Shown here in pieces: positions 1-64,000 of a stretch of DNA of 64,000 nucleotides. The stretch spans positions 1-64,000 of the forward strand of contig CAIKHO010000090.1 of NCBI GenBank assembly GCA_903827245.1. The letters run 5' to 3'. Source of the stretch: an uncultured Opitutia bacterium. Its GTDB lineage: Bacteria; Verrucomicrobiota; Verrucomicrobiia; Opitutales; Opitutaceae. A program made the position numbers and the translations under genes. Numbering within the stretch: position 1 is the stretch's first letter; the number at the start of each line of letters is the position of its first letter. The notes under the pieces were generated by a model that worked only from the letters and a program-made list of their open reading frames with translations, searched no databases and had not been told where the DNA came from.

Positions 1-47
1 ACGCCCGGCTGTAATTCGAACCGGGCGTCCGCAAGGAACGCCCCTAC
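1..47. repeat. REPIN-like inverted repeat, family A copy 1, cut by the window start
   Basis: Bases 23-47 read, on the minus strand, as GTAG followed by a short imperfect palindrome (GGGCGT..ACGCCC). Two further copies lie at 52918-52988 and 59903-59952. A second arm begins at base 1 (ACGCCCGG pairs with CCGGGCGT at 21-28) and probably continues before the window. The GTAG head plus hairpin is the known layout of REP elements mobilised by RAYT transposases. No such transposase is in this window. Confidence 0.7.
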
Positions 48-71
48 CTCCGACGGCATGAGTTTCACACC

Positions 72-1058
72 ATGACTTGGAATGTGCAGTTCAAGAAGGG
101 CGTCTGGCTGCCGCAAATCGGCTGGTGGCTCGATGCCCAGACCCGGACGCCGCGGTCGTTCGTGTCGCACGCGCACTCCGATCACATCGCGCGCCACGAG
201 GAGGTCCTCTGCTCGCCCGGCACCGCACGGCTGCTCCACGCGAGGCTGCCCGGGCGCCGCCGGGAAACCGTGCTGCCGTTCGGGCGCCCGCATGAAATCG
301 CGCCCGGTGTCACCGCCACGCTGCACCCGGCGGGGCACATCCTCGGCTCCAGCCAGATCCATCTCGCCGCCGCCCACGGCTCGCTGCTCTACACCGGCGA
401 CTTCAAGCTCCGCGGCAGCCTGGCGGCCGAGCCGTGCGCCGCGCCGCACGCCGACGTGCTGATCATGGAGACCACGTTCGGCCTCCCGCGCTATGTCTTC
501 CCGCCCGAAGCCGAGGTCATCGCCGGCATCATTGACTTCTGCCGGGAGGCGATCGCCGCCGGCTCCACGCCCGTGCTCCTCTGCTACAGCCTGGGGAAAA
601 GCCAGGAAGTGCTGCGCGCCCTCGCGCCGGCCGGGCTCCCGGTCATGCTGCACGAGCAGACATTCTTCCTCACCGGGATTCACGAACAACTGGGCGTGAC
701 CTTTCCACCCTACCGGACCTTCGATGCCCGGGAGGTCGGCGGCCACGTGGTCATCTGTCCACCCCACGCGGGCCGCAGCGGGCTGCTCGCCCGCATTCCG
801 GCGCCGCGCACCGCGGTGATCACCGGATGGGCGATCGATCCGGGGGCGACCTATCGTTACCAGTGCCACGCGGCCTTTCCCTTGTCCGACCACGCCGATT
901 TCGACGACCTGGTGCGCTTCGTCGAGCGGGTGCAGCCGCGCCGCGTCCTCACCCTGCACGGTTTCGCCCGGGAATTCGCCCAGACGCTCCGCGCCCGCGG
1001 CTGGGATGCGCTTGCCCTCGGCCATGGCAACCAGCTCGAGTTTTCCCTCGCCGGGTAA
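72..1058 (+). CDS. MBL-fold exonuclease, DNA ligase-associated type
   Basis: This is a 328-residue metallo-beta-lactamase-fold protein of the beta-CASP/YSH1-like group annotated as ligase-associated DNA exonuclease. The metal-binding signature SHAHSDH is visible at residues 32-38, followed by YTGDFKL and METTFG strands and a late SDHADF motif, all typical of this group. It would act in the cytoplasm, probably in DNA repair, by trimming nucleic acid ends. In many bacteria the gene sits beside an ATP-dependent DNA ligase and a DEAD-box helicase. Neither is downstream here, and upstream lies outside the window. The ATG at 72 gives a protein of normal length that begins just before the first conserved strand. 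The family is secure, the exact substrate is not. Confidence 0.85.
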   Translation: MTWNVQFKKGVWLPQIGWWLDAQTRTPRSFVSHAHSDHIARHEEVLCSPGTARLLHARLPGRRRETVLPFGRPHEIAPGVTATLHPAGHILGSSQIHLAAAHGSLLYTGDFKLRGSLAAEPCAAPHADVLIMETTFGLPRYVFPPEAEVIAGIIDFCREAIAAGSTPVLLCYSLGKSQEVLRALAPAGLPVMLHEQTFFLTGIHEQLGVTFPPYRTFDAREVGGHVVICPPHAGRSGLLARIPAPRTAVITGWAIDPGATYRYQCHAAFPLSDHADFDDLVRFVERVQPRRVLTLHGFAREFAQTLRARGWDALALGHGNQLEFSLAG

Positions 1059-1108
1059 TTTGGATCGCCCCCCGGGAAATTTGATAGTTGTTTGCCGCGG
1101 CCCACGTC

Positions 1109-1882
1109 ATGCGTCCCCTCGCCCCTCTCTTGCTTTTCGTCCTCCTGCTGGCCACCGGCCGGCCGCTGCGCGCGACCCCGGCGCTGGGCGACGGCGAAAG
1201 CCTGACCTATCGCGTGGGCTGGGGCATATTTTTCGGCGCAGGCGAGATCAAGATCTCGGCCAAGGCGGCCCCGCCGGAGGACGGTCACCTGCGGCTCGAT
1301 GTCACCACCACGACCTCCACCCGGAGCATCGCCCGGGCCCTGTTCACGTTCGATGCCCGGGCCGATGCCCTCTTCGACGTCCACAATGGCCGGTTGCTCT
1401 CGACCACCGAGTCGAGCAAGTCCGACACCAAGAAGACCAAGAGCTCCATCGTTTTCGACTACGCGAAGTCCACCGCCAGTTACGTCAACGAAATCAATCC
1501 GGACCGGACCACGACCCTGGCCATGCCCGCGGGCGAGCCGCTGGATCTCATCATGAGCCTGATCCAGACGCGCGCCTGGAACCTGAAACCCGGCGAGACG
1601 CGCGATGCGCTGGTGATCTTCGATGACGAATTCTACGAGCTGACGATCCACGCCGAAGGCTACGAGGAGGTGCGCACCCCGCTCGGCACCTTCAACACGC
1701 TTGTGCTCGTGCCCCGCATGGAAAAGACGCCGCCGAAGGGCATGTTCAAGCGCGGCACGGGTGTCCGGGTCTGGATCTCCCAGGATGAGCGCCATCTGCC
1801 CGTGAAATTCCTAGTTGAATTCAAGTTCGGCTCCGGGGTCGCCACGCTCGTGAACTACCAGCCGCCCGCACCGTCACGGTGA
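1109..1882 (+). CDS. Exported DUF3108-domain protein
   Basis: The protein is about 257 residues and starts with a signal peptide (MRPLAPLLLFVLLL, then ATGRPLRA), so it is exported. The mature part contains the DUF3108 pattern: GESLTYRVGWG near its start, a central beta-rich stretch, a TPLGTFNTLVL strand and VRVWISQDERHLPVKF near the end. A TTG at 1088 lies in the same frame, but the ATG at 1109 directly precedes the signal peptide and is preferred. DUF3108 proteins are periplasmic beta-rich proteins of unknown role. The gene converges on the glycosylase gene and the two overlap by nine bases. Function beyond the domain is unknown. Confidence 0.8.
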   Translation: MRPLAPLLLFVLLLATGRPLRATPALGDGESLTYRVGWGIFFGAGEIKISAKAAPPEDGHLRLDVTTTTSTRSIARALFTFDARADALFDVHNGRLLSTTESSKSDTKKTKSSIVFDYAKSTASYVNEINPDRTTTLAMPAGEPLDLIMSLIQTRAWNLKPGETRDALVIFDDEFYELTIHAEGYEEVRTPLGTFNTLVLVPRMEKTPPKGMFKRGTGVRVWISQDERHLPVKFLVEFKFGSGVATLVNYQPPAPSR

Positions 1883-2419
1883 GGACACGGCGGCGGGATC
1901 AAAGGTAAACCGCCACGGCTTCTTCGACCAGACCGGTCCCGCGTAGGCCACGCCGACGCGCGGCGTCGCGCGCAGCGCACTCCGCGGTACCCGGACCCCG
2001 CGATCCTCGAGCCATAGTCCGCACTTCCTTCCAACGGCCTTGCCGTTCAGTTCCCGGTTGATCGCAAGGATCCGGGTCAGGCGCCCAGGGCCTCTGATAC
2101 CCTCGACGCCGCGGATCAGGACGGCCGCCGGCCATTCCCTTGGACCCGTGACGAGGTTGAGCATCTCGTGGACACCGTAGCAAAGATAGACATACCAGCG
2201 GCCGCCCGGCGCATACATCACCGCCGTTCGCGGCGTGCGACCGGCTCGGGCATGGGAGGCGAGATCCCGCTCGCCGTGATAGGCCTCGACCTCCGTGATG
2301 ACCCTCGCCTCGATGCGCCCGTCCGCCCACTGGCGCACCAAGTGCTTGCCCAGCAGCCAGCGCGCGAGCGCGACCGTGTTCCTCGTGCGCAGCACTTTCG
2401 CTTTCACAATCCGGCCCAT
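1874..2419 (-). CDS. mpg: DNA-3-methyladenine glycosylase (AAG/MPG family)
   Basis: The 181-residue protein matches the alkyladenine DNA glycosylase (MPG/AAG) family, which flips out and excises alkylated purines such as 3-methyladenine in base excision repair. Visible family motifs are LLGKHLVR near the start, ITEVEAYHGERDLASHA (carrying the catalytic Glu region), the YVYLCYGVHEMLN block that forms part of the DNA-intercalating face, and AVLIRGVEG. Length is slightly below the usual 190-210. The ATG at 2419 lies 25 bases from the divergent MFS start, so the two genes must share a very short promoter region. The 3' end overlaps the end of the DUF3108 gene. Confidence 0.9.
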   Translation of the reverse strand: MGRIVKAKVLRTRNTVALARWLLGKHLVRQWADGRIEARVITEVEAYHGERDLASHARAGRTPRTAVMYAPGGRWYVYLCYGVHEMLNLVTGPREWPAAVLIRGVEGIRGPGRLTRILAINRELNGKAVGRKCGLWLEDRGVRVPRSALRATPRVGVAYAGPVWSKKPWRFTFDPAAVSSP

Positions 2420-2444
2420 TCCCTGTCATCTGGCTAAAAGCATT

Positions 2445-3854
2445 GTGAACGCAACCACCGCGCGCGCCACCGCTGTCCAGAATAAGGCCGACCTGCTCCG
2501 CTCCCTCCGCCTCAGCACCGCCGAGGGGATCCTGGCCATGCCGATCGTGACCATGTCGCTCCCGGTGAACGTCTTCATGACCGCGCTGATCGCACGGGCG
2601 TTCCCCCTGCCGATGACCACCATCGGGCTGATCAGCGCTCTCCCGTTCGTCGGCAATTTCCTGCAAATTTTCGCCGCGCCGTTTCTCGCCCGCTGGCGGC
2701 CGCCCAAGATCGTCTCCATCACGGCCGCCTCGCTGCATCTTGTCACCTGGGTCGCCCTCGGCCTCTTCCTGCCCTGGGTGCCGCGCACCGATCCAGCCGC
2801 CGCGGGCCGCTGGCTCATCGTGTGGTTTCTGCTCTCGAGCTTCTTCAGCGCGATCGCCGGCGTGAGCTGGAACGCGTGGATCGAGGAATGGGTGCCCGGG
2901 CGCCTGCGGGGAAAATACTTCGGGCGGCGCAACGGCATCCTGCAGATTTCCACCCTCACCTTCATGCTCGTGACGGGCTGGGCGGTCGCCCGCTGGAATT
3001 ATGCGATCCCGGTCTTCCAGGCGATCATCGCCGGGGCGGCGTTCCTGCGCGTGTTCTCGCTGCGCTGGCAGTGGCAGAGCCCGACGCGTTCGCGCGCGCC
3101 GGCGGCCGACGCAGTGCATCCGTTCGGTGCGCAGCTGCGGGTAGTGCTGGCCTCCCGCTCGTTCCTCCTGTTCGTCGCCTTCGGGGCGGTGTGGTCCTTT
3201 GCCGCCAACTGCTTCGGGCCTTTCTACTCGGTGTTCATGCTCGACCAGATAGGATTCTCCGCCTTCTACGTCGGCCTCACCGCCACGCTGTCGCAGCTGG
3301 GAGGCGTGCTCTCGCTGCCGGCGTGGGGCCCGCTGCTCGACCGCTACGGCAACAAGCCCGTGATGACCGTGTCGCTCATCCTTTGGCAGCTGCCGAATTT
3401 TCTCTGGTGCTTCCTGACGCCGGAAAACAGCGGGCTGCTCTACGCCCTATGGCTGTGGAGCGGCATCACGAGCGCCGGTTTCGTCCTCGGCCAGTTCACC
3501 ATCCTGCTCCGGCTCATTCCCGTCGAGGCCAAGAACCTCGCGATCGGCCTGAACCTCGCCGTCAGCTCGCTCTTCGCCGCCATCGCCCCGGTGGCCGGCG
3601 GCTGGATCCTCTCGCGCGCCCTGGGCGCCGGGCACAACCCGTACACGGTCTACCATTGGTGCTTCCTGCTCCAGCCGGTGCTCGCCATCGCCAGTTGCGG
3701 GCTGCTGCTGCGCGTGCGCGAGCCGCTGGCGAGTTCGCTGACGATGGTCTTCGGGGCCATGCGCAACATCCGCACGCTGAGCGGCGTCCTGGGATTGAGC
3801 TTCCTGACGAACTATATCTTCTTCAAGGCCCCGCCCCGGGACGACCGCCCGTGA
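2445..3854 (+). CDS. MFS transporter
   Basis: The protein is about 469 residues with roughly 12 hydrophobic segments and belongs to the major facilitator superfamily. Helix pairs start at TAEGILAMPIVTM and GLISALPFVGNF. A charged loop (EEWVPGRLRGKYFGRRNG) follows the fourth helix and resembles the MFS cytoplasmic A-motif region. The reading frame stays open upstream to 2295, but that part is antisense to mpg, so the GTG at 2445 is chosen. Its stop overlaps the start of the PfkB kinase gene by four bases (GTGA), which implies translational coupling. A plausible but unproven reading is that it imports a sugar then phosphorylated by the kinase. The substrate cannot be told. Confidence 0.85.
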   Translation: MNATTARATAVQNKADLLRSLRLSTAEGILAMPIVTMSLPVNVFMTALIARAFPLPMTTIGLISALPFVGNFLQIFAAPFLARWRPPKIVSITAASLHLVTWVALGLFLPWVPRTDPAAAGRWLIVWFLLSSFFSAIAGVSWNAWIEEWVPGRLRGKYFGRRNGILQISTLTFMLVTGWAVARWNYAIPVFQAIIAGAAFLRVFSLRWQWQSPTRSRAPAADAVHPFGAQLRVVLASRSFLLFVAFGAVWSFAANCFGPFYSVFMLDQIGFSAFYVGLTATLSQLGGVLSLPAWGPLLDRYGNKPVMTVSLILWQLPNFLWCFLTPENSGLLYALWLWSGITSAGFVLGQFTILLRLIPVEAKNLAIGLNLAVSSLFAAIAPVAGGWILSRALGAGHNPYTVYHWCFLLQPVLAIASCGLLLRVREPLASSLTMVFGAMRNIRTLSGVLGLSFLTNYIFFKAPPRDDRP

Positions 3855-4765
3855 CCACCACCCCGCCCCTCTTCACCCTCACCGGCAACCTGCTCGCGGA
3901 GCGAACCCTGGGGTTCACCAGCTGGCTTCCCGGACGGACCCAGCGCGCCACCGTCGAAACCTTCCAAGTCGGCGGAAAGGGCATCAACGTCGCAAAGATG
4001 CTCGGGCGTCTCGGTCCGCCTGCCACCGCACTCTGTTTTGCCGGCGGCACCATCGGGCAGGAATGCGAGGCCTGGTTGCGCGCCCGTGGATTCACCTACC
4101 GGGCCTTTGTCACGACCGCCCCCACCCGCAGCGGAACCGTCGTGCGCGGCGGCGACCAGCCGGAGACGACTTTCCTCGGGCCCGATGCGCTGCCTGACGC
4201 AGCGGCGGTGCAGGCCTGCGCGGAATTTCTCGACGCCCAGCCCGCCGGCGGCGTGCTGGCGTTGTGCGGCAGCCTGCCCGGATGGGCCGGCCCCGACTTC
4301 AATCCGCTACGCGATGCCCTGCTGCGCTGGCTGCGCCGCGGCGCACTGGTCGCGGACACCTACGGTCCACCCCTCGCATGGTGCGTGCAGCAGCCCTTGG
4401 CTCTCGTGAAGATCAATGCCCAGGAATTCCAGGGACTCGACCCATCGCTCACGGCGGTCTCGGCCGAAACCCTTCGCGCAGCCACAGCCCGCTGGCCGGT
4501 GCGCCGCTGGATCGTCACGCAGGGCGCGGGGCCGGTGTGGCTGCAGGACGAAGGCGGCGAACCCGTGAGCCTGTCCCCTCCGCCAGTGCAGGAGGTTTCT
4601 GCCACCGGCTCCGGCGACGTCCTGCTGGCCGGTGTATTGCACGCCTGGCTCAGGCGCCGCATGAGCCTGCGCGAGGCGGTCGCGTTTGCCCTGCCCTTGG
4701 CGGCGGCCAACGCCGCGCATCCCGGCGTCGCGGATTTCGCGCTGCCGTCGGACAGCCCGCCTTGA
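3851..4765 (+). CDS. PfkB-family sugar kinase (1-phosphofructokinase/hexose kinase type)
   Basis: The 304-residue protein carries the two PfkB signatures. The N-terminal VGGKGINVAKML block binds the sugar. The C-terminal ATGSGDVLLAG stretch forms the anion hole and contains the catalytic Asp. The overall pattern (FTLTGNLLAERTL at the start, LCGSLPG in the middle, VKINAQEF) resembles 1-phosphofructokinase and tagatose-6-phosphate kinase. The GTG start at 3851 overlaps the MFS stop, giving a two-gene operon. It would phosphorylate a sugar or sugar phosphate with ATP in the cytoplasm. The motif reads ATGSGD rather than the commoner GAGD, a minor change seen in some relatives. Substrate is unassigned. 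Confidence 0.85.
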   Translation: MTTTPPLFTLTGNLLAERTLGFTSWLPGRTQRATVETFQVGGKGINVAKMLGRLGPPATALCFAGGTIGQECEAWLRARGFTYRAFVTTAPTRSGTVVRGGDQPETTFLGPDALPDAAAVQACAEFLDAQPAGGVLALCGSLPGWAGPDFNPLRDALLRWLRRGALVADTYGPPLAWCVQQPLALVKINAQEFQGLDPSLTAVSAETLRAATARWPVRRWIVTQGAGPVWLQDEGGEPVSLSPPPVQEVSATGSGDVLLAGVLHAWLRRRMSLREAVAFALPLAAANAAHPGVADFALPSDSPP

Positions 4766-4869
4766 AGCGCAGGTGCAACGGCCCGAGATTTGCCTGAACT
4801 TTCCATCTTGGGCGCGGTCGATTGGACACCGGCCCCAGTGATTACCCTTGGCCGCCGGCCACGCCTGCC

Positions 4870-5535
4870 ATGAAAAAACCCGCTGTCGTTCTCATCATCG
4901 TCCTTCTCGTCGGCCTCGCGGCATTTTTCGGCTATCGCAGTTACCAGGCCGAAAGCGAACGTGCCCTCGCCGACCAGCGGAACGCGGCCGAGCGCGCCAC
5001 GGAGGAACAACGCCGGGCGGAGGCCGAGCGGCGCGCCCAGGCCGACGCCGAGGCGCGGCGCCTTGCCGACCTGAAGACGCGGCAGGACATGGCGGACGCG
5101 GAAAAAAATCTCGCCCAGCTCCGAAGCGAGCAAGCCGCGGCCGAGGCAGCCCGCCGCGCCGCCGAGGAAGAGGCGGCCCAGCTGGCCAAGGAAACGGAGC
5201 GCCTGACGCGCGAGAAGGAAGCCGCCCAAGGGGAAGCCCGCCGCCTGGCCGCGCTCCGGGAACGCGAGGCGGCCGAGGCCGAGCGCGCCCGCCTCGACGC
5301 CCTCCAGAAGCTGCAGGACTCCGAGCAGCAGAAGCGCGAGCTCATCGATCGCGAGGCCGCGCGGCTCGCAGCGCTCAAACGCCAGCAGGAAATCGAGGCC
5401 AACCAGCATCGCGAATACCTGACCCGCTCCATTTATCCCAACGATTACAAGCGCCGGGAGCACTATTACATGCAGGTCGACCTCTTTAATGCCGCCCAGG
5501 ACGCACCTCCGGCCCGGCCGGCGCCGCTGAAATAA
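4870..5535 (+). CDS. Membrane-anchored coiled-coil protein, function unknown
   Basis: The 221-residue product has one N-terminal membrane segment ([18 protein letters not shown], about residues 5-22). It is followed by about 150 residues of almost uninterrupted coiled coil rich in Ala, Glu, Arg and Gln. A short ordered tail contains [21 protein letters not shown]. The ATG at 4870 places the membrane segment at the start; an upstream in-frame start at 4822 would add an unlikely leader. The topology suggests a cell-envelope anchor with a long alpha-helical rod. It resembles TolA-like or spacer proteins only in composition, and no specific family is recognised. It lies about 100 bases upstream of rplU on the same strand. 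Confidence 0.65.
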
Positions 5536-5614
5536 GGTGGAGGTTTTCCGCCGAGCGGCGCCAAGTCCCCGCCGCAGGCGCCACCGGCAATTAAAGCCTT
5601 GCTTTCGCGGGCTC

Positions 5615-5637
5615 AAAACCGCTTATTCCGCGGTTTT
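5615..5637 (+). promoter_or_regulatory. Stem-loop immediately upstream of the rplU start codon
   Basis: AAAACCGC at 5615-5622 pairs perfectly with GCGGTTTT at 5630-5637 across a seven-base loop. The hairpin ends four bases before the rplU ATG at 5642 and covers the place where a Shine-Dalgarno sequence would be; none is visible. It could be an attenuator or translation-control leader for L21-L27, or a weak terminator for the upstream gene. Confidence 0.5.
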
Positions 5638-5641
5638 ATTC

Positions 5642-5956
5642 ATGAAAGCCACCATCAAAACCCAAGGCCAGCAGTTCACTGTGACCGAGGGGGATATCCT
5701 TATCGTTAACCGTTACCCGAACACCACCGCCGGGGCGACCATCCAGATCAACGACGTGCTTGCCGCCGGCGAGGGTGAGAATTTCAAGGTCGGCACGCCG
5801 ACCCTTTCGGGCGCCTCCGTCTCCGTGCGCATCCTCGAGAACAAGCGCGGCGACAAGGTCATCGTCTTCAAGAAGAAGAAGCGCAAGGGCATGGAGCGCA
5901 AACGCGGCCATCGCCAGGAGCTTTCCGTCATCAAAATCGAGTCCATCACAGCTTAA
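5642..5956 (+). CDS. rplU: 50S ribosomal protein L21
   Basis: The 104-residue protein is a normal-length bL21. It starts [18 protein letters not shown] and has the conserved C-terminal basic block [17 protein letters not shown], which contacts 23S rRNA, with VIKIESI at the end. It is a component of the large ribosomal subunit. rpmA follows 12 bases after the stop, the standard bacterial rplU-rpmA pair. The start is set by homology, because a perfect eight-base-pair hairpin (5615-5637) sits directly upstream and no Shine-Dalgarno sequence is visible. Confidence 0.97.
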
Positions 5957-5968
5957 GGAGTCCACGTC

Positions 5969-6214
5969 ATGGCGCATAAAACAGGTCAGGGAGCATCTAC
6001 CAACGGCCGCGACAGCCACGCCCAACGGCTTGGCGTCAAGGCTTTCGGCGGCGAGACAGTCACTGCCGGCACCATCATCATCCGTCAGCGCGGCAGCAAG
6101 CACCACCCCGGCAAGAACGTCGGCGTCGGCCGCGACTGGTCGCTCTTCGCGCTCAAGGACGGCGTGGTGAAGTTCGACAAGGCGCACCGCTCGGTGTCGA
6201 TCGTCACCAGCTGA
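5969..6214 (+). CDS. rpmA: 50S ribosomal protein L27
   Basis: The 81-residue protein is a typical bL27. It begins [16 protein letters not shown] and contains the conserved [10 protein letters not shown] and [13 protein letters not shown] blocks. The N-terminal tail of this protein reaches toward the peptidyl-transferase centre. There is no extended, cleaved N-terminus of the Firmicutes type. An AAGGAG ribosome-binding site lies about eight bases before the ATG, in contrast to rplU. A strong intrinsic terminator follows at 6239-6268, which closes the rplU-rpmA transcript. Confidence 0.97.
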
Positions 6215-6238
6215 GGTTTCAACCTCGGGTATTTTTCC

Positions 6239-6268
6239 GGCGCCGGGTTTCACCCTGGCGCCTTTTTT
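6239..6268 (+). terminator. Intrinsic terminator of rplU-rpmA
   Basis: GGCGCC at 6239-6244 pairs with GGCGCC at 6257-6262 and is followed directly by six T residues. A second small hairpin (GAGGTT..AACCTC, 6213-6226) covers the rpmA stop codon just before it. Confidence 0.85.
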
Positions 6269-6315
6269 GTGGGTTGCTAGTGCGGGCTTCGCAGCGTGAA
6301 CGTCGGGGTGTCCAA

Positions 6316-6645
6316 ATGTCCTCCCGTCTCGACGAACTCCGCCGTCACCGTGCGTTGCTCCAGGAGCACCTGAACTGGCTGGATCGCGAGATCGAGGCAT
6401 CCGCCAGCGGGACCCAGCCTACGGTGCCGGCCCCGACGATCACGCCCGACCGGCCCTCTTCCCCGCCGGCGCGGCCTTCCGTCAATGCCGCCGCGGAAGC
6501 CGACCGGTTGTTCGCCCAGCTCCGCGCCGAGGAGGAAAAGCAAAGCCCGCCGCCCTCGAAAACCGGGTGCTGGATAATGTTCAGCCTGATTCTGATCGCG
6601 ATCATCGGCTCCGTCGGCGGACTGCTTTACTTTCTTTATCGCTAG
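6316..6645 (+). CDS. Small C-terminally anchored membrane protein, function unknown
   Basis: The 109-residue product starts with a short helical coiled-coil stretch (RLDELRRHRALLQEHLNWLD). It continues with a Pro- and Ser-rich linker and a second short helix (DRLFAQLRAEEEK), and ends in a single membrane segment (MFSLILIAIIGSVGGLLYFL). This is the layout of a tail-anchored protein with a cytoplasmic head. The ATG at 6316 is preferred to an in-frame upstream start at 6274, which would fall within the spacer after the terminator. It lies directly upstream of the exosortase-linked TPR gene, so it may belong to that cluster. No family is recognised. Confidence 0.6.
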   Translation: MSSRLDELRRHRALLQEHLNWLDREIEASASGTQPTVPAPTITPDRPSSPPARPSVNAAAEADRLFAQLRAEEEKQSPPPSKTGCWIMFSLILIAIIGSVGGLLYFLYR

Positions 6646-6700
6646 CGGGTTCCGCCGCATTTCGCGTTGCCCGGGGTGACCCGCCACCTAGCCTTCGGGC

Positions 6701-8206
6701 GTGGCCGGCTGGATTGCTGATTTTTTCCGCCTTGTTTGGGCGCTGTTTTACTGGAACGGACGGAAAAACCTTTTCCGACTGCGGCCCGGTTCCCGCTGCC
6801 CCTGCCAGTCCAGCAGCGATTCGGGGCGCGCCAACGAAACCAATTGCGAGGCCAGCATCCTGTGGTCCCGGCCGGCCCGTTTCCAACGCGTCTGTCCGCT
6901 GCTCGTGCACACCCCCGCCGGTCTGCGTTGCTCGGTGAACACCGCCGATGTCCGCCCATTCTGGGGCCGGGCCTTCCGCTATTATGGCACCGGGCTGGCC
7001 ACGATCTACCTGGTCGGCACCCTCGGGCTCTTCGTCGCCATGCGCGTTATCGGCTATCCCATCGGCTATGTGGCGGTGGCCTGGCCGCCGGCGTGGTGGC
7101 GGATCGACGTGGCCCGCGCGGAATATTTTTTAAACAAGGGGGCGAAGGCCCTCGCGACCAACAACATCAAGGAGGCGCTTTTCTCCCTTTCGTACGCCTA
7201 CGACCTCGCCCCGCACGACTACGACACCGGCTTCGCACTCGCATCACTCTGGCAGATCAACCAGCCGCTGCTTTCCGACCGGATCTACATCCGCCTCCTC
7301 GCGGAGCATCCCGAGCTGAACGACCGCACGGCCGACGCCTGGAATCGCGCGCTCCTCGCCCGCGGGGACTACGCCCAGATCAAGGAGCTCGCCGCGAGCC
7401 AGTTCCGTCGCGCGGAAGGCATCCATTCCGGCTACTGGATGCAGTCCCTGCTTTTTGCCACGCGCCAGACCGCAGACGACCTACCGCTGCGCCAGTTGCT
7501 CGCGAGCCCCCCGCCGCTCGGCCCGCAATGGCGCAAGGTGGTGGAAACCGAGCTGATGGCGCGCAGCGGAAGACAAAGTGAGGCGATCACGGCATTGAGC
7601 CAGTTCTGGCCCGAGGCGACCCACCCCTTCGTGCCGTTTTACCAGGCCAACGCCCTACTCGAGCTCAAGCAGCCCAGCCGCGCCCTCGATCTCCTCGCCA
7701 AGTACGGCGACCGGGTCCGGGACGACGAACGCTATCCCCTGCGGCTCGCCGCCTTCGGGCAGCTGGGCTGGCAAAGCCTGCTCGACAGCGACATCGCCCT
7801 GCTGCTGACCGCGCCACCGACCGGCCCCGTGATCGAGCTGCTGGGCACCCACCTCGCGCGCTATCCGAACCGGACCGTGCTGGATCACGTTTTCGCCCGG
7901 CTCAAGGAAGCGCCGCTGGCCTCGGCGAGAGAGAATCACAATGCCTTCGCCGCTCTGTTCTGCGCCGCGGGCATCGCAGGCGATTTCGATAAAATGCACG
8001 TCATGGGCCTCGCGCTGCAACAGTCCTCGGGTTCCTCGGCCCTGACCCTCGGCGCCTTCGAGGATTTTTTCCAAGGCAAGCCGCCGCCGCGCTACATCGA
8101 GTCGTTCCTGCCCTCGCTGCCCTTGCCACTGGAATTAACGTATATCATGCTGTCGCGTTATTCCTCCAGCCGCACCGCCGCCTCCGCGGCGCCAAGCCGG
8201 CCCTGA
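6701..8206 (+). CDS. TPR-like membrane protein with Cys-rich head, upstream of the exosortase
   Basis: The 501-residue protein has three parts. Residues 1-95 form a head with five cysteines (C33, C35, C49, C65, C77), including CPC and spaced single Cys residues, suggesting metal or Fe-S binding. A membrane segment at about 95-115 (GLATIYLVGTLGLFVAMRVIG) follows. The long C-terminal part has helical TPR-like repeats (KGAKALATNNIKEALFSLSYAY and others). Its stop overlaps the exosortase start (TGATG), so the two are translationally coupled and probably work together, for example as a scaffold or substrate handler at the membrane. The GTG start at 6701 gives the hydrophobic N-terminus. No precise family is assigned. 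Confidence 0.7.
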   Translation: MAGWIADFFRLVWALFYWNGRKNLFRLRPGSRCPCQSSSDSGRANETNCEASILWSRPARFQRVCPLLVHTPAGLRCSVNTADVRPFWGRAFRYYGTGLATIYLVGTLGLFVAMRVIGYPIGYVAVAWPPAWWRIDVARAEYFLNKGAKALATNNIKEALFSLSYAYDLAPHDYDTGFALASLWQINQPLLSDRIYIRLLAEHPELNDRTADAWNRALLARGDYAQIKELAASQFRRAEGIHSGYWMQSLLFATRQTADDLPLRQLLASPPPLGPQWRKVVETELMARSGRQSEAITALSQFWPEATHPFVPFYQANALLELKQPSRALDLLAKYGDRVRDDERYPLRLAAFGQLGWQSLLDSDIALLLTAPPTGPVIELLGTHLARYPNRTVLDHVFARLKEAPLASARENHNAFAALFCAAGIAGDFDKMHVMGLALQQSSGSSALTLGAFEDFFQGKPPPRYIESFLPSLPLPLELTYIMLSRYSSSRTAASAAPSRP

Positions 8207-9834
8207 TGACCACCGCCGCCACGCTGCCTTCCTCCGCCGTTCGCGCGGCGCCCCCGCCCACCTGGTTGGGCCGGGCCAACCTTGTCCTGCTGGCGCTGCT
8301 GGCCGGTGGATTCTCCGCCCTGCTCTGGCCGCAATGGCTGCACAATCCCGACCTTTCGCACGGCCTGTTCATGCCGGTGATTTTCCTGCTTCTGCTGCAT
8401 GAGGCCCGCACCGGGGGTACGCCGCGCTACCTTCCCGGGACCACCTTCACACGCACGGTCCTGGCGGCCGTCCTGACGCTCGGGCTGCTGCTACTCGCCG
8501 TGGGCGGTCTCTATGCCGCCGCCTTGGAATGGTCGCATGCCCTCGTGGGCTTCGTGCTGGCGTGCTCGCTCTCCCTCCTGCTGCTGGCCGCGTTGATCGC
8601 TTTTTCCAGCACTGCCGTCCGCCTCGTCCCCTTCAATTGGAGTTCCCTGCTGGCGGCCGGCCTGTGGATCCTGAGCGCGCCCATCCCGCCCGGGACCTAC
8701 GGGCGCCTCACCCTCGCCCTGCAGCTGCGGGTGTCCGAAAACGTCCTGCATGCGCTGCATCTGCTCGGCATCGCGGCCAGCCGGCATGGCAATATCATCG
8801 AGCTCGCCCGCACCTCCGTCGGCATCGAGGAGGCGTGCAGCGGCGTGCGCAGTCTCATCTCCTGCGTGTTTGCCGGCCTGTTCTTCTCGGGCTGCCTGGT
8901 CCGGCGGCCGTGGGCCCGCGTCCTGATCATCGCGCTCGCCGCGCCGCTCGCGCTCGTGATGAATTTCATCCGTTCCCTGCTGCTGACCCTCCTGGCCAAC
9001 GCCGGCATCGACATCAGCGGGCACTGGCACGACGTGACCGGCTTCGCGGTGCTGGCCTGCACCGCGGTGCTGCTCGGCGGACTGGCCCTGCTCCTCGAAC
9101 GCGGTGAAAAAACCTCCCTGTCAGCCGAGGCCATGCCCGCACCGGCGTCCGGCGCCTCCGCCCGCTTCCAGCCGCTTCTCGCCGGCGGGCTGGCCTGCGC
9201 AACCGTGCTGGTGGGATTTTTCGCGCTGCATGAGGACCTGACCCCGCGTCTGACCCGGCCGTTGCCCGATCTCGAAGCCATCCTCCCCTTGCATCCGGCC
9301 GGCTGGCAGGTCGTCACGTCCGACGACCTCAATCGGTTCAAGGAAGCCCTGCAGACGGACCATTTCGTGCAACGCACGTATGTGCGTGAAGCCGCCGATG
9401 GCGGCGTGCTGCAGATCACCGCCTACATCGCCTACTGGGCGCCGGGGCAGGCCAGCGCGAGCCTGGTGGCCACGCACACTCCCGACGCCTGCTGGCCGGG
9501 TGCCGGCTGGGAGCCCGTGCCGGTTCCGGCGGAGCTCATGCGCACCCGCCTGATCACCGGCAACCGCGAGCTGGCGGAGACGGAGTACCGCCTCTTCAGC
9601 GGCAACGGTTTTCCCCAGCATGTCTGGTTCTGGCATATTTACGACCGCCAGCCCGTCCGGTACCTCAATCCCCTCTCCCCTCGGAACCTCCTGGAAATCG
9701 CCGCGCGCTACGGTTTCCGCCACGCCGGCGACCAGATGTTCGTCCGCCTCTCGAGCAACCACCCGTGGGCGGACATCGCACGCGAACCGCTCATCACCGG
9801 CATCTTCACGCAACTCCAGCCCCTCGGGCTTTGA
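8206..9834 (+). CDS. Exosortase with C-terminal EpsI-like domain
   Basis: The 542-residue protein has an N-terminal multi-helix membrane domain with the exosortase/archaeosortase catalytic set: Cys in EEACSGVRSL (C211), Arg in NFIRSLLL (R256) and His in GHWHDVTGF (H273/H275). Exosortases cut and transfer proteins bearing a C-terminal sorting signal (PEP-CTERM and variants) at the inner membrane, usually linked to exopolysaccharide. Residues from about 335 to the end match the EpsI/DUF3485 domain (GWQVVTSDDLNRF, THTPDACWPGAGW, HVWFWHIYDRQPVRYL), often a separate gene but fused here. The upstream TPR gene overlaps it by one base. No protein with a recognisable CTERM signal is seen in the window. 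Confidence 0.88.
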   Translation: MTTAATLPSSAVRAAPPPTWLGRANLVLLALLAGGFSALLWPQWLHNPDLSHGLFMPVIFLLLLHEARTGGTPRYLPGTTFTRTVLAAVLTLGLLLLAVGGLYAAALEWSHALVGFVLACSLSLLLLAALIAFSSTAVRLVPFNWSSLLAAGLWILSAPIPPGTYGRLTLALQLRVSENVLHALHLLGIAASRHGNIIELARTSVGIEEACSGVRSLISCVFAGLFFSGCLVRRPWARVLIIALAAPLALVMNFIRSLLLTLLANAGIDISGHWHDVTGFAVLACTAVLLGGLALLLERGEKTSLSAEAMPAPASGASARFQPLLAGGLACATVLVGFFALHEDLTPRLTRPLPDLEAILPLHPAGWQVVTSDDLNRFKEALQTDHFVQRTYVREAADGGVLQITAYIAYWAPGQASASLVATHTPDACWPGAGWEPVPVPAELMRTRLITGNRELAETEYRLFSGNGFPQHVWFWHIYDRQPVRYLNPLSPRNLLEIAARYGFRHAGDQMFVRLSSNHPWADIAREPLITGIFTQLQPLGL

Positions 9835-9846
9835 TTCAACACTACC

Positions 9847-9939
9847 ATGCCCCTCCCCGTCACGAAGCTCGAAAGGAAAGTCCTCACCTACCTGGCTGTG
9901 CTCATCGTGCTCGGTCTCATCGGGCTCGCCGTGCTGTGA
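9847..9939 (+). CDS. Membrane microprotein (30 residues) downstream of the exosortase
   Basis: The reading frame ATG 9847 to TGA 9939 lies 12 bases after the exosortase stop. It encodes a short basic head (MPLPVTKLERK) followed by one hydrophobic helix (LTYLAVLIVLGLIGLAVL). It is too short for ordinary gene finders. The compact basic-head-plus-helix layout and the position favour a real small membrane protein, perhaps an exosortase partner. The ribosome-binding site is not convincing, and no family is recognised. Coupled translation from the exosortase would explain the weak start. Confidence 0.45.
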   Translation: MPLPVTKLERKVLTYLAVLIVLGLIGLAVL

Positions 9940-10095
9940 TCCCGGCATGGAAATTGCCTCGCCAAGCCTCGGGGCTGTGCATCCTTTGGCCCCTGTTCCG
10001 CGTATGATCTGCAAATGCTCGTCGTGCCCTCCTTTCTGCCGGGCCCCTTCGCCTACGCGTCCGGGGCCGGGACGGGCCATCCAACGGCCAGACGC

Positions 10096-10692
10096 ATGAC
10101 GGATTCTGCCGCCAGCGAACCACCCGAGGACCGTTCCCGGATCGATGGCGAACTGCTGCGACGCATCGCGCGACGTGACCGAACCGCCTTCGCCGAGCTT
10201 TACGACCGCTTCTCCCGCCCCCTCTACGCCACCGCCCTGCGTATCCTCAATGACGCGCGGGAATCCGAGGACATCGTCCAGGAGGTATTCCTCGCGCTCT
10301 GGGAAAAAGCCGCCGTTTTCGAACAGGAACGGGGCTCGGCCTTTTCCTGGGCCGTCACGCTGACCCGCAACCGCGCCATCGACCGCATCCGCCAGCGGAA
10401 GCGGCGCACCGAGCTGCTCTCCGCCAGCTCGCCGGCTGATCTCGGCTACGCCGATGCCGGCGGCGGCGACGATTCGGCCGAAGCCTTGGTTTTCAAGGAA
10501 AAGGCCGGGGCCGTGCGCGCGGCCGTCGCCGGGCTGCCAGCCGAGCAGCAGCGCGCGCTCCAGCTGGCTTTTTTCAGCGGCCTGACACAACAGGAGATCT
10601 CCGAAAAACTCGGCGAGCCCCTGGGCACCGTCAAAGCCCGCATCCGCCGCGGCCTGCTCCGGCTGCGCGAAACCCTCTCCCGACGGACATGA
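10096..10692 (+). CDS. ECF RNA polymerase sigma factor (SigK/RskA-linked type)
   Basis: The 198-residue protein is an extracytoplasmic-function sigma-70 factor. Region 2 is visible as AFAELYDRFSRPLYATAL, then ARESEDIVQEVFLALWEKA and the -10-recognition stretch TRNRAIDRIRQRKR. Region 4 has the helix-turn-helix LTQQEISEKLGEPLGTVKAR. The ATG at 10096 is chosen; an in-frame start at 10015 would add an unlikely 27-residue leader. The next gene, an RskA-type anti-sigma factor, overlaps its stop by four bases (ATGA), so both are made together. The factor would direct transcription of an envelope-response regulon once released. Target promoters cannot be told from this sequence. Confidence 0.92.
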   Translation: MTDSAASEPPEDRSRIDGELLRRIARRDRTAFAELYDRFSRPLYATALRILNDARESEDIVQEVFLALWEKAAVFEQERGSAFSWAVTLTRNRAIDRIRQRKRRTELLSASSPADLGYADAGGGDDSAEALVFKEKAGAVRAAVAGLPAEQQRALQLAFFSGLTQQEISEKLGEPLGTVKARIRRGLLRLRETLSRRT

Positions 10693-11597
10693 TCGACGAA
10701 CGCACCGAGGAATTTGCCGCGCTGCACGCCTTCGATCTGCTCGAAGGTGCGGAAAAGGTCGCGTTCGAGGCCCGGCTCGCCGGGGATCCGAAGCTCCAGG
10801 CGCTCGTTCGCGAATTGCGCGAATCGGCCAGTGCCCTCGCCTTCAGCGCGCCCGTCGCCGCGCCCGGTTCCGGGCTCAAGGCCCGCCTGCTCGAACAGAT
10901 CAGCGGGTCGTCCCAGGCCGGCTCCGGCGCAAAGTTACTGCCCTTTCGCCTCCCCACCCTGATTCCATGGGCCGTGGCCGCCAGCCTTGCCGTGCTGGCT
11001 GCCTGGCTCGGCCAGAACCTGCTGGCTACCCGGGCCGACGCCGATGCGCTCCGCCTCGAATCGCGCCTGGCCCAGCTCGCGCAGCGTGACGCCGAGAACC
11101 GGCTGGCCGCCGAGCGGATCATCCTGGGACAGGAGGTCAGGAATTCCGGGCAGCAACTGGCCGACGCACGCCAGCAGCTCGCCGACACCGCGAACCAGAT
11201 CGTCGCCGTCAACCAGCATGCGGCGGAGATCGCCCAGCAGCTCAAGACCCAGGCGGATCTGGCCCAGTTCAAAATCGCGACCCTCAGCTCCATGCTCGGC
11301 AACTCGCCGCAAGCACTGGCCGTGGCGGTTTGGAATCCCGCCCGGCAGGAAGGCCTCCTCACGGTCGAAAAACTCCCGGCCCTCGCGAAGGACCAGGATT
11401 ACCAGCTCTGGGTGGTCGACCCGAAGTACAAGGATCCGGTCAATGGCGGCGTATTCTCTGTCGATCCCGACGGCGTGGCCCGGGTGCAGTTCAAGCCGGA
11501 CCAGCCAATCACGTCCGTCGTGAAATTCGCCGTCACCCGCGAACGCAAGGGCGGCGTCGCCAAGGCCGAGGGCCCGTTTGTGCTGCTGAGCCAGTGA
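10689..11597 (+). CDS. Membrane anti-sigma factor, RskA-like
   Basis: The 302-residue protein has an N-terminal cytoplasmic zinc-free anti-sigma helix region (EFAALHAFDLLEGAEKVAFE). One membrane segment follows at about 90-108, then a periplasmic coiled coil (about 115-195) and a C-terminal RskA domain (VAVWNPARQEGLLTVEKLP, YQLWVVDPKYKDP, FAVTRERKGG). It would hold the upstream ECF sigma factor at the membrane and release it after a periplasmic signal, possibly through regulated proteolysis. Its start overlaps the sigma stop (ATGA). The long coiled coil between membrane and RskA domain is larger than in the standard mycobacterial protein. Confidence 0.88.
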   Translation: MIDERTEEFAALHAFDLLEGAEKVAFEARLAGDPKLQALVRELRESASALAFSAPVAAPGSGLKARLLEQISGSSQAGSGAKLLPFRLPTLIPWAVAASLAVLAAWLGQNLLATRADADALRLESRLAQLAQRDAENRLAAERIILGQEVRNSGQQLADARQQLADTANQIVAVNQHAAEIAQQLKTQADLAQFKIATLSSMLGNSPQALAVAVWNPARQEGLLTVEKLPALAKDQDYQLWVVDPKYKDPVNGGVFSVDPDGVARVQFKPDQPITSVVKFAVTRERKGGVAKAEGPFVLLSQ

Positions 11598-11809
11598 CGG
11601 GATGCGTGGGTCATGCGCACCTTCTCAAGGTGGTGAAATCATGATTTTAACGCCGTCCCGGAAGTAGCAGCCGGGGCCACGAGGCTGGGTTTGGGCCGCG
11701 CACGCCCCGCATCCCCGTTGCGTCAGCCGCCACGCCCCGTCATTCGATCGTCAGGGCACCCGCACTCGACACTTGCCACCCGCCATTCCGCCAAGAAACC
11801 TTGGAGGGT

Positions 11810-12997
11810 ATGGTCATAAAACCCAAGGTTCGCGGATTCGTCTGCGTAACCGCCCATCCTGTCGGCTGCGCCGCCCATGTTCAGGAGCAGATCGACTACG
11901 TCAAACGCAAGGGCCCGATCAAGGAAGGCCCGAAGTCCGTCCTGGTGATCGGCGCCTCGACCGGCTACGGCCTGGCCTCCCGGATCACGGCGGCCTTTGG
12001 CAGCGGCGCCAAGACCCTGGGCATCTTCTTTGAGCGCCCTTCCGAGGAAGGCCGGCCGGCCACACCCGGCTGGTACAATTCGATCGCGTTCACCGATGCG
12101 GCCCGCGCGGCCGGCCTTTATGCCGCCAACCTGAACGGTGATGCCTTTTCCGACGATCTGAAGCAGCAGGCGCTGGCCATCATCAAGCGCGACATGGGCC
12201 CGATTGACCTGGTGGTGTATTCGCTCGCCTCCCCCCGCCGCACCCACCCGAAAACCGGCGTCGTGCATAAATCGGTGCTCAAGCCCGTCGGCGCGCCCTA
12301 CACGAACCAGACGGTCGATACCGACAAAGGCATTGTCAGCACGATCACCATTGAACCCGCCAGCGAGGCGGAGATTGCCGATACGACCGCGGTGATGGGC
12401 GGTGAAGATTGGGAGTTTTGGATCAATGCCTTGGCCGACGCCAACCTGCTCGCCCCCGGTGCCACCTCCGTGGCTTACTCCTACATCGGACCCGAGGTGA
12501 CCTGGGCGATCTACAAGAACGGCACCATCGGCCTCGCCAAGAACGACCTTGAGCGCTCCGCCAAAAAAATTGATGCCCAGCTCAAGGCCCACGGCTACGG
12601 CCGTGCCTTCATCTCGGTGAACAAGGCCCTCGTCACCCAGGCGAGTTCGGCGATTCCCGTGGTACCGCTGTACATCTCGATCCTCTACAAGATCATGAAG
12701 GCGAATGGCACGCACGAGGGCTGCATCGAGCAGATCCAGCGGCTCTTCGCTCGACAAATGTACAACGGGTCGGCGCTTAACTTTGACGCCGGCGGCCGGG
12801 TGCGCATCGACGACCTGGAGATGAAGCCCGACGTCCAAGCCGAGGTCGCGCGCCTCTGGCCCCAGGTCACGACCGAAACCCTGGCAACGCTCACCGACAT
12901 CGCGGGCTATCGCACCGAATTCATGAGGCTCTTTGGCTTCGGCCTCCCCGGCATCGACTACGAGGCCGAGGTTGAGCCGCATATCCCGTTGTCGTGA
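11810..12997 (+). CDS. fabV: Enoyl-ACP/trans-2-enoyl-CoA reductase FabV
   Basis: The 395-residue protein matches FabV, the NADH-dependent enoyl reductase of type II fatty acid synthesis (or trans-2-enoyl-CoA reductase). It starts MVIKPKVRGFVCVTAHPVGC. It has the nucleotide-binding VLVIGASTGYGLASRI, a central VYSLASPRR block, and the SDR-like active-site region SVAYSYIGPEVTWAIYKNGTIG with the widely spaced Tyr/Lys of this family. The ATG at 11810 matches the family N-terminus and is preceded by a short-spaced GGAGGG. FabV enzymes are commonly insensitive to triclosan. The gene stands alone, with about 210 bases of upstream spacer that show only a small hairpin (11618-11632). Confidence 0.95.
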   Translation: MVIKPKVRGFVCVTAHPVGCAAHVQEQIDYVKRKGPIKEGPKSVLVIGASTGYGLASRITAAFGSGAKTLGIFFERPSEEGRPATPGWYNSIAFTDAARAAGLYAANLNGDAFSDDLKQQALAIIKRDMGPIDLVVYSLASPRRTHPKTGVVHKSVLKPVGAPYTNQTVDTDKGIVSTITIEPASEAEIADTTAVMGGEDWEFWINALADANLLAPGATSVAYSYIGPEVTWAIYKNGTIGLAKNDLERSAKKIDAQLKAHGYGRAFISVNKALVTQASSAIPVVPLYISILYKIMKANGTHEGCIEQIQRLFARQMYNGSALNFDAGGRVRIDDLEMKPDVQAEVARLWPQVTTETLATLTDIAGYRTEFMRLFGFGLPGIDYEAEVEPHIPLS

Positions 12998-13121
12998 TTA
13001 GCCGGGCTAAAGTCACATTGGCTGCGCAAAGACCACGCCCTTCGTTAACGTCCGGGTTAGGAATCGAGAGCCGAGACAAATCGGCGGGCATCCCTCAATG
13101 TCCGCCCGATGACAGTCAGCC

Positions 13122-14393
13122 GTGACACCGTCAGATTCAAAACGACTGACTGGCCTGAGCCTTCTCTTTGGAGGCTATATTTGCCTCACGGTAATGCTAA
13201 ACGTGCTGGTGCCTCATGCTGAGGTTTCTCAAAAGGCATGGACCTACCGGCAAACTGTGCCGACCCTGTCACCAATGGGCGTCGATCTCAGGATCTTTGT
13301 CGAGGCCTCCTATGCCATGTACATGGGGGACAATCCGCTCCATTCGAATTATAACTCCCCGCCGCTGGCCGCCTGGGTATTTTTCCCATTCAACCTCATG
13401 AGCTATGAGATGGCCTATGAGGTGCAGTTCACCGTCATAACGGTCGCCAATTTTGCCGCACTCGTTCTGCTGTTTTTTCTTCTGCGATCCGCCTATCTTG
13501 CCACTGCCGCACCGGATCCGGTTCCGGTGTGCATCCTTGGGCTTGCTTTCCTCGCCGCATGCTTCAGCCAGTTCAGCGGCTATCCCTTCGAATTCTCGCT
13601 GGAGCGGGGTAACTATGACAGCCTCGCGCTGCTGGCAATTTGCAGTGGTGCATGGCTGGTACGCTATCGACCCACCGCCTGCTGGCTCCAAGTCCTCCTT
13701 TTCAGTTTTGCCGCCCATCTGAAGATCTATCCCGCGATACTTCTATTTATCCCCCTGTGGCAGCATGGGCTCCGCGCACTGCTGCCGCTGACGTTGATCA
13801 ACGCATCGATGTTATTCTGTTTCGGCTTTGACCGAGGCATGGAATTTCTCGTCGGCCTCTACCATTATTCGCTGCATCCCTACATTTGGGCCGGCAACCA
13901 TTCCGCTGCGGCGTTTGCAACTCTCGTTCTTGAACCACGATTGGCTTCATTGCTGCCAGCCAAGGCCGTTCATGTGGTGGCCATCACCCTTCTCCTCATG
14001 CTGCCACTTGCACTGTGGATCTACGGCACAATGAAATTGCTCCGGCATGGCTTTTCCGGGAAGAACACCATCCTGGCCATCAGTCTCGCAACTCCGCTCA
14101 TGTGTATCCTCACGTCGGTGAGCAACGACTATAAGTTGGTCATTCTCATCCTGCCCGCCTGTCTGTGCCTCGTCCATTATGGGCTGGGCTATGTGCACAA
14201 CGGTAAATTGGCGGATTTGCTCGGTGTGACCGCCACTCTTCTATGCCTCCTGCTTGCGGCCAGATCCGTCTTACTGCCGCCGCTGCTATGGATCACAAAC
14301 AAGTATCCTGTGGTATTGCTGCTCGAAATATTGACCTGCATCGCGGCACTCCATGAAACCCGCCATGCCGGGCCAAGCCGTTATTCATCGTAG
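13122..14393 (+). CDS. GT87/DUF2029-like integral membrane protein
   Basis: The 423-residue protein is strongly hydrophobic with about 10 membrane segments. It resembles the DUF2029/GT87 polyprenol-sugar mannosyltransferases: an early acidic loop with GVDLRIFVEASYAMYMGDNP, then NYNSPPLAAWVFFPF, and a LERGNYDSLALLA block. Such enzymes move a sugar from a lipid carrier on the periplasmic side. The start is a GTG at 13122; a near-perfect hairpin (13083-13091 with 13098-13106) lies just upstream. The gene is visibly lower in G+C and uses rarer codons (TTA, CTA, ATA) than its neighbours, a hint of horizontal transfer. Its end overlaps the convergent SDR gene by 13 bases. Confidence 0.65.
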   Translation: MTPSDSKRLTGLSLLFGGYICLTVMLNVLVPHAEVSQKAWTYRQTVPTLSPMGVDLRIFVEASYAMYMGDNPLHSNYNSPPLAAWVFFPFNLMSYEMAYEVQFTVITVANFAALVLLFFLLRSAYLATAAPDPVPVCILGLAFLAACFSQFSGYPFEFSLERGNYDSLALLAICSGAWLVRYRPTACWLQVLLFSFAAHLKIYPAILLFIPLWQHGLRALLPLTLINASMLFCFGFDRGMEFLVGLYHYSLHPYIWAGNHSAAAFATLVLEPRLASLLPAKAVHVVAITLLLMLPLALWIYGTMKLLRHGFSGKNTILAISLATPLMCILTSVSNDYKLVILILPACLCLVHYGLGYVHNGKLADLLGVTATLLCLLLAARSVLLPPLLWITNKYPVVLLLEILTCIAALHETRHAGPSRYSS

Positions 14394-15067
14394 CCGGTCA
14401 CGTTAAGCGACTGGCCGTTGTGCTTGGGTCCGAGTTTCAAGATATAGGGCGCGGCAATTTTCGCCCAGGCCTCGGCCTTCGGGTAGCTGGCCGCACCGAC
14501 GGACCAGGCGAGACGGAGCATATCGGTATCGATCACTCCCGGGTTGAGCGGAATCGCCGCCATCCCGGCCGGAAGTTCCTCGGCCAGCGCCTTGGTCAGG
14601 CCTTCGATCGCCCATTTGGAGGCGCAGTAGGGCGCGACGTCAGGTGACACACTGCGGCCCCAGCCCGAACTGAGGTTGACGATCACGCCTTTTTTCTTCG
14701 CCACCATCGCGGGCACAAAATGCCGGATTACATTCGCAACGCCGCGGATGTTCACGTCCACCAGCTTGGTGAACTCGCGGTCATCCTGCTCCCAGAGCGG
14801 CGAGGGTCGGTTCATCAGGGCGGCGTTGTTGATCAGGAGATCCGGCGGACTCTCGTTCTCCAGGACCTTGGCCGCCCACAGCGCGACCTTGCTGTGGACG
14901 GCCACGTCCACGATCGAGAAGTGGTGGGGCTCGCTGTGGGTCGTCCGTAAATCAAAGATGGCCTCACCGCCCCGGCCGCAGCCGATGACGGTGTGTCCGG
15001 CCTGGATGAATTCCGCGACCAGCGCACGGCCCAACCCGCGGGTAACTCCGGTGATGACGATTTTCAT
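14381..15067 (-). CDS. SDR-family oxidoreductase
   Basis: The 228-residue protein is a classical short-chain dehydrogenase/reductase with all key motifs. These are the nucleotide-binding TGVTRGLG (GxxxGxG), LLINNAALMN (NNAA), the active-site Ser region NLSSGWGR, and YCASK (YxxxK) followed by NPGVIDTDM. It would reduce or oxidise a small carbonyl or alcohol using NAD(P)H, substrate unknown. The ATG at 15067 is chosen over a TTG at 15073. Downstream it converges on the GT87-like gene. Upstream a large inverted repeat (15086-15189) separates it from exbD. Confidence 0.88.
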   Translation of the reverse strand: MKIVITGVTRGLGRALVAEFIQAGHTVIGCGRGGEAIFDLRTTHSEPHHFSIVDVAVHSKVALWAAKVLENESPPDLLINNAALMNRPSPLWEQDDREFTKLVDVNIRGVANVIRHFVPAMVAKKKGVIVNLSSGWGRSVSPDVAPYCASKWAIEGLTKALAEELPAGMAAIPLNPGVIDTDMLRLAWSVGAASYPKAEAWAKIAAPYILKLGPKHNGQSLNVTGYDE

Positions 15068-15085
15068 AGGCAATTGGGATTTACA

Positions 15086-15189
15086 GAAGGTTTCACGCGG
15101 AGGCGCGGAGGACGCAAAGGATTATCGTGACCGGCAAGATTATTCCTGGATCGTACTCTGCGCTCTCCGCGCCTCCGCGTGAAACCTTC
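15086..15189. repeat. Inverted-repeat element with perfect 25-bp arms
   Basis: The left arm at 15086-15110 (core TTTCACGCGGAGGCGC) is the exact reverse complement of 15165-15189, separated by 54 bases. The arms continue imperfectly into the loop. The left flank (ACAGAAGG at 15084-15091) matches the start of the element at 61688-61765. It lies between the SDR gene and exbD and could form a strong hairpin in either transcript. Confidence 0.85.
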
Positions 15190-15239
15190 CGGAAATGCAT
15201 TGCGCGTCCTGTCGCCTGTCTCCCGCCCACTGCCCCTGA

Positions 15240-15638
15240 TCAGCGGCTCTGCAGGCTGAACTTGTTCAGGCCCGTCTTGCGGCAGGCATCCATGACAAAG
15301 GCCAGTTTCTTGAGCTGCGTCGTCTCGTCGGCCTTGATCAACACGGGGATGTCCTTGTCGATATTGTGCACCTGCTGAAGGAGGGCGATCAGCTGGTCCT
15401 CCGATGCCACCTTGCCGTTGAAGGAGATGGTGCCGTCCTTGTCGATCGAGATGGTGACGGTGCCCTTGAACTCGTTTTTACCTGCGGTCTCCACCTTTGG
15501 CAGCGTGATGTTCAGGGTCGCGGCCGACTTGAACTGCATCGTGACGAAGGCGAAAAAGATCAGCATCACGAGCACATCGATCAAAGGCACGAGGTTGAGC
15601 TCGGGCCGCTTGCGGCGCCTGAGGCGAAGCTCGCTCAT
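15240..15638 (-). CDS. exbD: ExbD/TolR-family biopolymer transport protein
   Basis: The 132-residue protein is an ExbD/TolR family member: a short basic cytoplasmic head, one membrane helix with the essential Asp (LNLVPLIDVLVMLIFFAFV), and a periplasmic domain ending in LKKLAFVMDACRKTGLNKF. With ExbB it forms the proton-driven motor that energises TonB or Tol systems. It overlaps exbB by four bases (ATGA), so the pair is co-translated. No tonB, tolA or TonB-dependent receptor is nearby, so whether it serves TonB or Tol is undecided. Confidence 0.9.
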   Translation of the reverse strand: MSELRLRRRKRPELNLVPLIDVLVMLIFFAFVTMQFKSAATLNITLPKVETAGKNEFKGTVTISIDKDGTISFNGKVASEDQLIALLQQVHNIDKDIPVLIKADETTQLKKLAFVMDACRKTGLNKFSLQSR

Positions 15639-16207
15639 GACCGGCCGCGCTGGAGGATGCGCTCGAGCAGCACGTCGAGCTGCGCGGCATAGTTCTCGAT
15701 CTTGCGCTGCAGATAGCCGCTGCCCACGAGCGAAGGGATCGCAATGGTCAGGCCGATGACCGTGGCCGAAAGAGCCAGCGCCACGCCCGAGGTGAACTGG
15801 ACGGGATCCGGCAGGCCTGTGTCGGGTGAAATCTGGGAAAACACCCGCAGCAGTCCGGTCACGGTGCCGGTGAGCCCGATAAGCGGCGCGGCGGCGTAGA
15901 TCACGTCAAGGTACGGTATGCCCCGCTCCATCCGGTTGATTTCAAGGCGGGCAAACGCCTTGATCGCACCGGCGTCATTCTTGTGCTGCTCGGCAAATTC
16001 GACGATGCGCGCCAGCACGGTGTGCTTGCCACCCACTAGAGGCCGGCCGGCTACGACCGCATCGACGAGGTCCTGCGGCATGACCGCGACCCGGCGCAAA
16101 GCGAACGCACGTTCGAATATGATGAAGACGGCGGCGGCGGAGCAGATCGCCAGCGGATAGATCAGCAGGCCGGCGCCTTTGAAAACCTCGATTACAGCGA
16201 AGGGCAT
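15635..16207 (-). CDS. exbB: MotA/TolQ/ExbB proton channel protein
   Basis: The 190-residue protein has three membrane segments as in ExbB/TolQ: an N-terminal helix (AGLLIYPLAICSAAAVFIIF), a large cytoplasmic loop, and two C-terminal helices with the conserved stretch YAAAPLIGLTGTVTGLLRVF and SGVALALSATVIGLTIAIP. It is the channel part of the ExbB-ExbD motor in the inner membrane. exbD follows with a four-base overlap. The 146-base spacer between leuD and this start contains two ATGCAT palindromes (16279-16284, 16293-16298) that could mark a promoter or operator. Confidence 0.92.
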   Translation of the reverse strand: MPFAVIEVFKGAGLLIYPLAICSAAAVFIIFERAFALRRVAVMPQDLVDAVVAGRPLVGGKHTVLARIVEFAEQHKNDAGAIKAFARLEINRMERGIPYLDVIYAAAPLIGLTGTVTGLLRVFSQISPDTGLPDPVQFTSGVALALSATVIGLTIAIPSLVGSGYLQRKIENYAAQLDVLLERILQRGRS

Positions 16208-16353
16208 AAGTTGAAGATGTGTCGGGATATGACGCCTTTGTGAAGCAAAGGTTCATTTAAAAGTAAGCCGGAAGAAAGATGCATCAGGAATCATGCATGG
16301 CGAGCTTATGCCCGGCCCCTTCATCCGTTTACATCCGCCTCGAGCCCTTCAAG

Positions 16354-16956
16354 CTAGACCGCCATATAGGGTAGCCGGGCGGCCGTCGCCGCCGCCACCG
16401 GCAGGCCCTCGATGAGCTCGCCGATCGCATCCCACCGGCCATTGACCAAGGCGTCACGCGCCGACTCGCGGAGGGTGGCCTTGATGGCCTGGCCGCCAAA
16501 GCGGATCTCCTGTTTCGCCACGTCGACCGTGATCTCAAGCGATGGATCCGCCTCAACCGCGGCCGAGAGCCGGGCAATATTCGCCCGTTCGGCGCTCAGG
16601 CATGGCAGCCCGAGCGTGATGGAATTGCCGAAGAAGATCTCCGCGAAGTTCTCGGCGACGACCGCGCGAAAGCCGTATTTCTGGATGGCCTGCGGCGCGT
16701 GCTCGCGCGATGAACCGCAGCCGAAGTTGGCCCCGGAAAGCAGGATCGTGGCGCCCTTGAAACGCGCCTCGTTGAGCGGGTGCGGTTTTTCGCTGCCATC
16801 GGGATTGCGCCGGACGTCCGCAAACAGACCTTCGCCCAGCCCGTCGAAAGTCACGCATTTCAGGTAGCGCGCCGGGATGATGCGGTCGGTGTCGATGTCG
16901 TTGCCGGGGACGGATACCCCGCGGCCGGTGATTTGGGTGATTTTTGCAAGAGCCAT
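16354..16956 (-). CDS. leuD: 3-isopropylmalate dehydratase small subunit
   Basis: The 200-residue protein is LeuD, the swivel subunit of isopropylmalate isomerase, which with LeuC converts 2- to 3-isopropylmalate in leucine biosynthesis. Typical blocks are GNDIDTDRIIPARYLK, FKGATILLSGANFGCGSSRE (substrate-binding GCGSSREHA) and FAEIFFGNSITLGLP. Length is normal. leuC lies upstream on the same strand with a 41-base spacer, so the two form an operon. A LysR-type regulator is divergent from leuC. The downstream end shows no terminator. Confidence 0.96.
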   Translation of the reverse strand: MALAKITQITGRGVSVPGNDIDTDRIIPARYLKCVTFDGLGEGLFADVRRNPDGSEKPHPLNEARFKGATILLSGANFGCGSSREHAPQAIQKYGFRAVVAENFAEIFFGNSITLGLPCLSAERANIARLSAAVEADPSLEITVDVAKQEIRFGGQAIKATLRESARDALVNGRWDAIGELIEGLPVAAATAARLPYMAV

Positions 16957-16997
16957 GGTAGGAAGCAGGTGACGGGAGACAGGTGACAGTGGACAGG

Positions 16998-18416
<1,419 letters not shown>

Positions 18417-18511
18417 GAGTGAAGGGTCTGTTGGGGAAAACAGGAAGGGAGTTCAACGTCCACCTTATCAGGGTTTGCCATGGCGTGGAAATACCTCTTC
18501 GGTGGTCTGTG
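18417..18511. promoter_or_regulatory. Divergent promoter region between leuC and the LysR-type regulator
   Basis: The 95-base gap between two divergent starts must hold control sites for both genes. It contains a GCCATGGC palindrome with roughly symmetric flanks, which could be a LysR-type site, but no clear -35/-10 pair is visible. Confidence 0.35.
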
Positions 18512-19438
18512 ATGCCTCGGGAGTATCAGTTTCCCTTTGAGCTCCGCCACCTCGTCTACTTCCACGAGGTCGCACGGCAGCTGCATTTTCGCAAGGCGGC
18601 CGAGGCCCTTGCTATCGCCCAGCCGGCGTTAAGCCGCCAGATCTCGCAGCTCGAGGGCGAATTAGGGACGCCGCTCTTCATCCGGTCGCGCCGCCGCGTG
18701 GAACTCACCCCGGCCGGCCGACTTCTCGCCGAGCGCGTCGAACCGGTCTTGCGCATGCTGAAGGGTGTTGCGACAGAGCTCGAGGCGGTGGCCGGTGGCG
18801 AGCGCGGGCATGTCCGCGTGGCTTTTACTGGGCTCGCGATGTCAACCGTCCTGCCCGCCATCCTGCGTGAGTTTAACCAGCGCTATCCCGGGATCCGTCT
18901 CGAGCTGAACGAATCGCCGACCTCGGCCCAGTTGACGGCCTTGCAGAACGGGGACCTGGCCTGCGGGTTCTTTCATCCCGACGCCCCCACCCCGGGACTG
19001 CGCACACGCGTGCTGCTGCAGGAACGAAATGGCGTCCTGCTGCCGGCCGGCCATCCTCTGGCGCGGAAAGGCGCCCTACGCCTCCGGGATCTCGCCGCCA
19101 CGCCCTTCGTGCTGTTTCCGCGCAAGCACAATCCCGGTTTCTACGATCGGGTCCTGGCCGCCTTCACGCATGCCGGCGTCACCCCGGTCATCGCGGAGGA
19201 GGTCTGGCCGCGCGCGAACAGCATCGGGTTGGTCCGGGCCGGGCTCGGCGCAACCTTCATGACCCCATCCGAGGCGCAGCATTTGCCGACCGAGGTGAGT
19301 TTTCATCCCCTGACCGGCCCGGCCCCCGAGAGCCGCCTCGTGCTGGGGTGGCGCCAGCCGCCGGCGCCCGATCCTGCCCTGGCCGCCTTTCTCGCCGTCG
19401 CGGCCGAGGTCGTCGCGGCTGCCGGCAAGCCCATGTAG
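18512..19438 (+). CDS. LysR-family transcriptional regulator
   Basis: The 308-residue protein starts with the LysR winged helix-turn-helix (LRHLVYFHEVARQLHFRKAA, then ALAIAQPALSRQISQLEGEL, about residues 10-65). It continues with the effector-binding domain from about residue 90 (GHVRVAFTGLAM, LNESPTSAQLTAL), as in the CynR/CbbR-type subgroup. The ATG at 18512 matches the usual position of the DNA-binding domain; the frame is open upstream to 18419 but that would run to the leuC start. Its divergent placement suggests control of leuCD and of itself, an inference from gene order only. The effector is unknown. Confidence 0.9.
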   Translation: MPREYQFPFELRHLVYFHEVARQLHFRKAAEALAIAQPALSRQISQLEGELGTPLFIRSRRRVELTPAGRLLAERVEPVLRMLKGVATELEAVAGGERGHVRVAFTGLAMSTVLPAILREFNQRYPGIRLELNESPTSAQLTALQNGDLACGFFHPDAPTPGLRTRVLLQERNGVLLPAGHPLARKGALRLRDLAATPFVLFPRKHNPGFYDRVLAAFTHAGVTPVIAEEVWPRANSIGLVRAGLGATFMTPSEAQHLPTEVSFHPLTGPAPESRLVLGWRQPPAPDPALAAFLAVAAEVVAAAGKPM

Positions 19439-19480
19439 TTCAGGCCGAGCCTTTGGCCGTGGCTTGGACCGGGCGCGAAC

Positions 19481-21283
19481 CTACTTCTTCAGGCGCGTGA
19501 CGAGGTTGGTCATCTCCTGGTCCAGCTGCCGGCCCGGCTCGACCTTCAAGGCGGACCGGGCGTAATCCACCGCGCGCAAGGCGCCGGGCCGGTCTCCGAG
19601 TTGCAGCAGGTGCTCGGAGAAAACCACGACGATTTCGTCGAAAAACTCGATGCCGGCGCCATGGCCGAAATTGTCGACGGTCGCATTGTAGGTGCGGACT
19701 TGCTCGGCCTGGGACTGGGTCTCGAAGCTGCGCTTGAGGATGCCCACTGCCTGCTGGATGCTGAGGTCGCGGCGTTCCTCCTGGTACTTGCGGGCGAGGC
19801 GTTTCTCCTCGAAATCGGCCAGGCTGACCTCGCCCCGGGCCCGCAGGCTCGCCGTCAGCCGGTTGCTGAAGACGATCTCCAGGTCGGGATAGCGCTGGAA
19901 CGCCAGCGCGGCCTCGCGCAGCGTCGCCTCAACCAGGGCCGGTCCCGCCTGCTGGGCCTGTTGCGCGGCGAGCAGTGTCTCCCACGCCGCGAGGTTGCGC
20001 CGCTCGTAATTCACGGCCTTGCGTGCGCTCGCCACCGCCTGGGCGGCCTGATGTTGCTGCAGCCGCTCATCCGCAAACACCGCGTGGATCCGCGACTGCC
20101 GGTAGCTCGGGAGCGTGCGGAAGCGTTCGGAAAGGAATCTGATCTCGTGGTCGGAAAGCTCGCGCCAGGTCTGCGGATCGTAGGCCACGCCCGTGACGAA
20201 CCGTTGCTCGGCATAGCGCCCGGCATCGAGCTGCCATTTCTGGTCGCCATCCAGGTAGCCGAACCACGCATGGCGACCGTCGAGCCCGGAGCCGACGAAC
20301 AACAGGGTCGGCACACCGCGGGCCTTCCCCGCCTCCACGGCAAAGTACGCCTGGTCGACGCAAATGCCGCCGTCGCGAAGGATGTCCGACAGCCGGTACG
20401 AACGCCCCGGCCACACCATGCTCTGACTTTGGGCGCGATCCATCCGGTACCGGATCATCGTGTAGGCCTGCGGCAGCTGGCCCAGCGGATAGGTCACGGC
20501 ATCCTGCGCCCACTCCAGCTCGGGAAAGGGCGCCACGGCATCGACCACGAATTTCAGCTCATCGGCACCCAGACGTCACAGCCGCTGGTAAGTATGGCCC
20601 GCCCGGTCCTCGCGCACCCACCAGGCGAAAGCCTCGCTGGCGCGCGGCCAGCGGCGGGGCAGAGCAGCGGCGCTGACCTGGGCGTGCGGCCAGTCCGGTG
20701 GTGGCGGCAGGTCGTAGACGACCGCGATGGCGAGGGCGAGCGACGCGTACTCTTTGAAACGCGATGAATCCCACTGGTAGATCTCGTTCAGCAGGCCGAA
20801 AACCCGCGGCACGTAGTCCACGGGGGACAGCAGGGAGAAAAATTCATCGGAGAAGGCCGCGTTTTCCAGCAGCCACCGCTGCAACTCCGGGGAGAGAAAT
20901 TCCGCCAGCCGCCGGTCGGTGGAGGAATAGCTGCGGGTCATGTTCTCATGGGCCACTTTGGCCTGCTCCACGGCGGGAACCCAGCGCAGGACAAAGTGCG
21001 CCTCGTTTTCGGCGAAGAGCGCCGCCCAGCGATGGACATAAAACCAGCCTTCCGCCGCGTTGAGGCGGTCCCGCGCATATGCGGAGTTGGCGGCACCCAG
21101 TGCCACGGCGTCGACCCCGGTCCAATCGCCCTTCGCCCCCGCGTTCGCCAGCGCAGCGAGCCGCGCGCGCGACGGCGGTGCCAGTGCCTCCGCCTCGGGA
21201 ATGGATTCCGGCCCGGCGGCCGCATGCAACGACAGGGCACATGCCATCAGTAGAAAAAGGTCGAGAGGCCGGCAGGCGGACAT
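19481..21283 (-). pseudogene. Exported transglutaminase-like protein gene split by an in-frame TGA
   Basis: One continuous reading frame from ATG 21283 to the stop at 19481 is interrupted only by TGA at 20578-20576; no frame change is needed. The first part (235 residues) has a signal peptide (MSACRPLDLFLLMACALSL) and a helical domain. The part after the stop continues RLGADELKFVVDAVAP and carries the transglutaminase-like triad in GGICVDQA, GRHAWFGY and WQLDAGRY, followed by helical repeat-like sequence. The stop is followed by C (TGAC), a leaky context. Options are a recent nonsense mutation, a sequencing error, readthrough, or restart at GTG 20548, which lacks a visible ribosome site. Without the restart the catalytic domain would not be exported or made. 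Confidence 0.7.
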
Positions 21284-21340
21284 GATCCTTCCCTAGCCTA
21301 TTGCCCCTGTCATGCGAAGCGAAGAATGGGTCGTGGGCGT

Positions 21341-21404
21341 TTGCGGTTTTCGCAGGCGGCGAGCTGGCTCGCGTTCCCAGAGCGCCTGCGAGCAGGCGGC
21401 CTAC
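21341..21404. repeat. REP-like double hairpin in the clpC downstream spacer
   Basis: The spacer of about 250 bases (21284-21534) holds two tight hairpins: GCGAGC-TG-GCTCGC at 21359-21372 and GCCTGC-GA-GCAGGC at 21384-21397. The second is followed by CTAC at 21401-21404, that is, GTAG on the minus strand. GTAG plus a small hairpin is the REP layout, and its stem is the same as in the element at 33791-33854. The rest of the spacer shows only the clpC terminator. Confidence 0.65.
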
Positions 21405-21463
21405 CTATTCAAACCGAGCCACTGCCAGAAGAATGAGGGCTCTGCCAGGCCGCGCCTTGGAAC

Positions 21464-21508
21464 TAAAAAAAAAGCCCCGCCCCCTTGATCTCGGGGAGCG
21501 GGGCTTTT
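21464..21508 (-). terminator. Intrinsic terminator of the mcsA-mcsB-clpC operon
   Basis: On the minus strand, AAAAGCCCCGC (21508-21498) pairs with GCGGGGCTTTT (21480-21470) and runs into a tract of T residues ending near 21464. It lies 27 bases after the clpC stop. Confidence 0.88.
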
Positions 21509-21534
21509 CTCAACGGCGGGTGGCCGTCTTTGTT

Positions 21535-24060
<2,526 letters not shown>

Positions 24061-24077
24061 AGTTGGTATAGATCGTC

Positions 24078-25163
24078 TCAGTTCTGTCCGTTGATAATGA
24101 AATTCGGTCGCGGGAAATTTGCAAACTCCGTCCGCAAGCGCGCCGCGCGCAGGAGGTCGCGCTCCGTTGGCTCGAACTCGCCCTTCTGCGCATGCTGGAG
24201 ATGCCCGGGCTGCGCCTCGATGAAGAGCCGGTCGATGACCGCGCGGTTGGTGTCCGGAAACACGCCCAGATCCGCGCCGAAGCGCAGCAGGGACAGCAGG
24301 TTCATGGCCTCGCCCGAACTGAGCAGATGGCTGTTCTGGAGGATCCCGTAGGCGCGCCCGATCTTGTCGAAGAGTTTCCTCGCGTCGGTCTCCATCAGCT
24401 TGGCGCGGGCGTTGAGCTCATGCTCCACGATCGAGTTCAGCACGCTCCCCAGCCGCTTGATGATTTCCTCCTCGGCCTCGCCGAGGGTCGTCTGGTTCGA
24501 AATCTGGAAGATGCTGCCGCTGGCATCCGAGCCTTCGCCAAAAAGCCCGCGCACGACCATCCCGAGCTGGTTGACGGCCCGCACCACCTTTTCCATCTGG
24601 CCGGCAATTACGAGGGCGGGCAGGTGCATCATCGCGGAAGCCCGCATGCCGGTCCCGAGGTTGGTCGGGCAGGCGGTCAGGTAACCCAGCGTCGGCGAGA
24701 AGGCATAGTCCAGCTGCTCCTCCAGGCCCGTGTCGAAGTCATTGATGGCGTTCCAGGCTTTCTTGAGCTGGAAGCCGGCGCGCAGCACCTGGATCCGGAG
24801 GTGGTCCTCCTCGTTGATCATCACGGAAAAGGTCTGGTCCTTGCTGATGACGACCCCGCCCCCGCCCTTGGAGCCGCTGAGTTCACGGCTGATGAGATGG
24901 CGTTCCACCAGGATCTGGCGCTCGAGGTCCGTGAGCTCGTCCACCGCGACATTGAGCGCCCGCTTCATCTGCGGGGTGGCCGCCACCGCCTGGCGGCAGG
25001 TCTCCAGCAGGCTGGCGCGCTCCGCCTTCCCGGCCCAGCCGGGAAATGACTTGCCGGCGAGGTTCCGCGCCAAGCGCACCCGCGTCATCAGGACGATCGC
25101 CGTCTTGTTGCTGGCCGAGTCGGTCAGCTCGCAGGGCGTGTCGATGAGCGAGTTGATCGTCAT
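24078..25163 (-). CDS. mcsB: Protein arginine kinase McsB
   Basis: The 361-residue protein belongs to the phosphagen-kinase family and matches McsB, which phosphorylates arginines of proteins and so marks them for ClpC-ClpP degradation. Visible motifs are VLMTRVRLARNL (N-terminal ATP-phosphate contacts), ISRELSGSKG, INEEDHLRIQVL (catalytic Glu region), LTACPTNLGTGMRAS (active-site Cys) and QISNQTTLGEAEEEI. An RDxxR motif near the C-terminus corresponds to the phosphoarginine sensor of the Bacillus protein. The ATG at 25163 lies four bases after the mcsA stop; the frame is open further up but overlaps mcsA. clpC follows after 17 bases. Confidence 0.93.
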   Translation of the reverse strand: MTINSLIDTPCELTDSASNKTAIVLMTRVRLARNLAGKSFPGWAGKAERASLLETCRQAVAATPQMKRALNVAVDELTDLERQILVERHLISRELSGSKGGGGVVISKDQTFSVMINEEDHLRIQVLRAGFQLKKAWNAINDFDTGLEEQLDYAFSPTLGYLTACPTNLGTGMRASAMMHLPALVIAGQMEKVVRAVNQLGMVVRGLFGEGSDASGSIFQISNQTTLGEAEEEIIKRLGSVLNSIVEHELNARAKLMETDARKLFDKIGRAYGILQNSHLLSSGEAMNLLSLLRFGADLGVFPDTNRAVIDRLFIEAQPGHLQHAQKGEFEPTERDLLRAARLRTEFANFPRPNFIINGQN

Positions 25164-25167
25164 GGGA

Positions 25168-25674
25168 TCAGCGTGCGGGTTTTTCACTGAACGCTTGTTT
25201 GACTTGGTTAATTTCATCGCGGTAGCGCGCGGCTTCCTCGTAACGCTCGGATTTGACGGCGTCGGTCAGGTTGAGCTCGAGCTTGGTTAGACGGTCGTAA
25301 AGCGATTTGCGCTCCAGCGCGACCCGCGGGACCTTGCCGGTGTGGGTGATGCCCTTGTGCATGTTGTCCAGGAGCGGGTCGAGCATGCCCTTGAAGGTGT
25401 CGTAGCACGCCGGGCAGCCGAAGCGGCCCTGTTTCTTGAAATCCGCCTGGGTGAACCCGCATTGCTCGCACTTCGCCGAGCTCGTCGCGCTCTCCGGGGT
25501 CAGGGCGGTCGTGAGTAGCAGGTCGGTCAGCGAAAAACCGCTCGGGTCGGTGACGCCCTTGGCCTGGGCGCATTCCTCGCAGAGATCCACCTTGTGCACC
25601 TTGTTGCTCACGATCTTGGTGAGATGCACGGTGGCGGGCTTGGAGCAGAAGTCACATTTCAGAGGATTGGCCAT
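25168..25674 (-). CDS. mcsA: McsA-like zinc-finger activator of McsB
   Basis: The 168-residue protein has two zinc-binding pairs, CDFC with CEEC and CEQC with CPAC, and a C-terminal UVR motif (SERYEEAARYRDEINQVK), as in McsA. In Bacillus, McsA activates the arginine kinase McsB and binds ClpC. The ATG at 25674 (MANPLKCDFC) fits; upstream in-frame codons would add residues with no family match. It is the first gene of the mcsA-mcsB-clpC operon. The repressor ctsR, which precedes it in Firmicutes, is absent, so heat control must differ here. Confidence 0.9.
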   Translation of the reverse strand: MANPLKCDFCSKPATVHLTKIVSNKVHKVDLCEECAQAKGVTDPSGFSLTDLLLTTALTPESATSSAKCEQCGFTQADFKKQGRFGCPACYDTFKGMLDPLLDNMHKGITHTGKVPRVALERKSLYDRLTKLELNLTDAVKSERYEEAARYRDEINQVKQAFSEKPAR

Positions 25675-25832
25675 GGATGTCGGTAAATTGCCTGCACCAA
25701 GCATGCCACGGTCCGGCTCGCTGGCAAGTGTCCGCACTCAACTCTTCTCCCGGCGCCGGATCGGCGCAGTGCGACAGGCGGCAAGCGCAAGCGTGTCGCC
25801 AAACGACGGGTGGTCCGGCTGACGCCACGCCG

Positions 25833-26699
25833 TTAGATCCGGGTGCCTTCGATCAGCACGCGTTTCCGGAACGAGGCTAGCACGCGCTGCGTGACCGGCC
25901 CCGGCTTGCCCGCGCCGATTTCGCGGCCATCGAGCTTGACCACGGGGATCACCTCGGCACCGGTGCCGCTGAGGAAGCACTCGTCGGCGCACCAGATGTC
26001 ATAGCGGGTCATGTCGGTCTCGCGCAGGGGAATGTTGAGCTCATGCGCTATGTCGATGATTGTGCTCCGGGTGATTCCCTTGAGCGCGCCCTGCGATGCG
26101 CCGGGCGTCAGGATCTCGCCCTTGTGCACGATGAAGACGTTGTCGGCCGTGCATTCGGCGACATAGCCCTGGTCGTTCAGCATGATCGCCTCCAGCGCAC
26201 CGAATTGCTTCGCCTCGATCTTGGCCAGGATGTTGTTCAGGTAGTTGAGGGACTTGATTGTCGCCGGCAGCGCCGCCGGCCCGATGCGGCGGGTCGGCAC
26301 CGTGACGATGGCGAGTCCGTTCTCGTAGTATTCCTTGGGATAAAGCGAAATCTTGCTCGCGATGATGAAGAGCGAGGGCTTCGGACAAAGCCAGGGAGCC
26401 AGCCCGAGATCGCCCACGCCGCGCGTGACGACCAGGCGGATATAGGCATCCGTCAGCCCGTTGGCCCGGCAGGTTTCGCAGGTGGCCTTGCTCAATTCGG
26501 CGCGCGACAGCGGGATTGGCAGCAAGATGGCCTTCGCGGAATATTCCAGCCGCTCCAGATGCTCTTCCAGCCGGAAAATATTCCCGCCGTAGAGGCGGAT
26601 ACCCTCGAAAACGCCATCGCCATAGAGCAGGCCGTGGTCGAACACGGACACCTTGGCGTCGGCCTCATCCACTAATTTACCATCGAGGTAGATTTTCAT
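25833..26699 (-). CDS. ilvE: Class IV aminotransferase, branched-chain type
   Basis: The 288-residue protein is a fold-type IV PLP aminotransferase. It starts MKIYLDGKLVDEADAKVSVF and has GDGVFEGIRLYGG at the substrate entrance, the PLP Lys in ATIKSLNYLNNILAK, EAIMLNDQGYVAECTADNVF, and the phosphate-cup GITRSTII. The pattern is that of branched-chain aminotransferase (last step of Leu, Ile and Val synthesis), though D-amino-acid aminotransferase shares the fold. The start ATG at 26699 is preferred to 26708. It is separated by about 160 bases from mcsA and probably has its own promoter. leuCD lies about 9 kb away. Confidence 0.82.
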   Translation of the reverse strand: MKIYLDGKLVDEADAKVSVFDHGLLYGDGVFEGIRLYGGNIFRLEEHLERLEYSAKAILLPIPLSRAELSKATCETCRANGLTDAYIRLVVTRGVGDLGLAPWLCPKPSLFIIASKISLYPKEYYENGLAIVTVPTRRIGPAALPATIKSLNYLNNILAKIEAKQFGALEAIMLNDQGYVAECTADNVFIVHKGEILTPGASQGALKGITRSTIIDIAHELNIPLRETDMTRYDIWCADECFLSGTGAEVIPVVKLDGREIGAGKPGPVTQRVLASFRKRVLIEGTRI

Positions 26700-26980
26700 C
26701 CCGACCACGGTAGCGGCCTGTGAAAAGTTTTGTCGAGCCTCCGCTGGCGCAGGCCCCGGTCACCGCGCGTTGAGTTCGGGCAGCACAGCCGGCCCACGGT
26801 ATCCCGGGGTCCTGAACCCGGAAACCAGCAACGCCCCCGGGGACGCGAAACTTTCAATTATAGTCGCCCGGCCGTGAACTATGTTTCTCGCCCAAGACGC
26901 GACCCGCGCGCGAGTTTCCCCGGGCCGGCCGCCGCCAGCCACCGCGTCCTATCTCGAATAAAATCAATGAACATCCTCCA

Positions 26981-27739
26981 ATGCATCCGCGTCCCCGCCC
27001 CTCTTCCCCTCCTGGCTTCACCCTCATCGAATTGCTGACGGTCATCGCCATCATCGGCATCCTTGCCGCGGTGATCATCCCGACCGTCGGCAAGGTGCGC
27101 GAAACCGCCCAGCGCACCGTCGATGCCAACAATCTCCGGGAAATCGCCAAGGCCGCGATGATTTATGCCGGCGATAATAACGACCGTCTCCCCGACCCGC
27201 AGAATCTGGCCACGACTTTCCCGGGTTCGGCCGCCGTCCATCGGTTTCCTGCCGCCCTCGCACGCCATGGCGTGCTCACGGATCCCTCGTTCTATTTCGC
27301 CAAAAACGATCCGTACTTTAACGGCACCTACCCGGCCGCGATTCTCGCGCCGGGTAACAACCAGCGAAACCAACTGGATCCCGATTTCACCGCCAACCGC
27401 TATCTCGCCTGGGAGTTCGTCGGCGGTTTGAAGATGGGCGACCCCGCCACCACGCCGGTCGCCTACACCCGCGGGCTCACCGCCAATGGGACCTGGGATC
27501 CCATCACGGGGGTCTACAAGGACACCGGAGGTTACATCGCGTATCTGGGCGGTAACGTGACATTCTACCCCTCCATTGCGGGCAAACTGACCTCCAATAG
27601 TTCAGGCCAGCCCGTCGACGACCTCAGTAAGGCCATCCCTTTCAATCCCACTGCTCCGGCCCGCCTTTATGGCACGCCACCTCCGGGCGGGGCTCTACTG
27701 GGCGATCCCGCAGGCGTGCCGGCCGCCCAGGGTCCCTGA
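26981..27739 (+). CDS. Type II secretion/type IV pilus-like pseudopilin
   Basis: The 252-residue protein has a prepilin leader and methylation site (PPGFTLIELLTVIAIIGILA, residues 11-30), cleaved by prepilin peptidase after Gly. Then comes a helix with TVDANNLREIAKAAMIYAGD. The rest is a variable Gly- and Pro-rich globular part typical of the numerous single pseudopilin genes of verrucomicrobia and planctomycetes. It would be exported and inserted in the inner membrane and may form a filament or secretion pseudopilus. No other secretion gene is nearby. The 280-base spacer upstream (26700-26980) is divergent to the aminotransferase and shows an ATTATAGTC stretch but no convincing promoter. Confidence 0.78.
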   Translation: MHPRPRPSSPPGFTLIELLTVIAIIGILAAVIIPTVGKVRETAQRTVDANNLREIAKAAMIYAGDNNDRLPDPQNLATTFPGSAAVHRFPAALARHGVLTDPSFYFAKNDPYFNGTYPAAILAPGNNQRNQLDPDFTANRYLAWEFVGGLKMGDPATTPVAYTRGLTANGTWDPITGVYKDTGGYIAYLGGNVTFYPSIAGKLTSNSSGQPVDDLSKAIPFNPTAPARLYGTPPPGGALLGDPAGVPAAQGP

Positions 27740-27750
27740 GCGTTTCGTTT

Positions 27751-27783
27751 GTCGGCTCGCCGTGCGGCCGGCGGCTTTTTTTT
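27751..27783 (+). terminator. Probable intrinsic terminator after the pseudopilin gene
   Basis: A G+C-rich stem (GCCG at 27759-27762 with CGGC at 27769-27772, with further pairings possible) is followed by eight T residues at 27776-27783. It lies 12 bases after the pseudopilin stop. Confidence 0.55.
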
Positions 27784-27832
27784 ATTTCCCGCTTCCACCG
27801 CCTGCCCCGGGTCACCAGTGTGCCCGACCGTC

Positions 27833-29572
27833 ATGACGACACCCGTCACTCCCGCCGCCGACATCACCTATATCATCGGGCATAAAAACCCCGATGCCGA
27901 CGCCATCTGCTCGGCCATCGCGTACGCGGCCTTCAAGGAGCAGCGCGGCGAAAAGGGTTACGTCGCCGCGCGCTGCGGCAATTCCAACGCCCGCATCGAC
28001 ACCATCCTGGAGCGCTTCCGGCAGCCTCTCCCCTTGTATGTCAGCGATGTCTCACCACGCGTGCGCGATCTCATGGCCGCCGAGATCGTCTCCGTGTCCG
28101 CCAATGCCACCTGCGCCGAGGCGCTGGAACTCATCGACCAGCACGACATCCGCCTGCTCCCCGTGACCGACGCCGGCCGGCGCGTGGTGGGAACCATCTC
28201 CCTCGCCCACCTCGGCGGCATTTTCATTCCGCGCGCCAGCGAGCCCCGCCTCATGCGGCAGGTCAACACCTCCCTCGCGAACATCGCCCGCGCCCTCCAG
28301 GGCCGGGTCCTCTGCTTCACCGACGAACGCAAGCCCGAGCGGCTTTACGTGCGGCTCGGCACCATGGACATCCGCTCCTTCTGGAAGATTTCCGAGCGCG
28401 AGAACATTCCCGCCGCGCAGTCCATCATCATCGTCGGCGACCGGCGCGACGTGCAGCACCGCGCCATCGAGCTCGGGGTCCGCGCCATCGTCATCACCAG
28501 CAACCTGCCCGTCGAGGACGACATCGTGCAGCAGGCCAAGGCCAAGGGCGTCGGGCTGATCGTGAGCCCCCACGATTCCGCCACCACGGCTTGGGTCGTG
28601 CGCACCGCCTCGACCATCGAGCGCGTGATCGAGACCGAGTTCACCTCCGTCCACCCCGACACCCGGATCGCCGAGATCCGCCGCAAGATCGCCACCCACA
28701 GCGTCTCGACCTTCATCGTGCTCGACGACGCTGGCACCCTCGTGGGCGTGCTCTCGCGAGGCGACATCCTCAAGCCGGTGAAAACCCGACTCGTCCTCGT
28801 CGATCACAACGAGATGACCCAAGCCGTCTCCGGCGCCGACCAGGTCATCATCACCGAGATCATCGACCATCACCGGATCGGCGCCCTGAACACCCAGCAG
28901 CCCATCCTTTTCCTCAACGAGCCGGTCGGCTCGACCTGCACCATCGTGGCCGATCTCTTCCGCCGGGAGCAGCTCACCCCGTCCCCCGAGCTGGCCGGCA
29001 TCATGATGTCGGGCATCATCTCCGATACCCTCAACCTAAACAGCCCGACCACCACCCCGAAGGACGGTGTCCTGCTCGCCTGGCTCGCGGGCATCGCCCA
29101 GGTCGATCCGCCCAAGCTGGCCGAAATGATCTTCAGCTCCGGGTCCGTGATCCTGGCGAACCCGCCCGAGAAAGTCGTCCGCTCCGACTACAAGATCTAC
29201 GAGGAGGACGGCGTGCGGTTCGCCGTGTCCCAGGTCGAGGAGCTGGGCTTCGGGAACTTCTGGCAGCACGCCCGCGAGATCGCCGAGGCCCTGCAGTCCC
29301 TGCGCGAGGAGGAACGCCTCGGCTTCGCCTGCCTGCTCGTGACTGACATCAACACCCAGAACTCGCTCCTGCTCGTGAAGGGCGACGCGGGTTTTATCCA
29401 GCGGATTTCCTACGCCCACGTGGAGAAGGACGAAATCTTCGACCTGCCCGGCATCGTGAGCCGGAAAAAGCAGCTCATCCCCTACATCGGAACCATTCTC
29501 AAGGAGATGACGGCCGAGGGCACCGCCCCGAAAGCCCCCAGTGCCCCGCCCTTCCGCAAGGGCCGGCGGTGA
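27833..29572 (+). CDS. Manganese-dependent inorganic pyrophosphatase (family II) with CBS/DRTGG insert
   Basis: The 579-residue protein is a DHH-superfamily family II pyrophosphatase carrying a regulatory insert. The active-site motifs are GHKNPDADAICSA (H17, D21, D23) and EIIDHHRIG. A pair of CBS domains (from VRDLMAAEIVSVSANATCAE, and IRRKIATHSVSTFIVLDDAG) flanks a DRTGG-like domain. The C-terminal DHHA2 part has SRKKQLIPYIG. It hydrolyses PPi in the cytoplasm. In the known CBS-containing enzymes AMP/ADP and diadenosine polyphosphates modulate activity, which is likely here but not shown. ATG 27833 directly precedes the first domain; the frame is open to 27749. Confidence 0.92.
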   Translation: MTTPVTPAADITYIIGHKNPDADAICSAIAYAAFKEQRGEKGYVAARCGNSNARIDTILERFRQPLPLYVSDVSPRVRDLMAAEIVSVSANATCAEALELIDQHDIRLLPVTDAGRRVVGTISLAHLGGIFIPRASEPRLMRQVNTSLANIARALQGRVLCFTDERKPERLYVRLGTMDIRSFWKISERENIPAAQSIIIVGDRRDVQHRAIELGVRAIVITSNLPVEDDIVQQAKAKGVGLIVSPHDSATTAWVVRTASTIERVIETEFTSVHPDTRIAEIRRKIATHSVSTFIVLDDAGTLVGVLSRGDILKPVKTRLVLVDHNEMTQAVSGADQVIITEIIDHHRIGALNTQQPILFLNEPVGSTCTIVADLFRREQLTPSPELAGIMMSGIISDTLNLNSPTTTPKDGVLLAWLAGIAQVDPPKLAEMIFSSGSVILANPPEKVVRSDYKIYEEDGVRFAVSQVEELGFGNFWQHAREIAEALQSLREEERLGFACLLVTDINTQNSLLLVKGDAGFIQRISYAHVEKDEIFDLPGIVSRKKQLIPYIGTILKEMTAEGTAPKAPSAPPFRKGRR

Positions 29573-29637
29573 AGCCAGGAACCGCCCGTAAACTGCGGCG
29601 TTGATTCGCGCCGGGGGGTTCCGCAATTTGACCAGTT

Positions 29638-31427
<1,790 letters not shown>

Positions 31428-31431
<4 letters not shown>

Positions 31432-32030
31432 AGCAAAGCATCGTCACTCTCGACATGGAGGGCGTCCTCACGCCCGAGATCTGGATCGCCGTGGCCGAGC
31501 GCACCGGGATCGCCGAGTTGCGCCGCACCACGCGGGACGAGCCGGATTACGACAAGCTGATGAACTTCCGCCTGGGGATTCTCGACCGGCACGGCATCAC
31601 GCTGTCGAAAATCCAGGAAGTCATCGGCGGGCTGTCTCCGCTGCCGGGTGCGGTCGAATTCCTCGACGCCCTACGGCAGCAGGTGCCGATCATCATCCTT
31701 TCCGACACGTTCGCCCAGTTCGCGCAGCCCCTCCTCCATGGCCTCGGCTGGCCCGCGCTTTTCTGCCATCAACTCCTGGTGACCGGCGACCGCATCACCG
31801 GCTATCAGCTGCGCATGCCGGACCAGAAGCGACACGCGGTGCAGGCGCTGCAGTCCCTGAACTACCAGGTCATCGCCGCCGGCGATTCCTTCAACGACAC
31901 CACCATGCTCGCGCAGGCCGACCACGGCATCCTGTTCCACGCCCCCGAGAATGTCGTCCGCGGATTCCCCCAGTTTCCCGCCGTCAACGAGTACCCGGCG
32001 CTGCTGCAATTGATCCGTTCAAAGCTATAA
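31428..32030 (+). CDS. thrH: Bifunctional phosphoserine phosphatase/homoserine phosphotransferase ThrH
   Basis: The 200-residue HAD-family protein matches ThrH. The nucleophile motif is LDMEGVLTPEIW (D9), where ThrH enzymes have DxEG instead of the usual DxDx. The phosphate-binding LSDTF and the late GDSFNDTTML acid motif follow. Pseudomonas ThrH removes phosphate from phosphoserine and can transfer it to homoserine, linking Ser and Thr synthesis. The start overlaps the glnS stop (ATGA). The length is the family standard. Confidence 0.93.
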
Positions 32031-32191
32031 GCCTCCCGGGAGAATTATTGCCGCGAAAGAACCCAGAAAAATCAGAGCCGGGATATTACAGGAGGGGAAC
32101 CGAGGACGATCCGAGAATTGGTCAGGATCTTTGAATGCCCTCGGATTGCCTCCCGTAGAATTCCGAAATCTGGTCCTAAGGGGATTGAGGG

Positions 32192-32857
32192 TTGATTGCG
32201 GTTCTGAAATCTCGTGTCGTCCATGTCCCCGCCTTACCGATCGTGACGCTACTCGCATTTCATTCCCTGGTCGTCGTGCTCGGCATTCTCAGCATGGGCT
32301 TCCAGCTCCTCGCCTCCCGTCTGCTCAACCCGCACTTCGGTTCGTCGATCATCGTCTGGGCCTGGCTGATCTCCACCTTCCTCGCCGCCTTCAGCCTCGG
32401 CTCGATGCTCGGCGGCTGGATGAGCGCCCAGCCCCGCTCCCAGCGCTCCCGGTGGCAGATATCCGCCGCCTCGCTGGCCGTGCTGACCCTCGCGTTTACC
32501 GCTTTTTTCGGGCGCGGCACCCTTGACCACATCGAGCTCGCCTTCAGCGAGCCGGGCACGGGGCTGCTGGTTTCCTGTTTCGGCCTTTTTTTCGTGCCCG
32601 TCACCATGCTTTCGTCGTTCGGCCCGCAATGCGTGCAATACCTCGCCGCCCGCGGGACGGCACCGGGCGCCGCCTCCGGTGTGATCTACGGCATTAGCAC
32701 GGTCGGCAACATTGCCGGGGTCATGCTCACCGCCTTCGCCCTGATCCCGCATTTCCCGGTTTCCACCCTGCTCTACCTATGGCTGGCTGTGGCAATCCTC
32801 AGCCTCGCGGGGCTCATTGCCATCCTGCGCACCGCCCCCGAACCCGCTGCCACGTGA
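32192..32857 (+). CDS. Membrane half of a split MFS/spermidine-synthase-type protein
   Basis: The protein is up to 221 residues with about six hydrophobic segments. It resembles the N-terminal membrane part of 'fused MFS/spermidine synthase' proteins (GFQLLASRLLNPHFGSSIIV, then AWLISTFLAAFSLGSMLGG). The start is uncertain: TTG 32192 gives the full length, and GTG codons at 32243 and 32276 are alternatives. Its stop overlaps the GTG of the next gene, an exported spermidine-synthase-like protein, by four bases (GTGA). In many bacteria the two parts are one protein, so here they may form a membrane/periplasm complex. The biochemical role is not established. Confidence 0.7.
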   Translation: MIAVLKSRVVHVPALPIVTLLAFHSLVVVLGILSMGFQLLASRLLNPHFGSSIIVWAWLISTFLAAFSLGSMLGGWMSAQPRSQRSRWQISAASLAVLTLAFTAFFGRGTLDHIELAFSEPGTGLLVSCFGLFFVPVTMLSSFGPQCVQYLAARGTAPGAASGVIYGISTVGNIAGVMLTAFALIPHFPVSTLLYLWLAVAILSLAGLIAILRTAPEPAAT

Positions 32858-33765
32858 AAATCCGCCATTTCCTGCCCCTCGCCCTGTTCAGCCTGCCCCT
32901 CCTGGCCGCGGAGAAGACAGGTGACTATGTCGAGAGCTTCGATACCACGTACAACAGCCTGACCGTCGAACGCCAGGGCTCGGTCGTCGAGCTGCGCGCC
33001 CGCTCCCGCCGCGGCGAATTCATCGAGTCCGCCGTCGACCTCAACGATCCACTCAAGCTGGTCGTGGCCTACACGCGGACGCTGTATGCCGGCCTGTTTT
33101 TCCAGCCCAAGCCGCAGCGCGTCCTCATGGTCGGCCTGGGCGGCGCCGGCTTTCACCGCCTTTTCGCCGCGGCGTACCCGCAGGCCTTCCTGCAAACGGT
33201 CGAGCTCGATCCCAAGGTGCTCGAGCTCACGCAGACACGGCTGGGCTTCAGGCCGACGGACCGGACGCCTGTCACCACGATGGACGGACGCCTCTATGTG
33301 AAACGTTCGACCCAGAAGTGGGACTGGATCATCCTCGACGCCTTCCGCGGGGGCTTTGTGCCGCCGCACCTCAAGACGCAGGAGTTCTACCGCGAATGCG
33401 CCGGCCAGCTCGCCGATGGCGGCGTGTTCATCACCAATCTACATGCGACGACCGAGCTCTACTACGCCGACCTCAAGACGCTCAGCTCGGTCTTTCCACA
33501 AGTCGTGCTCTTCGGCACCGCCGGCCGCGGCAACGTGATTGCCTGCGCGGTCAAATACAAGGCGCCGGCCGTCACCGACCCGGCGGCCTGGCCGGCCGTG
33601 TCCGGACTCAATCCACCGCTCCAGGGCCACCTGGACCTCGCCGACATCCGCGCCGAGCACATCGTCTGGCCCACGGCCAAGGTCGCGCAGGCCCAGCTGC
33701 TGACCGATGACTTCGCCCCGGTCGAGTTCCTCGACGTGGTGAAGGTGAACGACACGAAGGAGTAA
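32854..33765 (+). CDS. Exported spermidine-synthase-like protein
   Basis: The 303-residue protein starts with a clear signal peptide (KIRHFLPLALFSLPLLAAEK). It has a Rossmann methyltransferase-type core of the spermidine synthase family: nucleotide site VLMVGLGGAGFHRLF, acidic strand TVELDPKVLELT, and DWIILDAFRGGFVP. Spermidine synthases are normally cytoplasmic, so an exported version is odd, and decarboxylated SAM would not be expected outside. The GTG start at 32854 overlaps the previous stop. It probably works with the membrane half. Whether it is catalytic is unknown. Confidence 0.75.
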   Translation: MKIRHFLPLALFSLPLLAAEKTGDYVESFDTTYNSLTVERQGSVVELRARSRRGEFIESAVDLNDPLKLVVAYTRTLYAGLFFQPKPQRVLMVGLGGAGFHRLFAAAYPQAFLQTVELDPKVLELTQTRLGFRPTDRTPVTTMDGRLYVKRSTQKWDWIILDAFRGGFVPPHLKTQEFYRECAGQLADGGVFITNLHATTELYYADLKTLSSVFPQVVLFGTAGRGNVIACAVKYKAPAVTDPAAWPAVSGLNPPLQGHLDLADIRAEHIVWPTAKVAQAQLLTDDFAPVEFLDVVKVNDTKE

Positions 33766-33790
33766 TGGGGAGCGATCGGATGTAGCAACA

Positions 33791-33854
33791 AGGAGCCTGC
33801 TTGCAGGCGCTTTTACGTCGGTCCGCGTCGCTCATCGCCTGCAGGCAGGCTCCT
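33791..33854. repeat. REPIN-like pair of inverted REP hairpins, family B
   Basis: The left arm (33791-33809) contains the hairpin GCCTGC-TT-GCAGGC at 33795-33808. The right arm (33836-33854) contains GCCTGC-AG-GCAGGC at 33837-33850. The two arms are reverse complements with one mismatch, and the right one continues into CTAC, that is, GTAGGAGCC on the minus strand. The layout resembles the GTAGGAG-type REP doublets known from Pseudomonas. It separates the spermidine-synthase-like gene from gltX. Confidence 0.8.
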
Positions 33855-33869
33855 ACAATTATTTGCGCC

Positions 33870-35249
33870 TTACGCGGCAAATCGGACCAGCCGCCGCAGC
33901 ACGCGCTCCCGTCCGAGCACGCGGAAAAGCCCGGTAATACTGGGCCCGACATTCGTGCCCGATACCGCCAGCCGTGCCACCGCCTGATAATCGCCGAACC
34001 CGGCGCCGTTGCGGGCCGCGAGGTCCTTGATCGCGGCCTCGATCGCCGCGTCGGTCGAGAAATCCGCCGACTTCGCCAGCTCGATCAGCTCGGCCAGCCG
34101 CGCCTTGGGGTCGTCCTTGGCCATGACTTTTTCACGCACCTTCGGATCAATCGGAAAATCCTCGCAGAAGAAGTAGGCCGTGTAGGCCGGCAACTCCTCG
34201 ATGCCCTTCACCTTGGGCTGGCTGAGCAGCATGACCTCGCGGAAATAAGATTCATCCGCCTTTGCCGCGGCTGCGGCCGTGGCACCCGCCGGCAGTCGGG
34301 CGAAAAAGGCGCGCGCCTGCTCGACAAAACGATCCGGCGGCAATTCGAGCAGGTAGGCCAGGTTCATGTGGGCGAGCTTCTTCTCGTCGAAACGCGCATT
34401 GCTCTGGTTGACGCCCGGCAGGTCAAACAGCCGGATGATCTCGGCAATTGGCATTTTCTCCCTGTCGTCACCCGGGTTCCAGCCGAGCAGGCAGAGGAAG
34501 TTCACCAGCGCCTCCGGCAGGAAGCCGCGCCGCTGGTATTCCTCGATGAGCGCACCCTGGTCGCGCTTCGACATCTTGCCGGGGCCATTCTGCTTTAGAA
34601 TCAGAGGGATGTGCGCATACTCCGGCACCGGTGCACCAAGGGCCTTGAAGAGCTCCACGTGCTTGCTCGTGTTCGACAGGTGATCCTCGCCGCGGATCAC
34701 GTGCGTGATCCGCATCGTGATGTCGTCCACCACGTTCACGAAATGAAAAACGGGGTTGCCGTCGGACCGCACGATCACGAAGTCCTCGTCCTCCGTGCGC
34801 TCGACGCGCCCCCGGATCCGGTCGTCGATCACCGCCGGGGTGTTCCCGACCTTGGTCACGGTCTTTTTGCGGTGCTCGTCATAGACCTCGTGGCGCTCGC
34901 CGAGCAGCCGGAAGAAAATCGCGCCATCCTTCTCGTAGGTGCGGCCGGCCGCCTTGAGTTTTTCTAGGTACTCCCGGTAAACCAGCCCGCGCTCGCTCTG
35001 GCGATATGGGCCGAAATCGCCGCCGACCCCGGGGCCCTCGTCCCAGTTCAAGCCCAGCCAGGTGAGGCTGTCGTAGATGACGTTCAGGAACTGCTCGCTG
35101 TTGCGCTCCTTGTCTGTGTCCTCGATGCGCAGGACGAAAACCCCACCCGTATGGCGGGCGTAAAGCCAGTTGAAGAGCGCGGTGCGGGCGCTGCCGATGT
35201 GGAAAAAACCCGTCGGACTCGGGGCGAAACGGACGCGGACCTTGGCCAT
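33870..35249 (-). CDS. gltX: Glutamyl-tRNA synthetase
   Basis: The 459-residue protein is a bacterial GluRS. It has [20 protein letters not shown] (HIGS at 17-20), the [10 protein letters not shown] block, [32 protein letters not shown] (KMSKR) and a helical C-terminal anticodon domain. It loads glutamate on tRNA-Glu. The zinc-binding Cys cluster of some GluRS proteins is not seen. The start ATG 35249 precedes [14 protein letters not shown]. The gene lies alone between a REPIN-like repeat and a divergent M14-like gene. Confidence 0.97.
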
Positions 35250-35319
35250 GGTAAGATTTTTGGGGACAGAGAGGACTTAATCGACAGGATGAAGAACAGA
35301 CGAGCGAAGATTGATTCCC

Positions 35320-36096
35320 ATGGATTCCACCTCTCCTGTCAAAAACTCCCCGGATGAAAATATCTCCGCCCTCGCCACAAGCTTCGTAGACGCGGGCCAG
35401 GCGGTAGGCTTTCGTCCCGAGATCTACGGTGAAATCGAAGGCTGTCCCCTGCTGGCGCTGACGCGCCGCACGCCCGGGCCACGGCCGCGCATTTATCTGT
35501 CGGCGGGCATGCACGGCGACGAGCCGGCGCCGCCCCAAGCCCTGCTCCAGCTGCTCAAGCGCGGCGTTTTTGACCAACGGGCCACCTGGTTTCTATGCCC
35601 GTTGCTCAATCCGACGGGCCTGGCCCGGGGCACCCGGGAAAACGCGGACGGTCTCGACCTCAACCGCGACTACAAGGATTTGAGCTCGCTCGAGATCCGG
35701 GCCCATACGGCTTGGCTGCGACGCCAGCCCAACTTCGACCTGACGCTTTGCCTGCACGAGGACTGGGAGGCGACCGGCTTCTACCTGTATGAGCTCAATC
35801 CCACCAATCGGCCCAGCCTGGCCGACCCGATCATTGGCGCGGTCAGCACGGTCTGTCCGATCGACCCAAGCCCCCTGATCGACGGCCGGGAGGCGCAGGG
35901 CGGCATCATCCGGCCCGTGGGCGATCCCCTGCTCCGGGAAAAATGGCCCGAGGCGATTTACCTGCGAGCCCATCACAGCAGCCTCGGCTACACCTTGGAA
36001 ACGCCATCAGCATTGCCTCTCGCCCAGCGCATCGCGGCCCACAGTGCCGCCGTCGAGACTGCCATCGCCTGCCTGCCGATTCCCGGGCCGGTCTGA
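35320..36096 (+). CDS. M14-family zinc carboxypeptidase-like protein
   Basis: The 258-residue protein matches the M14/succinylglutamate desuccinylase-like superfamily. It has the zinc motif AGMHGDEPAPPQAL (HxxE), NPTGLARGTRENADGLDLNRDYKD, with a second zinc-ligand His likely in LCLHEDWEATGF, and a late Glu candidate in LGYTLETPSALP. The sequence resembles murein-peptide amidase MpaA-type enzymes, but the substrate is not fixed. There is no signal peptide, so it is likely cytoplasmic. The ATG at 35320 is chosen over a TTG at 35311. It is divergent from gltX. Confidence 0.78.
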   Translation: MDSTSPVKNSPDENISALATSFVDAGQAVGFRPEIYGEIEGCPLLALTRRTPGPRPRIYLSAGMHGDEPAPPQALLQLLKRGVFDQRATWFLCPLLNPTGLARGTRENADGLDLNRDYKDLSSLEIRAHTAWLRRQPNFDLTLCLHEDWEATGFYLYELNPTNRPSLADPIIGAVSTVCPIDPSPLIDGREAQGGIIRPVGDPLLREKWPEAIYLRAHHSSLGYTLETPSALPLAQRIAAHSAAVETAIACLPIPGPV

Positions 36097-36112
36097 AGCG
36101 GAAACCATCCGC

Positions 36113-36928
36113 TTAAAACGCCAGCCCGGCCTTCGCACAAAAGGCCTGCAAGTCCTGCGGCAGCGGAGCCGTGAAAACATCCGTCAATCCCGCCGTCCGC
36201 AGGTCGATCTCCGCGCAGTGGAGCGCCTGCCGGGGCAGCAGCAGCGTGGCGGCCAGTGTCTCGGTCCATCCCGTGTCGATGAAGTCGAGGTACAGGCGGG
36301 CGTCGGGTCCGTAAATCTTATCCCCCACGAGGGCATGTCCGAGCCACTGGGCATGGGCGCGAATCTGGTGTTTACGCCCGGACTCGGTCACCACCCGCGC
36401 CAAGGTAAAGCCTCCGCCCGTGGCCATGGGCGTAAAATGAGTCACCGCCGCTTTCCCGTCCGCCACCACCGCGGCCTTGATGAACACCGGGCTCGCCGTG
36501 TCGTCGCCGAGCGGCTGGTCGACCGTCGTCGGCGCCGCCAGCTCACCGGTCAGGATTGCAAAGTAAACCTTGCCCACCCGCCGCTGCATCATCGCCTTCT
36601 GGAGCCGGCTCGCCATGGCCGCATCCTTGGCCAGGACCACGACGCCGCTGGTCTCCCGGTCCAGCCGGAAGACCAGGTGCATCGTCGGCAGGCCGGTATA
36701 TTCCCTCGCGGCGCCGACCAGGCTCGACCACGGCCCGGCCTTCGATGGATGGCAGACCACGTCGCCCGGCTTCGCGATCACCAGCAGTTGAGCGTCCTCG
36801 TGGAGGATCCACCCGCGCAGTTCGTCCGGCGCAATAAGCCGTGCCGGCCCCTGATGCAGGCGACGTGGCCAGGGACAGGCCCGCGGTCCTTCCCGCACCG
36901 ATTCACCCTGGGGAACCTCCGTGCTCAT
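36113..36928 (-). CDS. RluA-family pseudouridine synthase
   Basis: The 271-residue protein has the RluA-type core: LLVIAKPGDVVCHPS at the start of the fold, the catalytic HLVFRLDRETSGVVVLAK (Asp in RLDRETSG), GKVYFAILTGE, and RKHQIRAHAQWLGHALVGD. There is no S4 domain at the N-terminus. It would convert specific uridines in rRNA or tRNA to pseudouridine. The N-terminal 30 residues are poorly conserved in type and the true start might be internal. It converges on the M14-like gene. Confidence 0.88.
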   Translation of the reverse strand: MSTEVPQGESVREGPRACPWPRRLHQGPARLIAPDELRGWILHEDAQLLVIAKPGDVVCHPSKAGPWSSLVGAAREYTGLPTMHLVFRLDRETSGVVVLAKDAAMASRLQKAMMQRRVGKVYFAILTGELAAPTTVDQPLGDDTASPVFIKAAVVADGKAAVTHFTPMATGGGFTLARVVTESGRKHQIRAHAQWLGHALVGDKIYGPDARLYLDFIDTGWTETLAATLLLPRQALHCAEIDLRTAGLTDVFTAPLPQDLQAFCAKAGLAF

Positions 36929-37308
36929 TCGCCCGCCCGCTCCGCCCGGGTCGGGTGGTAATTTTTCCCAGCTCCATGCACCCGGAGATTAAGTTCGCCT
37001 ACTATCCCGCTCCACCGGTGCTCCTCTTGATCCAACGGAAAGAAAAACGCGGGTACATGGCTCAGCTTAAGCTTCGATCGATATGTGCCGACTTTGAGTC
37101 GAGATGGATTGCAAAACATCGATTCCGGATCCAGTAATGTCATCAGTTTGATGAACGATTTTCCCACCATGGAAGATCCGGCCGCCCGGACGGCGGCCGA
37201 GAGAATTTGGGGCTTTTCGCGAGGCGAGGGCACAAATGACACAGGGAGATTTTCCGTCAGCGCCGGTGTTTCACCGACTCTGGTTCAAACCAACCACAAC
37301 GCAGTCAC
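36929..37308 (+). promoter_or_regulatory. Leader region of hpf
   Basis: This 380-base stretch between divergent genes is AT-richer than its surroundings. It holds a perfect hairpin (GGCCGCC at 37180-37186 with GGCGGCC at 37192-37198) not followed by T residues, and a short reading frame (37151-37312) that overlaps the hpf start. No confident -35/-10 pair was found. Confidence 0.35.
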
Positions 37309-37312
37309 ATGA
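37151..37312 (+). CDS. Possible 53-residue leader peptide overlapping hpf
   Basis: ATG 37151 opens a frame of 53 codons that ends in TGA at 37310-37312, overlapping the hpf ATG at 37309 (ATGA). The product begins MNDFPTMEDPAARTAAERIW and has no recognisable domain. The overlap would let translation couple to hpf, but chance is a real alternative at this length. Confidence 0.25.
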   Translation: MNDFPTMEDPAARTAAERIWGFSRGEGTNDTGRFSVSAGVSPTLVQTNHNAVT

Positions 37313-37683
37313 ACAAACAAAACAACCACCATGAACTGATCGTGTCCGGCATTCATCTTGAGCTGACCCCGTCGCTCAAGTCCTTCGTGCGGGAAAAGGC
37401 GGAGCGCCTCTTCCGGCACGAGGAGAAGATCGTGCGTCTCCGGGTTGAACTCGAATGCGATTCCAAGGAGACGGTCTCGACCCGCTTCAAGGCCAAGGGC
37501 CACGTCGTCATCCATGGACCCGACATGAATGCCACCGTCGAGTCCGACGAATGCCACAAGGCGGTCGCGTTGCTCGTGGATAAACTTGATCGCATGCTCG
37601 GTCGCCGGTCCCAGATGCTGCGGGTGAAACGGAATCACCCGCATGCCGTGGATCTCGACGTCGCCCTGCCCAAGGCCGTGTAG
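37309..37683 (+). CDS. hpf: Ribosome hibernation promoting factor/RaiA-type protein (short form)
   Basis: The 124-residue protein is a short HPF/YfiA-type factor. It has the beta-alpha-beta core from IVSGIHLELTPSLKSFVREK, KIVRLRVELEC, VVIHGPDMNATVESDE and CHKAVALLVDKLDRML. It binds the 30S decoding region to inactivate ribosomes in stationary phase. The length fits the short form; there is no C-terminal dimerisation domain of the long form. A 380-base leader lies upstream, so expression is probably regulated. Confidence 0.9.
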   Translation: MNKQNNHHELIVSGIHLELTPSLKSFVREKAERLFRHEEKIVRLRVELECDSKETVSTRFKAKGHVVIHGPDMNATVESDECHKAVALLVDKLDRMLGRRSQMLRVKRNHPHAVDLDVALPKAV

Positions 37684-37857
37684 ACGCTGCCGATCTCCCT
37701 CCAACTCGCGGTCCGGTCTCCCGTGGAGCCGGGCCGCTTGGTTTTTGCATTTTGCTACCTGCCAATTCACGCCGGTACGCCCAGGTCGCCGCCGACCTCC
37801 GGGCCGCGGATTCCGGAGGCGATATGCCACACTGCCACCCGGCCGCCTTTGCCAAGA

Positions 37858-38790
37858 CTACGGCCGCGTCTCTTTCGCGCGGCCCGCGGCCAGCTCCGCC
37901 CCATGCTGCTTGAGCGCCTGGTCCAGAATCGAATGAAACCTGAGCCGCGTCAGGAACCCCTGGAACGGTTCCACATTCCTGATGATCCCCTCTTCCCGCC
38001 GCGCGAGCTCGCGCAACCGGGGCGGCTGCATTTCCCCCATGGCAATGGCGCCCATGTAGCCGAAATAATCCCCGTAAGCGCCCAATGGCTTGCCCGTCGG
38101 GTCGGGGAAATTGTTCTCCTTGAGATACGCCACGATGGCCGCCACCCGGTCTCGCCGCGTGAGCCGCCACTCGAATTCCTCGGCCGCAATCTCGGTCAGG
38201 TCGAAAAACAACCGGGCCGCCAGCATGCCGCCGAGCGTGATCCAAAAGATCGGCTGGTCTCCGTTGTTCAGCCGGTAAACCACCCACGGCACGATCAGGT
38301 AGGGCAGCGTGACGACCGCCCACCTTCCGCCCGACGCCAACGACCGCTGCCACCTCGGGTTGCCCGGGAAGGGCGTCTTGGGCTGGTTCCGCTGCCGTGC
38401 GAGCAATTCCGCCTGCGAGGGATGCGGTGCCGCCATGCCCTCCTCCGCGGTCCGGCGCAAACTGGCGTCCGGCGGCATGCGCCCCGCCATAATTTCGCGC
38501 CGGGTGACCCGGTCCAGTGTCTCCATGCAGAGCGCGCCGCCGATCGTCGCTTCCTCCACCAGCATCGACTTGTAGTCGTTGTCCCTTGCCTCCCTGAACG
38601 CGGGCAACTGGTCGGGCGTCACCAGCGTTCCCTCGACCACGGTCATCGTGGAGAGGAAAGTGCGCAGGAGCTCATCCCGCTGGCCCTCCGAACGGGCGTT
38701 GCGATACGCACGGAAGATTTCATCCCGGATCTCGCGCCAGTTGGCCAGCGCACGGGCGGGCGATTCCGTGAGTTCGGTGATCCTTTTCAT
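37858..38790 (-). CDS. Membrane protein of unknown function
   Basis: The 310-residue protein has a helical soluble N-terminal part (RITELTESPARALANWREI, then MLVEEATIGGALCMETLD), two central membrane segments (WAVVTLPYLIVPWVVYRL and ITLGGMLAARLFFDL) and a C-terminal soluble domain with YLKENNFPDPTGKPLGAYGD. The in-frame start at 38847 is less likely than the ATG at 38790, which begins MKRITELTES. No family is recognised. It is convergent with hpf and lies close downstream of priA on the same strand. Confidence 0.6.
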   Translation of the reverse strand: MKRITELTESPARALANWREIRDEIFRAYRNARSEGQRDELLRTFLSTMTVVEGTLVTPDQLPAFREARDNDYKSMLVEEATIGGALCMETLDRVTRREIMAGRMPPDASLRRTAEEGMAAPHPSQAELLARQRNQPKTPFPGNPRWQRSLASGGRWAVVTLPYLIVPWVVYRLNNGDQPIFWITLGGMLAARLFFDLTEIAAEEFEWRLTRRDRVAAIVAYLKENNFPDPTGKPLGAYGDYFGYMGAIAMGEMQPPRLRELARREEGIIRNVEPFQGFLTRLRFHSILDQALKQHGAELAAGRAKETRP

Positions 38791-38887
38791 CGCTCTTTTC
38801 CGCAGTCTGAATCCCCTGGAAAGTCCATTGCAAGGCCGTGCGTGCAATAAATCCGCCGCAGGGAAGGAGCGAAACTCTTAATCCGCC

Positions 38888-41125
38888 CTACCCCAGGTTC
38901 ACCGGATCGACGTCCAGCACCTGGGTGAGGTCGTCGGGCCACGCAAATTTGGAACGGAGCTCGGCGAGGCGGGGCACCACCTTCGTCGCCGAGGCGCAGA
39001 AATACCAGAGCTGCCAGCGGTACTCGTCCTTGATCTTCTCGATCGGCGACGGCGACGGGCCGCGCAGTTCGAGGCGGTCGCCGAATTCCTTCTCCACCAG
39101 TTTCGCCCACTGCTCCGCGAAGAATTTCAACTTCTCCGGGTTCGGGCCGCGAAAGAGGTGATGGATGAGGTGACGGTAAGGCGGATAATGAAAGTCGCGC
39201 CGCATCTTCAGCTCCGACTCGGCAAAGCCCGCATAGTCGGCGTGCCGCGAGAACTGGACCGCCCCGGCCTGCGGCGTGAAGGTCTGCACGATCACCTCCC
39301 CGGCCCGGTCACCGCGCCCGGCCCGGCCCGCCACCTGCACCAGCAGCTGGAAGGTCCGCTCGTTGGCCCGGAAGTCCGGGATGTGCATCGAGATGTCGGC
39401 GTCGATCAGCCCGACCAGCGTGACGTTTGGGAAATCCAGCCCCTTGCCAATCATCTGCGTGCCAACGAGGACGTCGATCTTGCCCGTGCGAAAGTCGCCG
39501 AGGATCTGGCGGAAGCGGTTCTTCTTCGCCATCGCGTCGGTGTCCATCCGCTCGATCTTCGCCCGGGGCAGCACCCGTCTCACCGCCTCCTCGACGCGCT
39601 GGGTGCCCAACCCGCGCCAGCGGATCTCCGGCGCGCCGCACTGCGGGCAGCGCAGGGGCGCCGGACGCTGGTCCCCGCAGAGGTGGCAGCGCAGCGTCTC
39701 GTCGGTGCGGTGGTAGGTCAGCGCGATGCTGCAATGCGTGCACTCCTCGACGTGCCCGCACTTCGTACAGAGCATCGAGGACGAGTAGCCGCGGCGGTTG
39801 ATGAACAGGATCGTCTGCTCGCGGCGGTCGAGGCGGCCGCGCATGGCCTCGACCAGCTTGTGCGACAACGCCGGCAGGGTGCGCTGACGCATGGCCTCGA
39901 TGCGCAGGTCGACAATATCGATGTGTGGGAGTTTGCGGTCGTCCACGCGCTGGAGCAGCTGGAGCAGCCGGTACTTGCCCGCCTGGGCGTTGGCGTAGCT
40001 CTCGAGCGACGGCGTGGCCGAGCCCAGCAGGCAGACCGCCCCGGTGAGCTTCGCGCGCATGACCGCGACATCGCGCCCGTGATAGCGCGGCGTCTCGTCC
40101 TGCTTGTACGCCGGCTCATGCTCCTCGTCGACGACGATGAGCTTCAGGTTCTGCACCGGCGCGAAAACGGCCGAGCGTGCCCCCACCACCACCCGCGCCT
40201 CGCCCGTGGCCAGCGCGAGCCAGCCGTCCAGGCGCTCGCCCTCGCTCAGGTGGCTGTGCCAGACCACCACGCGGTGACCGGGGGCGATGGCCTCCAGCCG
40301 CGAGCGCAGCCGCGCCACGGTTTGCGGCGTGAGCGCGACCTCCGGGACCAGATAGACCACGCCTCCGCCGGACTTCAGCGCGGCATCGACGGCCCGCAGG
40401 TAAACCTCGGTCTTGCCCGAGCCGGTGACGCCATGGAGGAGGGAGACACTGAACTTTTCCGCCGTCAGGCCGGCCGCAACCGCCTGGACGGCGGCGGACT
40501 GCTCCGAATTGAGCTGGTGGGGCTGGGACGCGACCAATTCACCGTGCGCCCAGTCGTCGGCATAAGCGACACGGTCAACGCGACGCGTTTCCTCGCGTAG
40601 CACGCCCCGCTTGACCAAGGCGCTGCTCACGGCGGCGGTGAGCCCGAGGCGTTTCAGCACGAGCCCGCGGCCCTGCGGCTTGAACTGCTGCGCCAGAAAC
40701 CGGTAAAGCCGCGCCTGCTGCGGCGCCCGCTTGGTCAGCTGCGTGATTTCCTCCTCGGATAGGTGCCGTTCGACCGTCAGCAACTTTTCCTGCTTCAGCC
40801 CCGCGCCGTTCCGCACCGCGGCGGGAATCATCGTTTCGATGATGCTGTCAAGCCCGCACGCATAATAGCCCGCCATCCAGCGCGCGAGGCCGAGGAGGTC
40901 GGGCGGCAGGGCCGGGAACGGATGCACCACCTGCGCCAGGGACTTGAGCCGGTCCACCGGAAAATCCCGCGGTGCGCCGATTTCCCCGATGATCCCAAGC
41001 CGTAGCGAGTTCAGCACCGGCACGCGCACCAGCGCCCCGACGGTGGCGGACGCCTGCAGCGAATCCGGCACGCGGTAGTGCAGCAACTTGTCAAAGCCCG
41101 CGAGCGGATGGACACCAACAATCAT
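38888..41125 (-). CDS. priA: Primosomal replication restart helicase PriA
   Basis: The 745-residue protein is PriA. It has an N-terminal 3'-DNA-binding domain ([16 protein letters not shown]), a helicase core with Walker [15 protein letters not shown], Walker [13 protein letters not shown], and a zinc-binding region with [20 protein letters not shown] and CPQCGAPE. Late helicase motifs are [14 protein letters not shown] and VAGRAGRGD. It reloads replication forks. The ATG at 41125 (MIVGVHPL) is chosen; a further 33 in-frame codons upstream run into the repeat at 41176-41210. It is divergent from the Fur-like gene with a repeat-filled spacer between them. Confidence 0.96.
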
Positions 41126-41175
41126 CGCCGCGATGACGGCGGGCGCGTCGCGGCATGGCAAACATGAAGGCCGGA

Positions 41176-41353
41176 TTTTTTGGCCACAGATTTCACTGAT
41201 GGTCGCAAATAGATCCAAAGACATCCGTTCTCTGCCATTTCAAGTCGGGAAGGTCCGTCACCTGCGCGATGACCAAGGAAGCAACCGGATTCCGCGCGGT
41301 GCACAGAACGACAATTTCATATCAGTGCCCATCAGTGGAATCTGTGGCCGAAA
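41176..41353. repeat. GGCCACAGAT-family inverted-repeat element, copy 1 (about 178 bp)
   Basis: The left arm (41176-41210, core GGCCACAGATTTCACTGATG) pairs with the right arm (about 41321-41353, core CATCAGTGGAATCTGTGGCC). The internal 110 bases are unrelated to the other copies. It fills the spacer between priA and the Fur-like gene. Shorter copies lie at 49122-49212 and 54887-54969. Confidence 0.8.
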
Positions 41354-41414
41354 CGCCGGAATTCCGGGTAAGCCGGCATTGACAGTCGCGCCCCGGGTGG
41401 AAAACAGTCGCCGC

Positions 41415-41879
41415 GTGAGCATTCCCGTCGCGCGCGACAAGTTCAGGAAATTTCTGACCCAGAAGGGGCTGCGCGTGACCAATCAGCGGCTGGCGATCTT
41501 TGACGCCGCCTTTGCGCAGAAGGACCACTTCACCGCGGAACAACTATTGGATTACGCGCGTGTGATCGACGACTCCGTCTCGCGCGCCACCGTCTACCGC
41601 ACCCTGCCGATCATGACGGAGAGCGCGCTCTTGCGCGAGGTGGACATCGGCTCCGGGGAGAAATTCTACACGCCCAACCAGTCGGGCGGGTCCACCCAGG
41701 TCGCGCAGGTGGTGTGCGTCGACTGTGACCGTATTTTCGAGATCAGCGCGCCGTTCATGGAGTGGTATGGCAGCACGGTGTCGTCCAAGCTCGGCCTCAC
41801 GCCGGTTTCCCAGCGGCTTCAGGTGAGCGCGTATTGCAACGGGTTCCGCCAGACCGGAACCTGCCCGCGCCGCGGCTGA
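41415..41879 (+). CDS. Fur-family metalloregulator with altered metal site
   Basis: The 154-residue protein has the Fur winged helix-turn-helix ([47 protein letters not shown]). The C-terminal dimerisation domain keeps [10 protein letters not shown] (C101, C104), plus C141 and C150. The usual His-rich HHDH stretch before CxxC is replaced by GGSTQVAQ, so the sensing metal site may be lost or changed, while a structural zinc site could remain. The start is a GTG at 41415. It heads a three-gene set with a TPR protein and a GT39-like protein. The regulator's metal is not assigned. Confidence 0.8.
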
Positions 41880-41894
41880 ACCCCCTGCTCCGCG

Positions 41895-42269
41895 ATGGCC
41901 AAGGACAAGACCCACGATCCCGCGTTTGAAATCGGTTTTTTCGAATCGGTGCTGCGCCGCGAGCCGGACTACGTGGATGTGGTCGAGATCCTCGGCGGGC
42001 TTTACACCAAGCAGGGCCGGATCGCGGACGGGCTGAAAATGGACCGCAAGCTGGTGAAGTTGCAGCCGCGCAACGCCACCGCGCACTACAACCTCGCCTG
42101 CAGCCTCGCGCTGTCCCGCCGCAAGGCCGACGCCCTGCGCTCGCTGCGGCAGGCCGTTGAGCTCGGCTACCGGGACTTCGACTGGATGGAGCAGGATCCC
42201 GACCTCGAGGAACTGAAGAAACATCCCGAGTTTCTCGTCCTGCTCGACCAGTTGAAACCGCAGAGTTGA
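41895..42269 (+). CDS. TPR-repeat protein
   Basis: The 124-residue protein contains two or more TPR motifs: DVVEILGGLYTKQGRIADGL and ATAHYNLACSLALSRRKADA, followed by LRQAVELGYRDFDWMEQDPD. It is probably a small scaffold for protein interactions in the cytoplasm. The end (LEELKKHPEFLVLLDQLK) is a common tail in TPR proteins of this phylum. It sits 15 bases after the Fur-like gene and 12 bases before the GT39-like gene, consistent with one operon. Confidence 0.75.
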   Translation: MAKDKTHDPAFEIGFFESVLRREPDYVDVVEILGGLYTKQGRIADGLKMDRKLVKLQPRNATAHYNLACSLALSRRKADALRSLRQAVELGYRDFDWMEQDPDLEELKKHPEFLVLLDQLKPQS

Positions 42270-42281
42270 GCGGAACGCGGG

Positions 42282-43955
42282 ATGAACACCTTCGCCCGCC
42301 GCGCCACGACCTGGCTGCTGGACACCCCGGTCGCGTGGATGGCCCTGGCCTTCGGGGTCTATTTTTTCTACGCCCAATTCATCGTCATGATCGCGTGGAA
42401 TGCGCTCGAGCTCGTCATCGCGCAGCACGTGATCGAGCATGGCTCCTACGTCACCAGCCTGGATTATCCGTCGGCTTTGACGCTCCGCCCGCTCCTGCCC
42501 ACCCTGATGGTCGCGTTCTTCCGGCTGTGGACGTCCGACCCTGTCCTGATCTTCCGCCTGATGGTCGGCTGCGGGCTGGCGACACTGACCGGCGCGATGT
42601 TTTTCTCCGCCCGCCAGCTCTGGGGCCGTGCGGCGGCGCATAGTGCGGCCGTTCTCACCCTCGCTTGCCCGGCGCTCACGACCTACCTGATCGACAACAA
42701 CCATCCCTACTCGCACCTCGGTGCCATGCCGGTGCTCGGGCTCGCGCTCGCGCTGAGCCTGTGGCTGCTGAAGCAGGAATCCTCCGGACAGCCGGCCTCC
42801 GTTAAATTTTATGCGCTCAGCGGTCTGCTGTGGGGTCTGTGCTACTTGTGCCGCAGCGAACTCGTGCTCTACACCGGCGTGCTCGTACTCGTGCTTGCCT
42901 GGCAGGCCGTCCGTCGGCGCACGCGCGCGGCCTGGCTCGGACTCGCCGCCCTCCTAATCGTTTTCGGGCTGATTTTCGTCCCCTACAACCTTTACGCCGA
43001 GCATGTGACCCGCCGCGACGGCACCTCCATTCGCAAATCGATCTACGGCTTTTACATGAGCCAGGGCTGGGCGGACCCGCCGCCAGGCGAGCTGTCGGAT
43101 ACGGAGGGTGACGGCTACATTTACGCCACCAAGCTCTACGGCGACCCGGTGGCCAACGGTGAAAGCATGCTCACCGCGATCCGTCACAATCCGTCCGCAT
43201 TTTTCCGGCGCGTGAAACTTAACCGCGGGGCTTTCTATGCCCTTTACCACAGTCCTGACTTCTTCCCGGCGGCATGGGCCGTGGGGGATCTGGTCCTGCT
43301 CGGTTTGCTCCTGACCGGACGCCTGCCCGCGGGCGACCGTCCGTGCCTGTGGTTTCTTTGCGGGCTTTTTCTGGCATCGCATTTCGTGCTGATGTTTCAC
43401 ATCGACGAGCGTTATCTCACAATCGGGGTTCCGCCTCTAATCCTGCTCCTGGCCGGGTTGGTCCACTATGTCATCCATACCGCCGCCAAGCTGTCATCCG
43501 TCGCGGGCATCGCGGCCGGCCTGATCGTGGCGGGCGTCCTGGTGGGCGTTGGCCATCGCCAGTATCTGCGCGTGCGGAACCACCGGCCCGCCAACACGCA
43601 GAGCTTTGCTGCCATGAAATCCTTCGGCCGGCATTTCCTGACGGTCGTCAAGACGCCGCGTCTCGCCGGCAATCTCGAACCGCACATCGGCTTTGATTTT
43701 CCCAACCCCGTGAAGATCTACCTCGAGGACCAGTTCCTCCTGCCCTATTTTTCCCATACGGCCCTCGTCGCGCACAACACCGTGAGCGCCTATCCGCGGC
43801 CCAAGTTCTACTCCTTTCGCGAAGTTCCTGATGACTACCGCTACGTCCCGGCCGACCTGTTCAAGACCCTCGACCCGAAGCTGGCCGCCAAGGCCATCGA
43901 TGAGTACGACAACCCGGTCCTCGGGCATTATTACCTGCTCGAGCTTAACCGCTAG
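42282..43955 (+). CDS. GT39-like integral membrane glycosyltransferase
   Basis: The 557-residue protein has about 10-12 membrane segments and the layout of ArnT/PMT-type (GT39/GT-C) enzymes: an early periplasmic loop with ALELVIAQHVIEHGSYVTSL, then repeated helices and a large soluble C-terminal part. GT-C enzymes use lipid-linked sugars on the periplasmic side. An acidic pair in loop 1, usual for this fold, is not clear. The third gene of the fur-TPR-GT set, it ends with a four-base convergent overlap with the M23 peptidase gene. Specificity is unknown. Confidence 0.65.
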   Translation: MNTFARRATTWLLDTPVAWMALAFGVYFFYAQFIVMIAWNALELVIAQHVIEHGSYVTSLDYPSALTLRPLLPTLMVAFFRLWTSDPVLIFRLMVGCGLATLTGAMFFSARQLWGRAAAHSAAVLTLACPALTTYLIDNNHPYSHLGAMPVLGLALALSLWLLKQESSGQPASVKFYALSGLLWGLCYLCRSELVLYTGVLVLVLAWQAVRRRTRAAWLGLAALLIVFGLIFVPYNLYAEHVTRRDGTSIRKSIYGFYMSQGWADPPPGELSDTEGDGYIYATKLYGDPVANGESMLTAIRHNPSAFFRRVKLNRGAFYALYHSPDFFPAAWAVGDLVLLGLLLTGRLPAGDRPCLWFLCGLFLASHFVLMFHIDERYLTIGVPPLILLLAGLVHYVIHTAAKLSSVAGIAAGLIVAGVLVGVGHRQYLRVRNHRPANTQSFAAMKSFGRHFLTVVKTPRLAGNLEPHIGFDFPNPVKIYLEDQFLLPYFSHTALVAHNTVSAYPRPKFYSFREVPDDYRYVPADLFKTLDPKLAAKAIDEYDNPVLGHYYLLELNR

Positions 43956-44998
43956 CGCAGGCCGAACATCTGCCCGAGCAGGATCTCGAGGTCCTTCCCC
44001 GGCGTGGGCATCCCGCGACGCGTGACCACCAGTGTCTTGCACCGGTAGTGGCGTTCCAAGACCGCGTTCACGTCGAGGATCACCGGCTTGTTCGGCGCGA
44101 GACCGAGCACATCCATCGTCGAGAGCGGCGTGAGCGAGATCGGCAGGCCGGTCCAGTTGACCTTGATTTCCCAGCCGTCGACCGACAACGGCAGCGGTTT
44201 GGTCAGCAGGGAGGGATAGCGCTGGGCAAAATCCGGCACGCGATGGGTGGCAATCCGCACGCGCAACGCGGGTTCCATGCGGCTGATGTAGTCCTGGAAG
44301 CTGGCCACCTGCCGGGCGCGGAACTGCCGCAGGAAGTCGAGCGGGTCGAATCCCATCAGGTTCATCCCGTTCCAGAGGCCGTGGTCGTTGTGGCTGCCGA
44401 ATTTTTTCCCATCGTACCAGGCTTGGAAATCGCGGGTCACCATCAGGCCGATCTCGAAATGGAGGTGGGCGCGATCGCGCGGGATCGCGTACCCCCCGGC
44501 CGAGTGGCCCATCGTCGCCATCACCTGACCGCGGGTGACGCTCCCGCCCACCTTGATCCCCGGAGCCACGCGGCTCAGGTGCGCGTAGAGCGTGTAGACC
44601 GCCGGGACGGCGTCGGGATGCTCGAGCACGATGTAGCGGCCGTAGCTGCTGTCCCCGGCCTGCAGGTTGATGTAGCGCACCACGCCGTCCATCGCCGCGT
44701 AAATGTCATCGACCGGCTCGCCGCTACGGTCGCGGGCGAGGGCCTTGATGTCGAGGCCCTCATGGAACTGCCCGCCGTTGCTGCGCACGCAGCCGAAGCC
44801 GCCCGATTCCGGGTCACCCGAGCCTGCGTCCTGCAGGAAAGCCGGGATCGGCTTGCCCTGCGCAAACGCGTCGTTCGGCGTGGGCCAGACGATCGCGAGC
44901 CGGTCCGCTGCCTGCAGGCCCGAAGCGACGATCGCGGAGGCGATGCTGAAAATAAAACGTGCCGAAAGGCCCCGGCCGGAGCCCGCCTCGATCCTCAT
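43952..44998 (-). CDS. M23-family (LytM-type) metallopeptidase, exported
   Basis: The 348-residue protein has an N-terminal signal peptide (LSARFIFSIASAIVASGLQA). The LytM domain shows HEGLDIKAL (zinc His and Asp) and AHLHFEIGLM (HxH) with GYAIPRDRAHLH between. Such enzymes cut peptidoglycan peptide bridges or act as division activators. All zinc ligands appear present, so it could be active. The C-terminal 150 residues have no clear domain. The ATG at 44998 overlaps the end of the upstream SAM-hydroxide adenosyltransferase-type gene by four bases. Confidence 0.85.
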   Translation of the reverse strand: MRIEAGSGRGLSARFIFSIASAIVASGLQAADRLAIVWPTPNDAFAQGKPIPAFLQDAGSGDPESGGFGCVRSNGGQFHEGLDIKALARDRSGEPVDDIYAAMDGVVRYINLQAGDSSYGRYIVLEHPDAVPAVYTLYAHLSRVAPGIKVGGSVTRGQVMATMGHSAGGYAIPRDRAHLHFEIGLMVTRDFQAWYDGKKFGSHNDHGLWNGMNLMGFDPLDFLRQFRARQVASFQDYISRMEPALRVRIATHRVPDFAQRYPSLLTKPLPLSVDGWEIKVNWTGLPISLTPLSTMDVLGLAPNKPVILDVNAVLERHYRCKTLVVTRRGMPTPGKDLEILLGQMFGLR

Positions 44999-45888
44999 GG
45001 TTTCACCTTTTCGACGCGCACGCTCCACTCGGCGCCATAGCTGATGCCCTGCTTTTTTGCGAAGTCACCCTGGTTGAGCGCGAACGCCACGTTCATCAGG
45101 CTGTTGAGATAGAGCAGCGGCGCCCCCTCGGGCACATCGCCAAACGTACGCGTGTAGGGCATGTCGCCGGCATAGACGGTTTTGCCTGCATGACTGACCG
45201 TCACGTGAAACCGGTCGCCTAACTTGGGCTCCAGCCGCGCGAACCATGCGTCGTCGAGATTCGTCCAGATGTTGCCGTACTGGAAATCCAGATAGGGAAT
45301 CGTGCCGATCAACGCTCCGCCTTCAAGGCGCGGCCGCTCATATGGCAGCATCACCACCCGCTGCGGCAGTTCCGGGCCGACCTCCGCATAGGTGATCACC
45401 TCCGCCGCCAACCGGGCGCCCACATAGGCATAAACGTCGCGGCCGTGAAAGGTGTACGATTTCTCCGAGCCCGGACGGCGGTTCTTTGCCTCGTCGATTT
45501 CACGCACAGACGCGATGCCGAGCTCCTCCGCCACCAGCGTCAGCGTGCCGTTGTCGGGACTGACGAAGTAGTGGCCACTCTTGGTTTTCAGCACGACCGA
45601 CTTGCGCTCGGTACCGACCCCGGGGTCGATCACCGAGACAAACACCGTGCCGGCCGGCCAAAATGACGCCGTCTGTTTCAGGCGGTAGGCCGCTTCCCAG
45701 ATGTCGTAGGGCGTATTCTCGTGGCTGAGGTCGAAGATCGCCAGCTTCGGGCTCACCCCATAGGCCACGCCGCGCATGGCGGCGACTGCGCCGTCCTTGG
45801 TGCCGAAATCCGTCTGGATCACGAGGGCATGCTCCGCGGCCCGGGCGGGGACGATGAAAAACAAGGCGCACAATAGCAGCAGTGCCAT
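44995..45888 (-). CDS. SAM hydrolase/hydroxide adenosyltransferase family protein (DUF62) with signal peptide
   Basis: The protein has the fluorinase/DUF62 signature: VIQTDFGTKDGAVAAMRG, then LSHENTPYDIWEAAYRL, VIDPGVGTERK, SPDNGTLTLVAEE and a C-terminal beta-barrel. Family members hydrolyse SAM to adenosine and methionine using an activated water. It is unusual that a signal peptide (MALLLLCALFFIVPARA) directs this one out of the cytoplasm. The ATG at 45888 precedes the signal peptide. An ATG at 46002 that overlaps the hemW stop (ATGA) would add a 38-residue leader encoded by a hairpin repeat and is less likely. The M23 gene follows with overlap. Confidence 0.8.
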   Translation of the reverse strand: MALLLLCALFFIVPARAAEHALVIQTDFGTKDGAVAAMRGVAYGVSPKLAIFDLSHENTPYDIWEAAYRLKQTASFWPAGTVFVSVIDPGVGTERKSVVLKTKSGHYFVSPDNGTLTLVAEELGIASVREIDEAKNRRPGSEKSYTFHGRDVYAYVGARLAAEVITYAEVGPELPQRVVMLPYERPRLEGGALIGTIPYLDFQYGNIWTNLDDAWFARLEPKLGDRFHVTVSHAGKTVYAGDMPYTRTFGDVPEGAPLLYLNSLMNVAFALNQGDFAKKQGISYGAEWSVRVEKVKP

Positions 45889-45941
45889 GACGCATCCCGC
45901 CCGTTGGGCACTTTTCTTGTTAGAAGGGAGCCGATCAGGTT

Positions 45942-45959
45942 CCCCTCTAGCAAGAGGGG
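45942..45959. repeat. Short perfect hairpin between hemW and the SAM-hydrolase gene
   Basis: CCCCTCT at 45942-45948 pairs with AGAGGGG at 45953-45959 across a four-base loop. It lies in the spacer just upstream of the signal-peptide start at 45888 and could be an mRNA hairpin or repeat fragment. Confidence 0.5.
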
Positions 45960-45998
45960 TGGCGCAAGGCCCCGGGGTGTGTTCTTTGTGCGAGCTGT

Positions 45999-47189
45999 TC
46001 ATAAAGCCACCGCCTCCTCGGCAAACGCCGCCATCACCTCCGCGCCCACCGAATCGGCCAGCAGGCGGCCACGGTCGGTCAGGCGCACCGTACCATCTTC
46101 ACGCAGCGCGAGGCCGTCCTCGACCAGCCGCGTGAGCAGGGCCTCAACGGCCAACCAGGGTGCATCCGGGCAGCGGTCGCGCCACTCGACAACATTCACT
46201 CCCGCATTCAGGCGCAGCCCAAAGATCAACGCGTCCTCCGCCAGCAAGGCCGGCGTCAGCGCCACACGGTCCTCCGTCACGCGCTCTCCTCGCGACAGGT
46301 GCGCCAGCCATTGGTCCAGGTCGGCGACATTCGCGCCGCGGCAGCCCGCCTGCTGCGAGGCGGCAGACGGCCCAAGGCCGACCCATTCGTGCATGCGCCA
46401 GGTGTTGAGGTTATGCCGGCAGGCATGGCCGGGGCGCGCAAAATTGGAGACCTCGTATTGCCCGTAACCGGCGGCGCCCAGCTGGGCCCAGGTGGCCTCA
46501 TAAAGGCGGGCCTCGTGCTCCGGATCCAGCTTCACACGGCCTTGCGAAAGCTTCACCCACAACGCGGTGTCCTCCTCAAAGGTCAGGCAATAGGTCGAGA
46601 TGTGATCGGGTCCGCGCGACACCGCCTCGCGTACATCGGCCGCCCATTCCTCCGCGGTCTGGCCCGGCAGCGCAAACATCAGGTCTAGGTTAACGCTCGC
46701 AAATCCCGCCGAGCGGATGCGGTCGTAGGCCCGGTCCACCTGCTCGCGCGTGTGCTGGCGGCCCAGCGCGTCGAGCAGACCCGGCTGGAAGCTTTGCACG
46801 CCGAGCGACACCCGCGTCACGCCGATTTCACGCAGCGCCGCGAGGCGCTCCGGCGTCACCGAGGCCGGGGCCAGTTCGACCGTCCATTCCTGCATGGTGG
46901 CGCCACCGGGGATGCCGCGCACCACCACCCCGAGCCGCCGCAGGTCTCCGGGCGACAGCAGTCCCGGTGTGCCGCCGCCCCAGAAGACGGTGGTCAGCGG
47001 ACGGTCCCACGCGACCATCTCCGATTCTCGCGCAATCCCCGTAAGGAACCCATCCACCGATCTGGCGGTCGGCTTCACCTGATAAAATGCGCAGAAATCA
47101 CACGTCGAGGCACAGAACGGAACATGCACATAGAGACCCAATGGGGCCCCCGTTTCAGCTTTGGCTTGCTCTGTTACTAAGTGGCTCAT
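45999..47189 (-). CDS. hemW: Radical SAM heme chaperone HemW
   Basis: The 396-residue protein is a radical SAM enzyme of the HemW group. The [4Fe-4S] motif is CASTCDFC (C26, C30, C33, i.e. CxxxCxxC) followed by a fourth Cys region not needed for CxxxCxxC. Other blocks are TVFWGGGTPGLL, RVSLGVQSFQPGLLDALGR, NLDLMFALPGQTAEEW and a C-terminal HemN-like domain. HemW inserts heme into respiratory proteins and is not coproporphyrinogen oxidase. The ATG at 47189 starts MSHLVTEQ. Its stop overlaps a possible upstream start of the next gene. Confidence 0.9.
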   Translation of the reverse strand: MSHLVTEQAKAETGAPLGLYVHVPFCASTCDFCAFYQVKPTARSVDGFLTGIARESEMVAWDRPLTTVFWGGGTPGLLSPGDLRRLGVVVRGIPGGATMQEWTVELAPASVTPERLAALREIGVTRVSLGVQSFQPGLLDALGRQHTREQVDRAYDRIRSAGFASVNLDLMFALPGQTAEEWAADVREAVSRGPDHISTYCLTFEEDTALWVKLSQGRVKLDPEHEARLYEATWAQLGAAGYGQYEVSNFARPGHACRHNLNTWRMHEWVGLGPSAASQQAGCRGANVADLDQWLAHLSRGERVTEDRVALTPALLAEDALIFGLRLNAGVNVVEWRDRCPDAPWLAVEALLTRLVEDGLALREDGTVRLTDRGRLLADSVGAEVMAAFAEEAVAL

Positions 47190-47233
47190 TACTAACGCGC
47201 ATTAATCCCGTCTGGTTTTCCTCCAAAGACCCA

Positions 47234-48154
47234 ATGCATACCAACCGAATTTCTCTCGCGAGAAAAATCCTCCTCTGGCTCGGCGCCGCGCTTGGCCTCG
47301 CGTTTCTCACGGGTTGCGAGTTCACCCTCACGAATCTGACCCCCAGCACGCTGCCGGAGAATCCTTCCCAAATTTACACGCTCACGCTGCGGGTAACCCA
47401 GAAGGCCACGTCCATCGTGCCGGGCAGCGTGGATCCCCGCATCATCATCGACGGGCAGAACTTCAAGATGACCAAGAGTTCGCTGGGCGACGACATCTAC
47501 GAGTTTGATTACCAACTGCCCGCCGGCCGGGACGAGATGGCCTACTATTACCTCGTCAGCTTCAAGGCGGAGTCGAACGGGCTGCAGCGCGACCGCGAGG
47601 CTTACACGGAGATCACCCACACCAAGATTGTGCGCCGCAATGTCCTCGCCCTCCTCGCCAATCGCGGCCCGGTGGGCTCGCGCATCAGCGTGCTGGGGCG
47701 CGGCTTCACCGCCCAGGACGTGATCTACGTCGACAACACCGCCACCCGCACGGTCTTTGAGTCGCCCAACGCCCTCAGTTTCTTCGTCCCGCCGCTCGAC
47801 GCCAACAAGAACTACAAGGTCACCCTCAACGGTTCTGCGGGCAACTCGCCCATCGGCACGTTCCGCATCGATCCGAGCACTCTTCAGGTGTCACCGGCCT
47901 CCCTCACCCTGCGCACCGGCGAAAAACAGGTCATCACCTTCACCGTGCCCAACGCCGCCGGCACCGGCGGCCAGCTGCTCGACATCACGACCGACGTGCC
48001 CGACGCCGTGATCATGCCCGAGGTCGTCATTCCCGCCGGCCAGAACAGCGTCAGCGTGACGGTGGAAGGCGGCAAGGCCGGTTCCGGGAGTCTCTTCCTG
48101 AAGGGCTATGGCGCCGGCGAGCTCTCCGTCCCGGTGACCGTTACCGCCAAATAA
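47234..48154 (+). CDS. Lipoprotein with IPT/TIG-like beta domains
   Basis: The 306-residue protein begins with a lipoprotein signal (LARKILLWLGAALGLAFLTG with Cys at residue 28). The mature part is beta-rich with two visible immunoglobulin-like repeats (GPVGSRISVLGRGFTAQDVI and a following KVTLNGSAGNSPIG block), as in IPT/TIG surface domains. The end, VSVTVEGGKAGSGSLFLKGY, resembles a bacterial Ig-like fold. It is likely anchored in the envelope. The ATG at 47234 is chosen over an in-frame start at 47087. A perfect terminator follows at 48177-48206. Confidence 0.8.
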   Translation: MHTNRISLARKILLWLGAALGLAFLTGCEFTLTNLTPSTLPENPSQIYTLTLRVTQKATSIVPGSVDPRIIIDGQNFKMTKSSLGDDIYEFDYQLPAGRDEMAYYYLVSFKAESNGLQRDREAYTEITHTKIVRRNVLALLANRGPVGSRISVLGRGFTAQDVIYVDNTATRTVFESPNALSFFVPPLDANKNYKVTLNGSAGNSPIGTFRIDPSTLQVSPASLTLRTGEKQVITFTVPNAAGTGGQLLDITTDVPDAVIMPEVVIPAGQNSVSVTVEGGKAGSGSLFLKGYGAGELSVPVTVTAK

Positions 48155-48176
48155 GCGGCAACTGGATTTCATTTCT

Positions 48177-48206
48177 GGCCGGCGCCATCCTGCGCCGGCC
48201 TTTTTT
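48177..48206 (+). terminator. Intrinsic terminator after the lipoprotein gene
   Basis: GGCCGGCGC at 48177-48185 pairs perfectly with GCGCCGGCC at 48192-48200 across a six-base loop and runs directly into six T residues. Confidence 0.92.
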
Positions 48207-48244
48207 ATTTTTATCCTCCTGCGCCGCCTAAACGGGTGCCACCG

Positions 48245-49141
48245 CTACGGTTGATCCAGCTTCAATGTGACAGCCACCGGGCGATGGTCGCTCGCGAGGC
48301 GCGTTTCCGGCACGTCGTAGATGCGGGCCTCACCACCAGCCACCGCGGCGCGCAACGCCGGTGACACCAGGATGTGGTCCACCCGTGAATAGCTGTCCTC
48401 GGCGTGATAATAATGCGTCCAGACTTCCCCGCGGGAATCCGTCGCCGGCAGAAGCATGGAAACGCCGGTCCGGCCCCGCGCCAGCAGGTGCTGCACGGCC
48501 TTGCTCTCCCGGTTGTCGTTATAGTCGCCAAGAATCAAATAGCGCTCCGCGCCCGGAGCGGGAAAGCGCCGCAGCACGACATCCCGCACCGCGAGCGCCT
48601 CGGCCGTCCGGCGGATCGCGGACTGCGGGTCATCCGGCCGGTCGGTGAAGCGGCTCTTGAGGTGAAGCGCGAAGATGGTCAGATCGCCCGTCGGTGTCAT
48701 GAAGGTCGCCTCCAGTAACCCGCGCTTTACCTGCTCGCGCGCGCCGAAGTAGGTGAACCCCAGGTTCACGTGGTGTTTCACCGACTTGGGCGGACGCCGC
48801 GCCAGCAACGCGACATGACGGTCGACATCAGGCCCCTCGAGCAGCGCCGCATACGGATAGTCGAGCCCTTCGGCCTTCAGGTCCCGGCGCAGCTCCTCGA
48901 GATAGGGCGCCCCACCCATCTCCTGCAGCGCGAGGATGTCCGCGTTCAGGCCGCGAATGACCGTGCGCAGCGCCTGCTTCTCCGCCTCGGGCTTCGGATA
49001 CTCCTTGCGATAACCCGCCTCGGTCATCCGGTCGGCCGCCACGTAGTTTTCAACATTGTAGGTCGCGACCGTGAGCGTCTCGGCCCGGGCTGTCGTCAGG
49101 ATCAGAACAAACCACAGGCAGTTTTTGGCCACAGATCGCAC
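48245..49141 (-). CDS. Exported endonuclease/exonuclease/phosphatase family protein
   Basis: The 298-residue protein has the EEP fold: TVATYNVENYVAADRM at the start of the mature protein, LNADILALQEMGG (catalytic Glu), FALHLKSRFTDRPDD, YLILGDYNDNRES (GDxN), and the final LASDHRPVAVTL (SDH). A signal peptide is present (NCLWFVLILTTARA). The likely start codons, GTG 49141 and GTG 49132, both lie in the left arm of the repeat at 49122-49212, so the repeat provides the translation start. The substrate (nucleic acid, lipid phosphate or other) is unknown. Confidence 0.8.
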   Translation of the reverse strand: MRSVAKNCLWFVLILTTARAETLTVATYNVENYVAADRMTEAGYRKEYPKPEAEKQALRTVIRGLNADILALQEMGGAPYLEELRRDLKAEGLDYPYAALLEGPDVDRHVALLARRPPKSVKHHVNLGFTYFGAREQVKRGLLEATFMTPTGDLTIFALHLKSRFTDRPDDPQSAIRRTAEALAVRDVVLRRFPAPGAERYLILGDYNDNRESKAVQHLLARGRTGVSMLLPATDSRGEVWTHYYHAEDSYSRVDHILVSPALRAAVAGGEARIYDVPETRLASDHRPVAVTLKLDQP

Positions 49142-49212
49142 GAATGGTCACAAATGGATTTCGGAGCCGGATTTGGATTTGTCGGTGCCCATCGGTGGAA
49201 TCAGCGGCTAAA
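49122..49212. repeat. GGCCACAGAT-family inverted-repeat element, copy 2
   Basis: The left arm (49122-49156, core GGCCACAGATCGCACGAATG) and right arm (49178-49212, core CATCGGTGGAATCAGCGG) are imperfect inverted repeats of the type seen at 41176-41353. The M48 protease stop codon (49210-49208) lies in the right arm, and the start codon of the EEP gene (49141 or 49132) in the left arm. Confidence 0.78.
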
Positions 49213-50449
49213 TCGATTCCGTCAGGGACCGCTCGCGCTCGACCAGTGTCGGATGCGAGTAAAAGAACGCGCTGAACCACGGATGCGGCGTGAGGTTCGT
49301 CAGGTTTTTCTGCGCCAGTTTACGCAGCGCCCCGATCATCGCCGCGGGCCCGCCCACCGCCTCGCGCGCAAAGGCGTCCGCCTCATATTCGTGCTTGCGG
49401 GAAAAGAGGTTCACGACCGGTGAGAACCAGAACGTCGCCAGGCCGCTCAGCAGCCCGAATAGGAGGAAGGCCGGGGCGATTTCCCCGGCGGGGAACCCGA
49501 ACGCAGTGTCAAACCACGGGCTCTGCGCGAGCCAGGCGATAATCCCGAAGCCCGCGAGCAGCATTCCCGCAGAGAGCGCGATCATCTTCGGGATATGGCC
49601 CCGCCGGTAATGGCCGATCTCGTGCGCCAGCACGGCGGCGAGTTCATCGGTCGTGAGCTGGGCGATGAGCGTGTCAAACAGCACGATGCGCCGGAACCGG
49701 CCGAAGCCCGTGAAGTACGCGTTGGAGTGGCCCGAGCGCTTCGAGCCGTCGATCACCTCGATGGTCTGGGCGCGGAATCCCGTGCGTTCGGCCAGCGCCA
49801 GGAGCTTCCCGCGCAGTTCGCCCTCCGGCAGTGGTGTGAGCTTGTTGAAAAGGGGCAGGATCAGCTTCGGGTACAGCACCATCATCAGGAGCTGAAAGCC
49901 GAACATCAGGGCGAAACCCCACAGCCACCAGGCCGCGCCCGCCCAGCGGACCAGCGACAGCAGCGCCCAGAGCAGCGGGAAGCCGATCACCAGCATGAGC
50001 GCAAGGCCCTTCAGCTTGTCCGCCACCCAGAGGCCGGCGGTGCTCTTGTTAAAGCCAAACTTTTCCTCGATCCGAAACTGCGCCCACCATTCGAACGGCA
50101 GCCCCGGAATCGAAAGCACCACACCGGCCAGGAGGATGAAAACCGCATCGTCCCACATCGCCCCCGGCGCACCCCACGATGCCACATGGGCAAAAAGCCA
50201 GGGCAGGAATCCGCCGAACAGGACGAGCGCGAGCACCAGGGTGTCAAAAATCTCGCTCAAGGTGCCGAAGCGCGACCGCTCCAGCGTGTAGGCAACGGAC
50301 TTGGGATAGGTCGCGGCATCCATGATCGCCGCCGCGGCCGGCGGCGGCGCAGCGGCGTGGCGGCGCACCTCCGCCCGGTTCAGGGCGGAGAGCACAAGCT
50401 CCCCGGCCAGACGCAGCACCATCAAAACCGCCACGATCGTCAGCACCAT
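49208..50449 (-). CDS. M48-family (CAAX prenyl protease/Ste24-like) membrane metallopeptidase
   Basis: The 413-residue protein has several N-terminal membrane segments, then the Ste24-type signature EVIDGSKRSGHSNAYFTGFG, the zinc motif AVLAHEIGHYRRGHI (HEIGH at 276-280) and the third ligand in FSRKHEYEADAFA (Glu), with SLTESI at the end. In bacteria such proteases degrade or mature envelope proteins. The ATG at 50449 is chosen; the frame remains open further upstream to about 50677 with low-complexity sequence. The terminal stop lies in a repeat element. Divergent from xseB. Confidence 0.88.
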   Translation of the reverse strand: MVLTIVAVLMVLRLAGELVLSALNRAEVRRHAAAPPPAAAAIMDAATYPKSVAYTLERSRFGTLSEIFDTLVLALVLFGGFLPWLFAHVASWGAPGAMWDDAVFILLAGVVLSIPGLPFEWWAQFRIEEKFGFNKSTAGLWVADKLKGLALMLVIGFPLLWALLSLVRWAGAAWWLWGFALMFGFQLLMMVLYPKLILPLFNKLTPLPEGELRGKLLALAERTGFRAQTIEVIDGSKRSGHSNAYFTGFGRFRRIVLFDTLIAQLTTDELAAVLAHEIGHYRRGHIPKMIALSAGMLLAGFGIIAWLAQSPWFDTAFGFPAGEIAPAFLLFGLLSGLATFWFSPVVNLFSRKHEYEADAFAREAVGGPAAMIGALRKLAQKNLTNLTPHPWFSAFFYSHPTLVERERSLTESI

Positions 50450-50686
50450 GCGCCCAATCCATGCGAAACCGCCGGCGCTGCCAGCCCAAAGATTCGCAGC
50501 AAGGGAATTTCGCACCGAGGCGCAGGACCGCGGAGAAATCCGGCCGTTGAATGCGATGATTGAATTGCCCCGCGATTTCGCCCCGCTCTGCGTCACTGCG
50601 CCTCGGCGCGAAATTCGATTGGCGGGGGCAGCAGCCCCACCCCAAAGATTGTTTGAAATACCGGCCGGCCCACGCATCTTGGCCGC

Positions 50687-50932
50687 GTGGAAGCCAAATC
50701 AACCGCCAAGGTGTCCTTCGAGGATGCCCTCGCCCAACTGGAGAAAATCGTCGAATCCATGGAGTCGGGCGAGGTGCCCCTCGCCGAGCTCCTGGCGAAG
50801 TTCGAGGAGGGCAACAAGCTGCTCAAGGTGTGCGAGTTGCGCCTGAAGGACGCCGAGCTCAAGATCGAGCAGCTCAAGAAGCAGAAGGACGGTGTCGCGT
50901 TCGAGAAGTTCGCCACCGAACGCGAGGCCTGA
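50687..50932 (+). CDS. xseB: Exodeoxyribonuclease VII small subunit
   Basis: The 81-residue protein is XseB: two helices with SFEDALAQLEKIVESMESGE, then VPLAELLAKFEEGNKLLKVC and a Lys-rich end. It binds XseA and is required for exonuclease VII activity. XseA is not in the window. The GTG at 50687 starts the frame. dxs follows after 27 bases, the common xseB-dxs association seen in many bacteria (usually with ispA between, absent here). Confidence 0.9.
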   Translation: MEAKSTAKVSFEDALAQLEKIVESMESGEVPLAELLAKFEEGNKLLKVCELRLKDAELKIEQLKKQKDGVAFEKFATEREA

Positions 50933-50959
50933 GCCGCTTCCCGCCGTTTTCATCCCCCG

Positions 50960-52915
50960 ATGAGTGATTCCATTCCTGTCCAGCCCGCCACCCCCACCCC
51001 GCCGACCCGCCTGCTCGCTGGCATCCGCGGTCCCGCCGACGTCAAGGCCTTGGACGCCTCCCAGTTGCCGCAGCTCGCCCAGGAAATCCGCGACGAGCTG
51101 ATCGCGGTCACTTCCCGGAACGGCGGCCACATCGGCCCGAATCTCGGGGTGGTCGAGCTGACGATCGCGTTGCACCGCGTCTTCAGCACGCCGGAGGACC
51201 AATTCGTCTTCGACGTCGCGCATCAGGGCTACGTCCACAAATTGCTGACCGGCCGCGGCGGCGATTTTTTCCACAACCTGCGGCAAAGCGGCGGTGCGAG
51301 CGGATTTCTCTACCGCCCGGAAAGCGTGCATGACGCGTTCGGCGCCGGGCATGCCGGCACCGCCTTGAGCGCCGCGCTCGGCATGGCCACTGCCCGCGAC
51401 CTGCGCGGCTCCCATGAACACGTGGTCGCGGTTTGCGGCGATGCCGCGTTCACCTGCGGCATCACGCTGGAGGCGCTCAACAACGTGGTTTCCTCCACCA
51501 AGCGCCTGATCGTCATCCTCAACGACAACGAATGGTCGATCGCCAAGAACGTCGGCGCAATCTCCCGCTATCTCAACCGCCTCAGCACCAACCCGACCTA
51601 CAACAAGCTCCACCACGACGTGGAGGCGTTCTTCCGCAGCTTCCCCGTCGGTGTCGAGATGAACCGGGTTTACAATAAGTGGAAGCGCGAGACCAAGGAC
51701 TTCTTCGTCGAGTCCTCCCTCTTCGAGAAATTCGGCCTGCGCTACCTCGGCCCAGTCGATGGCCACAATCTCGACGCCCTCGTCAAGAACCTGGAATTTG
51801 CCCGTCACTGCGATGTGCCCGTGCTAATTCATGTGCTGACGAAAAAGGGCAAGGGCCTGGACCCCGCGGTCAACTCGCCCGAGAAATTCCACGGTGCCAG
51901 CCCCTTCGACCCCGTCACCGGCGAAAGCCTGAAGACGGCGCCGGGTGCTTCACCCGCCTATCAGGAGGTCTTCGGCCGAGCGCTCGTGCGCTTTGCCCAG
52001 GCCGATCCGCGCATCGTCGGCATCACCGGGGCGATGCCCAGCGGCACGGGCCTTTCTCATCTCGCGGCCGAGGTGCCCCGGCAGTTCTTCGATGTCGGCA
52101 TCGCCGAGGAGCATGCCGTCCTGTTTGCCGCGGGCATGGCCACCAAGGGCCTGCGGCCGGTCGTGGCGATCTATTCGACCTTCCTCCAGCGCGCCTACGA
52201 CCAGATCATCCACGATGTCGCGCTGCAGAATCTCCCGGTGACCTTCTGCATGGACCGCGCCGGCCTTTCGCCCAATGACGGTCCGACCCACCACGGCCTG
52301 TTCGACCTCGCTTATCTCCGCTGCGTGCCCAATGCCGTCGTCATGCAGCCCAAGGATGAGGACGAGCTCGTCGACATGCTGCACACGAGCCTGCAGCACA
52401 ATGGCCCCGCCTTCATCCGTTATCCGCGCGGCAGCGGTCCCGGCGTGAAAATCAAGGACAAGCCCGCCCTCCTTCCGTTCGGACACGCCGAGGTGCTGCG
52501 CAACGGCTCGAACGTCATGATCTGGGCGCTGGGCAACATGGTGGCCGACGCCCTCAGGCTCGCCGCCCGCCTCGCCAGCGAGGAAAACATTTCGGTCGGC
52601 GTCGTGAACGCCCGCTTCGTCAAGCCTCTCGACCGGACCCTGCTCCTCAGTCATGCCGCCTGCATTCCCCTGCTCGTGACGATGGAAGACCATGTGCTGG
52701 CCGGCGGTTTCGGCAGCGCCGTGCTTGAAGCGTTACAGGAGGCCGACTGTCCCGTCGCGCTTGAACGCATCGGCTGGCCCGACAAATTCGTCGAGCACGG
52801 CAGCAACGTCGAGCAGCTCCGTGCCGCCTATGGCCTGTCGCCCGACGACACGTACCGCCGCGTGCTGGAGCGCTGGCGCAACCTCAGCGCCCAGCAGGTC
52901 GAAGCCGACGCATAG
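50960..52915 (+). CDS. dxs: 1-deoxy-D-xylulose-5-phosphate synthase (divergent)
   Basis: The 651-residue protein is a transketolase-like DXP synthase, which condenses pyruvate and glyceraldehyde 3-phosphate at the start of the MEP isoprenoid pathway. Visible blocks are HIGPNLGVVELTIALHRVF, GHAGTALSAALGMA, NDNEWSIAKNVGAISRYLNR, FFDVGIAEEHAVLFAAGMA and YSTFLQRAYDQIIHDVALQN. In the thiamine-phosphate motif the usual GDG is GDA (VCGDAAFTCGITLEALNN). The TPP-binding site is otherwise recognisable. It follows xseB in one operon. A REPIN-like repeat starts three bases after the stop. Confidence 0.9.
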   Translation: MSDSIPVQPATPTPPTRLLAGIRGPADVKALDASQLPQLAQEIRDELIAVTSRNGGHIGPNLGVVELTIALHRVFSTPEDQFVFDVAHQGYVHKLLTGRGGDFFHNLRQSGGASGFLYRPESVHDAFGAGHAGTALSAALGMATARDLRGSHEHVVAVCGDAAFTCGITLEALNNVVSSTKRLIVILNDNEWSIAKNVGAISRYLNRLSTNPTYNKLHHDVEAFFRSFPVGVEMNRVYNKWKRETKDFFVESSLFEKFGLRYLGPVDGHNLDALVKNLEFARHCDVPVLIHVLTKKGKGLDPAVNSPEKFHGASPFDPVTGESLKTAPGASPAYQEVFGRALVRFAQADPRIVGITGAMPSGTGLSHLAAEVPRQFFDVGIAEEHAVLFAAGMATKGLRPVVAIYSTFLQRAYDQIIHDVALQNLPVTFCMDRAGLSPNDGPTHHGLFDLAYLRCVPNAVVMQPKDEDELVDMLHTSLQHNGPAFIRYPRGSGPGVKIKDKPALLPFGHAEVLRNGSNVMIWALGNMVADALRLAARLASEENISVGVVNARFVKPLDRTLLLSHAACIPLLVTMEDHVLAGGFGSAVLEALQEADCPVALERIGWPDKFVEHGSNVEQLRAAYGLSPDDTYRRVLERWRNLSAQQVEADA

Positions 52916-52917
52916 AC

Positions 52918-52988
52918 GTAGGGCGGCGTCCCTTGCGGACGCCCCTCTTCGGGACTCCAAGCCGGGCGTCCGCAAGGAACGCCCCTAC
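52918..52988. repeat. REPIN-like inverted pair, family A copy 2
   Basis: The left arm (52918-52944) begins GTAGGGCGGCGTCCCTTGCG and the right arm (52964-52988) is its near reverse complement ending in CTAC. Each arm folds on itself (GGCGTCC..GGACGCC) and the two arms pair with each other. It starts two bases after the dxs stop and separates dxs from the convergent secreted-protein gene. Confidence 0.82.
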
Positions 52989-53019
52989 CCCGGCCATTCC
53001 GCTGCCGGTCGCTCCGTCC

Positions 53020-53823
53020 TTATTTCACCGGACCGATCCGCTTCGTATCCAGGGCGATATCGTCGTAGTAGATGTCGAAGTCCCCTTTCGCGGCAGCATA
53101 GGGGCGGAAACCAAAGGCGAATTCAACGAAGCCGTTCACCAAGCCGGTGCTCTTGCCGTCGGCCGGATCCACTTCCTTCAGCGCGTCTTCCTTCGGATTG
53201 TTGCTGAGGACAAACGCCTTCTCCTTGGCCAGCTCGCCGTCGATCCAAACCGTCGTCTTGTCCGGCTGGTCGTTGAATTCCCATTCGAGGCAAAACCAGC
53301 GGCCCACCGGGTACGGACCGCCCCGCGCCATCGTCTCCTGGCCCGGCGGGGTCTTGGGATCGCGCCGTTGAAACGAAAGGAAGATATTTTTGCCGCCGGA
53401 GGCGCCGACTTCCAGGTAGTTCGAAAGCGGGAAACCAGCAGAGCCGCCCGTCAACAGCACATCATGGCCGGCCGGCATGCCGGGCGCGATGTAGACATAG
53501 GCCCGGCCAAAGCCGTGCTGCTTCAGCGACTCCGGCAGATGGCTCGCGACGGCGAAGCCATAGGCCCGGTTGGCCGCCATCGGATAGTGAATCTGGAGGG
53601 CAGACTTGCCATGCGCGACCTGGGCGGTCTGCACCGTGACCTCGGCCATGCCGCCGACCCGCTTGTCCCAGACGGCGGGGTTGAGCGATCCGGATTCGAA
53701 GTCCTCCGTAAAGAGAGGAGCACCGGCATCGGCCTTGGGGGCCTGCGCCCGCAGGCCCGGGCTTGCAGCGGCGAAGAGCGACAGCGTCGCGAGGGAGAGA
53801 AAGTAGGACTTGGGGATGATCAT
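53020..53823 (-). CDS. Secreted beta-jelly-roll-like protein, possibly glycan-binding
   Basis: The 267-residue protein has a signal peptide (YFLSLATLSLFAAASPGLRA). It is followed by a beta-rich domain beginning APLFTEDFESGSLNPAVW and including SALQIHYPMAANRAYGFAVA, GGPYPVGRWFCLEWEFNDQP and FDIYYDDIALDTKRIGPV. This order is reminiscent of concanavalin-like or Cip1-type polysaccharide-binding folds, but no catalytic signature is visible. It lies just downstream of the sugar ABC transporter operon, so a role in capturing a plant-type polysaccharide is possible but unproven. Confidence 0.55.
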   Translation of the reverse strand: MIIPKSYFLSLATLSLFAAASPGLRAQAPKADAGAPLFTEDFESGSLNPAVWDKRVGGMAEVTVQTAQVAHGKSALQIHYPMAANRAYGFAVASHLPESLKQHGFGRAYVYIAPGMPAGHDVLLTGGSAGFPLSNYLEVGASGGKNIFLSFQRRDPKTPPGQETMARGGPYPVGRWFCLEWEFNDQPDKTTVWIDGELAKEKAFVLSNNPKEDALKEVDPADGKSTGLVNGFVEFAFGFRPYAAAKGDFDIYYDDIALDTKRIGPVK

Positions 53824-53902
53824 GGTGGGTTATGGGGTAAGGAGATCGACGCACCGCTTCCTGATCGGTTGCGGGATTTCTGGGAAAAATAAACGCGCGG
53901 TG

Positions 53903-54871
53903 TCACGATCTCCGGTCGGCACGGCCAAGCATGAGGCGTTGCAGTAAAATAAAACCGAGCAGCAACAGCCCGACCACGATCCGCAGCCACGCGGAACCGA
54001 GCCGGCCGTCGAAGAGCAGTGCCGACTGGATGGTCCCAAAGATCAAGATGCCAAAGAGCGTCCCGAGCATATGCCCGCGTCCGCCCGAGAGCAGCGTCCC
54101 GCCGATCACCACCACGGCGATCGCATCGAGTTCCAGGCCGATGCCCTGGCTGGGGTTGCCCGACCCCGAGTAAATCACCGCGACCAGGCCGGCCAGGGCC
54201 GCGCACGCGCCGTTCAGCGTGTACACCCAGATCTTCGTCGCGGCCACCGGGAGTCCCATGAGCAACGCCGATTGCTCGTTGCCACCGATGGCCAGCAGGT
54301 TGCGTCCGAACCGGGTGTGATGCGCCAGCACATAACCCGCCGCCAGCGCCGCCACCAGCACCAGGGCGGTCGTGGGCAACCGCAGGCCGCCGCCGGGTTC
54401 CCAGGCAAAGCCGGAGAGCCCGACGAGCAGCGGGTGCTTGATCTCCGTCGACTCCGTGCTGATCCACCAGGCTCCGCCACGCGCGAGAAACATGCCGGCA
54501 AGCGTGACGAGGAACGGGGGCTGGCGGAACACCTGGATCAGCATGCCCATGAAGGCGCCCAGCCCTGCCCCAAGCGCCAGCGCAGCCGTGGCCGCCACGG
54601 CCGGGTGCACCCCGTGCTTCTCTACCAGCGTGGCCATGAGGATCGAGGTGAACCCGATGACCGCCCCTACCGAGAGATCGATCCCGCCCGAGAAGATCAC
54701 CAGGGTCATGCCCACCGCCGCGACTCCGGTCGAGGCCGTGTCGGTGAACAGGTTCACGAACACCCGGCTGGAGAAAAACCCGTCGTACATGATCCCCGCA
54801 GTGACAAAAAGGACCACGAATGTGCCTGCCGTGACCAGCAATGGCAGCCGCCGGCGAATCGATGCCTTCAT
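53903..54871 (-). CDS. yjfF: Sugar ABC transporter permease (YjfF type)
   Basis: The 322-residue membrane protein belongs to the ribose/galactofuranose-type permease family. It has an N-terminal helix (LPLLVTAGTFVVLFVTAG), the VGMTLVIFSGGIDLSVGAVI block, GGNEQSALLMGLPVAATKIW (EAA-like contact loop), and IGLELDAIAVVVIGGTLLSG. It forms the channel with YtfT. The ATG at 54871 is used; GTG 54898 in the same frame falls in the repeat. It is the last gene of the ytfQ-ytfR-ytfT-yjfF set. A repeat element separates it from ytfT. Confidence 0.85.
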   Translation of the reverse strand: MKASIRRRLPLLVTAGTFVVLFVTAGIMYDGFFSSRVFVNLFTDTASTGVAAVGMTLVIFSGGIDLSVGAVIGFTSILMATLVEKHGVHPAVAATAALALGAGLGAFMGMLIQVFRQPPFLVTLAGMFLARGGAWWISTESTEIKHPLLVGLSGFAWEPGGGLRLPTTALVLVAALAAGYVLAHHTRFGRNLLAIGGNEQSALLMGLPVAATKIWVYTLNGACAALAGLVAVIYSGSGNPSQGIGLELDAIAVVVIGGTLLSGGRGHMLGTLFGILIFGTIQSALLFDGRLGSAWLRIVVGLLLLGFILLQRLMLGRADRRS

Positions 54872-54886
54872 TGTGGAGCCTCCGGA

Positions 54887-54969
54887 TTTTTCGGCCACAG
54901 ATTACACCGATCGGCACAGATAAAAACCCGCCTCCATCTGTGCCCATCCGTGAAATCAGTGGCTAAAAT
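54887..54969. repeat. GGCCACAGAT-family inverted-repeat element, copy 3, inside the ABC operon
   Basis: The left arm (54887-54921, core GGCCACAGATTACACCGAT) and right arm (54936-54969, core ATCTGTGCCCATCCGTGAAA) form an imperfect inverted repeat with 14 internal bases. It lies between ytfT and yjfF within the operon and would fold in the transcript. Confidence 0.82.
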
Positions 54970-54977
54970 ATTCCGTT

Positions 54978-55994
54978 TCATGCGGCCTTCCGTGCGCTCC
55001 ACAGTCCGCCCAGCCAGCGGCGCGACTTTTCCGACTGCAGCAGGCAGACGCCGATGATCAGCAGCGCCTTCGGCACGGGCGCGACCGCCGGCGGCACACC
55101 GAGGTTGTACATCGTCACGGTCAGGGTCTGCAGCAACAGCGCGCCGACCAGCGAACCGAGCAGGGAGAAACGCCCGCCCGTCAGCGCGGTTCCGCCCACC
55201 ACCACGGCGAAAATGGCATCGAGCTCCATGTTCTCGCCACCGCGCAGCGTGTCGGCGGCGCGGATATTCGACGCGGCCAGCAGGCCGGCGAGGCCCGCAC
55301 ACAAACCGCTCGTCATGTAGGCCAGGCACTTGACCCGCCCAACGGCGAGGCCGGCGAACCGGCTGGCCGTTTCGTTGTCGCCCGCCGCCTCGATGAAGAG
55401 TCCCGCCGCCGAGCGCCGGAGCACCACCTGCGCCCCCAGGTAAAGCGCCACAACTAGCACGGTCGAAAACGGCAGCCCCAGCAGGTAGCCGTTACCGAGA
55501 AACTCGAAGCCGGCGCGCTGGATGATGATCACGTTGCCGTCCGTGATGAGCTGCGCCACGCCGCGTCCCACCACCATCAGGATGAGCGTCGCGACGATGG
55601 GCTGCACCCGCACCCAGGTCACGAGCAGCCCGCTCGCCAGTCCCGCCAGCGCCGTTGCCGCCAGCGCGGCGGTCATCGCCAGCGCCACCGAATGGGCCTC
55701 GCGAGCCAGCAACACCGCGGCTACCGCGGCACCGACTGCCATGAGCGAACCCACCGAGAGATCCACGCCGCTCACGGCGATGACCAGCGTCATGCCCAGC
55801 GCCACCAGCATGCAGCGCGAGCCCTGATTCAGGATGTCGACCAGAGTCCCGTAAAGATGCCCGTCCGTCACCGTGACCTGCAGGAACGCGGTGCTGCGAT
55901 CATGCACCAGATTGACCAGCACGAGCAGGAGGATCCCCGCCAGCGGCCAGACCACGGGCGATCGACAGAAAGACTGCAGCCGTGTCTCACTCAT
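54978..55994 (-). CDS. ytfT: Sugar ABC transporter permease (YtfT type)
   Basis: The 338-residue protein is the second ribose/galactofuranose-type permease. It has helices from VWPLAGILLLVLVNLVHD, LGMTLVIAVSGVDLSVGSLM (the usual signature), ASRFAGLAVGRVKCLAYMTS (ATPase contact) and NMELDAIFAVVVGGTALTGG. It pairs with YjfF in the transporter membrane part. It overlaps no gene; ytfR is 60 bases upstream. In E. coli YtfT-YjfF with YtfR and YtfQ import galactofuranose. Here the ara genes next door suggest arabinofuranose or arabinose. Confidence 0.87.
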   Translation of the reverse strand: MSETRLQSFCRSPVVWPLAGILLLVLVNLVHDRSTAFLQVTVTDGHLYGTLVDILNQGSRCMLVALGMTLVIAVSGVDLSVGSLMAVGAAVAAVLLAREAHSVALAMTAALAATALAGLASGLLVTWVRVQPIVATLILMVVGRGVAQLITDGNVIIIQRAGFEFLGNGYLLGLPFSTVLVVALYLGAQVVLRRSAAGLFIEAAGDNETASRFAGLAVGRVKCLAYMTSGLCAGLAGLLAASNIRAADTLRGGENMELDAIFAVVVGGTALTGGRFSLLGSLVGALLLQTLTVTMYNLGVPPAVAPVPKALLIIGVCLLQSEKSRRWLGGLWSARKAA

Positions 55995-56054
55995 GCTGAA
56001 GCGATCGCGAACTCCAACCCGGGTTGGCCACGAAGAATCTCGAATCCGGTTCTT

Positions 56055-57590
56055 TCACTCCGAGTCCTGCCTTTTGGATTCAACATGTCCGCCGGCCATG
56101 GCAGACATGAGCCTACCGGCCGTGATGTCGCCGCCGGTGAATTCGGCGACGCGGCGACGCTCGCGCAGCACGACCACCCGGGTGCTGTTGTGCACGACCT
56201 CCTCGATTTCCGAGGAGATGAAGAGGACCGCGAGGCCGTCGGCGCGGAGCTTCGCGATGATCTGCTCGATCTCCGCCTTCGCCCCGATGTCGATGCCGCG
56301 GGTCGGCTCGTCGAGGATGATCAGCTCGGGCTGCGTGGCCAGCCACCGGGCCAGCAGCACCTTCTGCTGGTTGCCACCGGAAAGGTTGCGGATCGGCGTC
56401 TCGGGCCCCGGCGTCTTGATACGCAGGGCGGCGATGTAGTGTTCGGTCAGCTGCACCTGCTCGGCGCGACCGAGCACGCGCCAGGCCCCCTGCTTTGCCT
56501 GCAGGGCGAAGATGAGGTTTTCCCGCACGGAAAGATTGGGAAATATGCCCTCGATTTTCCGGTCCTCGGAGCAAAAGGCGAAGCCCAGCCGGGCCGCCTC
56601 CCGCGGCGAGCGGAGCCGGGTCAGCGTCCCCCGCACCCGCAGCTCGCCGGCATCGGCGCGGTCGATCCCGAATAGCAGGCGGGCGGTCTCCGTGCGGCCC
56701 GAGCCGAGCAGGCCGGCGAGGCCGGTGACTTCCCCGCAGTGCAGTTCCAGATCGAGGCCCTGGATCGCCCCGCGGCGGGCCAGCCCACGCGCGGCCAGCA
56801 ACGGCGGCGCACTTTTCTTTTCCCCCTTTGCCGCCGCCACGCCGGGCGCCGCGATCTCCGCCGTCACTTCCCGGCCGAGCATCTGGCTCACGAGGGCGAG
56901 ACGCGACAGGCCGGCGGTCGTGTGCTCGCCCACGAGCTCGCCGTTGCGCAGCACCGTCAGCCGGTCCGTCACGGCATACACCTGCTCGAGAAAGTGGGTC
57001 ACAAACACGATGCCGAGGCCCTCGCCGCGCAGGCGTCGCATGATCGCGAAGAGGTCCGCCACTTCCTTTTCGTCAAGGCTGGCGGTCGGCTCGTCCAGCA
57101 CGAGCAGCCGCGCCTGCAGGTCGAGCGCCCGCGCGATCGCGACCATCTGCTGCAGCGCGACCGAGAGCGACCCGAGCTCGGCCTCCACGTCGCACTCGAT
57201 CTCCAGCCGGGCCAGGGCCGCCCGCGCGCGCCGGCGCAGGGCGCGCCAGTTGAGCAATCCGGCCCGGCCCGGCTGGCGGCCGAGCATGATGTTCTCGGCG
57301 ATGGAGAGCGACGGGACCAGGTTTACCTCCTGGTAAACCGTGCTGATGCCGCAGGCCTCGGCCTCCTTTGGGGACGCCGGGGCCACGCGCCGGCCGTTGA
57401 GCAGGATTTCGCCGGCATCGGGCGCATACACCCCGGTGAGCACCTTGATCAACGTGGACTTGCCCGCGCCGTTCTCGCCAAGCAGCGCATGAATCTCGCC
57501 GGCCCGGACGCTGAAATCCACGCCGTTGAGCGCGACAACCCCGGGAAACCGCTTCCCAATGCCGCGCATGGCAAGCAGCGGTTCAGTCAT
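56055..57590 (-). CDS. ytfR: Sugar ABC transporter ATP-binding protein (YtfR/RbsA type)
   Basis: The 511-residue protein has two ABC domains in one chain as in RbsA, AraG and YtfR. The first has Walker A LLGENGAGKSTLIKVLTGVY and Walker B LLVLDEPTASLDEKEV. The second has the degenerate Walker A GLLGSGRTETARLLFG, signature NLSGGNQQKVLLARWLAT and LIILDEPTRGIDIGAKAEI. It powers import of a sugar with YtfT and YjfF. The ATG at 57590 is a normal start. A stem-loop at 57665-57697 precedes it. Confidence 0.92.
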   Translation of the reverse strand: MTEPLLAMRGIGKRFPGVVALNGVDFSVRAGEIHALLGENGAGKSTLIKVLTGVYAPDAGEILLNGRRVAPASPKEAEACGISTVYQEVNLVPSLSIAENIMLGRQPGRAGLLNWRALRRRARAALARLEIECDVEAELGSLSVALQQMVAIARALDLQARLLVLDEPTASLDEKEVADLFAIMRRLRGEGLGIVFVTHFLEQVYAVTDRLTVLRNGELVGEHTTAGLSRLALVSQMLGREVTAEIAAPGVAAAKGEKKSAPPLLAARGLARRGAIQGLDLELHCGEVTGLAGLLGSGRTETARLLFGIDRADAGELRVRGTLTRLRSPREAARLGFAFCSEDRKIEGIFPNLSVRENLIFALQAKQGAWRVLGRAEQVQLTEHYIAALRIKTPGPETPIRNLSGGNQQKVLLARWLATQPELIILDEPTRGIDIGAKAEIEQIIAKLRADGLAVLFISSEIEEVVHNSTRVVVLRERRRVAEFTGGDITAGRLMSAMAGGHVESKRQDSE

Positions 57591-57664
57591 GGCGGAAAAT
57601 CTGCCGACCCGGGATCATGCTGTGGGGTGGAACGCATTGACCCCGCGCGTGGTTTGACTCCGTC

Positions 57665-57697
57665 AGCGATCAAATGCGCGCAGGACGTTTGATCGCT
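57665..57697 (-). promoter_or_regulatory. Intercistronic stem-loop between ytfQ and ytfR
   Basis: AGCGATCAAA at 57665-57674 pairs perfectly with TTTGATCGCT at 57688-57697 across a 13-base loop, with no T run after it. In such operons a stem-loop after the binding-protein gene often protects the upstream mRNA and lowers downstream expression. That role is inferred here. Confidence 0.6.
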
Positions 57698-57719
57698 TCG
57701 GCGCCGGCGCGTCGCACCT

Positions 57720-58676
57720 TCAATACTGCCGGGTCGGCAGGGCCGCGGCCGCGTTGGTGGCATCGAAGAGCCCGTCCTTGTTGTACTGCTTTCTCGGCAC
57801 CGGCTGGCCGGCGACGATCTTCGCGACGGCATCGTAGGCCTTGGGGCCGAAGAGCGGATTGCATTCGACCACGCAGTTGATCTTGCCGTCCGCGACCGCC
57901 GTGACGCCCTCCTTGATCGCGTCGATCGAGACGATGATGACATCCTTGCCCGGTTTGAGGCCCGCGGCCTCGATGGCCTGGATGGCCCCGAGCGCCATGT
58001 CATCATTGTGCGAGTAGACGATGTCGAAATCGCGCCCGTGCTTCTTGAGCAGGGCCTCCATGACCTCCTTGCCCTGCTGGCGCTGGAAGTCACCGCTCTG
58101 CGAATCGATCACCTTGAGGTCGGGATACTTCGCGATCCCCTCGGCAAAGGCCCGGCGCCGTTCATTCGCCGGATCCGACCCGGTGGTGCCCTGCAGCTCC
58201 AGGATGCGGCCCTTGCCCCCGGTGTACTTGGCGAGCCAGTCGGCCGCCATGCGTCCTTCCTCGGCGAAATCCGACCCGATGAAGCAGGCATACAACGACT
58301 CGTCGCTTACCTGCACGGCGCGATCCATGACGATGACCGGGATCTTGGCCTGCTTCGCCTCGCGCAGCACCGGCTCCCAGCCGGTCGTGACGATGGGCGC
58401 GATAATGATGGCGTCAACGCCCTGGGCGATGAACGACCGCACGGCGCGGATCTGGTTCTCCGGCTTGCCCTGGGCATCGGCGAACTTGAGGTCGATGCCG
58501 CGCGCCACGGCCTCGGACTTCATCGAGTCGGTGTTGGCCGTGCGCCAGCCGCTCTCGGCACCCGTCTGGGCGAAGCCGACCTTGAGGGCCTTCGCGGACG
58601 CGGCTGGCGCAAACGCGAGCAGAGCCAGCACGACACAGGGCCAAAGGGGACGGCAGAGGGAGGTAAGAAGCTTCAT
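57720..58676 (-). CDS. ytfQ: Sugar ABC transporter periplasmic binding protein, YtfQ type
   Basis: The 318-residue protein has a signal peptide (LCRPLWPCVVLALLAFAPAA). The mature part follows YtfQ closely: KVGFAQTGAESGWRTANTDS, NQIRAVRSFIAQGVDAIIIA, TTGWEPVLREAKQAKIPVIV, LQGTTGSDPANERRRAFAEG, SGDFQRQQGKEVMEALLKK and NDDMALGAIQAIEAAGLKPG. E. coli YtfQ binds galactofuranose with high affinity. The ATG at 58676 precedes the signal peptide; a longer frame to 58766 exists. First gene of the operon and divergent from araF. Confidence 0.92.
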   Translation of the reverse strand: MKLLTSLCRPLWPCVVLALLAFAPAASAKALKVGFAQTGAESGWRTANTDSMKSEAVARGIDLKFADAQGKPENQIRAVRSFIAQGVDAIIIAPIVTTGWEPVLREAKQAKIPVIVMDRAVQVSDESLYACFIGSDFAEEGRMAADWLAKYTGGKGRILELQGTTGSDPANERRRAFAEGIAKYPDLKVIDSQSGDFQRQQGKEVMEALLKKHGRDFDIVYSHNDDMALGAIQAIEAAGLKPGKDVIIVSIDAIKEGVTAVADGKINCVVECNPLFGPKAYDAVAKIVAGQPVPRKQYNKDGLFDATNAAAALPTRQY

Positions 58677-58890
58677 GGGCAATAGGGTTTTTAAGAGGGG
58701 ATTTTCATGGAAAAGCCGCCCCGCAACCAGCGCAACCACGATATTTTTTCGCCGGGGGCAAAACACACTAGACCGCCTTGCCGCAATTCCCGCATAGTGG
58801 ATGCAGCCGGCGCTTGCCGGAGCCGGTTATGATCCGTAACTACCCCGTCCTCATCCCGGAATCCCAGTGATTAAATTACCCTTCTGTTTC
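58677..58890. promoter_or_regulatory. Divergent control region between ytfQ and araF
   Basis: The 214-base spacer must hold promoters for both sugar-uptake units. It includes a CCGGC-GCTT-GCCGG hairpin and a TATGAT box near 58828, but no -35 match at the right spacing and no certain operator. No AraC, AraR or LacI gene is found nearby. Confidence 0.35.
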
Positions 58891-59889
58891 ATGAAGCATC
58901 TCCGCCCGCTGCTGATTTGCCTGGCCGGGCTGGGCGCGCTCGCCGGAACCTCTCCGGTGGCCGGCGCCGCCGAGCCGCGCCTCAAGCTCGGCTACCTCGT
59001 AAAGCAGCCCGAAGAACCTTGGTTTCAGTTTGAATGGCAGGGCGCCGAAAAGGCCGCCGCGCAATATGGGTTTGATGTCGTGAAGCTGGGCGTCACCGAC
59101 GGTGAAAAGGTGATGACCGCCATCGACAATCTCGCCGCGGTCGGGGCCAAGGGCTTCGTCATTTGCACGCCCGATGTGCGGCTGGGGCCCGGCATCATGA
59201 ACAAGGCCCGACAAAACGGTTTGAAGGTCATCACCGTCGACGACCAGCTCGTGGCGGGCGACGGCCGGTTCATGACCAATGTCCATTACCTCGGCATGTC
59301 CGCCAGCCGGATCGGCCATGACGTCGGGCAGGAGCTGTTCAAGGAAATGCAGCGTCGGAAATGGCCGGTGGAGGAAACCGGCCTGTGCGCGATCACCTTC
59401 GAGGAGCTCGATACCGCCCGCGCCCGCACGGACGGGGCGATCGCCGCCCTCAAGGTAGCCGGTTTTCCCACGGACAGGATTTTCAAGGGCGCGCAAAAAA
59501 CCACGGACATCCCCGGCAGCTTCGCCGCGGCCAATATCGTGCTGACCCAGCATCCCGTGGTGAAGCATTGGCTGATCTGCGCGCTGAACGACACCGGCGT
59601 GCTCGGCGCCGTGCGCGCGATGGAGGACCGCGGCCTCACCGCCGGCGACGTCATCGGCATCGGCATCAATGGTACCGACTGCATCGACGAGCTGCGCAAA
59701 TCCAAGCCCACCGGCTTTTATGGCTCCATGCTCGTCTCCGCGCCGCAGGAGGGTTTTCGCACCGCCGAGATGCTCTGCCATTGGGTCAAGGACGACATCG
59801 AGCCTCCCCTCGACACCCGCACGGCCGGCATCTTCATCACCCGCGAAAACTTCGAGCAGGTGTTGAAGCAGGAGGGAATCATTCCATGA
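58891..59889 (+). CDS. araF: L-arabinose-binding periplasmic protein AraF
   Basis: The 332-residue protein has a signal peptide (LRPLLICLAGLGALAGTSPV) and matches E. coli AraF strongly. Shared blocks are KLGYLVKQPEEPWFQFEWQG, GDEK-like DGEKVMTAIDNLAAVGAKGF, VICTPDVRLGPGIMNKARQN, TVDDQLVAGDGRFM, TFEELDTARARTDGAIAALK and GIGINGTDCIDELRKSKPTG. It would capture L-arabinose in the periplasm. araG and araH, its usual ATPase and permease, are not next to it. It may hand its sugar to the divergent YtfR-YtfT-YjfF transporter. ATG 58891 is preferred to GTG 58867. Confidence 0.92.
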   Translation: MKHLRPLLICLAGLGALAGTSPVAGAAEPRLKLGYLVKQPEEPWFQFEWQGAEKAAAQYGFDVVKLGVTDGEKVMTAIDNLAAVGAKGFVICTPDVRLGPGIMNKARQNGLKVITVDDQLVAGDGRFMTNVHYLGMSASRIGHDVGQELFKEMQRRKWPVEETGLCAITFEELDTARARTDGAIAALKVAGFPTDRIFKGAQKTTDIPGSFAAANIVLTQHPVVKHWLICALNDTGVLGAVRAMEDRGLTAGDVIGIGINGTDCIDELRKSKPTGFYGSMLVSAPQEGFRTAEMLCHWVKDDIEPPLDTRTAGIFITRENFEQVLKQEGIIP

Positions 59890-59902
59890 AACAAAGTCCC
59901 GT

Positions 59903-59952
59903 GTAGGGGCGTTCCTTGCGGACGCCCGGGCGCCGTCAAGCGGTGCCCCTAC
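59903..59952. repeat. REPIN-like element, family A copy 3, right arm degenerate
   Basis: The left arm begins GTAGGGGCGTTCCTTGCGGA at 59903 and matches the arms of the copies at 1-47 and 52918-52988. The right end keeps only GGTGCCCCTAC (59942-59952). It lies between araF and araB. Confidence 0.75.
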
Positions 59953-59995
59953 CCCTGTCCACTGTTGCGTACCTCCTGAATCCCACATTTCCCGC

Positions 59996-61663
59996 ATGAG
60001 CGACTCCTTCACCCTCGGCATCGACTACGGCACAAATTCTGTGCGCGCCCTCATCGTCCGCTGCGCCGATGGCGCGGAGATCGGCAGCTGCGTGGTCAAC
60101 TATCCCGGCGGCCGGCAGGGCGTCCTGCTCGACCCCAAGGACCACCACCTGGCCCGCCAGCATCCCGGCGACTATCTTTACGGACTCGAGAAAAGTGTCC
60201 GGGGCGCACTGGCCGGAGCGAAGAAAAAACGAGGCTTCGCCGCGGACCGCATCATTGGCATCGGCGTCGACTCCACCGGCTCCAGCCCGATTCCGGTCGA
60301 TGCCGCCAACCAGCCTCTGGCGCTCGGCCAGAAGTGGAAAAAGCACCTCGACGCGCAGTGCTGGCTCTGGAAGGACCACACCGGCTGGCGCGAGGCGGCC
60401 AGGATCACGGAGGTCGCCGCCCGGCACCGGCCGCAATTCATCGCCAAGTGCGGCAACATCTACTCCTCGGAATGGTTCTGGGCGAAGATCTGGCACTGCC
60501 TCGCCGTCGCGCCCGCGGTATTTGACGCCGCGTACTCCTGGGTCGAGCTCGCCGACTGGGTTCCCTCCGTCCTCGCAGGCGTGACCGATCTGAAACAGGT
60601 GAAACGCGGCATCTGCGCCGCCGGCCACAAGGCGCTGTTCTGCGACGAATGGGGCGGCCTGCCGGACAAGGAATTCCTGGCGATGCTCGACCCAAAGCTC
60701 GCCGCGCTCCGCGACCGGCTCTACGCGCAGGCCTACGATGCCACCGAACCTGCGGGCCAACTTTGCCACGGATGGGCCGGGAAACTCGGCCTGCCCGCCG
60801 GCATCCCCATCGCGATCGGCGAGTTCGACGTGCACTACGGCGCCATCGGCTGCGGCGTCACAGAAGGCACGCTGGTCAAGGTCATCGGCACGTCCACCTG
60901 CGACTGCGGCGTGGTCTCGGCCGGCAAGACCGTGCCGGACATTCCCGGCATCTGCGGCATCGTGAAGGGTGCGATCCTGCCCGGCTTCTACGGCATCGAG
61001 GCCGGTCAGTCCGCCGTCGGTGACATCTTCAAATGGTGGGTCGAGGTCGTGTGCGGCGGCGACGAGGCCGAGCACGCCCGGCTCACCCGCGAGGCTGCGA
61101 AGCAAAAGCCCGGCCAGTCCGGCCTGCTCGCCCTCGACTGGAACAACGGCAACCGCACCATCCTCGTGGATCAACTGCTGACGGGCCTGCTCGTCGGCCA
61201 GACCCTCTACACCTCGAAGGCCGAGATCTATCGCGCGTTGATCGAAGCCACGGCCTACGGCGCCCGCGCCATCATCGAGCGGATCCGGGAATACGGCGTG
61301 CCGATCGACCGCGTGGTCTGCGCCGGCGGCATCGCGGAGAAAAATCCGCTGCTCATGCAGATCTACGCCGACGTGACCGGCTGCACCATGCAGGTCGCCG
61401 GCTCCAGCCAGGCCTGCGCCCTCGGCTCCGCCGTCGCCGCCGCCGTGCTCGCGGGGGCACATCGGGATTTCCCGGCCGCCCAGGCCGCCATGACGTCGAT
61501 CAAGCCGAAGCAATACCGGCCTAATCCCGCCCGCCGGAAAACCTACGGGCAGCTCTATCAACTCTACCGCCAGCTCCACGACGCGTTCGGCGGCGTGAAC
61601 AAATCCGCCGACCTCTCCGCCGTGATGAAAGACCTCCTCGTCATCAAACAATCCCAAAGGTAG
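59996..61663 (+). CDS. araB: Ribulokinase AraB
   Basis: The 555-residue FGGY-family kinase phosphorylates L-ribulose in arabinose catabolism. It starts LGIDYGTNSVRALIVRCADG and has IIGIGVDSTGSSPIPVD, KDHTGWREAARITEVAA, the AraB-specific VIGTSTCDCGVVSAGKTVPD, GICGIVKGAILPGFYGIEAG, NGNRTILVDQLLTGLLVGQT and the C-terminal VVCAGGIAEKNPLLMQIYAD nucleotide region. Length and motif order are normal for AraB. araA follows after a 165-base spacer holding a repeat element. Confidence 0.96.
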   Translation: MSDSFTLGIDYGTNSVRALIVRCADGAEIGSCVVNYPGGRQGVLLDPKDHHLARQHPGDYLYGLEKSVRGALAGAKKKRGFAADRIIGIGVDSTGSSPIPVDAANQPLALGQKWKKHLDAQCWLWKDHTGWREAARITEVAARHRPQFIAKCGNIYSSEWFWAKIWHCLAVAPAVFDAAYSWVELADWVPSVLAGVTDLKQVKRGICAAGHKALFCDEWGGLPDKEFLAMLDPKLAALRDRLYAQAYDATEPAGQLCHGWAGKLGLPAGIPIAIGEFDVHYGAIGCGVTEGTLVKVIGTSTCDCGVVSAGKTVPDIPGICGIVKGAILPGFYGIEAGQSAVGDIFKWWVEVVCGGDEAEHARLTREAAKQKPGQSGLLALDWNNGNRTILVDQLLTGLLVGQTLYTSKAEIYRALIEATAYGARAIIERIREYGVPIDRVVCAGGIAEKNPLLMQIYADVTGCTMQVAGSSQACALGSAVAAAVLAGAHRDFPAAQAAMTSIKPKQYRPNPARRKTYGQLYQLYRQLHDAFGGVNKSADLSAVMKDLLVIKQSQR

Positions 61664-61687
61664 GCCCGAGCCTTAAGCTTCAAACCG

Positions 61688-61765
61688 TTTTACAGAAGGT
61701 AACGAATGCAACTAAGAGCTCTCCGTCCGCCTTGTTCTTCGTTCCCTTCGTTACCTTCTGTAAAA
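61688..61765. repeat. ACAGAAGG-type inverted-repeat element between araB and araA
   Basis: TTTTACAGAAGGTAACGAA at 61688-61706 is the exact reverse complement of 61747-61765 across 40 bases. The outer sequence matches the left flank of the element at 15086-15189. It would form a strong hairpin in the ara transcript. Confidence 0.85.
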
Positions 61766-61783
61766 TAATTTATTCTTTCCGCA

Positions 61784-61818
61784 TTTCGTGTGCTTCGCGC
61801 CTTTCGTGGTTAAATTCG
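61784..61818 (+). repeat. Leader motif upstream of araA, related to 63455-63490
   Basis: The stretch reads TTTCGTGTGCTTCGCGCCTT then TCGTGGTTAAATTCG, three phased TTYCGYG units followed by TAAATTCG. A closely similar stretch lies at 63455-63490 just before araD. It ends ten bases before the araA ATG. Confidence 0.65.
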
Positions 61819-61828
61819 TTTTCTCTTC

Positions 61829-63340
61829 ATGATCCAAAACCTCTCCTCCTCCGAAATCTGGTTCGTCACCGGCAGCCAGCATCTCTACGGCGAGATCGCC
61901 CTCAAGCAGGTGGCAGCCAACTCCAAAAAAATCGCCGCCGGTCTTGCCGCCTCGAAGCGCATCCCCGGCAAGGTCGTTTTCAAGGCGCTCCTGACCACTC
62001 CCGACGAGATCCGGGCCCTCTGCCTGGAGGCGAACCATACCCCGGCCTGCGCCGGCCTCATCCTGTGGATGCACACCTTCTCCCCGTCGAAGATGTGGAT
62101 CGGCGGCCTCACCGCGCTGAACAAGCCCTTCGTCCACCTCCACACGCAGTTCAACCGCGACCTGCCTTGGGCGGAGATCGACATGGATTTCATGAACCTC
62201 AACCAGGCCGCGCACGGTGACCGCGAGGCCGGGTTCATGCACACCCGCCTGCGCCTCAACCGGAAGGTCGTTGTCGGGCACTGGGAGGACCCCGAGGTGC
62301 AGGACCGGCTCGGCGCCTGGATGCGCGCCGCTCGCGCGTGGCATGACTGGCAGGGCGCGAAATTCGCCCGTTTCGGCGACAACATGCGCCAGGTCGCCGT
62401 CACGGAGGGCGACAAGGTTTCCGCCGAGATGCGGTTCGGTTTTTCCGTCAACGGCTACGGCGTCGGCGACCTCGTGAAGCACGTCGAGGCCGTAAGCGAC
62501 ACGCGCATCACCAAGCTCTGTGCGGAATATGGCGAAACCTATACCGTCGCCGCGGAGCTCTGCGCGGGCGGCGCCCGGCATGACTCCCTCCGCTATGGCG
62601 CGCGCCTCGAGCTCGGTCTGCGTTCCTTCCTGAAGGACGGCGGGTTCAAGGGCTTCACCACGACCTTCGAGGATCTGCACGGCTTGCGCCAGCTCCCGGG
62701 CCTCGCCGTCCAGCGCCTCATGGCCGACGGCTACGGTTTCGGCGCAGAGGGCGACTGGAAAACCTGCGCGTTGCTCCGGGCCATGAAGGTCATGGCCGAG
62801 GGTCTGCCGGGCGGAACTTCGTTCATGGAGGACTACACCTACCATCTCAGCCCCAAGGGTCACCAGGTGCTCGGCGCGCACATGCTCGAAATCTGTCCGT
62901 CTATCGCCGCCCGCCAGCCCTCGCTTGAGATCCATCCCCTCGGCATCGGCGGCAAGGAGGATCCCGTGCGCCTCGTGTTCGACGCCCCCGCCGGCCCTGC
63001 GCTCAACGCCTCGCTGATCGACGTCGGCAACCGGTTCCGCCTGATCGTCAACAACGTCGAGGCCGTCAAGGCCCCCTCCCTGCCGAAACTCCCCGTCGCC
63101 CGCGCCGTGTGGGAATGCCAGCCCGACTTCAAGACGGCCTGCGCCGCGTGGATCCTCGCCGGTGGCGCGCACCACACCGGTTACAGCTATGCCGTCACCG
63201 GCGAGCACCTCGAGGACTTCGCCACCATCGCCGGCATCGAGCTCGTCGCCATCAACCGCGACACAAAGCTCGCCGAGTTCAAAAAGGAACTCCGCTGGAA
63301 CGAGATTTACTACCACCTCGCGCAGGGTCTGCGCACCTGA
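61829..63340 (+). CDS. araA: L-arabinose isomerase
   Basis: The 503-residue protein is AraA, which converts L-arabinose to L-ribulose. It starts with [20 protein letters not shown] and has [50 protein letters not shown]-like [20 protein letters not shown] (catalytic Glu region) and the late [18 protein letters not shown]. Length and motifs are complete. It lies between araB and araD on the same strand. The leader has a repeat element and a phased TTYCGYG stretch that may affect expression. Confidence 0.97.
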
Positions 63341-63454
63341 GCAAAAACCAAAGTGTGTCCCTCGGGCCTTGCCGCATGCCTTTGATCTCCCCCAAGCCCG
63401 CAGCCGTAGTGTCAACTATTACTTGACGCTACTCCGGGACGCACCCCTTCCTTT

Positions 63455-63490
63455 TTCCGTGTATTCCGCGTATTCCGTGGGCTAAATTCG
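63455..63490 (+). repeat. Leader motif upstream of araD, related to 61784-61818
   Basis: The stretch reads TTCCGTGTATTCCGCGTATT then CCGTGGGCTAAATTCG, again three phased TTYCGYG units followed by TAAATTCG. It ends five bases before the araD start. The same end sequence (GTGGCTAAAT) appears in the right arms of the GGCCACAGAT-family elements. Confidence 0.65.
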
Positions 63491-63495
63491 ACGCC

Positions 63496-64000
63496 GTGCT
63501 CGAAGAACTAAAACGCGAAGCCTACGAGGCCAATCTGCTCCTGCCGCGGCACGGGTTGATCAACCTCACCTTCGGCAATGCCAGCGCGCTGGACCGAGAC
63601 CGGGGGATCTTCGCGATCAAACCGAGCGGCGTCGACTACGACGAACTCCGCCCCAAGGACATGGTGCTGGTCGACCTCGAGGGCGAGAAGGTGGAGGGGA
63701 AACTCAAGCCCTCGTCCGATACGCCGACCCACCGCCGCCTCTACCTCGGCTTCGACAAGATTGCCGGCATCGCGCACACGCACTCTTCCCACGCGACCGC
63801 GTTCGCCCAGGCCGGCCGGCCGATCCCGTGCCTCGGCACCACGCACGCGGATTATTTTTGCGGCGAGATCCCCGTGACGCGCAAGATGACCGCGAAGGAG
63901 ATCGCCCGCGCCTACGAGTGGGAGACAGGCAGCGTGATCCTCGGACGCTTCAAGCGACTCGACCCGCTCGCAGTCCCCGGCGTGCTCGTGAACCGCCACG
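63496..64000 (+). CDS. araD: L-ribulose-5-phosphate 4-epimerase AraD, partial
   Basis: The first 168 residues of AraD are present and the gene runs off the window. They show [60 protein letters not shown], the zinc-binding [14 protein letters not shown] and [20 protein letters not shown], then [13 protein letters not shown], all as in E. coli AraD. It interconverts ribulose-5-phosphate and xylulose-5-phosphate, the last step before the pentose phosphate pathway. The start is a GTG at 63496. It completes araBAD in the order B-A-D. Confidence 0.95.

Follow-up and report, generated by a model that had tools for sequence, protein, structure and literature searches.

A TPR gene overlapping an exosortase gene

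The window analysed here (the whole stretch of DNA, 64,000 nucleotides) carries a gene for a cysteine-rich membrane protein whose stop codon overlaps the start codon of an exosortase gene (Table 1). The protein contains six cysteines, at residues 33, 35, 49, 65, and 77 and, within the TPR part, at residue 421, and no Pfam or NCBIfam family matched it above its cut-off. In the AF2 model, built with 72 aligned sequences (pTM 0.81), an N-terminal helix leads into a small head with two short strands, followed by a long helix containing the membrane segment and then by a helical solenoid. A cysteine head, one membrane helix and TPR-like repeats in a single protein had been predicted originally, and the reading frame, the hydropathy, the AF2 model and the TPR profile all agree with that architecture.

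Table 1. Coordinates of the TPR gene, of the parts of its product and of the genes that follow (positions in the window).
Feature	Position	Strand	Remarks
Cys-head TPR membrane protein	6701..8206	+	ORF, 501 aa, GTG start; AF2 model pLDDT 91.9
N-terminal helix, residues ~2-26	6701..6778	+	helix in AF2 model; invariant D7, W18, N19, K22
Four-cysteine head, codons 33-77	6797..6931	+	C35, C49, C65, C77 essentially invariant; C33 variable
Single membrane helix, residues ~93-115	6977..7045	+	hydropathy; helix in both models
TPR solenoid, residues ~131-490, putatively periplasmic	7091..8170	+	profile, AF2, fold matches; topology from charge
TGATG stop/start overlap with exosortase	8204..8208	+	TGA 8204-8206 shares A with ATG 8206-8208
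XrtD-like exosortase with fused EpsI (DUF3485) domain, 542 aa	8206..9834	+	PF09721 E 8e-37; PF11984 E 1e-12
Exosortase motifs	residues: EACSG at 209, FIRS at 254, GHWHD at 272	+	sequence
ECF sigma factor, downstream context	10096..10692	+	relative in 18/42 exosortase-linked loci
Anti-sigma factor, RskA_C, context	10689..11597	+	relative in 25/42 exosortase-linked loci

The product of the downstream gene scores 127.4 bits against PF09721 (cut-off 25.7) and has the Cys, Arg, and His motifs of an exosortase, which we take to be EACSG, FIRS, and GHWHD, respectively. Conserved Cys, Arg, and His residues are described for exosortases by Haft and colleagues (PMC1569441). Its best NCBIfam model is TIGR04152 (XrtD) and, since the score of 135.9 bits lies below the cut-off of 400, the enzyme is called only XrtD-like; in the counts given below this term covers exosortases with at least 150 bits to the enzyme of the window, a partial one (G062) included.

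A scan of genome contigs with the single protein gave no confirmed relative, and the relatives of the Cys-head protein were retrieved by profile search. Two sets were used, 80 loci from Opitutaceae genomes and 80 named loci (listed from 95 confirmed), which share contigs and are therefore not independent. The 72-row alignment consists of the protein of the window and 71 of the 80 named loci, 8 named loci not being entered. An XrtD-like exosortase lies directly downstream on the same strand in 42 of the 80 loci from Opitutaceae genomes, and an exosortase is adjacent in 50 of the 80 named loci; the linkage on which the original prediction could have failed is thus found in relatives. At one further locus (L104) the exosortase is about 3 kb off and on the opposite strand. 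The TGATG overlap pointed out at the beginning is likewise present, and a short overlap recurs among the exosortase-linked relatives: a 4-base ATGA is found in 32 of 41, TGATG in 3, either of them in 35, and 38 have the two genes within 30 bases, counts for which the start nearest the stop was taken (L056 excluded), a rule that favours short distances and not one exact value. The GTG start is apparently common as well, with Val at aligned residue 1 in 34 of 42 exosortase-linked rows and GTG in most named loci, and it perhaps holds the translation of the TPR/exosortase pair low. At L056:4363-7451, and also at L151, the TPR gene and the N-terminus of the exosortase form one long frame (732 aa) with the remaining exosortase in another frame, which is the result of frameshifts or of a fusion.

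Further downstream in the window, the exosortase gene is followed by genes for an ECF sigma factor and an anti-sigma factor, and a possible role of this pair is the control of PEP-CTERM genes. The next gene is presumably FabV, as recognised from its sequence, and FabV is present in 30 of the 42 exosortase-linked loci. Upstream of the TPR gene, a gene cluster is present in 25 of the 80 loci, in most cases on the other strand, and the member of it that was scanned is an AhpC/TSA-type redoxin (L068:8068-8682 and similar); in the window, none was noticed at this place.

The four-cysteine head, the solenoid and their topology

The original prediction counted five cysteines in the head, and four of them have held up. 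In an alignment of 80 relatives from Opitutaceae, C35, C49, C65, and C77 are Cys wherever the residue is present (one or two rows being gapped), and in the 72-row set the counts are 72, 72, 71, and 72, respectively, the lone exception at C65 possibly being a matter of alignment. On the other hand, C33 is Cys in 63 of the 72 rows and, leaving out gaps, in 36 of 40 and 29 of 38 rows of the 80-relative alignment; because C33 is not conserved, the motif of the head is one of four cysteines and not five. Other residues of the head region that are invariant among 35 heads are D40, R60, F61, P66, L68, V84, R85, P86, and W88. A Pfam search with these 35 heads returned no family, and no rubredoxin family among the results, beyond one weak PHD_5 match (E 0.038) in one member, and a PDB profile search with the head gave nothing (best E 4.3). 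Modelled alone, the head reaches a pLDDT of 89.5, and the comparison of this model with PDB folds gave no match at E ≤0.001 (best Foldseek E 3.1, best Z 3.9). The matches to BusR (Z 3.9 and 2.3) and to one further regulator (Z 2.4) were read as a common helical arrangement and rejected. As far as these searches go, both the head and the protein family are new. A structural zinc site is predicted for the head, with a confidence that we would put at about even.

The Kyte–Doolittle maximum lies at residues ~94–114, inside a helix that the AlphaFold model places at 87–116 (in the numbering of a model beginning at residue 2). In the single sequence Pfam detects only TPR_19, with an E of 0.017 that is below its cut-off; by contrast with the single sequence, the 72-row family profile matches consensus TPR proteins in the PDB with an E of 2.8e-12, and the modelled solenoid resembles numerous TPR structures (MamA, LbcA, and LapB are examples), in the generic manner of TPR folds. 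Membership in the TPR superfamily, understood as tandem helix-turn-helix repeats recognised by profile or fold, is thus found for this protein. The mean net charge over the 72 rows is +7.8 in the head vs +1.5 in the TPR domain, and relatives that lack the head have short basic N-terminal tails ahead of the same helix. Under the positive-inside rule the basic side of a membrane helix is the cytoplasmic one, and from the basic head and the basic tails we infer a cytoplasmic head and a periplasmic TPR solenoid, a topology that stays at the level of charge distribution because the stretches directly on either side of the helix, considered by themselves, carry the same charge (+1.0 on each side). 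A disulfide between positions 382 and 421 was considered as a possible sign that the TPR domain is periplasmic: C421 is present in 53 of the 72 rows and C382 in 31, and 26 rows have C421 alone among the positions checked.

A close likeness for such an assembly of parts is LapB/YciM, in which a membrane helix, TPRs, and a four-cysteine metal domain are also combined in one adaptor protein (the metal of the head described here being predicted). In LapB, both the TPRs and the rubredoxin are reported to be cytoplasmic, with the rubredoxin at the C-terminus (PMC13333357). The Cys-head protein differs from it in having the head N-terminal to the membrane helix and, on the presumed topology, across the membrane from the TPRs, so that the LapB layout of N-terminal membrane helix, cytoplasmic TPRs and C-terminal rubredoxin is absent; 12 of the 72 relatives give weak matches to the LapB model, just as to other TPR models.

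The likeness bears on the proposal, already made in the original prediction, that the head is a redox or metal sensor. It would then bind iron or zinc, or act as a thiol-disulfide switch, and would adjust either sorting or the ECF sigma/anti-sigma pair. The four essentially invariant cysteines in a basic head are compatible with this, as are the sigma (18/42) and anti-sigma (25/42) genes downstream at exosortase-linked loci, the redoxin-containing cluster upstream in 25 of the 80 loci and the precedent of LapB as a TPR membrane protein whose rubredoxin domain has been discussed in terms of a redox role (PMC13333357). However, a structural zinc site would lead one to expect the same invariance just as much, the window has no noticed redoxin upstream, and the sigma pair is not universal; at the 38 loci without an adjacent exosortase, sigma relatives were found in 5 and anti-sigma relatives in 2 within the fetched stretch. 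A sensor is for these reasons considered unlikely.

Distribution and linkage to PEP-CTERM genes

Relatives of the Cys-head protein are present in 71 of 120 Opitutaceae genomes. Across the phylum, the head profile detected 30 of 387 genomes, all of them Opitutaceae, and an order-wide search (273 genomes) gave 30 positive genomes, 28 in Opitutaceae and two that matched the membrane/TPR part only. In both searches the head is found only in Opitutaceae, as expected from the idea of a lineage-specific partner put forward for this DNA. The family was named by the titles of the relatives, which are Opitutae, Opitutia, Opitutaceae or a genus thereof, or Verrucomicrobia, with two exceptions among the 80 listed of 95 confirmed. 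Two metagenome bins titled Akkermansia muciniphila (L203 and L207) carry a Cys-head gene of the Opitutaceae type, and these titles are probably wrong.

Within the 120 genomes, the Cys-head protein and the XrtD-like exosortase occur together in 69, the protein alone in 2, the exosortase alone in 7, and neither in 42; the same tally by genus (49 genera) is 33, 1, 1, and 14, a count to be set beside a genome-level P value that is inflated by shared descent. The list of Cys-head proteins includes partial matches (G022, G047, G062, and G098). The two protein-only genomes, G022 (86% completeness) and G105 (68%), are both incomplete, and the XrtD-like exosortase may therefore be missing from the assembly. 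G105 is also the only one with the Cys-head protein among 38 genomes that have other exosortases without an XrtD-like one. Three of the seven exosortase-only genomes belong to one genus (g30), and since seven genomes have the exosortase without the protein, the latter is not strictly needed. Exosortase loci that lack an adjacent TPR gene revealed neither a copy nor a remnant of it. Genomes in which the two genes are separated still show the co-occurrence.

Head-less relatives, which share the membrane helix and the TPR region, are more widespread, being found in 140 of 246 genomes of the order. This family of single-pass TPR proteins (e.g., L252 and L271–L300) is homologous to the Cys-head protein over the membrane helix and the TPR region and, unlike it, has no four-cysteine head in the sequences examined. 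Neither does it share the genomic context: within ~1.5 kb of head-less relatives an exosortase was found at 0 of 30 loci, using a motif and an XrtD-like profile by which a distant type could be missed, and a PEP-CTERM gene at 1 of 30. The idea that the whole TPR family handles PEP-CTERM proteins was rejected on these two counts. As the head and the exosortase link go together, the distribution suggests that gain of the head may mark a change of function.

The loci without an adjacent exosortase are informative about what the protein might do. A VPEP-type PEP-CTERM gene lies at 16 of these 38 loci, with 1.7 expected from the genome-wide density, and at 2 of the 42 exosortase loci, with 1.6 expected, both expectations being approximate (genome counts come from Pfam matches and locus counts from a motif rule). 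The 38 loci are of several kinds. Some keep the surroundings of an exosortase locus, such as FabV; at a second kind the Cys-head gene lies beside genes for very long proteins (PATR repeats are present in the one that was scanned); and at a third kind the gene immediately upstream of it encodes a protein of ~310–350 residues. Many of the neighbours at unlinked loci end in a PEP-CTERM signal (VPEPSTYG, VPEPATYAQ). In a tree of 76 rows (4 short rows left out, context labels assigned by us), the third kind forms one branch with a support of 99, and 14 of the long-protein kind form another, also with 99. Because relatives adjoin PEP-CTERM genes, a role with sorting substrates is supported, in line with the substrate handler that had been envisaged from the window.

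At the genome level, the median number of PEP-CTERM ends is 8 where the XrtD-like exosortase is present vs 1 where it is absent. Two small genomes with the XrtD-like enzyme as their single exosortase have 27 and 28 PEP-CTERM matches; other genomes in which it is the sole exosortase have 0, 1, 1, and 5. Specificity of PEP-CTERM for the XrtD-like exosortase, or for its pair with the Cys-head protein, is ruled out because six genomes without this enzyme have at least 10 PEP-CTERM proteins.

These data allow two further explanations to be weighed. The first is that the protein is a general envelope TPR protein and that it adjoins the exosortase merely because the gene order was frozen, with no bearing on function. 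Head-less relatives common in the order (140/246 genomes) and not linked to exosortases would fit this, and FabV in 30 of the 42 exosortase-linked loci shows that the neighbourhood is partly frozen; however, the two genes still co-occur in genomes where they are not linked, and such separate copies are found at PEP-CTERM genes, which makes a mere frozen order very improbable. The second is that the protein regulates or assembles the exosortase, acting in its folding, quality control or placement without contact with substrates. The conserved translational coupling and the near-exclusive co-occurrence are what such a factor would leave behind, but the copies beside PEP-CTERM genes, away from any exosortase, point to substrates, and we regard this explanation as rather unlikely. 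Since the protein travels either with the exosortase or with sorted proteins, it seems to be a helper dedicated to the sorting pathway. On genomic grounds the Cys-head protein very probably belongs to the exosortase/PEP-CTERM pathway.

Known TPR partners and a possible role in sorting

A TPR partner of the exosortase is known in kind. The TPR lipoprotein PrsT (TIGR02917) has been tied to the PEP-CTERM system since 2006, when Haft and colleagues also suggested TPR domains as possible adaptors in that system and listed 65 PEP-CTERM proteins and no PrsT for Verrucomicrobium spinosum (PMC1569441). In Aquincola, prsT is reported to adjoin a PEP-CTERM gene, and a prsT mutant to be without floc formation (PMC9850573). 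The Cys-head protein resembles PrsT in being a TPR protein associated with PEP-CTERM genes and an exosortase. By sequence, TIGR02917 (cut-off 312.2 bits) does not match the protein of the window at E ≤1, and among the 72 relatives 9 reach E ≤0.01, the best at 4e-6, values of the order also obtained with other TPR models. By architecture, PrsT is a longer lipoprotein (899 model positions vs 501 residues); no signal peptide with a lipobox was seen by eye in the Cys-head protein, whose first cysteine, C33, lies in a basic segment past the N-terminal helix, and PrsT is not known to carry such a head. The Cys-head protein is therefore, as judged from both sequence and architecture, not PrsT. The original claim that this partner falls outside the standard exosortase-associated proteins holds in that sense, and has to be qualified in so far as PrsT provides a TPR exosortase partner of the same kind.

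The two proteins are also distributed differently. PrsT scored above its cut-off in 7 of 61 Opitutaceae genomes and, in the six where it could be placed (G007, G008, G012, G019, G054, and G057), it follows, on the same strand, an exosortase of a type other than the XrtD-like one. The Cys-head protein is present in 1 of the 7 PrsT genomes vs 35 of the 54 others (P 0.016). By these counts, two exosortase types of Opitutaceae each tend to have their own TPR partner. A literature search (exosortase in Opitutaceae/Verrucomicrobia, TPR, PrsT, XrtD/EpsI) yielded no description in which the Cys-head protein was recognised. Thus, the kind of protein is known, and the family and its head are new within the searches made.

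For a mechanism, the nearest worked-out model is LbcA, a TPR protein that is proposed to bring substrates to the processing protease CtpA (PMC8764530). Like the Cys-head protein, LbcA is an envelope TPR solenoid thought to serve a processing enzyme, and it is among the fold matches; it differs in being an outer-membrane lipoprotein and in serving a different enzyme. The reading we favour, and hold to be probable, is that the Cys-head protein acts as an inner-membrane TPR adaptor for PEP-CTERM sorting, as a functional counterpart of PrsT that is not PrsT. It would be inserted head-in, the head forming a small cytoplasmic four-cysteine domain, probably stabilised by zinc, that would dock the protein at the membrane machinery. 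In the periplasm, the TPR solenoid would hold PEP-CTERM proteins and present their C-terminal signal to the exosortase; alternatively, it could keep the product ready for the step that follows, in the way proposed for LbcA with CtpA. A copy next to the exosortase would be the general adaptor, and one next to a PEP-CTERM gene would be devoted to that substrate. The Cys-head protein would thereby take on the part that PrsT may play at the other exosortase type in Opitutaceae.

A bolder version of the adaptor reading can be put forward tentatively, and we think it more doubtful than probable. The head would be a new small metal-binding fold arising in one family, which made a membrane TPR protein into an exosortase partner and which couples the cytoplasmic side (the emergence of PEP-CTERM proteins, or a metal or redox state) to the handling of substrates in the periplasm; the duplicates would be substrate-specific escorts, including those of giant PATR-repeat proteins.

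How exosortases meet their substrates is little known, and the Cys-head protein is a concrete, lineage-bound candidate for a partner in this step. Its genetic signature (coupled start, co-occurrence and substrate-linked copies) makes substrate delivery testable. If, as suggested, each of two exosortase types has a TPR protein of distinct sequence, the TPR adaptor would be a recurring need and not an accident of PrsT.

Ends of another form occur at two of the loci, where the neighbours of the Cys-head gene (L078:8282-9781 and L064:4209-7601) finish with a Gly-rich stretch, a hydrophobic helix, and a basic tail (GGGGGGAPSLW...RRRR), and these tails we take to resemble GlyGly-CTERM rather than PEP-CTERM.
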